Assembly (NCBI GenBank): GCA_020851435.1
Contig: JADZCS010000227.1
Span: 1 to 64,000 of the forward strand
Reading direction: 5' to 3'
Length of the DNA: 64,000 nt
Source: Gammaproteobacteria bacterium
GTDB taxonomy: Bacteria; Pseudomonadota; Gammaproteobacteria; Steroidobacterales; Steroidobacteraceae
Below are positions 1 to 64,000 of this stretch, in pieces (positions within the stretch are counted from its first letter, which is position 1; every line of letters begins with the position of its first letter). The notes under the pieces were generated by a model that searched no databases, was not told the origin of the DNA, and was given only the letters and a program-made list of their open reading frames with translations. Made by a program: the position numbers and the translations under genes.

Positions 1-654
1 GACCGCGAGGCGCGCGCGCCGGCCTTCGGCTACGAGAACCCGCTGTCCACGCCGGTGTGGGCCGCGGTCAAGACCGGCACCAGCGTCGACATGCGCGACA
101 ACTGGTGCATCGGCTTCACGCGCCGGCACACGATCGCGGTCTGGGTCGGCAACTTCGAGGGTGACTCGATGCGCGACGTCTCCGGCGTCAGCGGCGCGGC
201 GCCGGCATGGTTCGCGCTCGTGCGCCTGCTGCAGCAGCAGGAGGGCGAAGCGCCGCCGCCACCACCCGAAGGCGTGCTCGCCTCGACCGTCGAGTTCGTG
301 CCCGCGGTGGAGCCGCGGCGCCGCGAGTGGTTCCTCGCGGGCACCGAGGTCGAGCGTGTCGCGCGCGCCGAGGATGCGGCGCGCCGGCCGCGCATCGTCG
401 CGCCCGAGCACGGGCTGGTGGTCGCGCTGGATCCGGACATTCCGCCTGCGCGGCAGCGCCTGCCGCTGCTCGCGGACAGCAGCGAGGCCGGGCTCACGTT
501 CACGGTCGACAGCCAGGTCATCGGCGCCGCGGCGGGCGGCACGACCTGGCGTCCGACGCCGGGCCGGCACCGCATCGCGCTGACCGACAAGCGCGGCGCC
601 GTGCTCGACGAAGTGGAAGTCAGCGTGCGCGGCGGCACGGCCGGCGCGCGCTGA
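1..654 (+). CDS. pbpC: Penicillin-binding protein 1C, C-terminal part (5' truncated by window edge)
   Basis: Open from base 1; KTGTS transpeptidase motif, 'DNWCIGFTRRHTIAVWVGN' and C-terminal PBP1C-like domain; stop TGA 652-654. Confidence 0.85.
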   Translation, partial: DREARAPAFGYENPLSTPVWAAVKTGTSVDMRDNWCIGFTRRHTIAVWVGNFEGDSMRDVSGVSGAAPAWFALVRLLQQQEGEAPPPPPEGVLASTVEFVPAVEPRRREWFLAGTEVERVARAEDAARRPRIVAPEHGLVVALDPDIPPARQRLPLLADSSEAGLTFTVDSQVIGAAAGGTTWRPTPGRHRIALTDKRGAVLDEVEVSVRGGTAGAR

Positions 655-656
655 GC

Positions 657-1979
657 TCAGCGCGCCTGCGCGGCCTGTTCCTGCGCGAAGGCCTCGCGAT
701 AGGGCCGGCGCGCCGCCAGCAGCAGCGCCGCGGCCAGCGGGCCGCTGAGCCCGACGATCCAGGCCATCGACTCGCCGACGCGCAGTTCGTCGCCGAACAC
801 CTGGTCGGTGACGAAGCCCGTCAGGAACGAGCCCAGCCCGATGCCGGCGAGGTTGACCCAGAACAGGTAGACGGCCGAGACCTGGCCTCGCAGGCGGTTG
901 GGCGTGACAGCCTGCAGCGCGACGGCCGCGGCCGCGAACGAGAAGCTCGAGCACAGCATGAAGGCGGCGAAGACCGCGAGCGCCGACCAGCCGTCGCTCG
1001 CCAGCGTCGCGGCCAGGCCGGTCGGCACGATCGCCAGTCCGCTCAGGATGCCGGGCCACAGCTCGGCATCGGCGACGCCGCGGCGGCGAAGACGGTCGGC
1101 CAGCGCGCCGCCCGCGAAGATGCCGACGCCGCCGCCGATCGCGAGCGTGAAGCCCAGCGCCGTGCCGAATTCCGCGGGCGTCAGGCCGTGCGCGCGAGAG
1201 AGATAGGGCGCCATCCAGAAGCTCATGGCGTTGAAGGCCAGCGCGAGCAGGGCGACGCCCGTGAAGTGCCTCGCGAACAGGCCGCGCCGCGCGCGCAGGA
1301 AGCGCCAGGCCTCGCCGGCCGGCGGTGCGACCAGCTGCACGTTGCCCTGCCTGGCGGGCTCGCGCAGCGTCGCGATCCACGCCGCCACGAGCAGGCCCGG
1401 CAGGCCCACCACGAAGAAGGTCACCTGCCAGGCGCTGATCGAGCCGACCAGCGGCAGCACCAGCGGCGGCGATCCCGCGAGCCGGCCGACCACGGCGCCG
1501 CCGATGATCGCCGCGAGCCCGATGCCCAGGTAGACGCCCGTGGAGTAGAAGCCCATCGCGCGTCCGCGCCTCTCGGGCGGGAAGCAGTCGACGATCATCG
1601 AGTAGGCCGCCGGCCCCAGCGCGGCCTCGCCGACGCCCACGCCCACGCGCGCGAGGAACAGCTGGCCGTAGCTGCGCGCGAGGCCACAGGCCGCGGTGGC
1701 CAGGCTCCAGGCCAGCACGGCCCAGGCGATCAGCCGCCGGCGGTCGCCGCGATCCGCGAGCCGGCCCATGGGGATGCCCACCAGCGTGTAGAACACGGCG
1801 AAGGCGAAGCCCTGCAGCAGGCCTACCTGGGTGTCGCTGAGGCCGAGGTCGGCCTTGATCGGGCCGACCAGCATGGACAGGATCTGGCGATCGACGTACG
1901 ACAGCGTGTACGCGACCGTCAGCACGCCGGTCGCATACCAGGCGTAACGCGGCGCGGGCCAGGCCTGCGGGTCGCTCAC
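657..1979 (-). CDS. MFS transporter (spinster-like)
   Basis: 440 aa, 'YVDRQILSMLVGPIKADLGLSDTQVGLLQGFAFAVFYTLVGIPMGRLADRGDRR' MFS signature, ~12 hydrophobic segments. Confidence 0.9.
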   Translation of the reverse strand: MSDPQAWPAPRYAWYATGVLTVAYTLSYVDRQILSMLVGPIKADLGLSDTQVGLLQGFAFAVFYTLVGIPMGRLADRGDRRRLIAWAVLAWSLATAACGLARSYGQLFLARVGVGVGEAALGPAAYSMIVDCFPPERRGRAMGFYSTGVYLGIGLAAIIGGAVVGRLAGSPPLVLPLVGSISAWQVTFFVVGLPGLLVAAWIATLREPARQGNVQLVAPPAGEAWRFLRARRGLFARHFTGVALLALAFNAMSFWMAPYLSRAHGLTPAEFGTALGFTLAIGGGVGIFAGGALADRLRRRGVADAELWPGILSGLAIVPTGLAATLASDGWSALAVFAAFMLCSSFSFAAAAVALQAVTPNRLRGQVSAVYLFWVNLAGIGLGSFLTGFVTDQVFGDELRVGESMAWIVGLSGPLAAALLLAARRPYREAFAQEQAAQAR

Positions 1980-1983
1980 GCGG

Positions 1984-2829
1984 TCAGTAGCGCGGCGGCA
2001 TGGCCAGCGGCTGGCCGTAGGGCTTGAGCTCGTCCGGCAGCGCGGGCCGGTGCTCGGGGTTCCAGGTGTGTGGCTTCTTGACCGTGTCGAAGGTGTTCAC
2101 GAGCGGGCCGCCGATCGTGCGCACGAACAGGTTGTAGCCGGTGTCGGTGCCCGACGGCCCGTGGTAGACGTCCTCGCGCCACCAGGCGTAGCCGCCGCGC
2201 TTCATGCGGCCGAGGTCGGCCCACACGTACTCGCCGTCCAGCACGTAGAGTTCCTCGACCATCGGATGCGTCCACTGCGGCTTCCACATGCCGGCGGGCA
2301 CGCGGTGCGGCGGCGAGCAGTACAGGAAGGAGGTTTCCTTCGTGTACGGGTCGGTGCGCAGGTGCTTGATGGCTACGCCCCTCGCGAGTTGCGGATCGAC
2401 CAGGCCGGGATCCCAGTCCATCGCCAGCGGATCGACGTGCCGGACCAACAGCTGCTCGTCGAAGGGCTGCGCGGGATCGCCGGTCCGCGTCTCGGCCTTG
2501 CCATAGAGCATGGTCAGCAGCACGGCGCCGCGTTCGGAACGCGCGCCCTCGCGCACGAAGCCGGCCGGCAGGAAGCCGTAGCTGTGCGTGTCGTACAGCT
2601 GGCCGCCGATCTCGATCGCGCCCTCCAGCACCAGGAATTCCTCGTGCGTGCCGAGGTGCTCGGCCGCGGGCCGGGCCCAGCCGGCCGGGTAGCGCACGAC
2701 CTGCGTGCTGCTGCCGTCCACGTCGTCGTGGGACAGCATCTTGGTCGACACCTCCGGCCGCGCCAGGCCGAGGCCCGCCTGCCACGGCAGCATTTGCGAC
2801 TGGATGAAACAGATGTGGGGACGCGCCAT
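1984..2829 (-). CDS. Cupin-domain protein (DUF4437-like), two cupin halves
   Basis: Likely start MARPHICFIQ at 2829; cupin-like 'GTHEEFLVLEGAIEIGG' and 'MVEELYVLDGEYVW'. Confidence 0.65.
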   Translation of the reverse strand: MARPHICFIQSQMLPWQAGLGLARPEVSTKMLSHDDVDGSSTQVVRYPAGWARPAAEHLGTHEEFLVLEGAIEIGGQLYDTHSYGFLPAGFVREGARSERGAVLLTMLYGKAETRTGDPAQPFDEQLLVRHVDPLAMDWDPGLVDPQLARGVAIKHLRTDPYTKETSFLYCSPPHRVPAGMWKPQWTHPMVEELYVLDGEYVWADLGRMKRGGYAWWREDVYHGPSGTDTGYNLFVRTIGGPLVNTFDTVKKPHTWNPEHRPALPDELKPYGQPLAMPPRY

Positions 2830-2894
2830 GCTAGCCTCCGTGCGTGGGCGCGCCGCGCCCTCCATGTGTGCACGGATATTGCCACGGGTGACCC

Positions 2895-3755
2895 ATGGCG
2901 GCACTGCTCGATCACGCCGGCTTCGTCGGCCGCGACATGACCAGGATGCGCGCTGCGTTCACGCGCCTGGGGTTTTCGCCCACCGAGGCGCGCGCGCTGT
3001 CGCGTCGCGAGGCGGGTCAGAGCGTCCCGCTCGGGCAGTCGAGCGCGCACATCGTGTTCGGCGATACCTACCTCGAACTCAGCGCGGTCGAGACCGACTC
3101 GCCGACGCACCACCTCGCGGGCTACGCGGGCCGCTACGAGGGCCTGCACATCCTGGCCCTGCGCGATGCGGAGCTGCAGGCCGCCCATGCCGCCGCGGCG
3201 CGCGCGGGCGCGGCACCGATGCAGATCGCGGAGGCTTCGCGCGAGGTCGACTACGGCGCCGGCAGCCGGCCGGGACTGGCACGCTTCGATTGGTTCGCGC
3301 TGCCGCAGGCCGATTCGCCCGAAGGCCTGACCTGCCTCATGCGCCACCTCACGCCCGAACTGGTGTTCCAGCCGGCCGTGCAGCGCCACGCCAACGGCGC
3401 CCTGGCGCTGGACGCGGTCTGGGTCACCAGCGCCACGCCCGAGGCCACGGCGCGGCGTTTCGCGGGCTGGGCCAACGGCCGCGTCGAGCGCAGGAGCCGG
3501 GGATTCAGCGTCGCGCTGGGACAGGACCGCGGCCGCATAGAGGTCGTCGATCCGGCGGCCTTCGCCAGCCATTTCGCCGGCGCGCAGGCGCCCGCCGAGG
3601 CTTCTTTCGCCGGCCTGACGCTGCGCGTGGCCGACCTCGCCGTCACGCGCGCGCTGCTCGAGTCGCGCGGCGTGCCCCACGGCGGTTCGCTCTCGGGCGG
3701 GCTGTGGGTGGCGGCCACGGAGGCGGCCGGCGCGGTGCTGGAGTTCGTGGCCTGA
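2895..3755 (+). CDS. VOC/glyoxalase-like domain protein
   Basis: 'LLDHAGFVGRDMTRMRAAFTRLGFSPT...FGDTYLELSAVE' typical of glyoxalase_3/VOC family. Confidence 0.75.
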   Translation: MAALLDHAGFVGRDMTRMRAAFTRLGFSPTEARALSRREAGQSVPLGQSSAHIVFGDTYLELSAVETDSPTHHLAGYAGRYEGLHILALRDAELQAAHAAAARAGAAPMQIAEASREVDYGAGSRPGLARFDWFALPQADSPEGLTCLMRHLTPELVFQPAVQRHANGALALDAVWVTSATPEATARRFAGWANGRVERRSRGFSVALGQDRGRIEVVDPAAFASHFAGAQAPAEASFAGLTLRVADLAVTRALLESRGVPHGGSLSGGLWVAATEAAGAVLEFVA

Positions 3756-3789
3756 ACCTGCCGGCACGGTGCCGGGTCGGTTATCCTAG

Positions 3790-6381
<2,592 letters not shown>

Positions 6382-6383
6382 GC

Positions 6384-6866
6384 ATGCGCGCCCGGCTCGC
6401 ACTGCTGGCCCTGCTCGCGACGCTGGCGGCTGGCTGCGGCTTCCACCTGCAGGGCGCGGCCACGCTGCCCGAGCGCCTGCGCGTGGGCTACCTCGACGCG
6501 CCGGACCGCTACAGCGACCTGCACGATGCGCTGGCCGAGGCCTGGACGGCCTCCGGCGGCCGGCTGGTGCCGACCGCGGGCGAGGCCGCGGCCGTGCTCA
6601 GGCTGCGCCGCGACGAATCGGGCGAACGCGTGCTGTCGATCTCGGCGAGCAACACGCCGCGCGAGTACGAGGTGTACTACACGGTGGAGTATTCGGTCAG
6701 CGTGGCCGGCAAGGAAGTGCTGCCGCCGCAGGTGCTGACGCTGACGCGCAGCTACAGCTACGACGAGACGGCCGTGCTCGCCAAGGAGCACGAGGAGCGC
6801 CAGATCCGCGAGGCGATGGCCCGCGAACTCGCGGCCCTCATGATGCGCCGGCTCGCGGCGCTCTGA
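6384..6866 (+). CDS. lptE: LPS assembly lipoprotein LptE
   Basis: Lipobox 'LAAGCGFHLQGAATLPERLRVGYLDAPDRYSDLHDAL', immediately downstream of leuS. Confidence 0.92.
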   Translation: MRARLALLALLATLAAGCGFHLQGAATLPERLRVGYLDAPDRYSDLHDALAEAWTASGGRLVPTAGEAAAVLRLRRDESGERVLSISASNTPREYEVYYTVEYSVSVAGKEVLPPQVLTLTRSYSYDETAVLAKEHEERQIREAMARELAALMMRRLAAL

Positions 6867-6874
6867 GCGCCGGC

Positions 6875-7327
6875 ATGCGCCTGCTCGACGAGCCCGCGCT
6901 GCGCAGTGCCCTGGTCGCACTGCTCGGGCGCTACGGCCTGACGATCGAGTGGGTCGGCGACGGCCAGTCGATCCGCGGCTCCTACCACGGCGAGCCCGAG
7001 GCCGGCCTGCTGCAGAGCACGCTCTACCTGCGCCACGACACGCCCCTGCACTCGGCGCTGCACGAGGCCTGCCACTTCATCTGCATGGACCCGGCGCGTC
7101 GCGCCGCGCTCGACACCGATGCCGGCGGCGACTTCGCCGAGGAGGACGCGGTCTGCTACCTGCAGATCCTGCTGGCCGGCGAGCTCGGCGTCAGCCGCGC
7201 CGACGCCTGCGCCGACATGGACGAGTGGGGCTATACCTTCAGGCTGGGTTCCGCCGGCAAGTGGTTCGAGGCGGATGCCGCCGATGCCCGCGCCTGGCTC
7301 GTCAACCGCGGGCTGGCCGCCGCATAA
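6875..7327 (+). CDS. Hypothetical protein, putative zincin-like (HExxH) metallopeptidase
   Basis: 150 aa; '[19 protein letters not shown]...[14 protein letters not shown]' with HExxH and downstream Glu-rich helix; 9 nt after lptE. Confidence 0.75.
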
Positions 7328-7370
7328 GCGGGTCCTTGAGCCGGCGCCCACCTCGGGCCACACTGCGCGC

Positions 7371-8738
<1,368 letters not shown>

Positions 8739-8832
8739 GGCGGGGAGCGGTTCGGTAGAGGTTCAATTTCGGGACAGATAGCCGATTCGTAGGTGTATAC
8801 GAATTGGTGGTCAATGACGACTGCGTGACCAT

Positions 8833-9567
8833 CTACCGACTTTCCTCAGCAGCGCCTTCGTTGTCGTTTTCTGCGGACGGAGGCGCGTACAGACGGGCGG
8901 GGCGCGGTGACTCGACTGGCAGTAGATCGCGCTCAAGCACGATTATGCCGACGTCCTCCCGCCGCCGGTTCGGCGGATACGGACCCGGCACCGTGAAGAC
9001 TCCCATCACCGGGGTGAACGGGTAATAGAGCGTTACTCCGGTCGGTGCGCGCGGAAGTTTGCCCGAGCCTTCAACGATTGTGATTGTGTCACCGAGGCAC
9101 GCCTGGCACAGCGCGGCGTCTACCGTCGCTGCAAGCACTGCGCGACGATCGGACCAGCGAACCGCTCCATAGACAAGCACCGTTCGTCCGTCGTATTCAG
9201 ATGGATGTGCGATCAGCCTCGACAGTGACGGTGAGCAGATTTCCTGCATCTGAATCCTGTCGGGATTCCAGAACGGCCACTCAACCTCCACGCACCCCAT
9301 GTCGTTGAACCGATACGCAGCATCACGTTGCCTGGTCTCGATGACCGCCCATACCGCAGCGACCAGGAACAACAACACCGCAAGACCCGCCATCACGTTG
9401 CGACGCAACGGAACGGCTGTTTCATCCGAGTCCACATTGCCAGTTTTCAGCACGTTGGATGTCCCGCGGCAGCTACCGGTGGAGATGGTCCGTAACGATA
9501 GCGGCATACTCCAGCCGGTATCGCCATGTACACTGCGACCAGACAGTCTGCTCTGGTAGCGGGCCAT
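8833..9567 (-). CDS. Hypothetical membrane-anchored protein with OB-fold-like/CxxC domain
   Basis: N-terminal TM (MAGLAVLLFLVAAVWAV) then 'CSPSLSRLIAHPSEYDGRTVLVYGAVRW...ALCQACLGDTI'. The exact start is uncertain; a start at the internal MAGLAV is likely. Confidence 0.6.
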   Translation of the reverse strand: MARYQSRLSGRSVHGDTGWSMPLSLRTISTGSCRGTSNVLKTGNVDSDETAVPLRRNVMAGLAVLLFLVAAVWAVIETRQRDAAYRFNDMGCVEVEWPFWNPDRIQMQEICSPSLSRLIAHPSEYDGRTVLVYGAVRWSDRRAVLAATVDAALCQACLGDTITIVEGSGKLPRAPTGVTLYYPFTPVMGVFTVPGPYPPNRRREDVGIIVLERDLLPVESPRPARLYAPPSAENDNEGAAEESR

Positions 9568-9590
9568 CCGCAGTGCTGAGTTCAGTAGAG

Positions 9591-10077
9591 ATGCTTGTGA
9601 AGTCTAGCGAATTCCGCGCTCTCTCAACAATCATGGGCATATTGACACTGCTCGCCGCCGCCGGTGCGGGAAGAGAATCGCATCGATCAGCGGGAAGTAT
9701 GCACACCCTCGCTTCCTCGCCTGTTGGCGAACCCAGCGGAGTACGAGGGGCGGTTCCTCTGGGTCGTCGGGTCGGTCGCTTGGTCAGAGCGCGAGGCATT
9801 CCTGGCGACCAGCACTGATCTTGCCCTTTGCCCGGAATGTGCCACCAATGTCATCCGCCTTGCGAATGGTCCGTCCCGACTGCCGCCCGCTGGCGAAGGT
9901 GTTGTGCGCTACCATCCACTGGCGTATGTGGCGGGTAGGTTTCGGCTGGATAGAGCAGGAGCGGGGGAGCCGAAGCTTGAGGTCGGTGTGATTGAATTGG
10001 AGCGGGACGTTCACCTCCTGCCTGCACTACCGAATGCACAACCCTATGTATCGCAACGCGGATCAGAGGGCCCCTGA
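9591..10077 (+). pseudogene. Divergent paralogue of the 8833..9567 protein, apparently frameshifted and shortened after the N-terminal TM (intact C-terminal ORF 9664..10077)
   Basis: Frame of 9591 gives 'MLVKSSEFRALSTIMGILTLLAAAGAG'; frame of 9664 gives 'REENRIDQREVCTPSLPRLLANPAEYEGRFLWVVGSVAWSEREAFLATSTDLALCPECATNVI', clearly similar to the opposite-strand protein. Confidence 0.5.
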
Positions 10078-10147
10078 GCGTGACCCAAGCGTAGGTTGAG
10101 TGGGGTCCCGAGAATTTGGGGCGCACCGGGGCGATTCGCGAATGCGA

Positions 10148-10639
10148 TCAGAATAGTGTGGCGACCCCGACCGCCAGTACGAACGTCGATACACCAATCC
10201 AGAATCGCACGAATGCCCGGCGGCTGATGCGCGCTCCCGACAGGAGTTGAAGCCAGTAGCCGTCATAGGTGTTTCTTCCGGCCAGTCGCGCCAGCGCGAG
10301 AGTCAACGGCAACGACAGGAAGGCAAAGAGACCGATGAGCAGAAACGTCCACTTGCCAGGATTCGCGGGCTCAACGATCGACGACAACAGATAGCTGGCA
10401 AGTGGTGCCGCTACCAAAATCGCGCCAAAGATTGCGAAGATGACCTTCGGCCAAAGGGTGTTACCCGCTGTAGCGGATCGCGGCGATTCTCGATCCTGGC
10501 CAGACCATAATGCGCGGAACCCCTGAATAACCAGCCCAAGCGCAATCATCGCGATCGCAGCGGCCAGAAAGTTAGCAATCTCTATTGCCATATCAGCGCT
10601 GTTACGAAAGATGCTCGGGTTGACTCGCTGCTGCCCCAT
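10148..10639 (-). CDS. Hypothetical integral membrane protein (~4 TM)
   Basis: Hydrophobic segments 'IANFLAAAIAMIALGLVI', 'VIFAIFGAILVAAPLASYLL', 'WTFLLIGLFAFLSLPLTLAL', 'FWIGVSTFVLAVGVATLF'. Confidence 0.6.
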   Translation of the reverse strand: MGQQRVNPSIFRNSADMAIEIANFLAAAIAMIALGLVIQGFRALWSGQDRESPRSATAGNTLWPKVIFAIFGAILVAAPLASYLLSSIVEPANPGKWTFLLIGLFAFLSLPLTLALARLAGRNTYDGYWLQLLSGARISRRAFVRFWIGVSTFVLAVGVATLF

Positions 10640-10674
10640 TCAACGGGCGCCGGGGCTCTGTGCAAGCCGCTTCC

Positions 10675-11439
10675 TCAGGGAACGAGCCTCACCTGCAATT
10701 CTGCCAGTCGATCTTCGAGCATGTGTTCGGTTGGATCGCGGAACTCGAGTGAGAAGAACCGGCCATCCACCAGCCATACCTTGCCGTCGTTTCTGGCTCC
10801 CTGCGCCGTGGTCAGGCTGAACTCAGCCAGCACCCTTTCGCCCTCGGCACCGCTGAGGCGCAGCGAGCTGTCGATTACTGGCTTTCCGTCCTTCATTTCG
10901 TAGACGTTCACTTCTCGGCCGCCATCCAACCGCTGGACCAGATTGATTCGCGCTATCCGTTCGCTTAAATTGCCTGCGCGTTCGGCATCGAGCTGCGCGA
11001 TCACCCCGTCCAGAATCTTCCTCTCCAGCGGTTTGAAGCCGGGTGTTCCCTTCCGGAAGAACGCAGTGAGTGACCGAAAGGCATCCATGGCCAACGCCCC
11101 GCGCCCGCGAGACCAACGCCGGCTCCGACGGCTCAACGGTTGTCCGATCGCGTAGTCCAGGAACACTCCCCAGTAGTAGCCGCCCCAAAGGCACATCGGG
11201 AGATAGTAAAACACCACGCCTGCCGCATTTGCCCAGTATTTCGGATCCTGCGGTCCCCGACCAGAGAAGTGAAGCGAAATCGCGCTGAGTCCCACCCACA
11301 CTACTGGTGCGAACCAGGTCACACCCGCGCTGACCGCTGACCCTCGATTCCGCCAAACGCCGCGCTTGCGAAATAGCCATAGTGTCCAGCCAATGAATGC
11401 GGACCACGCTATCACCCAGAGTACCGCCCACGCGCTCAT
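10675..11439 (-). CDS. Hypothetical membrane protein with soluble C-terminal domain
   Basis: N-terminal TM segments, then ~150 aa soluble region 'DAFRSLTAFFRKGTPGFKPLERKILDGVIAQLDAE...'. Confidence 0.6.
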   Translation of the reverse strand: MSAWAVLWVIAWSAFIGWTLWLFRKRGVWRNRGSAVSAGVTWFAPVVWVGLSAISLHFSGRGPQDPKYWANAAGVVFYYLPMCLWGGYYWGVFLDYAIGQPLSRRSRRWSRGRGALAMDAFRSLTAFFRKGTPGFKPLERKILDGVIAQLDAERAGNLSERIARINLVQRLDGGREVNVYEMKDGKPVIDSSLRLSGAEGERVLAEFSLTTAQGARNDGKVWLVDGRFFSLEFRDPTEHMLEDRLAELQVRLVP

Positions 11440-11702
11440 CTCACTGCAGCCTCAAGGCCCGGGGCGTTCGCGATTCGTGGTTCTCTGCTGCTATTCATCG
11501 CGCATCTAGTAATAGACTACGAAGGTACGGCAATAATTTCGGACGCGGTGCCCCAACCACTAGCACCTATTGCTCCTGCATCGTATGAAGAACTGAGCCT
11601 GCACATGCAGCGGCAAGACTTCTTTTGGCTGCGTCGCGGGGCGACATAGTGCTCGATACTCTGCAGCGGACATGCGTTTTTTCGTCTCTATTGCTCGAAA
11701 GA

Positions 11703-12065
11703 ATGTTTCGGGCGATCTCCGACGACGGTTTCTCGAAGTGGAAGGCAGGTGTCGTAACTATCGGAACAGAAGCGCTTCTAGTACTTGTTTCGGCCGCAAC
11801 TGTATCGGTAACGTTTGGATCAAGGCTCTACCTTCCGCGGTCAGAGCCGCAACGAGTCATTGTCGCCATAGCGATCGTCGCGACCCTGCTAGCGCTAAAT
11901 TGGCAGAGTGAACGACGTTGGGTCCTGAGATGTCAGGTGGAGTTGGATGGCTGGTCCTCGAAAAGAAGGCGCCTCAGGACTGTAGTGCTTCTGACGGCAA
12001 TCGCGGCAACTGTGGTAGCGGCGGGAATCTCTGCCAAGATCGTATCGCAGGAGTTCGGGCCATAA
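11703..12065 (+). CDS. Hypothetical membrane protein (~3 TM)
   Basis: 'MFRAISDDGFSKWKAGVVTIGTEALLVLVSAATVSV...VIVAIAIVATLLAL...RTVVLLTAIAATVVAAGI'; start uncertain (ORF open from 11625). Confidence 0.45.
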   Translation: MFRAISDDGFSKWKAGVVTIGTEALLVLVSAATVSVTFGSRLYLPRSEPQRVIVAIAIVATLLALNWQSERRWVLRCQVELDGWSSKRRRLRTVVLLTAIAATVVAAGISAKIVSQEFGP

Positions 12066-12247
12066 TACGCCACTTGACCAGCATGCTGGAACTCGCCGAG
12101 GGGCTGCCGAGGGACTATTGATCCGACCTGAATCGCCTCGGGTTTCCCCGGCCGTCAGTAGGCAGACCGGATGTCCGATCAGGATGTGTCTGTGAAATCT
12201 GGTTCGGTTCAGTACCGCTCGGCGCAATGTCAACGGGGTGGCTAGAT

Positions 12248-12415
12248 ATGGATAACCTCAAGCCCTGGCGCTCGCCAAAAGCCTGGCTTAAGTCAGCCGC
12301 AACGGTCGGCATCGTCTGGTCTTTGGTGTACTTGATGACAGGGAGCTTGCGGGCAGCCACAACAGCCTCCGTCATCGTTGTTGTGGCTGGGATCGTTGGT
12401 GCGATGTATACGTGA
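12248..12415 (+). CDS. Small hypothetical membrane protein (~55 aa)
   Basis: 'MDNLKPWRSPKAWLKSAATVGIVWSLVYLMTGSLRAATTASVIVVVAGIVGAMYT', two hydrophobic helices; only the ORF supports it. Confidence 0.35.
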   Translation: MDNLKPWRSPKAWLKSAATVGIVWSLVYLMTGSLRAATTASVIVVVAGIVGAMYT

Positions 12416-12766
12416 GTCGATATTTGAGCGACCAACCGATGCCCGCCACTGCGACGCCCAGCGCGCCTCGTGACCAGGTCCTTCGCCGCGCGGAGTAAGG
12501 AAAGTGGGAAGCAGAGGGCTTCGTAGCGGATTCAGTTTGGGGTTCCGCACCGGCTCGCTGTGCTTTGCCGCCGGGAGAGCATCAACACTGAATTAGCGCC
12601 CGAGCTCCATGGCGTTCACTCTCCGACCCCGCTGCTTCCTCCCAGGCCACCACAGACATGTTGCTTCGGTCGTCGCTGGCGAGGCGCACGCCACGCACGG
12701 GCGCAACAACGTGCGACCGAGCAGTGGCGTGCATCGCTCAACCCCCATGGACGCCGACCGAGCGCC

Positions 12767-15700
12767 TTACTTCACCTTCACCGGATCAGCCGGCCGCGGC
12801 GGCAGGCCACGCGGCGTCGCCGGCAGCTTGCGCATCACCTCGGCTACGGCGCGATCGAGCTGGGCGTCCTCGCCGCGCATGACCGCGGCGGGCTCGTTCT
12901 CGACGACGATGTCCGGGCTCACGCCTTCGCCCTCGATCACGTAGCGCCCGTCGGCGCTCGCGGTCGCGTATTCGGGCACGAAGGTCAGTCCGCCGTCGAT
13001 GAGCGGGCCGTGGTCGGTGATGCCCACCACGCCGCCCCAGCTGCGCTTGCCGATCAGCGGGCCCAGGCCCGCCTCGCGGAACATGTACGGGAAGATGTCG
13101 CCGTCGGACGCGGAGGTCTCGTTGACCAGCGCCGCCATCGGCCCGACCTGTACGGCGCTCGGGTAGGTGTCGATCGTTTCCCCGTTGCGCGCGTAGCCCA
13201 GTCCGGTCAGCTTCCGCGACAGGCGCCCGATCAGCATCTGCGAGATGTTGCCGCCGCCGTTGCCGCGCACGTCGACGATCAGGCCTTCCTTGCGCTTCTG
13301 CGGGTACCACCACTTGGTGAACTCGCGGATGCCGTCCTCGCCCATGTCCGGGATGTGGATGTAGCCGAGTCGGCCGCCGCTGGCGCGCGCGACGCGCTCC
13401 ATATTGCCGTGCACCCACTCCAGGTACAGCAGGGAATCTTCGCTGCGGATCGGCTGCCAGGCGACAGTGCGCGCGCCCTTGCCATCGGCAGTTGAGGCGA
13501 CCTTCCATTCCACTGGCTTGCCGGTCTCGGCCTGCAGCAGCTGCCAGGGGTTGTCGCTCGCGCGCAGCTCCCGGCCGTTGATGGCCAGCACGTAGTCGCC
13601 AACCTTCACGTCCACGCCGACCTCGGTCAGCGGCGAGCGGTAGGTCTGCTCCTCGTTCTGGCCGGCGAAGATCTTCGAGATGCGGTAGCGGCCCGCGGCC
13701 GCGTCCAGCTCGAAGCGCGCGCCGGGCAGCGCGACCTTCGGCCTCGCCGGCAGCCGCGTGTCGCCGCCCTGGATGTAGGCGTGCGATACGTTCAGCTCGC
13801 CGATCATCTCGCCGATGATGTAGTTGAGGTCGCTGCGGTGCGCCACGTGGCGCACCAGCGGTGCATAGCGGTCGCGCAGCGCGGCCCAGTCGTAACCGTG
13901 CATGTTGGCCGCATAGAAGTGGTCGCGGAACCTGCGCCAGGTCTCGGCGAAGATGCCCGCGTACTCTTCGGACGGCACGCGATCGACCGCCAGGCCGTCG
14001 AGCGACACGCCCTTGGCGTCCTTGGCATCGGCGCCGGCCTCGGCGACCTTGAGTTCGCCGCCCGGGTAGCTCAGCAGCACCTTCTTGCCGTCGGCCGAGA
14101 GCTCGTAGCCCTGCACGTCCTCGCCGACGGTCTTGGCCTCGCGGTCCTCGATCGAGTAGGCGACCAGTCGCGGCTTTTCCGTTCCTTCCCGGCCGTAATA
14201 GAACGGGCTGATCACGCGATAGAGCAGGTGCTTGTCGGTGACGCTGAGGTCGGTGTAGTTGTCGGGGTCGACAGGCACGCGCAGCGCGCGCCCGACGAGG
14301 CCGTCGAACTCGATCCTCAGGTCCCTGGGCTTCTGCGGCGCCTCGTCGTCCGCCGGCTTCTTCTTCGCGTCCTTCTCCGCGGGCTTCTCGTCGTCGTTGC
14401 GCGCGGCGAACGGGTTGCCGACGTCGCGGCGCAGCGCCACGGCATAGATGCCGATGTTGCGGCTGCCCGCGAAATCGAACTCCTGGTTCGAGAGCTGCGG
14501 GTGGAACTCGCGCAGGCTCAGGAAGTACAGCAGTTCGCCCTTCGGGTCCCAGGCGGGGTTGCCGGCCTGGAAGTTCTCGGGCGTGACGCGGCGCGACTGG
14601 CCGTCGGCCGAACTCCACACCCACACAGACTGGAACTGCGCGTCGTCGGTGCGTGAGTAGGCGAGGTAGCGCGAGTCGGGCGAGAAGCGGTAGTCGGTGG
14701 GCGCCTCGGCTCGATCGTCGTAGACCTGCGTGAGCTTGCGGCTGGCCACGTCGACCACGAACAGGCGGCTGTCCTTGTCGCGCAGCGCGATGCGTGCCGA
14801 GTCGGGCGACCACACCGGGTGATACCAGCGGGTCTTGGACCCGGAGGTCAGGGCGCGCGCGGCGCCGCCGCCGTCGGCGGGCGTCACGTACAGTTCTTCC
14901 TCGCCGCTGGCGTCCGAGATGTAGGCGACGAGCTTGCCGTCCGGCGACCAGGCTGCCTCTCGGTCGTGCGCGCCCGAGGAGCGCGTGAGGTTGCGGGTCA
15001 CGCCGTCGCGCGCCGGCACCGTGAACACGTCGCCGCGTGCCACGATCAGCACGCGCTCGAGGCCAGGGCTGGCCTGCACGGATTCGACGTTGTCCTTGAC
15101 CGCGAGCCGCTCGGGCCGCGTTGCCACGCCGTCGGTGGGCACGTGCACGCTGAGCGCGCGGTCCGTTCCCGCGCGCGTGTCGAACACGTGCAGTTCGCCA
15201 CCCAGTTCATAGGCGATCTGGCCGGCGCCGTCGGCGCTGGGCCAGCGCACGTCGAAGCTGGTCGAGTGCGTTGCCTGCGTGGTCTGTCCGCTCGCGGTGT
15301 CGTAGCGGTAGAGGTTCAGCGTGCCGCTGCGATCCGAGGCGAACCAGACCGAGCCGCCGATCCACATCGGGTCGCGGTCGGTGCGCGCGTCGTCGGTGAT
15401 GCGCTGCAGGCCCTGGGTGGCGAGGTCCAGGATGTAGAGGTCCGAGGCCCAGCCGCCCTGGTAGCGCTTCCAGGTCCGGAAGTCGCGCCACAGCGGCGAA
15501 TACACGACGCGCTTGCCGTCGGGCGAGAAGTCCGCGCCGCCGCCCTTGGGAACCGGCAGCTGCACCGGCAGGCCGCCGGCCACGGGCACGGTGTACAGCT
15601 TGGCGTCGCTCATCCCGAAGGCGTCGCGCTTCGAGCGGAACAGGATGGACTTGCCGTCGGGGGTCCAGCCGTAGACGAGGTTGTCGTAACCCCAGCGGTC

Positions 15701-16036
15701 CGGCAGCGGGCCCGCTGCGGGGTAGAAGGTCAGCTGGCGCGGCACGCCGCCGGTTGCCGGCATCACGTAGACCTGCTCATCGCCGCCGTACTGGCCCGTG
15801 AAGGCGATCCACTGGCCGTCGGGCGAGAAGCGCGCGAACAGCTCGAGGCCCGGATGCGCGGTGAGCCGCACGGCCGTGCCGCCGCTCGTGGGCACGGTCC
15901 ACAGGTCGCCACCGTAGGTGAAGACGACCTTGTCGCCGTGGATGTCCGGGAAGCGCAGCAGGCGCGTCGGCTCGTCGGCCGCCTGGGCGGTCATCGAGCA
16001 GGCGAGCAGCGTGGCGGCGATCAGGTAACGATGCAT
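12767..16036 (-). CDS. Tricorn-like S41-family protease with signal peptide
   Basis: 1089 aa; signal peptide '[22 protein letters not shown]', repeated beta-propeller 'SPDGKxxVY' blades, PDZ-like region, '[15 protein letters not shown]' and '[22 protein letters not shown]' S41 motifs. Confidence 0.93.
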
Positions 16037-16072
16037 GACATTTTCCCCCAGAAGAACTTGCGACGTCCTTGT

Positions 16073-17038
16073 TCAGCGTGCGCGGGCGAAGGCATCCGTG
16101 GCGGTCACGAGCTGGTGCGTGTTGCCGGCCTCCATGGCCGAGTGACCCGCATCGGGAACGACGTGGAACGCGGCCTCGGGCCAGGCCTGGTGCAGGGCCC
16201 AGGCAGACATCATCGGGCAGACCACGTCGTAGCGGCCCTGCACGATCACGCCCGGGATGTGCCGGATGCGGCCGACGTCGGCCAGCAGCTGGTCCTCGCG
16301 GCGGAAGAATCCGCCGTTGACGAAGTAGTGGCACTCGATGCGCGCGACCGCGAGCGCGAACTTGTCCTGGCCCCAGCTCGCCACGTTGGCCTCGTTGGGC
16401 AGCAGGAAGCTCGTCGAGCCTTCCCACACGGCCCAGGCGCGCGCGGCGGCGACCGCCTCGCGGCGATCGTCGCCCGTGAGGCGGCGGTAGAACGCGCGGA
16501 TCATGTCGCCGCGTTCCTTCGCGGGAATCGCCGCGGCGTAGGCCTGCCAGCGGTCCGGGTACAGCGCGCCGGCGCCGTGCGGATCCTGGTAGAACCAGTC
16601 GAGCTCGGTCTTGCGCAGCATGAAGATGCCGCGCAGCACGAGTTCGGTCACGCGCTCGGGATGGGTCTCGGCGTAGGCGAGGCCCAGCGTCGAGCCCCAG
16701 GATCCGCCGAACACCAGCCAGCGCTCGATGCCGAGGTGTTCGCGCAGCTGCTCCATGTCGGCCACGAGGTGCCAGGTGGTGTTGGCCACGAGGCTCGCAT
16801 GCGGCCGGCTGCGGCCGCAGCCGCGCTGGTCGAACACCACGATGCGGTAGCGCTTCGGGTCGAAGAAGCGCCGCGAGGTGGTGCCTGCGCCGGCGCCGGG
16901 GCCGCCGTGAACGAACACCGCGGGCTTGCCCTTGGGATTGCCGCATTCTTCCCAGTAGATGCGGTGACCGTCGCCGACCTTGAGGAAACCGTGCCGGTAG
17001 GGCTCGATCTCGGGATACAGCTTGCGTTGCCTGGCCAT
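16073..17038 (-). CDS. pip: Prolyl iminopeptidase (alpha/beta hydrolase, S33)
   Basis: 'LYPEIEPYRHGFLKVGDGHRIYWEECGNPKGKPAVFVHGGPGAG', 'VFGGSWGSTLGLAYAETHPERV'. Confidence 0.95.
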   Translation of the reverse strand: MARQRKLYPEIEPYRHGFLKVGDGHRIYWEECGNPKGKPAVFVHGGPGAGAGTTSRRFFDPKRYRIVVFDQRGCGRSRPHASLVANTTWHLVADMEQLREHLGIERWLVFGGSWGSTLGLAYAETHPERVTELVLRGIFMLRKTELDWFYQDPHGAGALYPDRWQAYAAAIPAKERGDMIRAFYRRLTGDDRREAVAAARAWAVWEGSTSFLLPNEANVASWGQDKFALAVARIECHYFVNGGFFRREDQLLADVGRIRHIPGVIVQGRYDVVCPMMSAWALHQAWPEAAFHVVPDAGHSAMEAGNTHQLVTATDAFARAR

Positions 17039-17051
17039 CAGGATGTGCCCC

Positions 17052-17570
17052 TCAGAACTTGTATTCCTCGACCGCGGTGCCGGTGAGCGTGTAGGCCGCT
17101 GCGCCGAGGCGCGTGCTCTTTGACTTCGTGCCCATCTTGCCCGTGATCCAGTACGCGGCGTACATCGAGTCCAGCGACAGGCCCTTGTTCATGACCACGA
17201 ACACCATCTGGTTGGCCGGCGGCGGCGGGACGTGTATGCAGGCGCCGAAATAAGGCACCAGGAAGAACTCTGTGACCAGGCCTTTCTCGTCGAGTTCCAG
17301 GGGCACGATGAAGCCCGGGATCTTGACCTCGACGCCCTCGAGCGCCTTGTTGACGTTGAAGTTCATGCGCTGCTGGGCGGCAAGGCCGCCGGACTCGCCG
17401 CTCAGGTAATCGTGCGAGGGCGGCGGCGGCGCGAGGTCGTAGCTGCCGCGCTCGTTCTCGGGCAGCAGGTCGATCCAGTCGAGTTCACGCGGCGCGGCCT
17501 GCGCCGTGGCCACGACCAGGACCGAGAACAGGGCGATCAGCAGGGAACGGATTTTCATCATCGACCTCAT
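17052..17570 (-). CDS. DUF3299-domain exported protein
   Basis: Signal peptide 'MKIRSLLIALFSVLVVATAQAA'; 'VKIPGFIVPLELDEKGLVTEFFLVPYFGACIHVPPPPANQMVFV'. Start ATG at 17570 overlaps the stop of the upstream permease (ATGA). Confidence 0.85.
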   Translation of the reverse strand: MRSMMKIRSLLIALFSVLVVATAQAAPRELDWIDLLPENERGSYDLAPPPPSHDYLSGESGGLAAQQRMNFNVNKALEGVEVKIPGFIVPLELDEKGLVTEFFLVPYFGACIHVPPPPANQMVFVVMNKGLSLDSMYAAYWITGKMGTKSKSTRLGAAAYTLTGTAVEEYKF

Positions 17571-18913
17571 GTGCGGATGGTCAGGCCATCCGCGAGCGAA
17601 TTGCGATAGGCACGCCAGGCCGGCAGCAGGCCGGCGGCCAGCCCGGCCAGGACGACCCCGCACAGGATGATCGCATCCTGCGCGGTGGGCAGTCCAAGCG
17701 TGATGTAGAGACCGTAGTGCGCGCCCAGGAACGGCGCGGCGGCGGCCAGCAGGCCGTAGGTGCCGGCCAGGCCCAGCACCACGCCGCCCAGCGCGAGCAG
17801 GCCCGATTCGAGCAGCATCAGCGCGAACACCTGTGCGGGCCGCGCGCCGACCGAGCGCAGGATCGCCATTTCGCGGCGCCGCTCGTTGAGGCTGGTGAGG
17901 ATCGCCGCGAGCATGCCCAGCAGGCCGGCCAGCACGACGCAGGCCGCGACCATCATGAGCGCCCTGTCGGCGACGCCCACGAGTTCCCACAGCTGCTGCA
18001 GGGCCACGCCCGGGATGATCGCGGTGAGCGGCTCGGCCTTGTACTCGTTGAGCGCGCGCTGCATCTGGAACAGCCCCGCGCGGTCCTTCATGCCCACGAG
18101 GAACGCGGTGATGGCCACGGGCTCGTGTGGTACTGGGGCTTCTTCATGCGCGTGTTCGTCGTGCGCATGGGTGTCCGCCTCGCTCGGAGGTGGCGGCGGC
18201 GGAGCAAGGCGCTGGCCGACGCGCGTGCCGATGGCCGGCGGCGCCGGCGCGGGCCGCTTCATGCCGCTCTCCCAGCCGACGTGGATCTCGTCGATCGCCG
18301 CGAGGTCGACGTGCACGGCGCGGTCGACCGGCGTGCCGGTCGGCTCGAGGATGCCGACGACCGTGAACGGATGGTCGTCGTGCTTCGCGAAACTCACCTC
18401 GCCGAGACCGTGCGCGACGGTGATGCTGCTGCCGACCGAGTAGCCGAGCTTGGCCGCGACCTCGGCGCCCAGCACGGCCTCGCGCGCGCCCACGAAGGGC
18501 TTTCCGGCCGCGAAAGCCAGCGGACGCTTGCGCCCGTAGCGGTAGTGCTCGAAGTAGGCGCCGCTGGTGCCCAGCACGCGATAGCCGCGGTGCGAATCGC
18601 CCAGCGAGATCGGGATGGTCCAGGCCACGTCGCGGTGGCGCGCGACGAGCTGGTAGCTCTGCCAGGACACGTTGGCCGTGGCGTCGCCGACCCTGAACAC
18701 CGAGTACAGCAGCAGGTTCAGCGGGCCGCTGCGCGCGCCGACCACGAGGTCGACGCCGGAGACGGTGCTGGCGAAGCTGTCGCGCGCCTCGGCGCGCAGT
18801 TTCTGCACGCCCAGCAGCAGCGTGACGCTCACGGCGATCGCGAACACGGTGAGTCCCGCGGTCAGGCGCCGGTTCCACAGCGAGCGCGCCGCCAGCCGCA
18901 CGAGCGGGCTCAT
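17567..18913 (-). CDS. ABC transporter permease, FtsX/MacB-like
   Basis: 448 aa from MSPLVRLAARSLWNRRLTAGLTVFAIAVSV; four TMs with large periplasmic domain; 'NERRREMAILRSVGARPAQVFALMLLES' FtsX signature; His-rich loop. Confidence 0.92.
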   Translation of the reverse strand: MSPLVRLAARSLWNRRLTAGLTVFAIAVSVTLLLGVQKLRAEARDSFASTVSGVDLVVGARSGPLNLLLYSVFRVGDATANVSWQSYQLVARHRDVAWTIPISLGDSHRGYRVLGTSGAYFEHYRYGRKRPLAFAAGKPFVGAREAVLGAEVAAKLGYSVGSSITVAHGLGEVSFAKHDDHPFTVVGILEPTGTPVDRAVHVDLAAIDEIHVGWESGMKRPAPAPPAIGTRVGQRLAPPPPPPSEADTHAHDEHAHEEAPVPHEPVAITAFLVGMKDRAGLFQMQRALNEYKAEPLTAIIPGVALQQLWELVGVADRALMMVAACVVLAGLLGMLAAILTSLNERRREMAILRSVGARPAQVFALMLLESGLLALGGVVLGLAGTYGLLAAAAPFLGAHYGLYITLGLPTAQDAIILCGVVLAGLAAGLLPAWRAYRNSLADGLTIRT

Positions 18914-19620
18914 GCGGCCTCCGCGGCGGGCCGGGCCCGGTTGATTTCGTCGAGCGCGATCCGCCGGTCGAAGCGCGCGCCCAGCGCGGTGTCGTGGCTC
19001 ACGAACAGCAGCGCCGCGCCGGCCGCGGCGCACTCGTCCATGAGCAGCGTCAGGAAGGCCTCGCGCGCATCCGTGTCCAGCGCCGAGGTGGGCTCGTCGG
19101 CGATGATCACCTCGGGCCGCCCGAGCAGCGCGCGCGCGACGGCCACGCGCTGCTGCTGGCCGATCGAGAGTTCCGTGACCGGCCGGGCCAGCATGCGCGG
19201 CTCCCGGAGGCCCAGCTCCGCCAGCAGCCGGCGCGCCTCGGCCGGCGCGTCGGCGCCGGCGCGCGCGCGCCGCGCGCTGGAAAAGCCCAGCGGCAGCAGC
19301 ACGTTGTCGAGCACGGGCAGGTAGGGGATCAGGTTGAACATCTGGAACACGAAGCCGACGTGGGCCGCGCGCAGGTGGTCGCGCTCGGCGCCCGAGGCGG
19401 CGACCAGGTCGTGGCCCAGCAGGCGCACGACGCCGGCCTGCGGTCGCAGCACGCCCGCGACCACGCCCAGCAGCGTGCTCTTGCCGCTGCCCGAGGGCCC
19501 GCGCAGGAACACGCGCTCGCCGGCCGCGACGCGGAAGTCCGGCACGTCCAGCACGTCGTGCCCCGGGGTCCACGCGAAGCGGACGTTCTCGAGTTCGATG
19601 GCCGCCGGGCTTGCTGGCAT
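18910..19620 (-). CDS. ABC transporter ATP-binding protein (LolD/MacB-like)
   Basis: Walker A 'GPSGSGKSTLL', signature 'ELSIGQQQRVAVARALL', Walker B 'VIIADEPTSALD'. Confidence 0.95.
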   Translation of the reverse strand: MPASPAAIELENVRFAWTPGHDVLDVPDFRVAAGERVFLRGPSGSGKSTLLGVVAGVLRPQAGVVRLLGHDLVAASGAERDHLRAAHVGFVFQMFNLIPYLPVLDNVLLPLGFSSARRARAGADAPAEARRLLAELGLREPRMLARPVTELSIGQQQRVAVARALLGRPEVIIADEPTSALDTDAREAFLTLLMDECAAAGAALLFVSHDTALGARFDRRIALDEINRARPAAEAA

Positions 19621-19640
19621 CGCTGCTCCGTGGTGAGTGT

Positions 19641-21575
19641 TCAGAACGCCATCCGCACGCCGGCCGCGATGCCGCGGCCGGGCAGGGGCAGGCTGTCCTT
19701 GAGCGGCGACGTGTGCTGGCGGATCTCCTCGTCCAGCAGGTTGCTGCCGTTCAGGAACACGCGCCACTCCTGCCGCCCGACCTGCATAGCATACGAGACG
19801 TCGAGCCCCAGCAGAGTGTAGGCCGCGCTGCTGTCCTCGTAGGCGGCCACCCGCTCCTGGCCGAAGGCGTGCTGCAGGTCGAGCGTCGCCGACCAGGCAT
19901 CCGAGGCGAACTCCAGGCCGGCGCCGAGCCGCAGCGGCGGGATGCGCGGCAGGTCCTGGCCGTCGGCCTCGCCGCGAACGTAATCCGCCGAGAGCAGCAG
20001 TTGCAGCCGCGGGTGCAGCGGCAGGCGGGCCTCGGCCTCGAAGCCGAAGAAACGCGCGTCGCGCTGCAGGAACTCGAACACCGGCAGGTCGTCCTCGACG
20101 GTGCCCGCCGGCGCCAGGAAGATGAAGCCTTGGTAGCGGTTATAGAAGGCGTTCAGCTCGAGCCGGACCGGGCCCGCCAGGCGGCGCAGGCCGACGTCGG
20201 CGGTCAGCGCGCGCTCGCTGCCGAAGCCGGGGTTGCCGACCTCGAACTGGCCGGTGGCCGCGTGCGGTCCGTCCGCGTAGAGCTCCGTGGCGCTGGGGTT
20301 GCGCTCGGTGCGCGTGAGCTGCAGCGCCAGGCCCCAGTCCGCCGACATGCGCCACAGCGCGCCGGCCGAGAGGCTCAGCGCGGTGCCGTCGTGGTCCGGC
20401 AGTTCGGCGACCGCGGCGTCGATGCGCTGGTTCTCGGCGCGCGCGCCGAACTCGGTCGTCCAGTCGCCGGTCTCGCGCTGCGCGAAGCCGTAGAGCGCCA
20501 GCGAACGCGTGCGCGAGGGCGGCACGAAGGCTTCCTCGCCGGCCGCGTCGAAGTCGAGGTCCTGCCACTGGAGGCCGGCGACACCCTTGAAGCCCAGCAC
20601 TTCGCCGAGTTCCGCGGCGACGCGCAGCTCGCGGCCGTCGAGCTGGAACTGCGTGCCGACTTCGCCTGTGGGCGCGATCTCGGCGTGCTCGTACTGGTTC
20701 GCCGCCGCGCGCAGCGACAGGGCCTCGACCACGCCGTCCAGCTCGAGCCGGCCCGCCAGGTCGAGCCGCCGCTGCTGCAGGGCGATATACGCGCCATCCT
20801 CCAGCGGGATGCCGTAGTCGCTGTCGTAGCGGCTGTAGGCCGCGCCGAGGTGGCCTGCGGAGCCGATCCACGAGGCGCCGACGGCGCCGCTGTGGGTGTC
20901 GGTCCAGGTGTTGGGCGCGATGCCGCCCGGGATGCTCGCGTCGTCCGTCTCGCGCCAGGCGCCGTCGAAGTGCAGCGCGACGCTGCCCGCCGCGAGGTCG
21001 ACGCGGCCGGCGGCTGCGCGCTCGTCCAGCGGCGTGTCGCCGCGCAGCTCCAGCGATCCCGATGCGCCGTCCGGCAGCACGGTGTGGATGCGGTTGGTGA
21101 CCACGTTCACCACGCCGCCCGCGGCGCCGCTGCCGAACAGCAGCGTGGCGGGGCCGCGGATGATCTCCACCTGGTCGGCGAGCGAGGGCTCCAGCGCGGC
21201 GGCGTGGTCCTCCGACAGGCCGGAGACGTCCAGCGACGGGTTGCCGTCCACCAGCAGCTGCACGCGGTCGCCGCCCAGGCCGCGGATCACGGGGCGCGAG
21301 GCGGCGGGCCCGAAGTAGGTCGAACTCACGCCGGGCTGGTCGGACAGCGTCTCGCCGAGCGAGGGCGCCACCTGTCGCGCCAGTTCCTCGCCCGTGAGGA
21401 CGGCGGTCGGCTGCACCACGTTCATGCGCGATTCGCCGAGGGCGCTCGCGGTGACGATCACTTCGTCGAGGTGCGGCGCGGCGGACGGTGCCAGCGGCGC
21501 GGACTGGGCCAGCGCGGCGGGCGCGCTGGCGAGGGTCGCGGCGATCGCCACGACCAGGGAACGTGATCTGTTCAA
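19641..21575 (-). CDS. TonB-dependent outer membrane receptor (ZnuD-like candidate)
   Basis: 644 aa; plug domain 'RNLGGDR'-type 'SRPVIRGLGGDRVQLLVDGNPSLDVSGLSEDHAAALEPSLADQVEIIRGPATLLFGSGAAGGVVNVVTNRI'; TTG start, C-terminal 'AGVRMAF'. Confidence 0.92.
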   Translation of the reverse strand: MNRSRSLVVAIAATLASAPAALAQSAPLAPSAAPHLDEVIVTASALGESRMNVVQPTAVLTGEELARQVAPSLGETLSDQPGVSSTYFGPAASRPVIRGLGGDRVQLLVDGNPSLDVSGLSEDHAAALEPSLADQVEIIRGPATLLFGSGAAGGVVNVVTNRIHTVLPDGASGSLELRGDTPLDERAAAGRVDLAAGSVALHFDGAWRETDDASIPGGIAPNTWTDTHSGAVGASWIGSAGHLGAAYSRYDSDYGIPLEDGAYIALQQRRLDLAGRLELDGVVEALSLRAAANQYEHAEIAPTGEVGTQFQLDGRELRVAAELGEVLGFKGVAGLQWQDLDFDAAGEEAFVPPSRTRSLALYGFAQRETGDWTTEFGARAENQRIDAAVAELPDHDGTALSLSAGALWRMSADWGLALQLTRTERNPSATELYADGPHAATGQFEVGNPGFGSERALTADVGLRRLAGPVRLELNAFYNRYQGFIFLAPAGTVEDDLPVFEFLQRDARFFGFEAEARLPLHPRLQLLLSADYVRGEADGQDLPRIPPLRLGAGLEFASDAWSATLDLQHAFGQERVAAYEDSSAAYTLLGLDVSYAMQVGRQEWRVFLNGSNLLDEEIRQHTSPLKDSLPLPGRGIAAGVRMAF

Positions 21576-21596
21576 TGCAGGATCTCTCGTGTCTGG

Positions 21597-21617
21597 CGGC
21601 CGTCGAAGCGACGGCCG
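21597..21617. promoter_or_regulatory. Perfect 9-bp stem/3-nt loop hairpin between His-rich small gene and TonB receptor
   Basis: CGGCCGTCG-AAG-CGACGGCCG read directly. Confidence 0.5.
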
Positions 21618-21662
21618 TGGGACGTACCGGCACCGACGCCTGGGCGCCGGGCCGGATCGAAC

Positions 21663-21983
21663 TCAGGCAGGCACGAGAGCGGGCGGCGCGCGGGCCGAGT
21701 AGGCTGCGGGAATCGAGGCTGCGAGCGGCAGGGGCAGGTCCCGCTGCGCGCACAGGCTGAGCGGCGTGGTGGCGGCGACGACCACGACCGGCGACGGCGC
21801 GGGCCCCATGCGGTCCTGCGCCACGCACAGCTCGCAGTAGTGGGCGTGCGACTGGCCGTGCGCGTGTCCGGTGTCGTGGGCGTGGCCGGCGGTCATGAAC
21901 TGCGCGCAGACCAGCAGTGCCGCCAGCGCCAGCAGCAGCCGGCGGGCAGTCAGGGTCGCGAGCAGTGAACGGACGCGGTTCAT
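21663..21983 (-). CDS. Small exported His-rich protein (DUF2946-like)
   Basis: Signal-like N-terminus 'RRLLLALAALLVCAQFMTAGHAHDTGHAHGQSHAHYCELCVAQ' with 6 His and CxxC. Confidence 0.65.
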   Translation of the reverse strand: MNRVRSLLATLTARRLLLALAALLVCAQFMTAGHAHDTGHAHGQSHAHYCELCVAQDRMGPAPSPVVVVAATTPLSLCAQRDLPLPLAASIPAAYSARAPPALVPA

Positions 21984-22047
21984 GGCGGCGCGAAGTATAT
22001 CAGCCCGCCCGGTGGCGCCCGGGGCGGTACCCCCCGATAATGCCCGG

Positions 22048-23052
22048 GTGAAGGTCTACCCCGAAAATCTCACCCGCGAACTCGAGAAGTCGCTGGCCTC
22101 CGTGTGGCTGGTCGGCGGCGAGGAGCCGCTGCTGGTCGCCGAGGCCTGCGACGCGATCCGCGCGAAGGCGCGTGCGGAGGGCTATGCCGGCCGCGACATC
22201 TTCTTCGGCGACCGCCAGTTCGACTGGGCCGGGCTGCTCGAGTCCTCGCAGTCGCTGTCGCTGTTCGCCGAGCGGCGCGTGATCGAGGTCAAGCTGCCCA
22301 CGGGCAAGCCGGGCGCCGAGGGCAGCAAGGTGCTCGCCAAGCTCGCCGGCGACCCGCCGCCGGACACGATCCTGCTCGTCGTGACGGGCAAGATGGATCG
22401 GGACGTCACGTCCTCGGCCTGGTACAAGGCCCTGGACAAGGAGGGCAAGGTCGTGGCCGTGCAGGCGGTCGAGATCGGCCGGCTGCCGCAGTGGATCCGT
22501 TCGCGCGCCAGCCGCCACGGCATCACGCTGGACGAGGATGGCGCGCGCCTGCTCGCCGAGCGCGTCGAGGGCAACCTGCTCGCCGCGCACCAGGAAATCG
22601 AGAAACTCGCGCTGCTGCAGGGCAAGGGCCCGGTCTCAGTCGAGACCGTGGCCGAGGTGGTCGCCAACAGCGCGCGCTACGACGTGTTCCAGCTCGGCGA
22701 GGCCGCGCTGTCCGGCGATGCCGCGCGCAGCCTGCGCGTGCTGGAAGGACTCAAGGCCGAGGGCACGGAACTGCCGATCGTGCTGTGGGCGCTGTGCCGC
22801 GACCTGCGTTCGCTGGCCGAGGCGCGCGCCAATCCCGGCGCCTCGTTCGGCTACGGTCGCCAGGGCGAGCGCCGCACCGAGATCATGCGCGCGGCTGCGC
22901 GCCGGCTCGCGAAACAGCGCATGGCGCCGCTCATCGAGCAGGCTGGCCGCGTCGACCGGCTGGTCAAGGGACTCGCCAAGGGCGACCCCTGGACCGAGAT
23001 CGCCGCGCTGGTGGCCACGCTCGCCGGCGCGCCGGCGCTCAAGGCGCCCTGA
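22048..23052 (+). CDS. holA: DNA polymerase III subunit delta
   Basis: GTG start; 'MKVYPENLTRELEKSLASVWLVGGEEPLLVAEACDAIR' and 'YDVFQLGEAALSGDAARSLRVLEGLKAEG'. Confidence 0.95.
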   Translation: MKVYPENLTRELEKSLASVWLVGGEEPLLVAEACDAIRAKARAEGYAGRDIFFGDRQFDWAGLLESSQSLSLFAERRVIEVKLPTGKPGAEGSKVLAKLAGDPPPDTILLVVTGKMDRDVTSSAWYKALDKEGKVVAVQAVEIGRLPQWIRSRASRHGITLDEDGARLLAERVEGNLLAAHQEIEKLALLQGKGPVSVETVAEVVANSARYDVFQLGEAALSGDAARSLRVLEGLKAEGTELPIVLWALCRDLRSLAEARANPGASFGYGRQGERRTEIMRAAARRLAKQRMAPLIEQAGRVDRLVKGLAKGDPWTEIAALVATLAGAPALKAP

Positions 23053-23054
23053 GC

Positions 23055-23726
23055 ATGCCTTACAGTCCCGCGCAGGCGCCGCTCGGCATGTTCGGCGGCA
23101 CCTTCGACCCCATCCACAACGGGCACCTGCGCACGGCCTTCGAGTTCGCCGAGAGGCTCGATCTCGAGCGCGTGCTGTTCATTCCCGCGGCCGATCCGCC
23201 GCACCGTCCGCCGCCGCGCGTGACGGCCCGGCAGCGCCTGGAGTTCGTGCGTGCCGCGATCGACGACGAGCCCCGGTTTGCGCTGGACGACCGTGAATTG
23301 CGCCGTGGCGGCCGTTCCTACACCGTGCTGACGCTCGGCGAACTGCGCGCCGAGCACGGCGACCGGCCGCTGGTCCTGTGCCTGGGCATGGATGCGTTCC
23401 TGGGCCTTCCCTTCTGGCACCGCTGGGAAGAACTCGCCACGCTCGCGCACATCGCCGTGGCGCACCGGCCGGGCTTCCAGCCGCCCGTCGAGGGGCCGCT
23501 CGCGAAGCTGGTCGCCGAGCGGCGCAGCGAGGATCCCGCGGACCTCGCGGCCAGCCCCGCGGGACGGCTTTTCTTCTTCGCGGGCACGCAGCTGGAGCTG
23601 TCGGCGACCGAGTTGCGCGACGTGCTCGAGTCCGGCCGGGATCCACGCTACTTGATGCCCGAGGCAGTGCGTAGGATGATCCTCGCAACGGGTGCTTACG
23701 CCCGGCCAGGTGACCAAGAGGGATGA
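23055..23726 (+). CDS. nadD: Nicotinate-nucleotide adenylyltransferase
   Basis: 'LGMFGGTFDPIHNGHLRTAFEFAERL', 'SATELRDVLESGRDPRYLMPEAVRRMI'. Confidence 0.97.
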   Translation: MPYSPAQAPLGMFGGTFDPIHNGHLRTAFEFAERLDLERVLFIPAADPPHRPPPRVTARQRLEFVRAAIDDEPRFALDDRELRRGGRSYTVLTLGELRAEHGDRPLVLCLGMDAFLGLPFWHRWEELATLAHIAVAHRPGFQPPVEGPLAKLVAERRSEDPADLAASPAGRLFFFAGTQLELSATELRDVLESGRDPRYLMPEAVRRMILATGAYARPGDQEG

Positions 23727-24292
23727 CCACCAAAACGTCGAAGCCGAAGTCCTCCAAGACCACTGCCGCAAAGCCCCGGGCCGCCAAGCCCGCCGCCGCG
23801 CGCAAGACCGCCAGGCCCGCCGCCCCGGCCGTGGGCCTGCCCCACCGCAAGGCCATCGCCAAGCGACCCGCAGCTGCGAAAGTTCCAGCCAAGACCGCCG
23901 CGAAGGCCCCGGTCAAGGCCGGCGCGCGCAAGCCGGCTGCGAAGCCGAAGGCGCCCAGCCTTGCCCAGATCGCCGTTACGGCGCTCGAGGACCTCAAGGC
24001 GCACAACATCAAGGTCCTCGACGTCAGGAAGCTGACGGACGTCGCCGACACGATGATCATCGCCACCGGCACCTCCAATCGCCACGTGCAGTCGCTCGCG
24101 ACCCGCGTGGTCGACCGCATCGAGGAAGCCGGATACCGCGCGCTGGGCATCGAGGGCCAGAGCGAGGGCGAGTGGGTGCTCGTCGACCTGCAGGACGTGC
24201 TGGTGCACGTGATGCAGCCGCGCATCCGCGAGTTCTACGGGCTCGAGAAGCTCTGGGAATCGCGCGAATCGCGCGACAGCTCCGCCGCCTGA
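23723..24292 (+). CDS. rsfS: Ribosomal silencing factor RsfS with ~75-aa Lys/Ala/Pro-rich N-terminal extension
   Basis: Core 'LAQIAVTALEDLKAHNIKVLDVRKLTDVADTMIIATGTSNRHVQSLATRVVDRIEEAGYRALGIEGQSEGEWVLVDLQDVLVHVM'. Confidence 0.93.
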   Translation: MTTKTSKPKSSKTTAAKPRAAKPAAARKTARPAAPAVGLPHRKAIAKRPAAAKVPAKTAAKAPVKAGARKPAAKPKAPSLAQIAVTALEDLKAHNIKVLDVRKLTDVADTMIIATGTSNRHVQSLATRVVDRIEEAGYRALGIEGQSEGEWVLVDLQDVLVHVMQPRIREFYGLEKLWESRESRDSSAA

Positions 24293-24311
24293 GGCGGCGG
24301 GGCCGCCGCGC

Positions 24312-24782
24312 ATGCTGATCCGCCTGATCGCCGCCGGCACGCGGCTGCCGGGCTGGGTCAACGACGGTTACGCGGAATACGCCGCGCGGCTCGGGCCGAA
24401 GATCCGGCTCGAGCTGCGCGAGATCCCCGTCACCCCCCGCAGCAAGAACGCCGACCTCGCGCGCGCGCGCGCCGAGGAAGGCCGGCGCATGCAGGCGGCG
24501 ATCGAGCCGGGCATGTACGTGGTGGCGCTGGAGGTCGGCGGCAAGGCGCTGTCGACCGAGGGGCTCGCGAAGTGGATGGCGCAGCGACTGCAGGACGGTC
24601 GTGACGTCGCGCTGCTCGTGGGCGGCCCCGACGGCCTCGAACCCGAACTCTCCAGGGGCGCCGACCTGCGCTGGTCGCTGTCGGCCCTGACCTACCCCCA
24701 CGCTCTGGTGCGCGTGGTGCTGGCCGAGCAGCTGTACCGGGCCCAGTCGATCCTGGACGGCCACCCCTACCACCGCGCCTGA
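24312..24782 (+). CDS. rlmH: 23S rRNA pseudouridine(1915) N3-methyltransferase
   Basis: 'LLVGGPDGLEPELSRGADLRWSLSALTYPHALVRVVLAEQLYRAQSILDGHPYHRA'. Confidence 0.97.
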   Translation: MLIRLIAAGTRLPGWVNDGYAEYAARLGPKIRLELREIPVTPRSKNADLARARAEEGRRMQAAIEPGMYVVALEVGGKALSTEGLAKWMAQRLQDGRDVALLVGGPDGLEPELSRGADLRWSLSALTYPHALVRVVLAEQLYRAQSILDGHPYHRA

Positions 24783-24867
24783 TTCGCTCGCCCCGGAGTG
24801 ACCGGACGGGCTATCCTTGAGGGCTCGACTCCCCGGTCCCGGTCCCAGGCAAAGATTAAACCCTTCA

Positions 24868-25464
24868 ATGACTTACGCCCCCATCGTGCTGGCCTCCGCC
24901 TCTCCCCGCCGCAGCGCCCTGCTGACCCAGATCGGCGTGGCCCACGAGGTGCTGGCTACCGACCTCGACGAGGCGCGCCTGCCGGGCGAGCCGCCGCACG
25001 TCTACGTCGAACGCCTCGCGCGCGACAAGGCGCTTGCGGCGCGCGCGGCGCTGGGCAATGCGGATCGCGTGCTGCTCGCCGCCGACACCTCGGTGGTGCT
25101 CGGCGACGAGATCTTCGGCAAGCCCGAGGACGAGGCCCACTGCGTGCGCATGCTCATGGCGCTGTCCGGGCGCACGCACGAGGTGATGACGGGCATCGCC
25201 GTGCTCGCGGGCGAGACGCTGCTCGCGGACGTCAACGTCAGCCGCGTGAGTTTCCGCGCGCTCGATGACGAAGAGTGCCGCCGCTACTGGCGCACGGGCG
25301 AGCCGCGCGGCAAGGCCGGCGGTTACGCCGTGCAGGGATTCGCAGCGACTTTCATCGAGCGCATCGACGGCAGCTACTCGAGCGTGATGGGCCTGCCGCT
25401 GTTCGAAACCGCGCGCCTGCTGGCCGCGGCGGGCGTGCCGGCCTGGCGGCAGGAGGGCGCATGA
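24868..25464 (+). CDS. maf: Maf family nucleotide pyrophosphatase
   Basis: 'IVLASASPRRSALLTQIGV', 'DTSVVLGDEIFGKPED', 'GKAGGYAVQGFAATFIERIDGSYSSVMGLPLFET'. Confidence 0.96.
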   Translation: MTYAPIVLASASPRRSALLTQIGVAHEVLATDLDEARLPGEPPHVYVERLARDKALAARAALGNADRVLLAADTSVVLGDEIFGKPEDEAHCVRMLMALSGRTHEVMTGIAVLAGETLLADVNVSRVSFRALDDEECRRYWRTGEPRGKAGGYAVQGFAATFIERIDGSYSSVMGLPLFETARLLAAAGVPAWRQEGA

Positions 25465-26927
25465 GCAACGAGATCCTGGTCAACGTCACGCCGCGCGAAA
25501 GCCGCGTCGCGCTGGTCGAGAACGGCGTGCTGCAGGAGATCTACGTCGAGCGCGCCAATCGCCTCGGCCTGATCAGCAACATCTACAAGGGCCGCGTATC
25601 GCGTGTGCTGCCCGGCATGCAGGCGGCCTTCATCGAGATCGGCCTGGACCGCACGGCGTTCCTGCACGCGGCCGACGTCGCGCCGCCGGCCGGCTGCGAC
25701 GAGGGCATCGAGCCGCCGCGTCCCGAGAGCATCCGCGAGCTGCTGGCCGAGGGCAGCGACATCCTGGTGCAGGTCCTCAAGGATCCGCTGGGCACCAAGG
25801 GCGCGCGGCTGACGACCTACATCACGCTGCCCTCGCGTTACCTGGTCTACATGCCCAAGGGCCGCGGCATCGGCGTCTCCTCGCGCATCGAGGAGGAAGC
25901 CGAAAGACAGCGACTGCGCGACGCGCTGCAGGACGGCGAGGCGGACATGCCGGGCGGCTGGATCGTGCGCACGGCGGCCGAGGGCGCCAGCGTCGAGGCG
26001 CTGCGCGCGGACATGCTGTACCTGCGCCAGCTGTGGCGCATGGTCGCGGAGCGCGGCCTCTACGCGCGGGCCGGCGAGCTCGTGCACGAGGACCTGCCGC
26101 TGCACGTGCGCAGCCTGCGCGACCTGCTCGGCGAGGGCATCGAGCGCGTGCTGGTCGACGCGCCCGCCGCGCACGTGCAGATGGTAGAGTTCACGCGCAG
26201 CTTCATGCCGGGGTCTGAGGCGCGCATCGAGGCCTATACCGGCTCGCGGCCGATCTTCGACCTGTACGGCGTCGAGGAGGAGATCGACAAGGCGCTGGAG
26301 CGCAAGGTGCCGCTCAAGTCCGGCGGCTACCTCATGATCGATCAGACCGAGGCGATGACCACGATCGACGTCAATACCGGCGCGTTCGTGGGCCATCGCA
26401 ACCTCGAGGACACGATCTTCCGCACCAACCTCGAGGCGGCGGTGGCCATCGCCCGCCAGCTGCGCCTGCGCAACCTCGGCGGCATCATCATCATCGACTT
26501 CATCGACATGCAGGACGTCGAGCACCGCCGGCAGGTGCTGCAGGCCCTGGAGAAGTCGCTGGTGGCCGATCACGCCAAGACCAGCATCTCCTCGGTGTCG
26601 CCGCTGGGCCTCGTCGAAATGACCCGCAAGCGCACGCGCGAAAGCCTGGAACATCTGCTGTGCCGGCCTTGTCCAAGCTGCGAGGGACGCGGATTCCTGA
26701 AGACGCCGGAGACGGTCGCCTACGAGATCTTTCGCGAGGTGCTCCGGCAGGCGCGGCAGTTCGAGTTCCAGGAGGTCCGCGTGCTCGCGCACGAGGACGT
26801 CGTGGCCCTGCTGCTGGACGAGGAATCGGCGCCGCTGGGCGAGCTCGAGCTCGCGGTGGGCAAGCCGATCCGCCTGCAGGCGGAGGCGCTGTACGGCGGC
26901 GACCAGTACGACGTGGTCCTGATGTAG
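25461..26927 (+). CDS. rng: Ribonuclease G
   Basis: 'EILVNVTPRESRVALVENGVLQEIYVERANRLGLISNIYKGRVSRVLPGMQAAFIEIGLDRTAFLHAAD'; Zn-link 'CRPCPSCEGRG'. Confidence 0.97.
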   Translation: MSNEILVNVTPRESRVALVENGVLQEIYVERANRLGLISNIYKGRVSRVLPGMQAAFIEIGLDRTAFLHAADVAPPAGCDEGIEPPRPESIRELLAEGSDILVQVLKDPLGTKGARLTTYITLPSRYLVYMPKGRGIGVSSRIEEEAERQRLRDALQDGEADMPGGWIVRTAAEGASVEALRADMLYLRQLWRMVAERGLYARAGELVHEDLPLHVRSLRDLLGEGIERVLVDAPAAHVQMVEFTRSFMPGSEARIEAYTGSRPIFDLYGVEEEIDKALERKVPLKSGGYLMIDQTEAMTTIDVNTGAFVGHRNLEDTIFRTNLEAAVAIARQLRLRNLGGIIIIDFIDMQDVEHRRQVLQALEKSLVADHAKTSISSVSPLGLVEMTRKRTRESLEHLLCRPCPSCEGRGFLKTPETVAYEIFREVLRQARQFEFQEVRVLAHEDVVALLLDEESAPLGELELAVGKPIRLQAEALYGGDQYDVVLM

Positions 26928-26937
26928 GCGGTGATGA

Positions 26938-29900
26938 TTGGGTCCTACGGCACGCAGGATATGGCGATGGAGCGCGGGCGTACTGGCCGCGATCGCCATC
27001 CTGTCCGCGCTGGTCGTCGCCGGCCTGCGCATAGCGTTCGATAGCCTGCCCGGCTACCAGGCCCAGGTCGCGGCGCAGGTCCGCGCGCTGACCGGCCTGG
27101 AACTGCGCTTCAAGCGCCTGGACGCGCGGCTTGGCTGGTCCGGCCCCGAGGTGTTCTTCGAGGAAGCCGCCGTACTCATGCCGAACGGGCGCGAGGTGCT
27201 GGTCAGCGCCGCGGCCGGCCGTGTCAGCTTCTCGCTGTGGCGCAGCGCCATCAACCGGCGTATCGAGGTCGGGCGCATCGCGCTCGAGAAGCCGCGCATC
27301 AACGTCGTGATCCTGGACGACGAGCGCGTCGAACTCGTGGGCCAGTCGATGCTGCCGCGCGCGAGCGCCGATGGCGTTGAAGGCTTCAACCTCGGCAAGC
27401 TGAGGCAGGGCCGCCTGTTGATCGCTGATGCGACCGTGCGCTTCGTCGACCTGCGCTCGCACGAGGCCTGGGAGGTCACCGACGTCACGCTGGACCTCAC
27501 GCGCGACGGCGGGGGCCTGCGGTTCGACGGCCACGTGGACCTGCCGCGCCGGCTCGGCTCGAGCATCGACCTCGACGGCGAACTGCAGGGCGACCTCGGC
27601 AATTTCGACGCGGTGGCCTGGAAGGCCCGCGCGACCGCGCGCAACGCCGACCTCGGCGGCTGGGCGCGGCTGGTGCCGGCTAGCCTGTCGCCGCCGCTGA
27701 CCGGTCGCGGCTACCTGCGCGTGATGGGCAGCGGCACGGGCCGGCGCTTCGACGGCGGGCGACTGGCGCTGGAACTGCGCGACGTGTGGGTGGGCGGTAA
27801 CGAAGGCCCTGCGGAACGCTACAAGGTCATCGCGGGCGAATACCGCCTGGAACGACAGGGCGCGCGCTGGGCACTGTCGGGCAAGGACGTCGAGTTCTCG
27901 CGCCCCGGCGCCCCGTGGTCGCCCGCATCGCTGGAGGCGAGCGTCACGCTCGGCGACGGCCGCCTGCAGGCAGCCACGCTCAGGACGAAGTTCCTCGATC
28001 TCTCCAGCCTGGCGCCGATCGCGCGCGTGCTGCCGGCGGGCGCGCTGCACGACGCGCTGGTCGCAGCGGACCCGTCGGGCCAGCTGCGCGATGTCTCGCT
28101 GACTCTGGCGTGGAACGACCGCGGCGCCATGCCCTCGGCCACGGGCGGGTTCTCGTTCGAGGACCTGGGCATCGGCGCGATCGGCCGTGCGCCCGGACTG
28201 CGCGGTCTCGCGGGGCGCCTCGATGCAACCGGCGACGTGGGCAAGCTCAGCATCGCGTCGCAGGGCGTCGAGTTTCGCTGGCCCAGCCAGTTCCGCGACG
28301 TCATCGGTCTGACCGCCGGCCTCACCGCGGGCTGGCGCAGCGTGCCCAACGGCGTGCAGCTGTGGGTCGACGACGCGCGCCTCGACACCGGCCACGGTCG
28401 CGCATCGGCCAGCCTGCGCATGCTGCTGCCCGGCGACGGCAGCACGCCGCTCATGAACCTCTCGGGCGTCGTCACGGATGCCGAGGTCACCCAGACCTGG
28501 CGCTACCTGCCGATCGGCATGCTGTCGCCGGGTGCGCTGAGCTGGCTGGATCCGGCCTTCCGCGCCGGCAAGCTGACCCACGGCACCATCTCGATCGTCG
28601 GGCCGGTCCACGGCTTCCCGTATCGCGAGGGCCAGGGCCTGTTCAAGGCTCTTGCCCACATCGAGGGCCTCACGCTCGACTATGCGACGGGCTGGGCGCC
28701 GCTCGAGGGCGCCACTGCCGACGCGGAGTTCGTCAACGTCGGCCTGCGCGCGCGTTCCAGCGTCGCGAGCGTGCGCGGCATTCCGCTGGGCCCGGTCGAG
28801 GCGGAGATCGCGGACTGGCGCGAGATGCTGCTGCTGGTGCGGACCTCGGCCGAGGCGCCCGTCAAGCCCGTGCTCGACTTCCTGCAGCTGAGCCCGCTCG
28901 GCAAGACGCTCGGCCCCAGCTTCATGGGCCTGACCGGCGCGGGCCGCGTCAGCGGCGACGTCGTGCTGTTCCTGCCGATCAAGCGCTTCAAGGACCGCGC
29001 GATCAACGCCACCGCGCGGCTGGAGGACGTGACGCTCGGCACGCGCGACGGCACGGAACAGCTGACGCATCTCGCCGGCACGCTGACGGTCATGAACCGC
29101 GAACTCTACATGCCGCGCTTCACCGCGGAGGCGCTGGGCGGCGCCGTCGCCGGCACGCTGAACACGCGCCGCGGCAAGCGCGAGGCGCTGCTCACGGTGC
29201 TCGAGGCACGCGGACGCTTCGACGGCCAGCGGCTGCAGAAGTTTGCGAAGCTGCCGCTCAATTCCGGCCTCGAGGGCAGCACCGACTACGCGCTGCGCGT
29301 CGACATCGACCGGCCGTCCTCGACGAAGCCTTCAAAATATCTAGTGAAAGTGGACAGCAGCCTGGTCGGAATGGCCATGGGCCTGCCGGGCCCGCTGACC
29401 AAGCCTGCCTCGAAGGCGCTGCCCATCAGCATTTCCGTCGACGCCGGCGCGCCGGACGTGATCGCTTCGCGCATCGAACTGGCCGACGTGGCGCGCGCGC
29501 AGCTGGAGTTCCGCAAGCCCGGCGAGCACTGGCAGATCGATCGCGGCGAGGCCGTGTTCGGCAGCGCGCGCGAGCCGGTGCTGGCCGACGAGCCGGGCCT
29601 GCGCATCACCGGCAGCGTGCCGCGCGCGAGCCTCAGCGAGGTGCTCGACCTGCGCTGGGCGGAGCCGTCGAAGCGGCGCGTATCGGAGTGGCTCACGCTC
29701 ATCGACCTGTCGGTAGGCGAGGCCGAGGCGCTGGGCTATGCCTTCGACCGTCCGCACGTGCGCATGGTGCCGGGCAACGAGGCCTGGCAGATCGACGTCG
29801 ACGGGCCGATGGTCCGCGGGCGGCTGACCGTACCCTTCGAGTTCCCGGGACAGGTGCCGATGGTGCTCGACATGGACAGGCTGCACGTGGGCGAGCGCGT

Positions 29901-30801
29901 GCGCGCCGGCGGCGGCGAGATCGACCCGCGGCGCCTGCCGAGCATCCGCTTCGACGTACGCGACCTGCTGTTCGACCGCCGCCGCTTCGGCGCGGTGCGC
30001 GCCGAGCTCACGCGCGGCACGCAGGGCCTGTCGTTGGGCCGGCTCGACGTGCACCACGCGGACTTCCAAGCCACGGGCCGCGGCGGCTGGATCGTCGACG
30101 AATCCGGCGCGCAGCGCTGCAACGTGGCCATCGATGCCACGAGCACCAACGTTGCGGGCTTCCTCAAGGCCATGGGTTACGCGCCCATGCTCGAATCGAA
30201 CCAGGGCAAGGGTCGCGCCGACCTGAGCTGGCCCGGCGGTCCCGACGGCAGCTTCTACGAGCGCCTGAATGGCACGATCAAGCTGTCGCTGGGCCAGGGG
30301 CGCATTCCGGAGCTGGATCCGGGCGCGGGGCGCGTGCTGGGGCTCATGAGCCTCGCGCACCTGCCGCGCCGCCTCGCGCTGGACTTCAAGGACGTGACTG
30401 GCGAGGGCCTGGTGTTCGATTCGATCGGCGGTGACTTCTCGCTCAAGTCGGGCGAGGCCTACACGCGCAACCTGACGCTGCGCGGATCGGCGGCCGAGAT
30501 CGGCGTGGTGGGGCGCACCAACCTGCGCACGCGCCAGTACGACCAGACGGCGGTGGTCACGGGCGACATCGGCGGCACGATCGGGCTCGCGGGCGTGCTC
30601 GCCGGCGGGCCTGCGATCGGTGCCGCGCTGCTGCTGTTCACGCAGGTGTTCAAGGAGCCCCTCAAGGGCATGACCCGCGCCTACTATCGCATCAGCGGTT
30701 CCTGGGACCAGCCCAACGTCGAGCGCATCGGCGCGGCCCAGGCGCGCGAGTCGCGCGAGGAGCCTGCGACGCAGACACCGGAAACCGGAGGACCCCAGTG
30801 A
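26938..30801 (+). CDS. yhdP: YhdP/AsmA-like protein (TIGR02099-type)
   Basis: 1287 aa, TTG start, N-terminal TM, '[41 protein letters not shown]'; downstream of rng as in other gammaproteobacteria. Confidence 0.9.
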
Positions 30802-31616
30802 ACGACACTCTCGTTGCCGCCCTGCAGATGACCTCGCTGGACGACGTGCAGGCGAACCTCGCCACCGCGCGGCGCCTGCTGGGCGAGGCGCGCGCGCGCG
30901 GCGCCTGCCTGGCCGTGCTGCCGGAGAACTTCTCGTTCATGGGCCGCAGCGAGGCCGCGCGGCGCGCGGTCGTCGAGCAGCCCGGCGACGGACCCGTGCA
31001 GTCGTTCCTGGCCGAGACGTCGTTCGAACTCGGCTTGTGGATCGTCGCGGGCACGCTGCCGATCGCGTTGAGCGGCGACCCGCGACCCGCCAACGCCTGC
31101 CTCGTGTACGGGGCCAACGGCAGTCTCGCGGCGCGTTACGACAAGATCCACCTGTTCGACGTCGACATCCCGGGCAAGGACGAGTCCTACCGCGAGTCGG
31201 CCAACGCGGCGCCGGGCCACGAGCCCGTGGTGGTCGACACCCCGGCGGGAAGGCTGGGTTTGTCCGTGTGCTACGATCTTCGCTTCCCCGAGTTGTACCG
31301 GCGCCTGGTCGCCGCGGGCGCCGAGATCTTCTCCGTGCCGGCGGCGTTCACGGCGCCGACCGGCCGGGCGCACTGGGACGTGCTGCTGCGGGCCCGGGCG
31401 ATCGAGGACCTCTGCTACGTGGTCGCGGCCGCGCAGGCCGGCCTGCACGCCAATGGCCGCGAGACCTACGGCGACAGCCTGGTCGCCGACTACTGGGGTC
31501 GCGTGCTCGCGCGCCGCCCGCGAGGGGAGGGCGTGGTAGTCGCGCCCATCGACCGCGAGGCGCAGCAGCGCGCGCGTTCGGGTTTCCCCGCCCTGTCCCA
31601 TCGAGTGCTGGAGTGA
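30798..31616 (+). CDS. Carbon-nitrogen hydrolase (Nit1-like amidase)
   Basis: Glu 'LPENFSFMG', Lys '[10 protein letters not shown]', Cys '[16 protein letters not shown]' nitrilase triad. Confidence 0.94.
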
Positions 31617-31618
31617 CG

Positions 31619-33082
31619 ATGACCGCCGATACCCTGCCTGTCGCCCCCGACGCCCTCGCCTTCGCGCGCGGCGGACTGCTCGACCCCGCCGGCCTCGACG
31701 AGGGTGGGCTCACGCGCACGCTGGGGACGCTGCTGGGCCACGCGGTCGACTACGGCGACCTCTACTTCCAGTCCTCGCGCGAGGAGCACTGGTCGCTGGA
31801 GGACGGCATCGTCAAGGACGGCACCTACAGCGTCGAGCAGGGCGTGGGCGTTCGCGCCATCGCGGGCGAACGCACGGGCTTCGCCTATTCGGACGAGATT
31901 TCCGCCGAGGCGCTCACGGAAGCCGCGCGCGCCGCGCGCGCCATCGCCGCCCACGGCGGCACCACCGGCCCGCGCGGCTTCGTGGTCCCGGCCTCGCGCG
32001 CGCTCTATACGCCGGTCGATCCGCTCGCGACCATGGCCGACGCCGACAAGGTAGCGCTGCTCGGCCGCATCGACCGCGAGACCCGCGCGATCGACCCGCG
32101 CGTGCGCCAGGTCATGGCCAGCCTCGCGGCCGTCCACGAGGTCGTGCTGGTCGCGGCGTCCGACGGCGCCTACGCGGCCGACGTGCGGCCGCTCACGCGC
32201 GTCAACGTCTCGGTCATCGTCGAGCAGGACGGCCGGCGCGAGCAGGGCTACGCCGGCGCCGGCGGCCGCTACGGGCTCGACGAGCTGGTGAGTTCCGGCA
32301 AGCCCATGCAGGTCGCGCGCGAGGCCGTGCGCCAGGCGCTCGTGAACCTGGAGGCCGTGCCGGCGCCCGCGGGTCCGATGACGGTCGTGCTGGGCCCGGG
32401 CTGGCCCGGCGTGCTGCTGCACGAGGCGATCGGTCACGGCCTCGAGGGCGACTTCAACCGCAAGGGCACCTCGGCCTTCTCGAACCGCGTCGGCCAGAGC
32501 GTCGCGTCGCCGCTGTGCACGGTGGTCGACGACGGCACGCTCGCGCGCCGGCGCGGCTCCCTCAACGTCGACGACGAGGGCACGCCCACGCAGTGCACGA
32601 CGCTGATCGAGAACGGCATCCTGCGCGGCTACCTGCAGGACAAGCTCAACGCCCGGCTGATGGGCGTGAAGCCCACGGGCAACGGCCGCCGCGAGTCCTT
32701 CGCGCACACGACGATGCCGCGCATGACCAACACCTACATGCTGCCCGGTCCGCACGAGCACGACGAGATCCTGCGCTCGGTCAAGAAGGGCCTCTACGCC
32801 GTCAATTTCGGCGGCGGCCAGGTCGACATCACTTCGGGCAAGTTCGTGTTCTCGGCCAGCGAGGCCTACCTCATCGAGGACGGCCGCATCACCACGCCGG
32901 TCAAGGGCGCGACGCTGATCGGCAACGGCCCGGACGTGCTCACGCGCGTCAGCATGGTCGGCAACGACCTGAAGCTCGACGAGGGCGTGGGCAGCTGCGG
33001 CAAGGAAGGTCAGACGGTGCCGGTGGGCGTCGGCCAGCCGACGCTGCGCGTCGACGGGCTCACGGTCGGCGGCACCGGCTGA
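31619..33082 (+). CDS. tldD: Metalloprotease TldD
   Basis: '[24 protein letters not shown]' (HExxxH) and '[33 protein letters not shown]'. Confidence 0.97.
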
Positions 33083-33091
33083 GCGCCGGCG

Positions 33092-34318
33092 CTAGTCGGC
33101 GGCGGGCGGTTCGGCCGCGGCTTCTTCTTCGCGCTCGCGCGCCAGCGCGGCGCGCTCGTCCAGGTACATGAGTTCGTGCCGGCCGAGCACGATCACGTCG
33201 CCGTCGTTGAGGTGATGGCGGCGCACGCGCTTCTTCTTGATGAACACGCCGTTCGTGCTGTTGAGGTCCTCGAGCACGCTGCCCTCGGGCGTGGTCGTGA
33301 TCTGGCAGTGGTGCCGGCTCACGAACTTGCTGTCCACGGGGATGTCGTTGTCGCTGGTGCGGCCGATGATCACGCGGCCCGAATGCAGCTCGAACTGGCC
33401 CACCGTGGTGCCGTCGTGCGTCAGGATCAGGCGCGCGAGCACCTGGCTCGGATCAGCCGGGCGCAGCAGCCGCATCTGCGGCGACAGCATGCGGCTCGTG
33501 CGCGCGGCAAACTCAACCCACTGCAGCTCGTCGATCGCGGCGCGCAGGGTTTCCCTGCTGACCTCGGTCTGCTCCAGCGCGAAGGCGCTCATCATCGCCG
33601 TGTCGCACAGCGTGTTGACGAGTCGCGGCACGCCGCCCGTGTAGCGATAGAGCAGCGGGAAGGTGTCGTCGTGGAAGATGGTCCGGCCCTGCGATCCGGC
33701 CACGTCGAGGCGGTGCAGGACGTAGGCGCGCATGTCCTCGGGCGACAGCGCCGTGAGGTGGAAGCGCAGGCGCACGCGCTGCGAGAGCTGGATGAGTTCC
33801 GGCGAGTCGAGCTTGTCGGAGAGCTCTGGCTGGCCCGCCAGGATGATGCGCAGCACCTTGTCCTTGGTGGTCTCGACGCCAGACAGCATGCGCAGTTCTT
33901 CCAGCACCTTGTTCGCGAGGTTCTGGGCCTCGTCGACGATCAGCAGCACCTTTCGGCTCGCGGCGTACTGCTCGACCAGGAACTGGTTGAGCGTGGCGAG
34001 CAGCTCGGCCTTCTTCATCTTGAACGGCGAGAACCCGAACTGGACCAGCACCGACTGCAGGAACTCGATCGCCGAGACCTGGGTCTGGTTGACCTGTGCC
34101 ACCACCACGTCCTTCTCGAGTTCGTGGATGAAGGACTCGATCAGCGTCGTCTTGCCGGAGCCGATCTCGCCCGTGATGACCACGAAGCCGTCGGTGAACC
34201 AGACGGTGGACTCCATGTAGGCCTTGGCCCGCGCATGGTGCTTCGAGAGGTACAGGAAGGCCGGGTCCGGCGAGAGCCGGAACGGCAGTTCGTGCAGTCC
34301 GAAATGTTCGAGGTACAT
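33092..34318 (-). CDS. ExeA/GspA-like AAA ATPase with C-terminal FHA domain
   Basis: 'MYLEHFGLHELPFRLSPDPAFLYLSKHHARA', Walker A 'GEIGSGKTT', Walker B 'VLLIVDEAQNL'; FHA 'GRVIIGRTSDNDIPVDSKFVSRHHCQITTTPEGSVLEDLNSTNGVFI'. Confidence 0.92.
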   Translation of the reverse strand: MYLEHFGLHELPFRLSPDPAFLYLSKHHARAKAYMESTVWFTDGFVVITGEIGSGKTTLIESFIHELEKDVVVAQVNQTQVSAIEFLQSVLVQFGFSPFKMKKAELLATLNQFLVEQYAASRKVLLIVDEAQNLANKVLEELRMLSGVETTKDKVLRIILAGQPELSDKLDSPELIQLSQRVRLRFHLTALSPEDMRAYVLHRLDVAGSQGRTIFHDDTFPLLYRYTGGVPRLVNTLCDTAMMSAFALEQTEVSRETLRAAIDELQWVEFAARTSRMLSPQMRLLRPADPSQVLARLILTHDGTTVGQFELHSGRVIIGRTSDNDIPVDSKFVSRHHCQITTTPEGSVLEDLNSTNGVFIKKKRVRRHHLNDGDVIVLGRHELMYLDERAALAREREEEAAAEPPAAD

Positions 34319-34325
34319 GGCGGCC

Positions 34326-35420
34326 TCAGCCCGGGTCCCGGCCCGCGATCGCCAGCAGCGCGCGGGCCACGCCGTCGCGCTCGGCCTTCGACGGCGAGAC
34401 GAAGGTCAGGTGTCCCAGCTTGCGGCCCGGCCGCGCTTCCTTGCCGTAGTCGTGCAAGTGCACGCCGGGAATCGCCAGCACGCCGTCGACGGGCGGCATT
34501 TCGCCGAGCAGGTTGACCATCACCGAGTGACCGCGGGGTCGGGTGCTGCCCAGCGGCAGGCCGGCCAGCGCGCGCACGTGGTTCTCGAACTGGCTGGTCT
34601 CGGCGCCTTCGATGGTCCAGTGCCCCGAGTTGTGCACGCGCGGCGCCATCTCGTTGGCGACCAGCCGACCCTTCTCGACGAAGAACTCGATGGTCAGCAC
34701 GCCGACGTAGTCGAAGTGCTCCAGCACGCGGCGCATGTGCCGCTCGGCCTCGGCCTGCAGCTTCGCGTTGACGTAGGGGGCGCGCGACACGGACAGGACT
34801 CCCGCCTCGTGGACGTTCTCGGCGAGCGGATAGAAGGCGATCTCGCCGTCGTGGCCGCGCACGGCGACCAGCGACACCTCGCGGCTGAAGCGCACGAAGG
34901 CCTCGTACACCAGCGGCTGGCTGCCGAGCTGCTCGAACGCGGGGGCAATCTCTTCGAGGCGGCGCAGCACGGCCTGGCCCTTGCCGTCGTAGCCGAGACG
35001 GCGGGTCTTCAGCACGCCCGGCAGCCCGAGGCGGCGCACCGCGCGCTTGAGGCTGGCCAGCGAGTCGACGGCGGCGAAGTCCGGCGTCGGGATGCGCAGC
35101 TTGCGGAACAGGGTCTTTTCCGGGACGCGGTCCTGGGCGATCGCGAGCGCGCGCGGCGGCGGCCACACGGGCACGTGCTGCGCGATCAGCTCCGCGGATG
35201 CGACCGGCACGTTCTCCCAGTCGAAGGTGACGACCTCGCAGCGCTTGGCGAACTGCACGAGGCGGCGCGCGTCGTCGAACTCGCCCGTGACGATCGGCGC
35301 GACCTGCCCGCCGGGCGTGTCGTGCGAGCGGTCGTACATGAAGAACCGGCAGCCCAGCGGGTAGCCCGCGAGGGCCATCATCCTGCCGAGTTGTCCGGCG
35401 CCTACGATTCCGATGCGCAT
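34326..35420 (-). CDS. purK: 5-(carboxyamino)imidazole ribonucleotide synthase
   Basis: 'MRIGIVGAGQLGRMMALAGYPLGCRFFMYD', ATP-grasp, 'NEMAPRVHNSGHWTIEGAETSQFENHVRA'. Confidence 0.97.
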   Translation of the reverse strand: MRIGIVGAGQLGRMMALAGYPLGCRFFMYDRSHDTPGGQVAPIVTGEFDDARRLVQFAKRCEVVTFDWENVPVASAELIAQHVPVWPPPRALAIAQDRVPEKTLFRKLRIPTPDFAAVDSLASLKRAVRRLGLPGVLKTRRLGYDGKGQAVLRRLEEIAPAFEQLGSQPLVYEAFVRFSREVSLVAVRGHDGEIAFYPLAENVHEAGVLSVSRAPYVNAKLQAEAERHMRRVLEHFDYVGVLTIEFFVEKGRLVANEMAPRVHNSGHWTIEGAETSQFENHVRALAGLPLGSTRPRGHSVMVNLLGEMPPVDGVLAIPGVHLHDYGKEARPGRKLGHLTFVSPSKAERDGVARALLAIAGRDPG

Positions 35421-35433
35421 GGCGTGGGGCGGG

Positions 35434-35925
35434 TCATGGCTCGCGCGGATCGGGACGCGCGAGCACCTCGGCGGTCTGGCGCGCGCGGAACGCGTCCAGC
35501 GCCGCGGTGACTTCCGGATGGCGGTTGGCGACGATGGCGGCCGCGAGCAGCGCGGCGTTCTTGGCGCCGGCCGGGCCGATGGCGACCGTCGCGACGGGAA
35601 CGCCCGCCGGCATCTGCACGATCGACAGCAGCGAGTCGAGGCCGTTGAGCGTCTTCGACTGCACGGGCACGCCGATCACGGGCAGCGAGGTCTTGGCGGC
35701 CGTCATGCCCGGCAGGTGCGCCGCGCCGCCGGCGCCGGCGATGATCGCCTCGAGGCCGCGGCTGCGCGCCGTTTCGGCGTATTCGAACAGCAGGTCTGGG
35801 GTGCGGTGCGCCGAGACGACGCGCACCTCGTGCGGCACGCCGAGCGCCGTGAGCATGTCCGCCGCGCCCTGCATCGTCTCCCAGTCGGAAGACGAACCCA
35901 TGATGATGCCAACGAGTGGATTCAT
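35434..35925 (-). CDS. purE: 5-(carboxyamino)imidazole ribonucleotide mutase
   Basis: '[40 protein letters not shown]', '[29 protein letters not shown]'. Confidence 0.98.
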
Positions 35926-35971
35926 CGAAGAATCTTAGCATGGCCCGCGAGGCGGGCCAGTGAGGCGCGTC

Positions 35972-36481
35972 TCAGGGCGCGAGCGCGATGTCGCGCACCC
36001 GCTTGAACAGCTCCCGGGCGGCTGCCGGCGGGCGGTCCGCGCTGCGTTCGGCGTGGGCCTGGGCGACGAGCCGGCCGAGTTCGGCGAGGTCGGCGGCCGG
36101 GTGCTCGGCGCCGAAGGCCGCGAGCGCCTCGGCGCCGCCGTCGAGCAGTCGGTCGCGCCAGTCCTCGATGGACTGGAAGCGGCGCGCCTCGGTCTTCTGC
36201 TGCTGGTCGCGCGCCTCGAGCGCGGCGCGGATGGCCTCGACGTCGGCGTGCCGCATGAGCTTGCCGACGTACTGGCGCTGCCGGGCGAGGCCGCCGTGGG
36301 CGGTGATGCGCCGGGCCAGGTCGATGGCGTCGCGCAGCTTCTCGGGCAGGTCCAGCGAGTCGAGCAGCGTCTCGGGCGCCGCGATGAGTTCGTCGGCGAG
36401 GTCCTGGACGGCATGGGCAGCCCGCTTGAGCATGCCCTTGGAGGGGGGTTCCGGTTCACCGGGAATCTGGCGGCGTCGCAT
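35972..36481 (-). CDS. darP: Ribosome-associated protein DarP/YjgA (DUF615)
   Basis: 'SKGMLKRAAHAVQDLADELIAAPETLLDSLDLPEKLRDAIDLARRITAHGGLARQRQYVGKLMRHAD'. Confidence 0.93.
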   Translation of the reverse strand: MRRRQIPGEPEPPSKGMLKRAAHAVQDLADELIAAPETLLDSLDLPEKLRDAIDLARRITAHGGLARQRQYVGKLMRHADVEAIRAALEARDQQQKTEARRFQSIEDWRDRLLDGGAEALAAFGAEHPAADLAELGRLVAQAHAERSADRPPAAARELFKRVRDIALAP

Positions 36482-36546
36482 GGCGCGAATGCTAGCACGG
36501 CACCCGCTGCTACAATGCGCGCCACACCACCCCACGGATCCAGCGC

Positions 36547-37893
36547 ATGCCCGAAGTTCCCGCTTCCGCGAGCCACACCCAGGCCGACCTGGAGGACATC
36601 GTCGGGCGCGCGCTCGAGGCGGCGAAGCGGGCAGGCGCCACGGCGGCCGAGGCCGGCGTCAGCGTGGACACGGGGCTCTCGGTGACGGTGCGCCTGGGCG
36701 AGGTCGAGACCCTCGAGTACCAGCGCGACCGCGGCATGGGCATCACGGTCTATGTCGGCCACCGCAAGGGCTCGGCCAGCACCGCCGACCTGGTCTGGGG
36801 CTCGGTCGAGCAGACCGTCGCCAAGGCGCTGTCGATCGCCAGCTTCACGGCCGAGGATCCCTACGCCGGCCTGGCTGACCCGGCCGCGCTGGCAACGCAG
36901 GTGCCGGACCTCGACCTCTCGCATCCCTGGGACCTCGAGGTCGGTCGGGCGATCGAGCTCGCGCGGGCCAGCGAGGCCACGGCGCTGGGCTTCGACGCGC
37001 GCATCACCAATTCCGAGGGCGGCTCGGTGTCCACGCACCGCGGGCTGCGCGTCTACGGCAACTCGCTGGGCTTCCTGGGCGGCTATCCGACCACCTCGCA
37101 CAGCGTCAGCTGCGTCGTGCTGGCGCAGCAGGGCGAGGACATGCAGCGCGACTACTGGTACAGCAGCGCGCGCGACTGGCGCGAACTGGAACAGGCCGAG
37201 GCCGTGGGCCTGCACGCCGCGCAGCGCGCCATACAGCGGCTCGGCGCGGTCAAGCTGACCACGCGCCGCGCGCCCGTGCTGTTCGTGCCCGAGCTTGCGC
37301 GGGGGCTCGTGGGCCACTTCGTCAGCGCGATCCGCGGCGGCCCGCAGTACCGCCGCAGCTCGTTCCTGCTCGATGCCGCCGGCCAGCAGGTGTTCCCGTC
37401 CTGGCTGTCGATGCACGAGCGGCCGCACATCGCCAAGGCACTGGGTTCCGCGCCCTTCGACAGCGAGGGCGTGGCGACGCGCGACCGCGACCTGGTACGC
37501 GACGGCGTGCTCGACGGCTACGTGCTCGACAGCTATGCCGCGCGCAAGCTCGGCCTCGCGACCACCGGCAATGCCGGCGGCGTGCACAACCTAATCGTCG
37601 GGCCCGGCAGCGAGGATTTCGCCGGCCTGCTGCGCCGCATGGGCAGCGGCCTGGTCGTGACCGAACTCATGGGCCAGGGCATCAATGCCGTGACCGGCGA
37701 CTATTCGCGCGGCGCGGCGGGTTTCTGGGTGGAGGGTGGCGAGATCGGTTCGCCGGTCCACGAGATCACCATCGCCGGCAACCTCAAGGACATGTTCCTC
37801 GACATCGTCGCGGTCGGCAGCGACCTCGACGTGCGCGGCGGCATCCGCACGGGCTCGATCCTGCTCGGCGAGATGACGATCGCCGGCGACTGA
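36547..37893 (+). CDS. pmbA: Metalloprotease PmbA/TldE
   Basis: 'SVTVRLGEVETLEYQRDRGMGITVYVGHRKGSASTAD', 'AAGFWVEGGEIGSPVHEITIAGNLKDMFLDIVAVGSD'. Confidence 0.97.
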   Translation: MPEVPASASHTQADLEDIVGRALEAAKRAGATAAEAGVSVDTGLSVTVRLGEVETLEYQRDRGMGITVYVGHRKGSASTADLVWGSVEQTVAKALSIASFTAEDPYAGLADPAALATQVPDLDLSHPWDLEVGRAIELARASEATALGFDARITNSEGGSVSTHRGLRVYGNSLGFLGGYPTTSHSVSCVVLAQQGEDMQRDYWYSSARDWRELEQAEAVGLHAAQRAIQRLGAVKLTTRRAPVLFVPELARGLVGHFVSAIRGGPQYRRSSFLLDAAGQQVFPSWLSMHERPHIAKALGSAPFDSEGVATRDRDLVRDGVLDGYVLDSYAARKLGLATTGNAGGVHNLIVGPGSEDFAGLLRRMGSGLVVTELMGQGINAVTGDYSRGAAGFWVEGGEIGSPVHEITIAGNLKDMFLDIVAVGSDLDVRGGIRTGSILLGEMTIAGD

Positions 37894-37897
37894 ACGC

Positions 37898-39229
37898 TCA
37901 GGCCTTGAGCGCGTCGTCGCGCGCCACGGCGTCCCGCAGGGTCATTTCCCCCGTGCGCTCGCGGATCGCCGCGTCGATCGACGCCGCGAGCACGTCGGCT
38001 TCGGGTTCGGTGCGGGCCCGGTACAGCAGCCAGGACTCGTACTGACGCTCGTCGCGCACGGCCGTGAGGATCGCGTGCACGCCGATCGTCGCAGGATCGC
38101 GGCCCGGCACGAGGTGCTCGTCCTCGCTGGTGATCACGAGGCCGGCCTTCTCCAGCGAATCGACCACCTGGCCGAGGGCGCCGGCCGGCATGGCCAGGCG
38201 CTCGGCGAGCGCGCCGAGCGTCCAGCGCCGCGTGCCGGATGCGAAGTCGCGCCCGACCAGCAGCATCACCGACAGCGCCAGGCGTTCGCGCAGGCAGCTC
38301 GTCAGGCGGACGGGCGTCTGGCCGGCGCGCAGGTAGTGCGGCTGCTGCAGGTAGAAGGACAGCTGCGCGCCCAGCAGCAGGATCAGCCAGCTCAGGTAGA
38401 TCCAGATCAGCGCGACCAGGAAGATGGCGAAGCCTGCATAGATGGCCACCATGTTGCTGGAGGCCGATACCACGCGCGCGAACGCGGCCCCGCTCGCCGC
38501 CCACAGCACGCCGGCCACGAGACCTCCGCCCAGCGCCGAACGCAGGCGGACGCGGGTGTTCGGCACGAAGGCGTAGAGGAACGTGAAGACCGCGGTGACG
38601 AACAGGTAGGGCCCGCCCTGGCCTAGCGTGACCATCAGGGTGCCGAAGGGTTCGTGCGCGGCGAGCCAGATCACCCAGTCCTGTTCGTGCATGCCCTTGA
38701 TGAGCCCGAAGGTAACCACGAGGAAGATCGGCGCGATCACCATGAGGCTCAGGTATTCGGCGGCGCGGCGCATGAAGCTGCGCGGGCGTTCGACGTGCCA
38801 GGCGAAGTTGAAGCTTTCCTCGACCTTCTGCACGGCCGACAGGATGGACAGCAGCAGGAAGGCCAGGCCCAGGGCGCCCAGCACGCCGCCGCTGGCGTTC
38901 TCGACGAAGCCCATGACCTGCTGGGTCACCGTGAAGGCGGGGTCGCCCAACGGGCTCAGGAACTCGTACAGCAGCGGCTCGAGGTCGCGATAGACGCCGA
39001 GGCCCTTGAGCACGGCGAACGCGAAGGCGACCAGCGGCACCAGCGAGAACAGCGTCGTGTAGACGAGGCCCATCGCGCGCAGGTTGAGGTCGCCCTGCCA
39101 GAGGTCGCGCAACAGGGCGTAGGGATAGCGCAGGAGCTCCAGCGCCAGCTCGGCCGGCCGCGGCAGCGGGTGCTCGCGATCGAACAACAGGCGTTCGAGG
39201 CGCTTCTGCAGGGACAGCTCGACGTGCAT
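37898..39229 (-). CDS. YihY/BrkB family membrane protein (UPF0761)
   Basis: 'YPYALLRDLWQGDLNLRAMGLVYTTLFSLVPLVAFAFAVLKGLG', 'FVPNTRVRLRSALGGGLVAGVLW', C-terminal winged-helix-like region. Confidence 0.92.
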   Translation of the reverse strand: MHVELSLQKRLERLLFDREHPLPRPAELALELLRYPYALLRDLWQGDLNLRAMGLVYTTLFSLVPLVAFAFAVLKGLGVYRDLEPLLYEFLSPLGDPAFTVTQQVMGFVENASGGVLGALGLAFLLLSILSAVQKVEESFNFAWHVERPRSFMRRAAEYLSLMVIAPIFLVVTFGLIKGMHEQDWVIWLAAHEPFGTLMVTLGQGGPYLFVTAVFTFLYAFVPNTRVRLRSALGGGLVAGVLWAASGAAFARVVSASSNMVAIYAGFAIFLVALIWIYLSWLILLLGAQLSFYLQQPHYLRAGQTPVRLTSCLRERLALSVMLLVGRDFASGTRRWTLGALAERLAMPAGALGQVVDSLEKAGLVITSEDEHLVPGRDPATIGVHAILTAVRDERQYESWLLYRARTEPEADVLAASIDAAIRERTGEMTLRDAVARDDALKA

Positions 39230-39319
39230 GCCTGCAGGGTGTCACAGCGGCACGGTTCCCGGCAATCGCGCCTGCCGCAGGATTGCTAGAGTGGCGCCTC
39301 CGCCCCGGGAGCCCTGGCA

Positions 39320-40159
39320 ATGACCGACCCTTACCCGCAGCGCATCGTGTGCATGACCGAGGAGACGACCGAGACGCTCTACCTGCTGGGCGAGGAGCGG
39401 CGCATCGTCGGCATCTCGGGATTCACGGTGCGTCCGCCGCGGGCGCGACGCGAGAAGCCGCGCGTGTCCGCTTTCACGAGCGCGAAGATCGACCGCATCC
39501 TGGAGCTGCAGCCCGACCTCGTGCTGGGCTTTTCGGACCTGCAGGCCGACATCGCGGCCGACCTCGTGCGCGGGGGCGTCGAGGTGCACGTGTTCAACCA
39601 CCGCAGCGTCGCCGGGATCCTGGGCATGATCCTGACGCTGGGCGGGATGATCGGCTGCGGCGACAAGGCACGGGCGCTCGTGGCCTCGCTCGAGTCGGGC
39701 CTGGACGGCATCCGTACGGCGGCGGCAGCGCTGCCGCGCCGGCCGCGCGTCTACTTCGAGGAGTGGGACGAGCCGCAGATCTCGGGTATCCGCTGGGTCT
39801 CGGAACTCGTCGAACTCGCCGGTGGCATCGACTGCTTCCCCGAGCTCGCGCGCGAGTCGCTGGGCCGCAACCGCATCATCGCCGACCCGCTGGAAGTGCC
39901 GCGGCGCGCCCCGGACATCATCCTGGGCTCCTGGTGCGGCAAGAAGTTTCGCCCCGAGCGGGTAGCCGCCAGGCCCGGCTGGCAGGACGTGCCGGCCGTG
40001 CGCGACGGCCAGCTGTTCGAGGTGAAGTCCTCGATCATCCTGCAGCCCGGCCCCGCCGGCCTGACCGACGGCGTGAGAGAAATCCAACGCCGAATAGTGG
40101 GCTGGGCGTCGGTGCAGGCTGGCCAGCGATCGCTGCGAGTCGATCCTCCGCGGCCCTGA
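39320..40159 (+). CDS. Cobalamin-binding/BtuF-like substrate-binding protein without recognisable signal peptide
   Basis: 'QRIVCMTEETTETLYLLGEERRIVGISGFT...FTSAKIDRILELQPDLVLGFSDLQADIAADLVRGGVEVHVFNHRSVAGI'; ABC periplasmic-binding fold family. Confidence 0.8.
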   Translation: MTDPYPQRIVCMTEETTETLYLLGEERRIVGISGFTVRPPRARREKPRVSAFTSAKIDRILELQPDLVLGFSDLQADIAADLVRGGVEVHVFNHRSVAGILGMILTLGGMIGCGDKARALVASLESGLDGIRTAAAALPRRPRVYFEEWDEPQISGIRWVSELVELAGGIDCFPELARESLGRNRIIADPLEVPRRAPDIILGSWCGKKFRPERVAARPGWQDVPAVRDGQLFEVKSSIILQPGPAGLTDGVREIQRRIVGWASVQAGQRSLRVDPPRP

Positions 40160-40271
40160 GGACAGGGCCTGATCGCTACGGATCGACTCGCAACACTCGC
40201 TGGCCAGCGTGTCACGCCGCTAACAGCCGCCAGTCCGCGCGGAGGATCGACTCGCAGCGACCGCTGGTCAG
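40119..40271. repeat. REP-like interrupted inverted repeat: arms 40119-40152 and 40238-40271, plus a third partial unit 40178-40207
   Basis: Left arm reverse complement cgcggaggatcgactcgcagcgatcgctggccag vs right arm cgcggaggatcgactcgcagcgaccgctggtcag (32/34 identical by direct comparison); third unit ctacggatcgactcgcaacactcgctggccag. Confidence 0.85.
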
Positions 40272-40275
40272 TTCG

Positions 40276-41160
40276 CTACGCCGTGAGCAGTCTCACGGCC
40301 TCCGCGTATTTCGCGGCCGTGCGCGCGATGACCTCGGCCGGCACGCGCGGTCCCGGCGCCTTCTTGTTCCAGTCCAGGGTCTCGAGGTAGTCGCGCACGA
40401 ACTGCTTGTCGAACGACGGCGGGCTGGTGCCCGGCGCGTAGGTCGCGACGGGCCAGAAGCGCGAAGAGTCCGGGGTCAGCACCTCGTCCATGAGCACGAC
40501 GTTGCCCGCTTCGTCGAGGCCGAACTCGAACTTGGTGTCGGCGATGATGATGCCGCGCTCCAGGGCATAGGCGGCGGCGAACGCGTAGACCTTGAGCGAC
40601 AGGTCGCGCACCTGCTCGGCGATGTCCTGGCCGACCAGTCCGGCGATGTCGCCGAAACTGATGTTCTCGTCGTGTTCGCCGACGGCCGCCTTGGTGGCGG
40701 GCGTGAAGATCGGTTCCGGCAGCCGGTCGGCCATGCGCAGGCCCGCGGGCAGGCGGATGCCGCAGATTTCGCCGCTGCGCTGGTAGTCCTTCCAGCCGGA
40801 GCCGATCAGGTAGCCGCGAACCACGGCTTCGATCGGCAGGGCCTTGAGGCGCCTCACGACGACGCTGCGGCCCTCGAGCATGGCCTGCTCGGCGGGATCG
40901 TGCGTGAGGCCGCTGATCGGCCAGTCGACCAGGTGGTTGCGCACGAGGTGCGCGGTCTTCGCGAACCAGAAATTGGAGATTTCGGTGAGCATCTTCCCCT
41001 TGCCCGGGATCGGGTCGGGGAGGATCACGTCGAAGGCCGACAGCCGGTCCGTGGCCACGATCAGCATGTGGTGGGCGTCGATCTCGTAGAGGTCGCGCAC
41101 CTTGCCCTGATGGATCTTGCGGAGCCCCGTCAGCCGGGACTCGAATACGGCGTCGCTCAT
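40276..41160 (-). CDS. purC: Phosphoribosylaminoimidazole-succinocarboxamide synthase
   Basis: '[52 protein letters not shown]', 'LIVDTKFEFG'-type '[33 protein letters not shown]'. Confidence 0.98.
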
Positions 41161-41293
41161 GGGGAACTCCGGGGAGGGGGGGGAAGCGGCGGAATGCCGG
41201 AGAGGCTCTTGCTACCATACGGGCGGCGCGCGGCTGCCCAGGGGGCCTGCGGGAATTGTTGCAGGCCGCTCGCGAGGCGGTCAAGGAAAGTGC

Positions 41294-42121
41294 ATGAACT
41301 GGATCGGCAAGCTGGTGGGTGCCGTGCTCGGCGCGGCCACCGGCCTGGGCGTCGCGGGCGCCCTGGTGGGCATCGTCATCGGGCACGCCTACGACGAGAA
41401 GATGTCCGGCGACGACGACGCGCCCAATCGCGATGCCGCGGGCACGCGCCTGGTGTTCTTCCGCGCCACCTTCACCGTGATGGGCCACGCCGCCAAGGCG
41501 GACGGCCGCGTGTCCGAGCAGGAAATCCTGGCCGCGCGGCAGGTGTTCCGCCATCTGCGCCTGGGCGAGGCCGAAACGCGCGAGGCTATGGACTGCTTCA
41601 CGCGCGGCAAGGCGGCCGGCTTCGACCTGGGCGCGACGCTCGCCGAACTGCGCAAGGCCTGCGGCGGCCGCCACGACCTGCTGCGCTACTTCCTCGACAT
41701 CCAGATGCGCACCGCGCTGCTGGGCAACGACCTGCAGGGCCCGGTGCGCCCGCTGCTCATGCGCGTGGCCCAGGCGCTGGGTATCTCGGGCTTCGAGTTC
41801 GCGCACATGGAGGCGATCCTGCGCATGCAGGGCTTCGGCACCGCCCACCAGTACTCGCGGGCCGGGGGGGAGGGCGGCGGCCCGCGCGGCGCCCGGCCCC
41901 AGGCCGGCGCGCTCGCGGACGCCTACGAGATCCTCGAGGTCAAGCCGGACTGCACCGAGGCGGAGCTCAAGAAGGCCTACCGCCGGCAGATGAGCCAGAA
42001 CCATCCGGACAAGCTGCTGTCGCGGGGCCTGCCCGAATCGATGCTCGAGATCGCCAAGGAAAAAACCCAGGCGATCCGGGCTGCCTACGAGCGCATCAAG
42101 GAAGCCAGGGGCATAAACTAG
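41294..42121 (+). CDS. djlA: Co-chaperone DjlA (TM + TerB-like + C-terminal J-domain)
   Basis: N-terminal TM, 'FFRATFTVMGHAAKADGRVSEQEI', J-domain 'DAYEILEVKPDCTEAELKKAYRRQMSQNHPDKL'. Confidence 0.95.
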   Translation: MNWIGKLVGAVLGAATGLGVAGALVGIVIGHAYDEKMSGDDDAPNRDAAGTRLVFFRATFTVMGHAAKADGRVSEQEILAARQVFRHLRLGEAETREAMDCFTRGKAAGFDLGATLAELRKACGGRHDLLRYFLDIQMRTALLGNDLQGPVRPLLMRVAQALGISGFEFAHMEAILRMQGFGTAHQYSRAGGEGGGPRGARPQAGALADAYEILEVKPDCTEAELKKAYRRQMSQNHPDKLLSRGLPESMLEIAKEKTQAIRAAYERIKEARGIN

Positions 42122-42151
42122 GCCAGAGGACCCCTCCCGAAGGAAACCGTC

Positions 42152-42820
42152 ATGCTGCCTGCCGTCATCGCGCCCTCGATCCTCTCCGCCGACTTCGCCC
42201 GCCTCGGCGACGAGGTCACGCAGGTGCTGGCCGCCGGCGCGGACTGGGTGCACTTCGACGTGATGGACAGCCACTACGTGCCCAACCTGACGATCGGGCC
42301 GCTGGTCTGCGAGGCGCTGCGCAAGCACGGCGTGACGGCGCCGATCGACGTGCACCTCATGGTCAAGCCCGTCGATCGCATCGTGCCGGACTTCGCGAAG
42401 GCCGGTGCGACCTACATCACCTTCCATCCCGAGGCGAGCGAGCACGTCGATCGCACCATCGCGCTGATCCGCGAGTCGGGCTGCAGGCCGGGGCTGGTGT
42501 TCAATCCCGCCACGCCGCTGTCCTGGCTCGACTACACGCTCGACAAGATCGACCTGGTGCTGCTGATGTCGGTGAACCCGGGTTTCGGCGGGCAGAAGTT
42601 CATTCCGGGCGCGCTGGCCAAGCTGGCCGAGGCGCGCCGGCGCATCGATGCGAGCGGACGCGAAGTTCGGCTGGAGATCGACGGGGGCGTGAAGGCCGAG
42701 AATATCGGCGAGATCGCGCGCGCCGGCGCCGACACCTTCGTGGCGGGCAGCGCGATCTTCGGCGCGAAGGATTACGCGGAGGTCATCCGGCTGATGCGCT
42801 CCGAGATCGCCGCGACCTGA
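42152..42820 (+). CDS. rpe: Ribulose-phosphate 3-epimerase
   Basis: '[17 protein letters not shown]', '[20 protein letters not shown]', '[15 protein letters not shown]'. Confidence 0.98.
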
Positions 42821-42826
42821 GGCGCC

Positions 42827-43570
42827 TTACTCGTCGTCGTCCTCGTCGTCGGCCGGCGCGGCCTTCTTGCCGGCCTTGCCCGCAGGGCCCGACCTGGGCA
42901 GCGTGCTGGGCATCGGCCGCAGCCGCGACTTGGCGCGGGCACCGAACACCACTACGGTCTTGCCGCGCGCGGTGAGCAGGCCCTGTTCCTCGAGCGCCTT
43001 GAGCACGCGGCCCGCCATTTCGCGGGAGCAGCCGACCAGCCGCGACAGTTCCTGGCGGCTGACCTTGATCTGCATGCCCTGCGGATGCGTCATCGCATCG
43101 GGCTCGTTGCAGAGGTCCATGATCTGGTGCGCGACGCGGCCCGTGACGTCGACGAAGGCCAGGTCGCCCAGCTTCTGGTTGGTGCGGTCCAGCCGCGTCG
43201 CGAGCTGCGTGGCGAGCTCGAACACGAGGCCGGGGCTTTCCGAGGCGATCTGGCGGAAGCGCGGATAGGTCATCTCGGCGAGTTCGCACTGCGTGCGAGT
43301 GCGAACCCAGGCGCTGCGCTGCTGGTTGTCCGCGAACAGGCCCATCTCGCCGAAGAACTGGCCCTTGTTGAGGTAGGCCAGCACCATCTCGTTGCCTTCC
43401 TCGTCCTCGATCATCACTTCCACGGAGCCGCGGATGATGTAGTAGAGGACGTCCGGCGTGTCGCCGGCGTGGATCAGTACGGTCTTGGAGGGGACGGCGC
43501 GCACCCGGCAGTAGCCCAGGAAGCGGTTGATCGCCGGTATGTCCGTGAAAGCTTTGACGGTGTCTTGCAT
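42827..43570 (-). CDS. Crp/Vfr/Clp-like cyclic-nucleotide-binding transcriptional regulator with extended acidic C-terminal tail
   Basis: 'FFGEMGLFADNQQRSAWVRTRTQCELAEMTYPRF', HTH 'VSRQELSRLVGCSREMAGRVLKALEEQGLLTARGKTVVVFG'; tail ends 'APADDEDDDE'. Confidence 0.93.
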   Translation of the reverse strand: MQDTVKAFTDIPAINRFLGYCRVRAVPSKTVLIHAGDTPDVLYYIIRGSVEVMIEDEEGNEMVLAYLNKGQFFGEMGLFADNQQRSAWVRTRTQCELAEMTYPRFRQIASESPGLVFELATQLATRLDRTNQKLGDLAFVDVTGRVAHQIMDLCNEPDAMTHPQGMQIKVSRQELSRLVGCSREMAGRVLKALEEQGLLTARGKTVVVFGARAKSRLRPMPSTLPRSGPAGKAGKKAAPADDEDDDE

Positions 43571-43668
43571 GCGTCCCTCGCACCGACGGCCCTGTCGGTG
43601 GCATTCCTTGTATTACACGCCGAGGCGCGCTGCAACAGAAGTCCGCTAAAAGGGATGCGCGGACGGGG

Positions 43669-44310
43669 TCACAGGCGGTAGGCGGTGTGCGTCATCACCT
43701 TCGAGACGAGCGTCATGGCACTGCGTACCGGCAGTGGCAGAGGCGCGCCACCGGCATCGATCGCGGACTTTCCGTGTTCGACCTCGTCCTGCTTCATCTG
43801 CTCGAGGATGGCGCGACTGCGCTCGTCGTCGGCGGGCAGTCGGCGCAGGTGATCCTCCAGGTGTCCTTCCACCTGACGCTCGGTCTCGGCCATGAAGCCG
43901 AGGCTCCAGCGGTCGCCGAGCTTGCCGGCGATGGCGCCGAGCGTGACCGACCCGGCATACCACAGGGGGTTGAGCAGGCTGGTCCGCGAACCGAGTTCGT
44001 CCAGGCGCGACTTGCACCAGGCCAGGTGGTCGCCTTCCTCGACGGCGGCGTGCTCCAGCATCGCCCGGATCGCCGGTTGTTCGGCGGTCAGGGACTGGCC
44101 GTGATAGAGGCCCTGGGCGGCCACTTCGCCGGCGTGGTTGATGCGCATGAGTCCGGCCACGTGGCGGCGGCTGGCGGGGTCGGTTACCGCCTCCGGCTGG
44201 TTGCCGGCCGGGTTCGGGCGGCTGGCAGGGGGGGTGCCGAAGGTGGCCCGGAGGGCCTGGTCGGCGCGGGAAATCCATTCGTCGAGCGGCGTCAGGGTGC
44301 GATCTGGCAT
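43669..44310 (-). CDS. coq7: 2-polyprenyl-3-methyl-6-methoxy-1,4-benzoquinone monooxygenase
   Basis: '[26 protein letters not shown]', '[16 protein letters not shown]' diiron motifs. Confidence 0.96.
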
Positions 44311-44406
44311 GATGTAGACATTATATAGGCACGGTGGATTCGGGGTGTCCCGGCCGGGTTGCAGGGGGTCCAGGGACGGCCCCGTGACCGGGTCCAAAAT
44401 ACCCCT

Positions 44407-44435
44407 TTGCATTGCGGCCCGATAACCACTAAAAT
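44407..44435 (+). promoter_or_regulatory. Candidate sigma70 promoter for rplM-rpsI: TTGCAT-17-TAAAAT
   Basis: -35 44407-44412, -10 44430-44435, 42 nt upstream of rplM ATG. Confidence 0.6.
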
Positions 44436-44476
44436 TGCCGCCCTTTCAAGCACCCGACCCTTCTCAGGGGCTCAAG

Positions 44477-44908
44477 ATGAAGACGGTTTTTGCGAAACCA
44501 GAGACGGTTCGCCGCGACTGGTATGTAGTTGATGCGTCCGGCCGTACCCTCGGCAGGCTCGCGTCTGAAATTGCTTTCCGCCTGCGCGGCAAGCACAAGC
44601 CCGAGTTCACCCCGCACGTGGATTGCGGTGACAACATCATCGTCGTCAACGCCGAGCGCGTGGCCGTCACCGGCCACAAGCTGCGCGACAAGATGTATCA
44701 CCACCACACGGGGTACATGGGCAACCTCAAGTCGATCTCCCTGGGCAAGCTCCTCAACGAGCACCCCGAGCGGGCGATCGAGTTCGCGGTCAAGGGGATG
44801 CTCCCCAAGAACATCCTCGGCCGCGCGATGTTCAAGAAGCTGCACGTGTTCGCGGGTCCCGCGCACCCGCACGCGGCCCAGCAGCCCAAGCCGCTCGAGC
44901 TCGCGTAA
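44477..44908 (+). CDS. rplM: 50S ribosomal protein L13
   Basis: '[58 protein letters not shown]'. Confidence 0.99.
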
Positions 44909-44934
44909 GCGGGCGGCCACATAGGAACCGACAG

Positions 44935-45327
44935 ATGCCCGTGAACACGAACAACGGCACCGGCCGCCGCAAGACGGCCACCGCCCGCGTCCGCCTGCTG
45001 CCCGGCAGCGGCAAGATCACCGTCAATGGCCGTCCGGTGGACGAGTTCTTCGGCCGCAAGACTGGCCCGATGATCGTCCGCCAGCCGCTCGAACTCACCC
45101 AGATGACCGACAAGTTCGACATCTTCGTGCAGGTCGATGGCGGCGGCGTCACCGGCCAGGCCGGCGCGATCCGTCACGGCATCACCCGTGCGTTGATGCA
45201 GTACGACGAGACGCTGCGCAGCCCGCTGCGCGTCGCCGGCTTCGTGACGCGCGACGCCCGTGAGGTCGAGCGCAAGAAGGTCGGTCGTCGCAAGGCCCGC
45301 CGCGGCACGCAGTTCAGCAAGCGCTGA
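44935..45327 (+). CDS. rpsI: 30S ribosomal protein S9
   Basis: '[36 protein letters not shown]', '[17 protein letters not shown]'. Confidence 0.99.
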
Positions 45328-45365
45328 TCCGCGGGCTCCTGGCGAACCCTTCTCCGACACGCTTT

Positions 45366-45439
45366 TGGGGGATCGTCTAGCGGTAGGACAACGGACTCTG
45401 ACTCCGTTTACCTAGGTTCGAATCCTAGTCCCCCAGCCA
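45366..45439 (+). tRNA. tRNA-Gln (anticodon CTG), 3' CCA encoded
   Basis: Acceptor TGGGGGA/TCCCCCA, anticodon arm ACGGA-CTCTGAC-TCCGT, T-arm CTAGG-TTCGAAT-CCTAG, then GCCA. Confidence 0.96.
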
Positions 45440-45446
45440 ATGCCAG

Positions 45447-45481
45447 CAGGGCCGGTCGAAAGACCGGCCCTGTTTGCTTTT
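45447..45481 (+). terminator. Rho-independent terminator after tRNA-Gln
   Basis: CAGGGCCGGTC-GAAA-GACCGGCCCTG (11-bp perfect stem, GAAA loop) followed by TTTGCTTTT. Confidence 0.9.
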
Positions 45482-45537
45482 GGGCCCGCGGAAAACATAT
45501 CCCTGCTTCTGGCCGGCCGGAAACGTGTGCTAGGCTC

Positions 45538-45558
45538 ATCATAAGCATTGCTTATGAT
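45538..45558. promoter_or_regulatory. Perfect 21-bp palindromic operator candidate upstream of marR-emrAB
   Basis: ATCATAAGC-ATT-GCTTATGAT, ending 12 nt before the marR ATG. Confidence 0.8.
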
Positions 45559-45570
45559 AGGGCGCCCCGC

Positions 45571-46047
45571 ATGGCCGATTCTCCCATCCAGGACCCGGGC
45601 CTCGGCTTCCTGATCACCGACCTCGCGCGGCTGATCCGCGACGACTTCACCGCGCGCATGGCCGACATCGGCATGACCCAGGCGCAGTGGCGCGTGCTCA
45701 CGCATCTCGCGCGCATGGAGGGTTGCCGCCAGGCCGAGCTCGCCGAGATCCTCGAGGTCGCGCCGATAACGCTCGCCCGCCTGCTCGACCGCCTCGAGGA
45801 ATCGGGCCTCATCGAGCGACGCCCCCGGCCCGGCGACCGCCGCGCCGTGCAGCTGATGCTGACGCCCAAGGCGCGCCCGCTCATCCGCAAGATCTGGGCG
45901 CGCGGCGCGCAGACGCGCACCGTCGCGCTGACCGGCGTCAGCGACGCGGAACGCGATGCGATGTTCGCGACGCTCATCCGCATGCGCGACAACCTCGCCG
46001 CGCGTCCCGCGCCGTCGCGGCGCACGGGAGGCAGCCATGGCCGCTGA
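45571..46047 (+). CDS. MarR family transcriptional regulator
   Basis: 'MTQAQWRVLTHLARMEGCRQAELAEILEVAPITLARLLDRLEESGLIERRPRPGDRRAVQLMLTPKA'. Confidence 0.96.
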   Translation: MADSPIQDPGLGFLITDLARLIRDDFTARMADIGMTQAQWRVLTHLARMEGCRQAELAEILEVAPITLARLLDRLEESGLIERRPRPGDRRAVQLMLTPKARPLIRKIWARGAQTRTVALTGVSDAERDAMFATLIRMRDNLAARPAPSRRTGGSHGR

Positions 46048-47077
46048 ACGCCCGAACTGGATTCGCCGGATATTCCTCTGGGGCCTGCCGGCGGTGGCGG
46101 TCGCCGGCCTGGTTGCGTTCATGCTCGCGCCCGTGATCGAAGTGTCGACGGAGGACGCCTACATCAAGGCCGACAAGACCGTCGTCGGCGCCGAGATCGA
46201 CGGCGTGGTCCGCGAGCGGCTCGTGGCAGAGAACGAGGCGGTGAAGGCCGGCCAGCTGGTGCTCGTGCTCGACACGCGCGAAGCGGAGATCGACCTCGCC
46301 GAGGCGGAGTCAACGCTGGCCGGCGTGCGGCGTGACTACGCGACGCTGCGCGCGCAGCTCGCCTCGCGCAAGGCGGAACTCGAGGCCGCCAGGCGCGAGG
46401 CAGCCTATGCGGCCCGCGAGCAGGCGCGGCAGCGCGAACTCGAGTCGCTGAAGCTGGTCTCGGTAGCAAGGCTCGACGAGGCCGCGCACGTCGCCGACCT
46501 CGCGGCGGGGCGTGTCGCGGTCCTCGAGGGGCAGGTTGCCGAGATCGAGACCCGCCTGGGCATGCCGCGCATCACGCGGGTCGAGGACGGCGCCGATTAC
46601 CAGCGCGCGGCGACCGCGGTGGCGCGCGCCCGGCTGACCCTCGAGCGCGCGCGCGTAGTGGCGCCGCGCGCCGGCATCGCCAGCAAGCTCCCGCAGGTGG
46701 GCGACCGCCTGCGCCAGGGCTCGCCGGCGTTCGCGATCATCGACGATTCGCGGCCGTGGCTGGAGGCCAACTTCAAGGAAACCGAGCTGGGCCACCTGCG
46801 CGTCGGCCAGGCGGCGGAACTGCAGGTCGATGCCTATCCCGGCGAGACCTGGCAGGGTCGGGTCGAGAGCATCGCGCAGGCGACCGGCGCCGAGTTCTCG
46901 GTGCTGCCCCCGCAGAATGCGAGCGGCAACTGGGTGAAGGTCGTGCAGCGCGTACCGGTGCGCATCGCCGTGACCGGTGGCCCCGAAGGCCATGCGCTGC
47001 GCGCTGGAATGAGCGTCGTGGTCACGGTCGACGTCCGCCCCGCGGCCAGGCCCGCGACAGGTACCGGCGGTGTCTGA
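46037..47077 (+). CDS. HlyD/EmrA-like membrane fusion protein
   Basis: N-terminal TM, 'VSTEDAYIKADKTVVGAEIDGVVRERLVAENEAVKAGQLVLVLDTREAEIDLAEAE', 'PWLEANFKETELGHLRVGQAAELQVDAYPG'. Confidence 0.95.
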   Translation: MAAERPNWIRRIFLWGLPAVAVAGLVAFMLAPVIEVSTEDAYIKADKTVVGAEIDGVVRERLVAENEAVKAGQLVLVLDTREAEIDLAEAESTLAGVRRDYATLRAQLASRKAELEAARREAAYAAREQARQRELESLKLVSVARLDEAAHVADLAAGRVAVLEGQVAEIETRLGMPRITRVEDGADYQRAATAVARARLTLERARVVAPRAGIASKLPQVGDRLRQGSPAFAIIDDSRPWLEANFKETELGHLRVGQAAELQVDAYPGETWQGRVESIAQATGAEFSVLPPQNASGNWVKVVQRVPVRIAVTGGPEGHALRAGMSVVVTVDVRPAARPATGTGGV

Positions 47078-48611
47078 AGCCGCGGTCAAGATGACGCCGG
47101 CGGCCCGCAGGCTGCTGGTCGCGTCGCTGATGTGCGCGACCGTCATGTACACGCTGGACACCACGATTGCGAACGTGGCGCTGCCGCACATGCAGGGCAG
47201 CGTGCAGGCTTCGCAGGAACAGATCGCCTGGGTGCTGACCTCCTACATCGTGCTCAGCGCGATCGTCACGCCGCTGACCGGATTCCTGGCGCAGCGTTTC
47301 GGCCAGCGCAGGCTGCTGCTGTCCTGCGTCGGCGGCTTTACGGTGGCGTCGATGGCCTGCGGACTAGCCACCTCGCTGCCGGAACTCGTGGCCTTCCGCA
47401 TGCTGCAGGGCGCATTCGGCGCCGGGCTCGTGCCGATTTCCCAGATCGTGCTGCTGCAGGTCTACGCGCGCGAGCAGTACGGGTCGGCGACCGCAGTGTG
47501 GGGCATGGGCATCATGGTCGGGCCGATCCTCGGGCCCACCCTCGGCGGCTGGCTCACCGAGATGTATGGCTGGCGCTGGGTATTCTTCATCAACCTGCCG
47601 GTCGGCATCCTGGCGATGATCGGGCTCGCCGCCGCGGTACCCCGCGACCGCGACCTGAAGCCCAAGTCCTTCGATGCCCTGGGCTACGGGCTGCTCGCCA
47701 TCGCGATCGCCTGCTTCCAGATGTGCCTCGATCGCGGCAACGGCGAGGACTGGTTTGCCTCGACCGAGATCCAGCTGACGGCTTTCGGCTCGGTGCTGTT
47801 CCTGTACATGTTCGTGGCGCATTCGATGACTGCGCCGCGGCCGTTCTTCGAGCGGGCGCTGTTCCGCGACCACAACTTCGTGGTCGGGGCGCTGCTGATC
47901 TTCGCCCTGGGCCTGATGATGCTGTCGACGATGGTGCTGATGCCGGGGTTCCTGGAACAGCTGCAGGGATACCCTGTGTCCACCGTCGGCTGGCTGCTCG
48001 CACCGCGCGGCGTCGGCACCATGCTCACCATGTTCGTGGTCGGCAAGGTGACGAACCGCGTCGACGCACGCTGGCTGGCAGGGGTCGGCATCGTGTTGAT
48101 CGCGGTGTCCATGCTGCAGGCGGCAGCCTTCAACATCGACGTCGGCTGGGAAGCCGTCGCCTTCTCTGGCTTCGTCCAGGGACTGGGCATGGGCCTGACC
48201 TTCGTGCCCATCACCACCGCCGCCTTCATGACGCTCGCGCCGGAACTCCGCGCCGAGGGCAGCGCGCTGTTCAGCCTGCTGCGCAACCTGGGCGCCAGCG
48301 TCGGGATCTCGATCGTGGTGACTCTGCTGTCGCGCGACCTGCAGGCCAACCAGGCGCGCCTCGTCGAGCACCTCGGCACTTTCGACGAAGCCAAGTGGCG
48401 CCTGGCGGAGGAGGTCGCGGGCAGCACGATGGCGCCGCAGCTACTCGCCGCCGAGGTACAGCGCCAGGCGGCCTCGATTGCCTACATCAACGAGTTCGCC
48501 GTGATGATCGTCGTGACCGTGGTGGCCTTTCCGCTGCTGTTCCTGATGCGCCCCCCGGCCAGGGAGCAGGCCCGGCGCGCCGCGGCTGCCCCGGTCGCCG
48601 CCGCGGACTGA
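47070..48611 (+). CDS. DHA2-family MFS drug efflux transporter (EmrB-like), GTG start
   Basis: 'MYTLDTTIANVALPHMQGSVQASQEQIAWVLTSYIVLSAIVTPLTGFLAQRFGQRR'; 14-TM-type hydrophobicity. Confidence 0.95.
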   Translation: MSEAAVKMTPAARRLLVASLMCATVMYTLDTTIANVALPHMQGSVQASQEQIAWVLTSYIVLSAIVTPLTGFLAQRFGQRRLLLSCVGGFTVASMACGLATSLPELVAFRMLQGAFGAGLVPISQIVLLQVYAREQYGSATAVWGMGIMVGPILGPTLGGWLTEMYGWRWVFFINLPVGILAMIGLAAAVPRDRDLKPKSFDALGYGLLAIAIACFQMCLDRGNGEDWFASTEIQLTAFGSVLFLYMFVAHSMTAPRPFFERALFRDHNFVVGALLIFALGLMMLSTMVLMPGFLEQLQGYPVSTVGWLLAPRGVGTMLTMFVVGKVTNRVDARWLAGVGIVLIAVSMLQAAAFNIDVGWEAVAFSGFVQGLGMGLTFVPITTAAFMTLAPELRAEGSALFSLLRNLGASVGISIVVTLLSRDLQANQARLVEHLGTFDEAKWRLAEEVAGSTMAPQLLAAEVQRQAASIAYINEFAVMIVVTVVAFPLLFLMRPPAREQARRAAAAPVAAAD

Positions 48612-48612
48612 C

Positions 48613-49272
48613 TCAGCGCTTCAGGGTCGTGATGCCGCTCGCGCCCGCGATCACCAGCACGTCGGCCGGCCGGCGCGCGAACAAGCCGTTGCACACCACG
48701 CCCGCCAGCTGGTTGATCTCGCCCTCCAGCGCGGCGGGATCGGTGATCTCGAGGTTGTGCACGTCCAGGATCACGTTGCCGTTGTCGGTGACGACCCCCT
48801 CGCGATAGACGGGCTGGCCGCCCAGGCGCACGAGCTGCCGGGCCACGTAGGAACGCGCCATGGGCACGACCTCTACCGGCAGGGGGAATCGGCCGAGTAC
48901 GTCCACGAGCTTGGAGTCGTCGACGATGCAGACGAAGCGCTGCGATGCGGCCGCCACTATTTTCTCGCGGGTGAGGGCCGCGCCGCCGCCCTTGATGAGC
49001 TGCAGGTGGCGGGTCGCCTCGTCGGCGCCGTCCACGTAGACCTCGAGTTCGCCGACGGAGTTGAGGTCCATGACCTCGATGCCGGCTGCCTGCAGGCGCG
49101 CGGTGCTGGCCTGCGACGAGGACACGGCGCCCTTGATGCGCTGCCGCATGGAAACGAGGCAGTCGATGAAGTGATTGACCGTCGAGCCGGTGCCGACACC
49201 GACCACCATCCCGTCCTTTACCCATTCAAGCGCCGCTTCGGCTGCGGCACGCTTCCTGGCGTCTGCGCTCAT
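48613..49272 (-). CDS. rpiA: Ribose-5-phosphate isomerase A
   Basis: '[18 protein letters not shown]', '[30 protein letters not shown]'. Confidence 0.97.
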
Positions 49273-49312
49273 GCCGTGTTCTCCTGGCTGCAATCACCGT
49301 ACCCCGGAAACG

Positions 49313-49338
49313 ACTGTGCCCGCTTTCGCGGGCACAGT
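49313..49338 (-). terminator. Hairpin, candidate (weak) terminator downstream of the Lys-rich peptide gene
   Basis: ACTGTGCCCGC-TTTC-GCGGGCACAGT 11-bp perfect stem; only a short T-tract on the minus strand. Confidence 0.5.
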
Positions 49339-49398
49339 TGAGTCTGCAGAACAGCGGCGGGTCTTTCGATCAACCGCCGTTCCGGCTACTCGAGGGCT

Positions 49399-49461
49399 TA
49401 CTTCTTCTTAGCAGCCTTCTTCGTAGCCTTCTTCTTCGCAGCTTTCTTCTTCGTTGCCATG
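49399..49461 (-). CDS. 20-aa lysine/alanine-rich peptide MATKKKAAKKKATKKAAKKK (not in ORF track)
   Basis: ATG..TAA on minus strand, SD CAGGAGA at 49469-49475 (7-nt spacing), sigma70-like TTGCAA-16-TATACT at 49522..49495. Confidence 0.6.
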
Positions 49462-49494
49462 ATCGGATCTCCTGTCGGGTTAATCCGGGGACGA

Positions 49495-49522
49495 GTATAT
49501 ACATGCTTGACGGGATTGCAAG
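49495..49522 (-). promoter_or_regulatory. Candidate sigma70 promoter of the Lys-rich peptide gene
   Basis: -35 TTGCAA 49517-49522, 16-bp spacer, -10 TATACT 49495-49500 (minus strand). Confidence 0.55.
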
Positions 49523-49689
49523 CAAGCGCTAGTCACAAAAAAATTCCGCGATGGAACCGTCGCCGCGCCGCGCGTGATGCAAGAGTCGTGCAAGCGCGCG
49601 AAGCGCCGCCGATCACGCGCGCCGGCGGCGAATTTTCCGCGAATGTCGCGATCGACGGAAACACCGTAAATTTCCCTGCGAAATTCATC

Positions 49690-50220
49690 TCAGTCGATGC
49701 GCTCGCCGGCGCGCGCCATCACGCAGCGGAACTCGGCGGGACTGACCGGCGTGATCGAGAGGCGGTTGCCTCGCCTGAGCACCTGCATGTCGCGCAGATC
49801 CCGCTCGGAAAGCGCTCGAAGCGCCTCCAGCGTCACCGGTTGCGCAAATCTGCGCAGCAGCTGGACGTCGACGACGTACCACGTCGGCTTCGACGGGTCG
49901 CTCTTCGGATCGAAGTGTGAGTCGTCCGGATCGAACGCGCTCGGGTCGGGATAGCCCTCCCTCGCGATCCGCATGACGCCGTAGATGCCGGGCACCTCGC
50001 AGCTCGAGTGATAGAAGAAGGCGAGGTCGCCCTTCTTCATTTCGTCGCGGAGCATGTTGCGGGCCTGGAAGTTGCGAACGCCGTCCCAGTGCGTGGTCTT
50101 GCGCGGGCGCCTCGCGAGGTCGTCGATGCTGAAAACCGAGGGCTCCGACTTCATGAGCCAGTAGCGCGGGCCTTCATCCGGAGCTGTTTTTTGCCTTGCA
50201 GCAGGCTTCGCGACGGGCAT
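49690..50220 (-). CDS. EVE domain-containing protein (thymocyte nuclear protein-like)
   Basis: 'RYWLMKSEPSVFSIDDLARRPRKTTHWDGVRNFQARNMLRDEMKKGDLAFFYHSSCEVPGIYGVMRI'. Confidence 0.95.
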   Translation of the reverse strand: MPVAKPAARQKTAPDEGPRYWLMKSEPSVFSIDDLARRPRKTTHWDGVRNFQARNMLRDEMKKGDLAFFYHSSCEVPGIYGVMRIAREGYPDPSAFDPDDSHFDPKSDPSKPTWYVVDVQLLRRFAQPVTLEALRALSERDLRDMQVLRRGNRLSITPVSPAEFRCVMARAGERID

Positions 50221-50793
50221 TCAGACTCCTTGGGGTTCATGTGGCCGACTGCGTTGAAAGCCGGCGGGCGTGACGATGCCCCAGACCGGCACGTCCCAGG
50301 CGTGGGACGGCAGTTCGGGCAGCAACTGGAATTCGTGGACGAAGGCGACCAGGCGCGGTTGACGCCAGTGGCTGCGTTGCGCGAGGAAGGCGAAGTGCCG
50401 GTCGTAGAAACCGGCGCCCATGCCGAGCCGGTTGCCGCTGAGGTCGATCGCCACGGCGGGAACGATGACGAGGTCGAGCCAGCGCGGGGCGATGGCTCGT
50501 CCGTCCATCGCGAAGTGCATGCGGCGGCGGCGGAAGTCGTCGATGACCGGCAGGTAGACCTGGCAGCCGCGGCGCGTTGCGGCCGCGATGAGCGGCCGCG
50601 GGTCGAGTTCGCCGTCCATCGGCAGGTAGGCGGCGATGCGCGCGCCCGGTCGCAGCAGGCCCGCAGCCGCGAACGCGCGGCATGCGGCCAGCGCCGCGAT
50701 GCGCTGGTGTTCGGCCCCAAGGCCGCGGCGTGTGCTGCGCAGGGCGCGGCGCAACTCGCGGCGATCATCGACCGGCATGGTCACCTGGTTCAT
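50221..50793 (-). CDS. ygfA: 5-formyltetrahydrofolate cyclo-ligase
   Basis: 'ELRRALRSTRRGL', 'DLVIVPAVAIDLSGNRLGMGAGFYDRHFAFL'; downstream of 6S RNA and zapA. Confidence 0.93.
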   Translation of the reverse strand: MNQVTMPVDDRRELRRALRSTRRGLGAEHQRIAALAACRAFAAAGLLRPGARIAAYLPMDGELDPRPLIAAATRRGCQVYLPVIDDFRRRRMHFAMDGRAIAPRWLDLVIVPAVAIDLSGNRLGMGAGFYDRHFAFLAQRSHWRQPRLVAFVHEFQLLPELPSHAWDVPVWGIVTPAGFQRSRPHEPQGV

Positions 50794-50803
50794 CGGGAGA
50801 GGA

Positions 50804-50991
50804 GGCGCCACCCGCCTGTGCCGTATTGGATCGTCGCTCCCGACCGGAGCAACAGGTGGGGCTAACTGCAGCAGTAAAGGCTTCCCGCTCGAGGCGGGCC
50901 TGCACACTCTTGCCGCAAGATACGGCCCCTGGGTTTTTCAAATTAGGGTCGAGAGGTTCCCGAACCCGCCTCGAACACCGCAGGTGGCGCC
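50804..50991 (-). ncRNA. ssrS: 6S RNA
   Basis: Between zapA and ygfA on the same strand (canonical locus); minus strand reads ggcgccacctgcggtgttcgaggcgggttcggg...aagcctttactgc...ggtggcgcc with GGCGCCACC/GGTGGCGCC closing stem. Ends set by that stem. Confidence 0.88.
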
Positions 50992-51031
50992 AGACCATAG
51001 CCTGCGCGTCGGGACGGCAGGCGTCAAACTG

Positions 51032-51352
51032 TCAGAGTTCCAGCTGCTGGCCCTGCTCGAGGGCCGACTCGACGCGCTCGCGCAAGGAGCGCAGGCGCGC
51101 GGCGAGTTCCGCGTCGGCGTCTTCGTCGGGCACGGCATTGCGCGCCACGAGCAGCTCGGCCGCGATGTTGAGCGCCGCCATCACCGCCACGCGGTCGAGG
51201 CCGACCACCTTGCCGGTGTCACGGATCTCTTTCATCTTGCCGCTCAGGTATTCGGCAGAAGCGATCAGCGCAGGGCGCTCGTCCACCGGGCAGGCCACCT
51301 GGTATTCCTTCTCGAGGATGCGGATGCCCACTCGCGTGACTTCGGCGTTCAT
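51032..51352 (-). CDS. zapA: Cell division protein ZapA
   Basis: 'TRVGIRILEKEYQVACPVDERPALIASAEYLSGKMKEIRDTGKVVGLDRVAVMAALNIAAELL'. Confidence 0.95.
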   Translation of the reverse strand: MNAEVTRVGIRILEKEYQVACPVDERPALIASAEYLSGKMKEIRDTGKVVGLDRVAVMAALNIAAELLVARNAVPDEDADAELAARLRSLRERVESALEQGQQLEL

Positions 51353-51582
51353 GCCCCGCTCTCCATGGACTTGAGCCGTCCGATCATCGCCTCGACGCGC
51401 GCCCGCACCTGCTCGTTCTTCTGCAGCAGGGCGGCCCGCTCGCCGGCGAGCGCCTCGTGGCGCTGGCGCAGGGCGCGGTTCTCGTCCTTCAGTTGCGTGA
51501 CGACCTCGACGAGATCCTGGATGCGCCTTTCCAGGCGCTTCAGTTCCGCATCGACGGCCGATCTGGGCTGTACGTCCGACAT
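51349..51582 (-). CDS. ZapB-like coiled-coil protein (TIGR02449 type)
   Basis: 77 aa coiled coil 'ELKRLERRIQDLVEVVTQLKDENRALRQRHEALAGERAALLQKNEQVRARVEAMIGRLKSME' overlapping zapA. Confidence 0.85.
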   Translation of the reverse strand: MSDVQPRSAVDAELKRLERRIQDLVEVVTQLKDENRALRQRHEALAGERAALLQKNEQVRARVEAMIGRLKSMESGA

Positions 51583-51713
51583 GCGCTGATTATCAAGCCT
51601 TGGATCGCGGCGGGTCAAACGAGCCTGCCGGAGGCGCGGTTTCCTCGAAGCGCTGCGCACACGCCCCCCGTCGCGCTAACATGGCGTTCCCGCCGCCAGG
51701 GTCCGTAATTCCC

Positions 51714-52280
51714 ATGCTTTCCGTGGCCTTCCGTGAAGTCGACCGCTTGCTGGCCGACGCCGACTCCGAGGTGGACGCCGCCGAAGCCCACGGCTGCCTG
51801 ACCGGCGCGCTGTGCGCCGCGCCGGGTTATCGCGCAAGCGACTGGATCGAGGAGATCCTGCAGGACGGGGCGGTCGCGTCGCTGGATCCGCGTTCCGCGG
51901 TCGCGCTCGAGACCCTGCACGCCGAGACCCTGCAGTCGCTGGGCGGCGGCGAGATGACCTTCCTGCCGCTACTGCCCGACGACGATGCGCCGCTGGCGTC
52001 CCGCGTCCGCGCGCTGGCGTTCTGGTGCTCGGGATTCCTGTACGGCATGGGCGTGGGCCAGGTGCCGTCGCTCGAGCACGTGCCCGGCGACGTCGGCGAG
52101 ATCCTCCGCGACCTTTCCGAGATCAGCCGCGCCAGCCTCGATGAGTCCGAGACGGGGGATGCGGGCGAGGACGCCTACATCGAACTCGTCGAATTCGTCC
52201 GCGCGGGCGTGCAGCTTGCCTATGACGAACTGGCCGACCTGCGCGAAGGCGGCGACAAACCGGCCTCCGCGTCGCACTGA
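51714..52280 (+). CDS. ygfB: YgfB family protein (UPF0149)
   Basis: 'AEAHGCLTGALCAAPGY', 'FWCSGFLYGMGVGQVPSLEHVPGDVGEILRDLSEISR'. Confidence 0.93.
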   Translation: MLSVAFREVDRLLADADSEVDAAEAHGCLTGALCAAPGYRASDWIEEILQDGAVASLDPRSAVALETLHAETLQSLGGGEMTFLPLLPDDDAPLASRVRALAFWCSGFLYGMGVGQVPSLEHVPGDVGEILRDLSEISRASLDESETGDAGEDAYIELVEFVRAGVQLAYDELADLREGGDKPASASH

Positions 52281-52304
52281 CGCCCCACGGGCCAACGGAG
52301 CCGC

Positions 52305-53612
52305 ATGAAGAAGGAAGAATTCACCCGCCGCAGGCGCCAGCTCATGCGCATGCTCGGCAAGGACACGATCGCCATCGTGCCGGCCGCGCCGGTGCGCCAC
52401 CGCAACAGCGACGTCGAGTACGCCTACCGGCAGGACAGCAATTTCTACTACCTGACGGGCTTCGACGAGCCCGAGGCGGTCGCGGTGCTGATGCCCGGCC
52501 GGCCGCAGGGCGAGTACGTGCTGTTCGTGCGCGATCGCGACCCCGTGCGCGAGGCCTGGGACGGATCGCGCGCAGGGCCGGAAGGGGCGGTCGCGCGCCA
52601 CGGCGCGGACGACGCCTTTCCGGTCGCCGACATCGACGAGATCCTGCCCGGGCTGCTGGAGCGCTGCTCGAGCGTGCACTACACCATGGGCATCCACCCG
52701 GACTTCGACCAGCGCATCATCGGCTGGGTCAACGGCCTGCGCGCCCAGGCCAAGCACGGCCTGCACACGCCGCAGGAGTTCGTCGCGCTCGATCACCTGC
52801 TGCACGACATGCGCGTGTACAAGAGCTCCCCGGAGCTGGATACCCTGCGCCGCTCGGCCACGATCGCGGCCGGCGCCCACCGGCGCGCCATGAAGTTCGC
52901 GGCGCCGGGGCGCCACGAATACGAGGTCATGGCCGAGATCCTCCACGAGTTCCACCGCCACAAGGCCGACATCTCCTATCACCCGATCGTCGGCGGCGGC
53001 GCCAACTCCTGCGTGCTTCACTACCGGGCGAACTCCGCACGCCTCGAGGACGGCGACCTGCTGCTCATCGACGCCGGCTGCGAGTACGACTACTACGCCT
53101 CCGACATCACGCGGACCTTCCCCATCAACGGCCGCTTCAGCGAGCGCCAGCGCGCGATCTACGAGGTGGTGCTCGAGGCGCAGCAGGCCGCCATCGACAA
53201 GGTCAGGCCGGGCAACCACTGGAATGAACCCCACGAGGCGGCGGTGAAAGCCGTGACCCAGGGGCTGCTCCGGCTGGGGCTGCTCAAGGGCAAGCTGCCG
53301 AAGCTGATCAAGGACGAGGCCTACAAGCCCTTCTTCATGCACCGTTCGGGCCACTGGCTGGGCATGGATGTCCACGACGTCGGCGAGTACAAGGTCGGCG
53401 AAGATTGGCGGCTGCTGGAACCCGGCATGGTGACGACCATCGAGCCGGGCATCTACATCCCGCCGGGCACGAAGATCGCCCCGCGCGACTGGTGGGGCAT
53501 CGGCGTCCGCATCGAGGACGACGTGGTGGTGACCAAGGGCGATCCGGAGGTCATCAGCGGCGGCGTCCCGACCGACCCGGACGAGATCGAACGCTTCATG
53601 CAGTCGGCCTGA
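52305..53612 (+). CDS. pepP: Xaa-Pro aminopeptidase II
   Basis: 'EFTRRRRQLMRMLGKDTIAIVPAAPVRHRNSDVEYAYRQDSNFYYLTGFDEPEAV', metal ligands 'LIDAGCEYDYYASDITRTFP', 'HRSGHWLGMDVHDVG'. Confidence 0.97.
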   Translation: MKKEEFTRRRRQLMRMLGKDTIAIVPAAPVRHRNSDVEYAYRQDSNFYYLTGFDEPEAVAVLMPGRPQGEYVLFVRDRDPVREAWDGSRAGPEGAVARHGADDAFPVADIDEILPGLLERCSSVHYTMGIHPDFDQRIIGWVNGLRAQAKHGLHTPQEFVALDHLLHDMRVYKSSPELDTLRRSATIAAGAHRRAMKFAAPGRHEYEVMAEILHEFHRHKADISYHPIVGGGANSCVLHYRANSARLEDGDLLLIDAGCEYDYYASDITRTFPINGRFSERQRAIYEVVLEAQQAAIDKVRPGNHWNEPHEAAVKAVTQGLLRLGLLKGKLPKLIKDEAYKPFFMHRSGHWLGMDVHDVGEYKVGEDWRLLEPGMVTTIEPGIYIPPGTKIAPRDWWGIGVRIEDDVVVTKGDPEVISGGVPTDPDEIERFMQSA

Positions 53613-53630
53613 GGAGATCCGCGAGCCATC

Positions 53631-54866
53631 ATGAGCACATCCCTGCGGTGCGACGTCGCGATCGTCGGCGGCGGCATGGTCGGCCTGTCCCTGGCCGCCG
53701 CGCTGTCGCGGCTGCCGCTGGACGTCGTGGTGATCGAACCGGTGCCGGCGGGCGAGGCCGGCCAGCCCAGCTTCGACTCGAGGACCAGCGCGCTGTCGAA
53801 CGGTACGCGCCGCATCCTCGAAGGGCTCGGCGTCTGGCGTTCGGTGGCCGCCGAGGCGACCCCGATCAAGCGCATCCACGTCTCGGATCGCGGCCGTTTC
53901 GCCTTCGCGAGGCTCTCGGCGGAACAACAGGGCGTTCCCGCGCTGGGTTATACGCTGGAGAACCGCCTGCTCGGCGCCGCGCTGTGGCGCGCGGTGTCGG
54001 CGGCGCCGCGCGTGAAGATCCTGAGTCCGGCGCAGGTCACGCAGGTCACGCCGGGTGCCGAGCGCGTGGACCTCGCCGTGGAAGGCTGCGGAGAGACGGG
54101 CGTGTCGGCCAGGCTGGTCGTGGCTGCAGATGGCGCGAAGTCCGCCGTGCGCGAGGCCTTCGGCATCGACGCCACGGTCTGGGACTACGGCCAGCACGCG
54201 GTGATCGCCAATGTCGCGGCGGGCCGCTTCCACGACTTCGTCGCCTACGAACGCTTCACCGAGACCGGCCCGATCGCCGTGCTGCCGCTGGCCGACGGGC
54301 GCTGCACGATCGTCTGGACGCTCGCGCCGGATGCCGCGCGCGAGGCGTTGGAACTCGACGACGCCGCGTTCCTGGCGGCCTTCCAGGAACGCTTCGGCCA
54401 TCGCCTGGGACAGTTCACGCGCGTGGGCAAGCGTCATGCGTATCCGCTGGCGCTCACGCGCTCGGAGCGGCAGGTCGCGCCGCGCGCCGTCATCATCGGT
54501 AACGCGGCACAGGGCCTGCACCCGATCGCCGGCCAGGGCTTCAACCTCGGGCTGCGCGACGTCGCGACGCTCGCCGAGGTGATCGCCGACGAGGTGCGCG
54601 CGTCCGGGGCGACGATGGATCCGGGCAGCCCCGCCGTGCTCGAGCGCTATGCCGACTGGCGTCGCGCCGATCGCCGGACCGTCATCGCCTTCACGGACGG
54701 CCTGGTGCGCCTCTTCGGCAATCCGCTGGCGCCGGTCGCGGCCGCGCGTTCGGCAGGCCTGCTGCTGTTCGACCTGCTGCCGCCCGCCAAGGATGCATTC
54801 GCGCGCGTCACCATGGGCCTCGCGGGCCGCGTCCCGAAGCTGGGCCGCGGGGTGCCCGTCGCATGA
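53631..54866 (+). CDS. ubiH: 2-octaprenyl-6-methoxyphenyl hydroxylase (UbiH)
   Basis: FAD motif 'DVAIVGGGMVGLSLAAAL', 'IIGNAAQGLHPIAGQGFNLGLRDVATLAEV'. Confidence 0.92.
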   Translation: MSTSLRCDVAIVGGGMVGLSLAAALSRLPLDVVVIEPVPAGEAGQPSFDSRTSALSNGTRRILEGLGVWRSVAAEATPIKRIHVSDRGRFAFARLSAEQQGVPALGYTLENRLLGAALWRAVSAAPRVKILSPAQVTQVTPGAERVDLAVEGCGETGVSARLVVAADGAKSAVREAFGIDATVWDYGQHAVIANVAAGRFHDFVAYERFTETGPIAVLPLADGRCTIVWTLAPDAAREALELDDAAFLAAFQERFGHRLGQFTRVGKRHAYPLALTRSERQVAPRAVIIGNAAQGLHPIAGQGFNLGLRDVATLAEVIADEVRASGATMDPGSPAVLERYADWRRADRRTVIAFTDGLVRLFGNPLAPVAAARSAGLLLFDLLPPAKDAFARVTMGLAGRVPKLGRGVPVA

Positions 54867-56095
54867 AGGCCGGACAGGACTTCGACGTCGTCATCGTCGG
54901 CGGCGGGATGGTCGGTGCCGCCGTCGCCGCGCTGCTCGCGACGCAGCGCGCCACCGCGCGCCTGTCGATCGCCGTGCTCGAGCCGCGGCCGGTTGCCCCG
55001 CCGCTGGCGGACGAGCCCTTCGACATCCGCGTCTCGGCCGTCTCGCGCGGGTCGCAGCGCTTGCTGGAGCACGTCGGTGCCTGGCCCGCGATCGCCGCGC
55101 GCGGCGCGGGTCCCTATCGGCGCATGGTGGTGTGGGATGCGGCGGGTTCGGCGGGCGGCGAGGGCTCGATCAGCTTCGATGCCGCCGACCTGGGCGAGCC
55201 GGACCTCGGCCACCTGTGCGAGAACCGCGCGATCCAGGCTGCGCTGACGGAGCGCGCGATGGAACTGGGCGTGACGCTGCTGCGCGCCAACGTCGAGGGC
55301 CTGGAACTCGGCGCCGAAGCCGCGCAGCTTGCGCTCGGCGACGGCCGGCGCCTGTCGGCCGCGCTCGTGGTCGCCGCCGACGGCGCGGACTCCGCGATCC
55401 GCGGCATGGCCGGCATCGACACCAAGGGCTGGGCCTACGGTCAGCACGGCGTGGTCGCCAATCTTCAGCCCGCCTTGCCGCACGGCGAGACGGCGTATCA
55501 GCGTTTCCTGCCGACGGGCCCGCTGGCGCTGCTGCCGCTGGCCGACGGGCGGGTGTCGATCGTCTGGTCGACCACTCAGGCCGAGGCGGAGTCGCTGCTG
55601 GCGCTGGACGATGCGGCCTTCGGCATGCGCGTGACCGAGGCCTCCTGCGCCGTGCTCGGCGAGCTGGCGGCCTCGGGTCCGCGCGGCGCGTTCCCGCTGC
55701 GCCTGATCCACGCCCTCGAGTACACGCGGCCGCGCCTCGCGCTGGTCGGCGACGCGGCCCACGCGGTGCACCCGCTGGCGGGGCAGGGCGTCAACCTGGG
55801 ATTCATGGACGCTGCGGCGCTGGCCGAGGTGCTGGGCCAGTCGGTCGCGACCGGCGCCGACGCCGGTGATCCGCGCGCGCTGCGCCGCTACGAGCGCTGG
55901 CGCAAGGCCGAGAACCTGCCTGCCATGGCGATGTTCGACGGCCTCAAGCGGCTGTTCTCCAATTCGGACCCGGTGTTGTCCTGGGCCCGTCGCAGCGGCT
56001 TGTCGTTCTTCGACGCCGCCGCCCCCGTCAAGAGGCTGCTCATGCGCCGCGCGCTGGGTACCGTCGGCGACGTGCCGGCGATCATGCGGCGCTGA
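54863..56095 (+). CDS. ubiI: UbiH/UbiF/VisC-family FAD hydroxylase (UbiI-like)
   Basis: 'DVVIVGGGMVGAAVAALLA', 'LVGDAAHAVHPLAGQGVNLGFMDAAALAEVL'; tandem with ubiH. Confidence 0.85.
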   Translation: MKAGQDFDVVIVGGGMVGAAVAALLATQRATARLSIAVLEPRPVAPPLADEPFDIRVSAVSRGSQRLLEHVGAWPAIAARGAGPYRRMVVWDAAGSAGGEGSISFDAADLGEPDLGHLCENRAIQAALTERAMELGVTLLRANVEGLELGAEAAQLALGDGRRLSAALVVAADGADSAIRGMAGIDTKGWAYGQHGVVANLQPALPHGETAYQRFLPTGPLALLPLADGRVSIVWSTTQAEAESLLALDDAAFGMRVTEASCAVLGELAASGPRGAFPLRLIHALEYTRPRLALVGDAAHAVHPLAGQGVNLGFMDAAALAEVLGQSVATGADAGDPRALRRYERWRKAENLPAMAMFDGLKRLFSNSDPVLSWARRSGLSFFDAAAPVKRLLMRRALGTVGDVPAIMRR

Positions 56096-56096
56096 A

Positions 56097-56873
56097 TCAG
56101 CGCGGCGACCAGGCCACCGCGTCGATCGTGTCGCGGTAGGCGTGCCAGGTCGCGTGCCCCAGCAGCGGGATCACGATGGCCAGGCCGACCAGTCCCGTGG
56201 CGAAGCCGATGGCCGTCAGGGTCACGATCGTCCCCGACCAGACCAGCATCGCGCGCTTGTTGCGCAGCACCGCGTTGAAGCTCGTCACCACCGCCGTGAC
56301 GGCATCGACCTCCCGGTCGGCGATCATGGGCAGCGCGAAGGCGCTGCACGCGAAGGTGATCGCCGCGAAGATGGACCCGACCGCCGAGCCGATGCCCAGG
56401 AACAGCGACAGCGCGCGCCAGTCCGGGTGGGCTTCGACCGGAAAGAACACGTGCACCATCGAGCCCGCGCGTGCCCACACCAGGAACACCACGAGCAGCA
56501 CCAGCGCGAACACCATGAGCGTCGCGAAGTCCTCGCGTTGCTCGGCGAAGCAGCGGCGCAGCGAGGGACGTTCCTCGCGCGACAGCTGCCGGCTGATCGA
56601 GTACAGGCCGATCGCCAGCACGGGTGCCACGAACACGAAGCCGGACAGCAGGGTCAGGACGACCCAGTAGCTGCCGAAGCGCCAGCCGACCAGCGTGACG
56701 GCCCAGCTGATGAGCATGATGACGAGCCCGTAGGTCAGGCTTTGCCTGGGCGCCCGGGTGAGGTCGCGCCAGCCCAGCGAGACCCAGCGCAGCGCCGCGT
56801 GGGTATCCAGCCTGCGGCAGGGCGCGACGAACGGCAGGGCTTCCGCCCCATCCTGGTTTGCGGGTTCACTCAT
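56097..56873 (-). CDS. DUF2189 membrane protein
   Basis: 'ALRWVSLGWRDLTRAPRQSLTYGLVIMLISWAV...FVFVAPVLAIGLYSISRQLSREERPSL'. Confidence 0.9.
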   Translation of the reverse strand: MSEPANQDGAEALPFVAPCRRLDTHAALRWVSLGWRDLTRAPRQSLTYGLVIMLISWAVTLVGWRFGSYWVVLTLLSGFVFVAPVLAIGLYSISRQLSREERPSLRRCFAEQREDFATLMVFALVLLVVFLVWARAGSMVHVFFPVEAHPDWRALSLFLGIGSAVGSIFAAITFACSAFALPMIADREVDAVTAVVTSFNAVLRNKRAMLVWSGTIVTLTAIGFATGLVGLAIVIPLLGHATWHAYRDTIDAVAWSPR

Positions 56874-56895
56874 CCAATCCCCCCCCCCGAGCAGA

Positions 56896-57363
56896 TCACG
56901 TGTTCACAAGGTCCAGCGGCAACTCCGTGGTGTTCTTGGTTTCCTCGATCACGATCCTGGACTCGATCGCCTGCACACCTGGAATCTGCGACAGCCGCTT
57001 CTGCAGGAACTCGTTGTAGTCGTTGATCGTACGCGTAGTCACGAGCAGGACAAAGTCCGTGTCGCCCATGACCATGAAGCACTGCATCACTTCCGGGTAG
57101 CTCAGCACCTTCTGCTTGAACTTCGGCAGTGACTGCCAGCCGTGGCTCGCGAGCTTGACGTGCACGAGCACCAGCACGTCGAGCCCGAGCTTCTCGCGCG
57201 ACAGCACCGCGACCTGGCGGCGGATCACCCCGGTCTCCTCGAGCAGGCTGATGCGTCGCCAGCACGGCGACTGTGAAAGCCCTACGCGCTGGGCCACTTC
57301 GGCGGTCGAGAGCGACGCGTCTTTTTGCAGTGCACCCAGGATCTTCAAGTCGATTCTATCCAT
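56896..57363 (-). CDS. Lrp/AsnC family transcriptional regulator (BkdR-like candidate)
   Basis: 'MDRIDLKILGALQKDASLSTAEVAQRVGLSQSPCWRRISLLEETGVIRRQVAVL'; divergent from the bkd-type operon. Confidence 0.94.
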   Translation of the reverse strand: MDRIDLKILGALQKDASLSTAEVAQRVGLSQSPCWRRISLLEETGVIRRQVAVLSREKLGLDVLVLVHVKLASHGWQSLPKFKQKVLSYPEVMQCFMVMGDTDFVLLVTTRTINDYNEFLQKRLSQIPGVQAIESRIVIEETKNTTELPLDLVNT

Positions 57364-57565
57364 GACGGTGGATGATCCTTTCTGAAGGGCGTGTCGGGAC
57401 AGATAAACTATCCATCACTTCGGCCTGAGGCAAGCTTGCTTGGCTGAATCGTTCCGCGGGCAGCGACTACACTTGTTCATATCCGTGCATTCCTGCTCTG
57501 GCGGGAGATGTCGTCGCGAGTGATGATGCGAGATCGCCAGCGGGCGGCCATCGGTCCTGGGAGTC

Positions 57566-58807
57566 ATGTCTATGCCAACGAAGCCACGCCTGCACGTGCC
57601 ACATCCTCCCGCCAGGCCCGGCGAAGCACCGAACTTCAGCTATGTGCGGCTGTCGCCGGCCGGCGCGGTGCCGCGCCCCGACGTCAACGCGCCGACGCGC
57701 GAGATCGAGTACCTCGCGGTGGACCTGGTGCGCGTGCTCGACGACAACCACACGGCCGTCGGTCCCTGGAATCCGCACCTGGAAGTCCACGACCTGCAGA
57801 TCGGCCTGCGCCACATGATGCTGACGCGCAGCTTCGACGAGCGCATGCAGAAGACGCAGCGGCAGGGAAAGATCTCCTTCTACATGAAGTCGACCGGCGA
57901 GGAGGCTGTGTCCGTCGCCGCCGCCATGGCGCTGCGGCCCGCCGACATGCTGTTCCCGTCCTACCGCAACCAGGGCCTGCAGATGGTCCGCGGCAGCAGC
58001 CTGGTCGACATGATGTGCCAGCTGCTGTCCAACACCCGCGACATGTGCAAGGGCCGGCAGCTGCCCGTCATGTACCACTCGGTCCCCGGCCGCCTGTTCT
58101 CGATCTCGGGCAACCTGACCACCCAGTTCCCGCAGGCGGTGGGCTGGGCCATGGCGTCCGCCATCAAGGGCGAGGACCACATCGCGGCGACCTGGATCGG
58201 CGAAGGCTCCAGCGCCGAGGCCGATTTCCATCACGCGCTGCTGTTCGCGTCGGTCTATCGCGCGCCGGTCATCCTCAACGTCGTCAACAACCAGTGGGCG
58301 ATCTCGACCTTCCAGGGCTTCGCCGGAGGCGAGCAGGCTTCTTTCGCAGCCCGCGGACCCGGTTACGGCATCCCGGGCCTGCGCGTCGACGGCAACGACT
58401 TCCTCGCCGTGCACGCCGCCACGCAGTGGGCCGCCGAGCGCGCGCGCACCGGGGCCGGCGCGACGCTGATCGAACTGGTCACCTACCGGGCCGCGCCGCA
58501 CTCGACCAGCGACGATCCCTCGCGCTACCGCCCGAAGGACGACTACGAACGCTGGCCGCTCGGCGACCCCATCGAGCGCCTCAAGGGCCACCTGATCTCG
58601 CTCGGCGAGTGGTCCGAGGACCGGCACGCCGCGCTCGCCCGGGAACTCGAGGGCATCGTCGCCACGGCCTGGAAGGAAGCCTCCGGCTACGGCACGCTGA
58701 CAGAGGGCCCGCGCCTGGATCGCGACCTCATGTTCCAGGACGTGTTCAAGGACATGCCGGCGCACCTCAAGCGCCAGCGCGACCAACTCAAGGCGGAGCT
58801 CGGCTGA
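57566..58807 (+). CDS. Branched-chain 2-oxo acid dehydrogenase E1 alpha subunit
   Basis: 'MMLTRSFDERMQKTQRQGKISFYMKSTGEEAVSVAAAMAL', TPP motif region 'AATWIGEGSSAEADFHHALLFASVYRAPVILNVVNNQWAIST'. Confidence 0.95.
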   Translation: MSMPTKPRLHVPHPPARPGEAPNFSYVRLSPAGAVPRPDVNAPTREIEYLAVDLVRVLDDNHTAVGPWNPHLEVHDLQIGLRHMMLTRSFDERMQKTQRQGKISFYMKSTGEEAVSVAAAMALRPADMLFPSYRNQGLQMVRGSSLVDMMCQLLSNTRDMCKGRQLPVMYHSVPGRLFSISGNLTTQFPQAVGWAMASAIKGEDHIAATWIGEGSSAEADFHHALLFASVYRAPVILNVVNNQWAISTFQGFAGGEQASFAARGPGYGIPGLRVDGNDFLAVHAATQWAAERARTGAGATLIELVTYRAAPHSTSDDPSRYRPKDDYERWPLGDPIERLKGHLISLGEWSEDRHAALARELEGIVATAWKEASGYGTLTEGPRLDRDLMFQDVFKDMPAHLKRQRDQLKAELG

Positions 58808-58808
58808 C

Positions 58809-59825
58809 ATGGCACAGATGAACATGATCCAGGCGCTCAACTCCGCCATGGACATCATGCTGGGGCGCGACCGCTCGGTGGTGGTCCTCGGCCAGGACGT
58901 CGGCTACTTCGGCGGCGTGTTCCGCTGCACCGACGGCCTGCAGCGCAAGTACGGCGAGCACCGCGTGATCGACACGCCGATCGCCGAGGGCGGCATCGTG
59001 GCCGCGGCGATCGGCATGGGCGTCAACGGGCTCCGGCCCGTCGCGGAGGTGCAGTTCGCCGACTACATCTATCCCGCCTACGACCAGATCGTCAGCGAGC
59101 TCGCGCGCCTGCGCTATCGCAGCGCCGGCGAGTACTTCGCGCCCGTGACCATCCGCACGCCCTGCGGCGGCGGCATCCGCGGCGGCCAGACGCACTCGCA
59201 GAGCCCCGAGGCGGTGTTCGCGCACGTCTGCGGCCTCAAGGTCGTGATGCCCTCGAACCCCTACGACGCGAAGGGCCTGCTGATCGCCTCGATCGAGGAC
59301 GACGACCCGGTGATCTTCCTCGAGCCAAAGCGCCTCTATAACGGTCCCTTCGACGGTGACCCGAACAAGCCGGCCGTTCCCTGGAGCACGCACGCCAAGG
59401 GCGAGGTTCCCGAGGGCTACTACACGGTGCCGATCGGCAAGGCCGACGTGATCCGCGAGGGCAACGACGTCACGATCGTCACCTACGGCACCATGGGTTA
59501 CGTGGCCGAGGCCGCGGCGCGGGGCCTGGGACTCGACGCCGAGATCATCGACCTGCGCACGATCGTGCCGCTGGACCTCGAGACCGTGTGCCGCTCGGTG
59601 CGCAAGACCGGCCGCTGCGTCATCGCGCACGAGGCGACGCGTTTCGGCGGCTTCGGCGCGGAACTGGCCGCATCGATCCAGGAAGAATGCTTCTGGAGCC
59701 TCGAGGCGCCCATCCAGCGCGTGGGCGGTTGGGATACTCCCTATCCGCACGCGTTCGAGTGGGAATACTTCCCGGGCCAGGCGCGCGTCGCGACGGCGCT
59801 CAAGGCCGCGATGGGGGATGCATGA
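58809..59825 (+). CDS. Branched-chain 2-oxo acid dehydrogenase E1 beta subunit
   Basis: 'MNMIQALNSAMDIMLGRDRSVVVLGQDVGYFGGVFRCTDGLQRKYGEHRVIDTPIAEGGIVAAAIGMG'. Confidence 0.96.
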   Translation: MAQMNMIQALNSAMDIMLGRDRSVVVLGQDVGYFGGVFRCTDGLQRKYGEHRVIDTPIAEGGIVAAAIGMGVNGLRPVAEVQFADYIYPAYDQIVSELARLRYRSAGEYFAPVTIRTPCGGGIRGGQTHSQSPEAVFAHVCGLKVVMPSNPYDAKGLLIASIEDDDPVIFLEPKRLYNGPFDGDPNKPAVPWSTHAKGEVPEGYYTVPIGKADVIREGNDVTIVTYGTMGYVAEAAARGLGLDAEIIDLRTIVPLDLETVCRSVRKTGRCVIAHEATRFGGFGAELAASIQEECFWSLEAPIQRVGGWDTPYPHAFEWEYFPGQARVATALKAAMGDA

Positions 59826-61075
59826 GCCGCTACGTATTCAAGCTGCCCGACCTGGGCGAAGGCACGGTTTCATCCGAGATCGTCAGCTGGCGCGTCAAGG
59901 CGGGCGACCTGGTCGGCGAGGACCAGCCGCTGGTCGAGATGTCGACGGACAAGGCCGTGATCGAGGTGCCGAGCCCCGTGTCCGGTCGCGTGGTGTCGAT
60001 CGCGGGTGTGCCGGGCGACCAGATCGCGGTGGGCGCCGACCTCGTGGTATTCGAGACCGGCGAGGACGTGGCCGTCGAAGCGCCGCCGGCCGCAGTCGCG
60101 CCCACGCCTGCGCCAACGCCGCCGGCCGCCGCCGCCGTGGCTCGCGTGGCGCCGGGCCGGCCCGCCGCAGCCGTGGCCGCCGGCAACGGTCGCGTCATGG
60201 CCTCGCCGGCCACGCGCCGGCGCGCGCGCGAGGCGGGCATCGCGCTGGCCGGCATGGCTGGTTCGGGTCCGGGTGGCCGCATCGAACGCCGCGATCTCGA
60301 CGCCGCGCTCGCGGCCCAGGGTTCGGCGCCGGCGCAGGAGCCGGTATCCGCCGCGGCAGGACCCGCTCGCCGAACCGGAACCGAAGAGGTCAAGGTCATC
60401 GGCGTGCGCCGCGTGATCGCCAACCGCATGTCCGAGGCCAAGCGCAACATCCCGCACTTCGCCTATGTCGAGGAAGTCGACGTCACCGAGCTCGAGTCGC
60501 TGCGCGCGCACCTGAATTCGCGGGCGCCGAAGGGAACGCCGCCGCTGACCTACCTGCCGTTCATCGTGGCTGCGCTGGCCCGCGTGCTGGAGGACTTCCC
60601 CCAGTGCAACGCGCACTACGACGCCGAGCGCAACGTGATCATCCGGCACCGGGCCGTGCACGTCGGGGTCGCAACCCAGACGCCCGACGGGCTCAAGGTG
60701 CCGGTGCTGCGCCATGCCGAGGGCCGCAGGCTGCGCGACATCGCCGACGAGGTCCGGCGCATCTCGGACGCCGCGCGCAACAACACGGCCAGGCGCGACG
60801 AGCTGACGGGCTCGACGATCACCATCACGAGTCTCGGTCGGCTCGGCGGCATCGTCAGCACGCCGGTCATCAACGCACCCGAGGTCGCCATCATCGGCAT
60901 CAACAAGGCCATCGACAGGCCCGTGGTTCTCCACGGTGCCGTGGTCGTGCGCCGCATGATGAACTTGTCTTCTTCCTTCGATCACCGCTTCGTCGACGGC
61001 TTCGACGGGGCCGCGATGATCCAGGCGCTAAAGGATCTCCTCGAGCATCCCGCGACCATCTTCATGGCTGAGTAA
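59822..61075 (+). CDS. Dihydrolipoamide acyltransferase (E2) of branched-chain 2-oxo acid dehydrogenase
   Basis: Lipoyl domain 'VEMSTDKAVIEVPSPVSG', E3-binding 'ASPATRRRAREAGIALAGMAGSGPGGRIERRDLD', catalytic 'SSSFDHRFVDGFDGAAM'. Confidence 0.96.
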   Translation: MSRYVFKLPDLGEGTVSSEIVSWRVKAGDLVGEDQPLVEMSTDKAVIEVPSPVSGRVVSIAGVPGDQIAVGADLVVFETGEDVAVEAPPAAVAPTPAPTPPAAAAVARVAPGRPAAAVAAGNGRVMASPATRRRAREAGIALAGMAGSGPGGRIERRDLDAALAAQGSAPAQEPVSAAAGPARRTGTEEVKVIGVRRVIANRMSEAKRNIPHFAYVEEVDVTELESLRAHLNSRAPKGTPPLTYLPFIVAALARVLEDFPQCNAHYDAERNVIIRHRAVHVGVATQTPDGLKVPVLRHAEGRRLRDIADEVRRISDAARNNTARRDELTGSTITITSLGRLGGIVSTPVINAPEVAIIGINKAIDRPVVLHGAVVVRRMMNLSSSFDHRFVDGFDGAAMIQALKDLLEHPATIFMAE

Positions 61076-61089
61076 TCCGGAGAGAGTCC

Positions 61090-62100
61090 ATGTCGAGCAA
61101 CCCGGCGCGCAGCGCGCCCTTTGGCAGCATCCTCACCGACTTCATGGCCGTGGCCCAGTATCGCGACGGCGCCTGGGGCCCGCACGACGTCCGGCCGGTC
61201 GCACCGCTGCCGATGCACCCGGCCGCTCACGTGCTGCACTACGGCAGCACCTGCTTCGAGGGCTTCAAGGCCTATCGCCACGACGACGGCAGCGTGCACG
61301 TGTTCCGCATGGACCGTCACATCGCCCGCCTGCGCCAGAGTGCGCGCAGCCTCGTGCTGCCGGAGCCCGATGCGGCCCAGGTCGAGGCGATGGTGCTGGC
61401 CGTCATCGATCGCAACCGCGACGCGGTGCCGGAAGCGCCGGGCGCCCTGTACCTGCGGCCGCTGCTGATCGGCACCATGCCCAACATCGGCGCCGCGGCA
61501 ACGCCCTCGAACGAGGCCATGCTGGTGGTGCTCGCCAGCCCGGTCTGGGACTACTTCGCGGGCGGCGCCAAGGCGCTGCGCATCTTCGTCGACGACAAGA
61601 ACAACCGCTGCGCCGGCCACCTCGGCGTGGTCAAGACCGGCGGCAACTATGCTGCCGCCCTGGGCCCCACGCTCGCGGCGCGCAAGGAGTTCGGCGTCGA
61701 CCAGGTGCTGTTCTGCCCGGGCGGCGAGGTCCAGGAGACCGGCGCGGCCAACTTCCTGCTGTTCCGCGACGGGCGCATCCTGACCCGCAGCCTCGACAGC
61801 ACGTTCCTGCACGGCGTGACGCGCGATTCGCTGCTGCACATGGCGCCTGACCTCGGCTACCAGGTCGAGGAACGCGTCTTCACCGTCGCCGAGATGCTGG
61901 AGTGGGTGAAGGACGGCGAAGCCGCGCTGTCCGGCACGGCGGCCGTACTGTCGGGCGTGGGCACGCTGATCTACCAGGGCCGCGAGATCACCTGCGGCGC
62001 CGGCGGCATCGGGCCCCACACCCAGAAGCTGCGCGCGGCGCTGGTCGCGATCCAGACCGGCAAGGCGCCCGACACACGGGGCTGGTTGCGCAAGGTCTGA
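61090..62100 (+). CDS. ilvE: Branched-chain amino acid aminotransferase (class IV)
   Basis: 'HYGSTCFEGFKAYRHDDGSVHVFRMDRHIARLRQSARSL', 'GVVKTGGNYAAALGPTLAARKEFGVDQVLF'. Confidence 0.93.
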   Translation: MSSNPARSAPFGSILTDFMAVAQYRDGAWGPHDVRPVAPLPMHPAAHVLHYGSTCFEGFKAYRHDDGSVHVFRMDRHIARLRQSARSLVLPEPDAAQVEAMVLAVIDRNRDAVPEAPGALYLRPLLIGTMPNIGAAATPSNEAMLVVLASPVWDYFAGGAKALRIFVDDKNNRCAGHLGVVKTGGNYAAALGPTLAARKEFGVDQVLFCPGGEVQETGAANFLLFRDGRILTRSLDSTFLHGVTRDSLLHMAPDLGYQVEERVFTVAEMLEWVKDGEAALSGTAAVLSGVGTLIYQGREITCGAGGIGPHTQKLRAALVAIQTGKAPDTRGWLRKV

Positions 62101-62120
62101 GGCCGGCTGGGGCCGGCCTC
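62099..62120. terminator. Hairpin between convergent ilvE and thioesterase genes, candidate bidirectional terminator
   Basis: GAGGCCGGC-TGGG-GCCGGCCTC, 9-bp perfect stem overlapping the ilvE stop codon; no clear T-tract. Confidence 0.5.
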
Positions 62121-62124
62121 GCCG

Positions 62125-62928
62125 TCAGCCGAACATCGCCACCGTCTGGTGGCTGACGGCGAAGGCATGGCCGGCCGCGCCCCACAGGATTGCGGTCTGG
62201 CTCAGGTAGCCATCGGCGCCGGCCCTGACCTCGGCGCCGATCAGCGCCCACTGCCGGGCATCGAACAGATCGGGATCCCCGAGCAGTTCCAGCGTCCAGT
62301 TCAGCGAGCTCGCAGGCGCGGGTTCGCGCAGCGTCGACAGCGCCGGCGGCGGGATCACGTCGCCCAGGGCGACCAGCGCATCCTCCGGCGCGCAACTGCC
62401 GTCGCGCAGGCGCGCATACATCGTCGCCCGCGGTTCGTGGTAGCCCGTGTAGGGATACTGTCCCTCGACCCAGCGCAGCTGGACGTGCCGCGTGAAGGCG
62501 GGCGACATGCCCTCGACGTGGGGTTGGTCGGGTAGCGCATCGGCCTCGGCGCTCACCACCGGTCGCGGAATTTCCAGCGCAAAGCTCGAACGCCGGGCCG
62601 CGCCGAAGATCGCGACCACGGTGCAGGCCATGGCGCCGTCGTGCACGACGTCGCAGCGCGCGTGCGTGACCGACTTGCCGCTGCGCAGCACGCTGGCGCG
62701 CAGGCGTACTTCGACGCCGGCGGGCATCGGGCCGACGAAGGTGGCCTGCAGGCTGCGCAGTGGCAGACGCGGCGCGCCGGGCGGCAGCAGCGCGCGCATC
62801 GCGCGCACGGCCAGCGCCACCTGCATGCCGCCGAACACCGTCCGGCCCTGCAGCCAGTCTTCACCCACTTCCGCGACCCAGTCCGCGCCGTCGGGGCGCA
62901 GCTGTTCGAGCACCTTGCGATAGTCCAC
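62125..62928 (-). CDS. Acyl-CoA thioesterase (TesB-like double hot-dog)
   Basis: 'DWLQGRTVFGGMQVALAVRAMRALLPPGAPRLPLRSLQATFVGPMPAGVEVRLRASVLRSGKSVTHARCDVV'. Confidence 0.9.
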   Translation of the reverse strand: MDYRKVLEQLRPDGADWVAEVGEDWLQGRTVFGGMQVALAVRAMRALLPPGAPRLPLRSLQATFVGPMPAGVEVRLRASVLRSGKSVTHARCDVVHDGAMACTVVAIFGAARRSSFALEIPRPVVSAEADALPDQPHVEGMSPAFTRHVQLRWVEGQYPYTGYHEPRATMYARLRDGSCAPEDALVALGDVIPPPALSTLREPAPASSLNWTLELLGDPDLFDARQWALIGAEVRAGADGYLSQTAILWGAAGHAFAVSHQTVAMFG

Positions 62929-63026
62929 TCCGATCCTCCCGCACAGCGACCGCGCGCAGCATACCGCTACTGGCGCAGCATGCGCGCGCGCCTGCTAGCA
63001 TTGCGACCGTTCAAGCGGGGGGCGTC

Positions 63027-64000
63027 ATGACGAGTCGATTCGGCCTGGTGGTGGACTGGCTGGCGTACTACGCCGGCCGCGACGGTGAACGGCTGGCCGC
63101 CGTCGACCTCGCGAGCGGGCGGCGTTACAGCTACGCTCAGTTCAACGACCGCGCCACGCGCCTGGCCACCGGCCTCCGCGACCGGCATGCCGTGCGCAAG
63201 GGCGACCGCGTCGGGCTGCTCGCGCGCAACAGCACCGACCACTTCGAGCTGATGTTCGCCTGCTGGAAGCTCGGCGCGATCTTCATGCCGCTCAACTGGC
63301 GGCTCAGCCCGGCCGAGCTCGGCGGCGTGCTCGCCGACTCGACGCCGCGCCTGCTGTTCGTCGATGCGGATTTCGTGCCGCTCGCGGCGGGGGCCGCCGC
63401 GCCCATCGTGCAGCGTGCCGGGGTGGCCGCCGACTGCGGCTACGAGGCGCTGATCCGTGATCACCCGCCGGCCGTGACGATGGCTGGCGTCGACCTCGAC
63501 GACCCCAACACCCTGCTGTACACCTCGGGCACGACCGGCGAGCAGAAGGGCGTGGTCGGCACGCACCTGAATTCCATGACCAACGTGCTGCAGAGCGCCG
63601 CGGCCGGCGTCGTCGGCAGCGACACCGTCTGCCTCACGTTTGCGCCGCTGTTCCACACGGCCGGGCTCAACAGCTTCGCCATGCCGCTGTTCCACTTCGG
63701 CGGCACGCTGTACGTGATGCAGAACTGGGATGCGGCCGCCGCGCTCGGCTACCTGCGCGATCCCGCGCTCGGCATTACCCACACGCTGGGCGTGCCCTTC
63801 CACCTCGCGACGATGGCGGCGCTGCCGGCCTTCGCCGAGGCCAGGTTCCCGGCGCTGCGCCTGATCGGCGTGGGCGGAGCGCCGGCCAACCGCAAGCTCA
63901 TCGACACCTGGGCCGCGAAGGGCATTCCCCTGTCGCAGTCCTACGGCATGACCGAAGTGTTCGGCCTGGGCTTCCAGCCGCCCGCCGCGGCGCGCGAGAA
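63027..64000 (+). CDS. AMP-dependent acyl-CoA synthetase/ligase (3' truncated by window end)
   Basis: 'NTLLYTSGTTGEQKGVVGTHLNSMTNVL', 'GVGGAPANRKLIDTWAAKGIPLSQSYGMTE'; reading frame open to base 64000. Confidence 0.93.
   Translation, partial: MTSRFGLVVDWLAYYAGRDGERLAAVDLASGRRYSYAQFNDRATRLATGLRDRHAVRKGDRVGLLARNSTDHFELMFACWKLGAIFMPLNWRLSPAELGGVLADSTPRLLFVDADFVPLAAGAAAPIVQRAGVAADCGYEALIRDHPPAVTMAGVDLDDPNTLLYTSGTTGEQKGVVGTHLNSMTNVLQSAAAGVVGSDTVCLTFAPLFHTAGLNSFAMPLFHFGGTLYVMQNWDAAAALGYLRDPALGITHTLGVPFHLATMAALPAFAEARFPALRLIGVGGAPANRKLIDTWAAKGIPLSQSYGMTEVFGLGFQPPAAARE

Follow-up and report, generated by a model that had tools for sequence, protein, structure and literature searches.

A conserved 20-residue lysine/alanine mini-ORF upstream of rpiA as a candidate miniaturised histone-H1-tail-like protein

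In the DNA analysed here (hereafter the window, a stretch of 64,000 nucleotides), a reading frame of only 20 codons lies on the minus strand between the gene of an EVE-domain protein and rpiA. The frame (ATGGCAACGAAG...AAGTAA, 49460-49398) encodes the Lys/Ala peptide MATKKKAAKKKATKKAAKKK. The question is whether so short a frame is a gene at all and, if it is, where it came from and what its product might do. The features on which the analysis rests are as follows.

48613 to 49272, minus strand: rpiA, ribose-5-phosphate isomerase A, the constant downstream neighbour of the mini-ORF
49313 to 49338, minus strand: terminator-type hairpin of 11 bp with a GAAA loop, ACTGTGCCCGC-GAAA-GCGGGCACAGT, and a degenerate T-run, CGTTTC
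49398 to 49460, minus strand: Lys/Ala mini-ORF of 20 aa, stop codon included, read from the sequence and from family conservation
49473 to 49468, minus strand: Shine-Dalgarno sequence AGGAGA, 7 nt 5' of the ATG at 49460, read from the sequence; GGAG is kept family-wide
49473 to 49487, minus strand: leader motif CGGATTAACCCGACA (family consensus CGGACTAACCCGACA), conserved in the family and in sister families
49494 to 49521, minus strand: promoter TTGCAA (49521-49516), 16 nt, -10 element TATACT (49499-49494) inside TGTATATACTC
49690 to 50220, minus strand: EVE-domain protein gene, the usual upstream neighbour of the mini-ORF
50221 to 50769, minus strand: gene of the 5-formyltetrahydrofolate cyclo-ligase family, the next upstream neighbour

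The mini-ORF and its conservation in the family

The initial annotation had proposed an unannotated mini-gene with a complete expression cassette, whose product might bind nucleic acid or ribosomes. The frame, promoter, Shine-Dalgarno sequence and 11-bp hairpin were all present as described, and the gene is kept in 190 of the 217 genomes that make up its GTDB family (24 of 25 genera) as a Lys/Ala ORF of 14-30 aa. The promoter TTGCAA-16-TATACT was likewise present as read, but its -35 element is perhaps better placed at CTTGCA (49522-49517), with a 17-nt spacer, since the conserved element at this position is CTTGTA/CTTGCA. The gene order on the minus strand of the window is zapA, 6S RNA (RF00013, 78 bits, 50805-50989), the cyclo-ligase gene, the EVE gene, the 20-codon ORF and rpiA. 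A profile search with the 20-aa peptide matched no Pfam or NCBIfam family, and nothing relevant on KKAAKKK was found in the bacterial literature.

Since a protein search with the peptide is too weak to find relatives of 16 aa, DNA patterns were used. The first relatives, found via the EVE gene, carry Lys/Ala mini-ORFs of 16-22 aa immediately downstream of it. Among 100 genomes of the family, a mini-ORF was present between EVE and rpiA at nearly every locus with enough sequence, and 101 of the 106 family loci examined carry one. A start-to-stop pattern (Shine-Dalgarno sequence, ATG-Ala, Lys-rich end, stop) run on whole genomes matched 144 of 217 family genomes, whereas the reversed control gave no match. 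The occurrence of the mini-ORF is therefore far beyond chance. The total of 190 genomes consists of these 144 matches and of loci missed by the pattern, and at every family neighbourhood read the mini-ORF lies directly upstream of rpiA. The initial annotation had counted a disrupted ORF between conserved flanks in relatives as evidence against the gene; the peptide is instead kept throughout the family. A gene present family-wide is thus one that standard gene finding will likely overlook, being so short and of low complexity.

Four of the five loci without a mini-ORF lie at or near a contig edge. The fifth (L159, in genome G011) has EVE without an adjacent rpiA, and in this genome mini-ORF and rpiA occur together elsewhere (L235), away from EVE. 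In the genomes without a mini-ORF that were re-examined, rpiA was mostly absent or a fragment at a contig edge, and in G152 an assembly gap interrupts the mini-ORF (L231); most of the genomes without a mini-ORF are broken assemblies. In G201 (L228) the mini-ORF is apparently absent between EVE and rpiA, possibly by real loss or by misjoining or misassembly. Two rpiA loci, each with a different mini-ORF (30 and 25 aa), were observed in G186 (L220, L239), which may be a mixed assembly. A version of 61 aa (MAKAKKKAKAKVATKAKAK...) was observed in G200 of genus g13 (L230:1132), apparently a repeat re-expansion.

In one subclade of genus g19 (L174, L175, L180-L182) the EVE gene is absent, and the mini-ORF still lies between the cyclo-ligase gene and rpiA. 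Since the mini-ORF stays in this subclade, and lies away from EVE in G011, it does not depend on EVE. Its constant neighbour is rpiA, not EVE.

Selection on the peptide and its transcription unit

Synonymous and nonsynonymous changes were compared in 37 disjoint nearest pairs. With an expected synonymous share of 0.25, there were 153 synonymous and 107 nonsynonymous changes (ratio 0.235), the latter count being inflated by pairs of equal length with different internal spacing; the p-value of 1.6e-30 is only indicative, because disjoint pairs are not fully independent by descent. By a simpler count the ratio was 0.289 in the coding frame, and 1.27 and 4.8 when the other frames were read. The frame of the mini-ORF is under purifying selection, with a dN/dS of about 0.24-0.29. 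Substitutions numbered 3016 at third codon positions, versus 1038 and 901 at the other two. Across the family loci, Lys is written with either AAA or AAG and Ala with any of its four codons, yet the encoded peptide is retained; forms such as MAKAKKKAKKKAAKKK, MAKAKKKAAKKKAAKKK, MATKKKAAKKKATKKKAAKKK and MAAKAKKAKKKVAKKKAAKKK each correspond to 7-11 distinct DNA sequences.

The promoter of the mini-ORF is the sole match to a sigma-70-type promoter in the surrounding 2 kb, where 0.2 would be expected. Among 91 distinct upstream sequences of the family, the best promoter score was at least 9 of 12 in 58, versus about 12% of shuffled copies, and TATANT was present within the expected span in 83. 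The series CTTGCTTGtAATTT...gTGTATATACTC...CCCGGACTAACCCGACA.GGAGA recurs nearly unchanged in these sequences. A second copy of the leader motif was not found in the genome of the window with a pattern that misfits the genome's own locus (spacing one base shorter).

The hairpin core GCCCGCGNAAGCGGGC is present in exactly one copy in most family loci, and its outer stem covaries among them (ACTGTG/CACAGT, GGAT/ATCT, GACGAG/CTCGTC, CTATG/CATAG). The hairpin of the window has no proper T-run, and terminator prediction did not call it. In most family members the T-run is degraded, the longest run being 3 in 64 of 97. In several sister families a full T-run follows the hairpin that precedes rpiA, against mostly only three T in the family with the mini-ORF, which suggests that read-through into rpiA has evolved.

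Long repeat proteins in the same slot of sister families

Nine sister families from the order (f2, f3, f4, f5, f6, f10, f11, f14 and f16; eleven loci) carry, between EVE and rpiA, a Lys/Ala/Arg-repeat protein of 94-209 aa (hereafter the KAR-repeat protein), with repeats such as KKKVAKKKVA, RKKKKTT and KKKPAA. The mini-ORF occupies the slot of this protein directly upstream of rpiA. The upstream regions of the long forms carry, as those of the mini-ORFs do, a -10 region with TATATACTC, a leader of the form GGAC...ACCC...GACA(C/T)GGAGA and a similar start; the core TATATACTC is conserved 5' of the mini-ORFs and of their long orthologues, and GGAC.AACCC and GGAGA are also common to both kinds of locus. 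The GCCCGC-loop-GCGGGC hairpin of the mini-ORF loci also precedes rpiA at six of the eleven loci with a long form, with a full T-run in four of the six. The KAR-repeat proteins differ from the mini-ORF peptides in being about 5-10 times longer and richer in Arg, Val and Thr, and in the stronger T-run at these four loci. The same GCCCGC/GCGGGC hairpin was present at L196, a locus at which no long form was found.

The likeness to histone H1 tails noted by the initial annotation therefore extends beyond composition, since the slot in sister families holds full-length H1/AlgP-like repeat proteins with the same promoter and leader. Given the Lys/Ala low complexity, protein sequence cannot by itself prove homology, and the case for orthology accordingly relies on synteny, promoter, leader and hairpin. 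Shared as they are, these four features suggest that the peptide is a reduced orthologue of an H1-tail-like polycation. From the sequences compared, the most plausible reading of the mini-gene is that of a miniaturised representative of the KAR-repeat lineage. The simplest history appears to be one contraction in the ancestor of the family followed by small expansions (61 aa in G200), a direction that rests on parsimony over taxonomy, the order being too poorly resolved in the RpiA tree to place the change in size.

Similar long proteins were found downstream of EVE in other gammaproteobacteria, for example in Thiohalophilus and in relatives of Ectothiorhodospiraceae. A query with the long KAR-repeat found no long copy in the genome of the window. 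Separate longer Lys/Ala-repeat proteins were observed elsewhere in G027 and G003 (L212:1498-1791 and L213:1447-1680 (minus)), so that a second H1-like protein is retained in some members. About 364 genomes of the class from outside the family yielded one clear short form, a Lys/Ala mini-ORF of 19 aa (MAAKKKAKKAKKKAAKKKK) in G625, of an unrelated family, at a locus (L241:1511) that matches neither EVE nor rpiA. This may be a case of convergence.

Possible function and comparison with known systems

The mini-ORF is a gene, kept in the family and selected at the protein level, and we consider it probable that it is translated, that it is the miniaturised orthologue of an H1-tail-like repeat protein, and that its product is a protamine-like binder of polyanions. 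The main rival explanation is that translation of the Lys-rich mini-ORF controls rpiA in cis, as a leader peptide or uORF, for example by slowing of the ribosome that alters read-through of the hairpin. Three points make this rival a serious one: rpiA stays next to the mini-ORF even in genomes that have lost EVE or carry it elsewhere, the gap between hairpin and rpiA is only about 40 nt in the window, with no promoter found there, and the T-run is degraded in the family while several sister families retain longer ones. We nevertheless regard it as unlikely. Unlike in classical attenuators, the hairpin does not overlap the ORF but lies about 15 to 75 nt beyond the stop codon among the family loci, and the single hairpin stands in no fixed geometry to the ORF. 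In addition, the variation of Lys and Ala codons with retention of the peptide points to selection at the peptide level, and proteins of 94-209 aa occupy the same place in sister families.

The peptide might instead be a basic factor that acts mainly on rRNA or ribosomes and not on the chromosome. Lys-rich extensions are common in ribosomal proteins, and the GC-rich stretch after the -10 element and the strong Shine-Dalgarno sequence would suggest growth-linked expression. There are, however, no ribosomal genes among the neighbours, and the longer orthologues show a likeness, below cut-off, to proteins of the H1/HC2 type; we hold this explanation to be quite improbable. That a small RNA is the functional product, with the purine-rich GAAGAAG stretch and not the peptide as what matters, would agree with the compact transcription unit and the conserved leader and hairpin. 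It would not agree with the concentration of substitutions at third codon positions, with an excess of synonymous changes in the coding frame only, or with the lack of any Rfam match near the mini-ORF besides the 6S RNA; the small-RNA reading was rejected on the codon-position evidence and is very improbable. Finally, the drastic reduction in size relative to the sister families could mean that the mini-ORF is the decaying, now functionless remnant of a once useful repeat protein. Such decay is hardly to be believed, as the frame, promoter, Shine-Dalgarno sequence and, usually, a C-terminal KKK are maintained across 24 of 25 genera, with a dN/dS well below 1.

On the reading that we favour, an ancestral repeat protein of 94-209 aa would have lost most of its repeats in the family, leaving 14-30 residues (61 in one genome). 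The remaining peptide has about one positive charge per two residues. It would be made from its own promoter, on a transcript that would end partly at the hairpin and partly continue into rpiA. The product would be a polycation, disordered or made helical by polyanions. Diffusing freely, it would act in the manner of a protamine or a polyamine and bind DNA, RNA or polyphosphate largely regardless of sequence. By analogy with AlgP, a protamine-like polycation that binds nucleic acid or polyphosphate is the most likely nature of the peptide, although the polyanion binding of a peptide of 14-20 aa may be too weak for an H1-like action. We propose only tentatively, and with some doubt, that in the whole family an H1-like chromosomal protein has shrunk to 14-30 residues that might still be essential or near-essential in polyanion binding. 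If this is true, the peptide would rank among the smallest known conserved proteins of chromatin or polyphosphate, within a natural size series of 14 to 209 residues at one locus. The mini-ORF offers a very small bacterial protein that is conserved and whose evolutionary origin can be traced. Because lengths of 14, 16, 21, 27, 61 and 94-209 residues occur at one locus behind one promoter, the minimal working length of an H1-like tail becomes testable.

Protamines and polyamines are short, highly basic, non-specific binders of polyanions. The mini-ORF peptide would resemble them in kind, but it is bacterial and composed of Lys/Ala rather than Arg. The HC2 family (PF07382) and the Burkholderia-type H1-like protein (NF038053) have Lys/Ala/Arg repeats, as the long forms do. 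The peptide gave no match to either, and the long EVE-linked forms reached at most about 20 bits, against curated cut-offs of 40-135; membership was therefore rejected for the peptide and for the long proteins tested.

Of the proteins that have been studied, the one closest in kind is AlgP (AlgR3) of Pseudomonas aeruginosa. Its KPAA-repeat C-terminal tail and peptides made from the repeats are reported to bind DNA, and the protein is reported to localise to polyphosphate granules (PMC9239181). Identity with AlgP was rejected, since the peptide is 20 aa long and lacks both proline and an N-terminal domain. AlgP combines an N-terminal domain with a KPAA tail of 154 aa and contains proline, whereas the mini-ORF peptides have 14-30 aa, almost no proline and no such domain, and are encoded beside rpiA. 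Like them, AlgP is a Lys/Ala-rich polycation of low complexity that has been compared with histone H1 tails.
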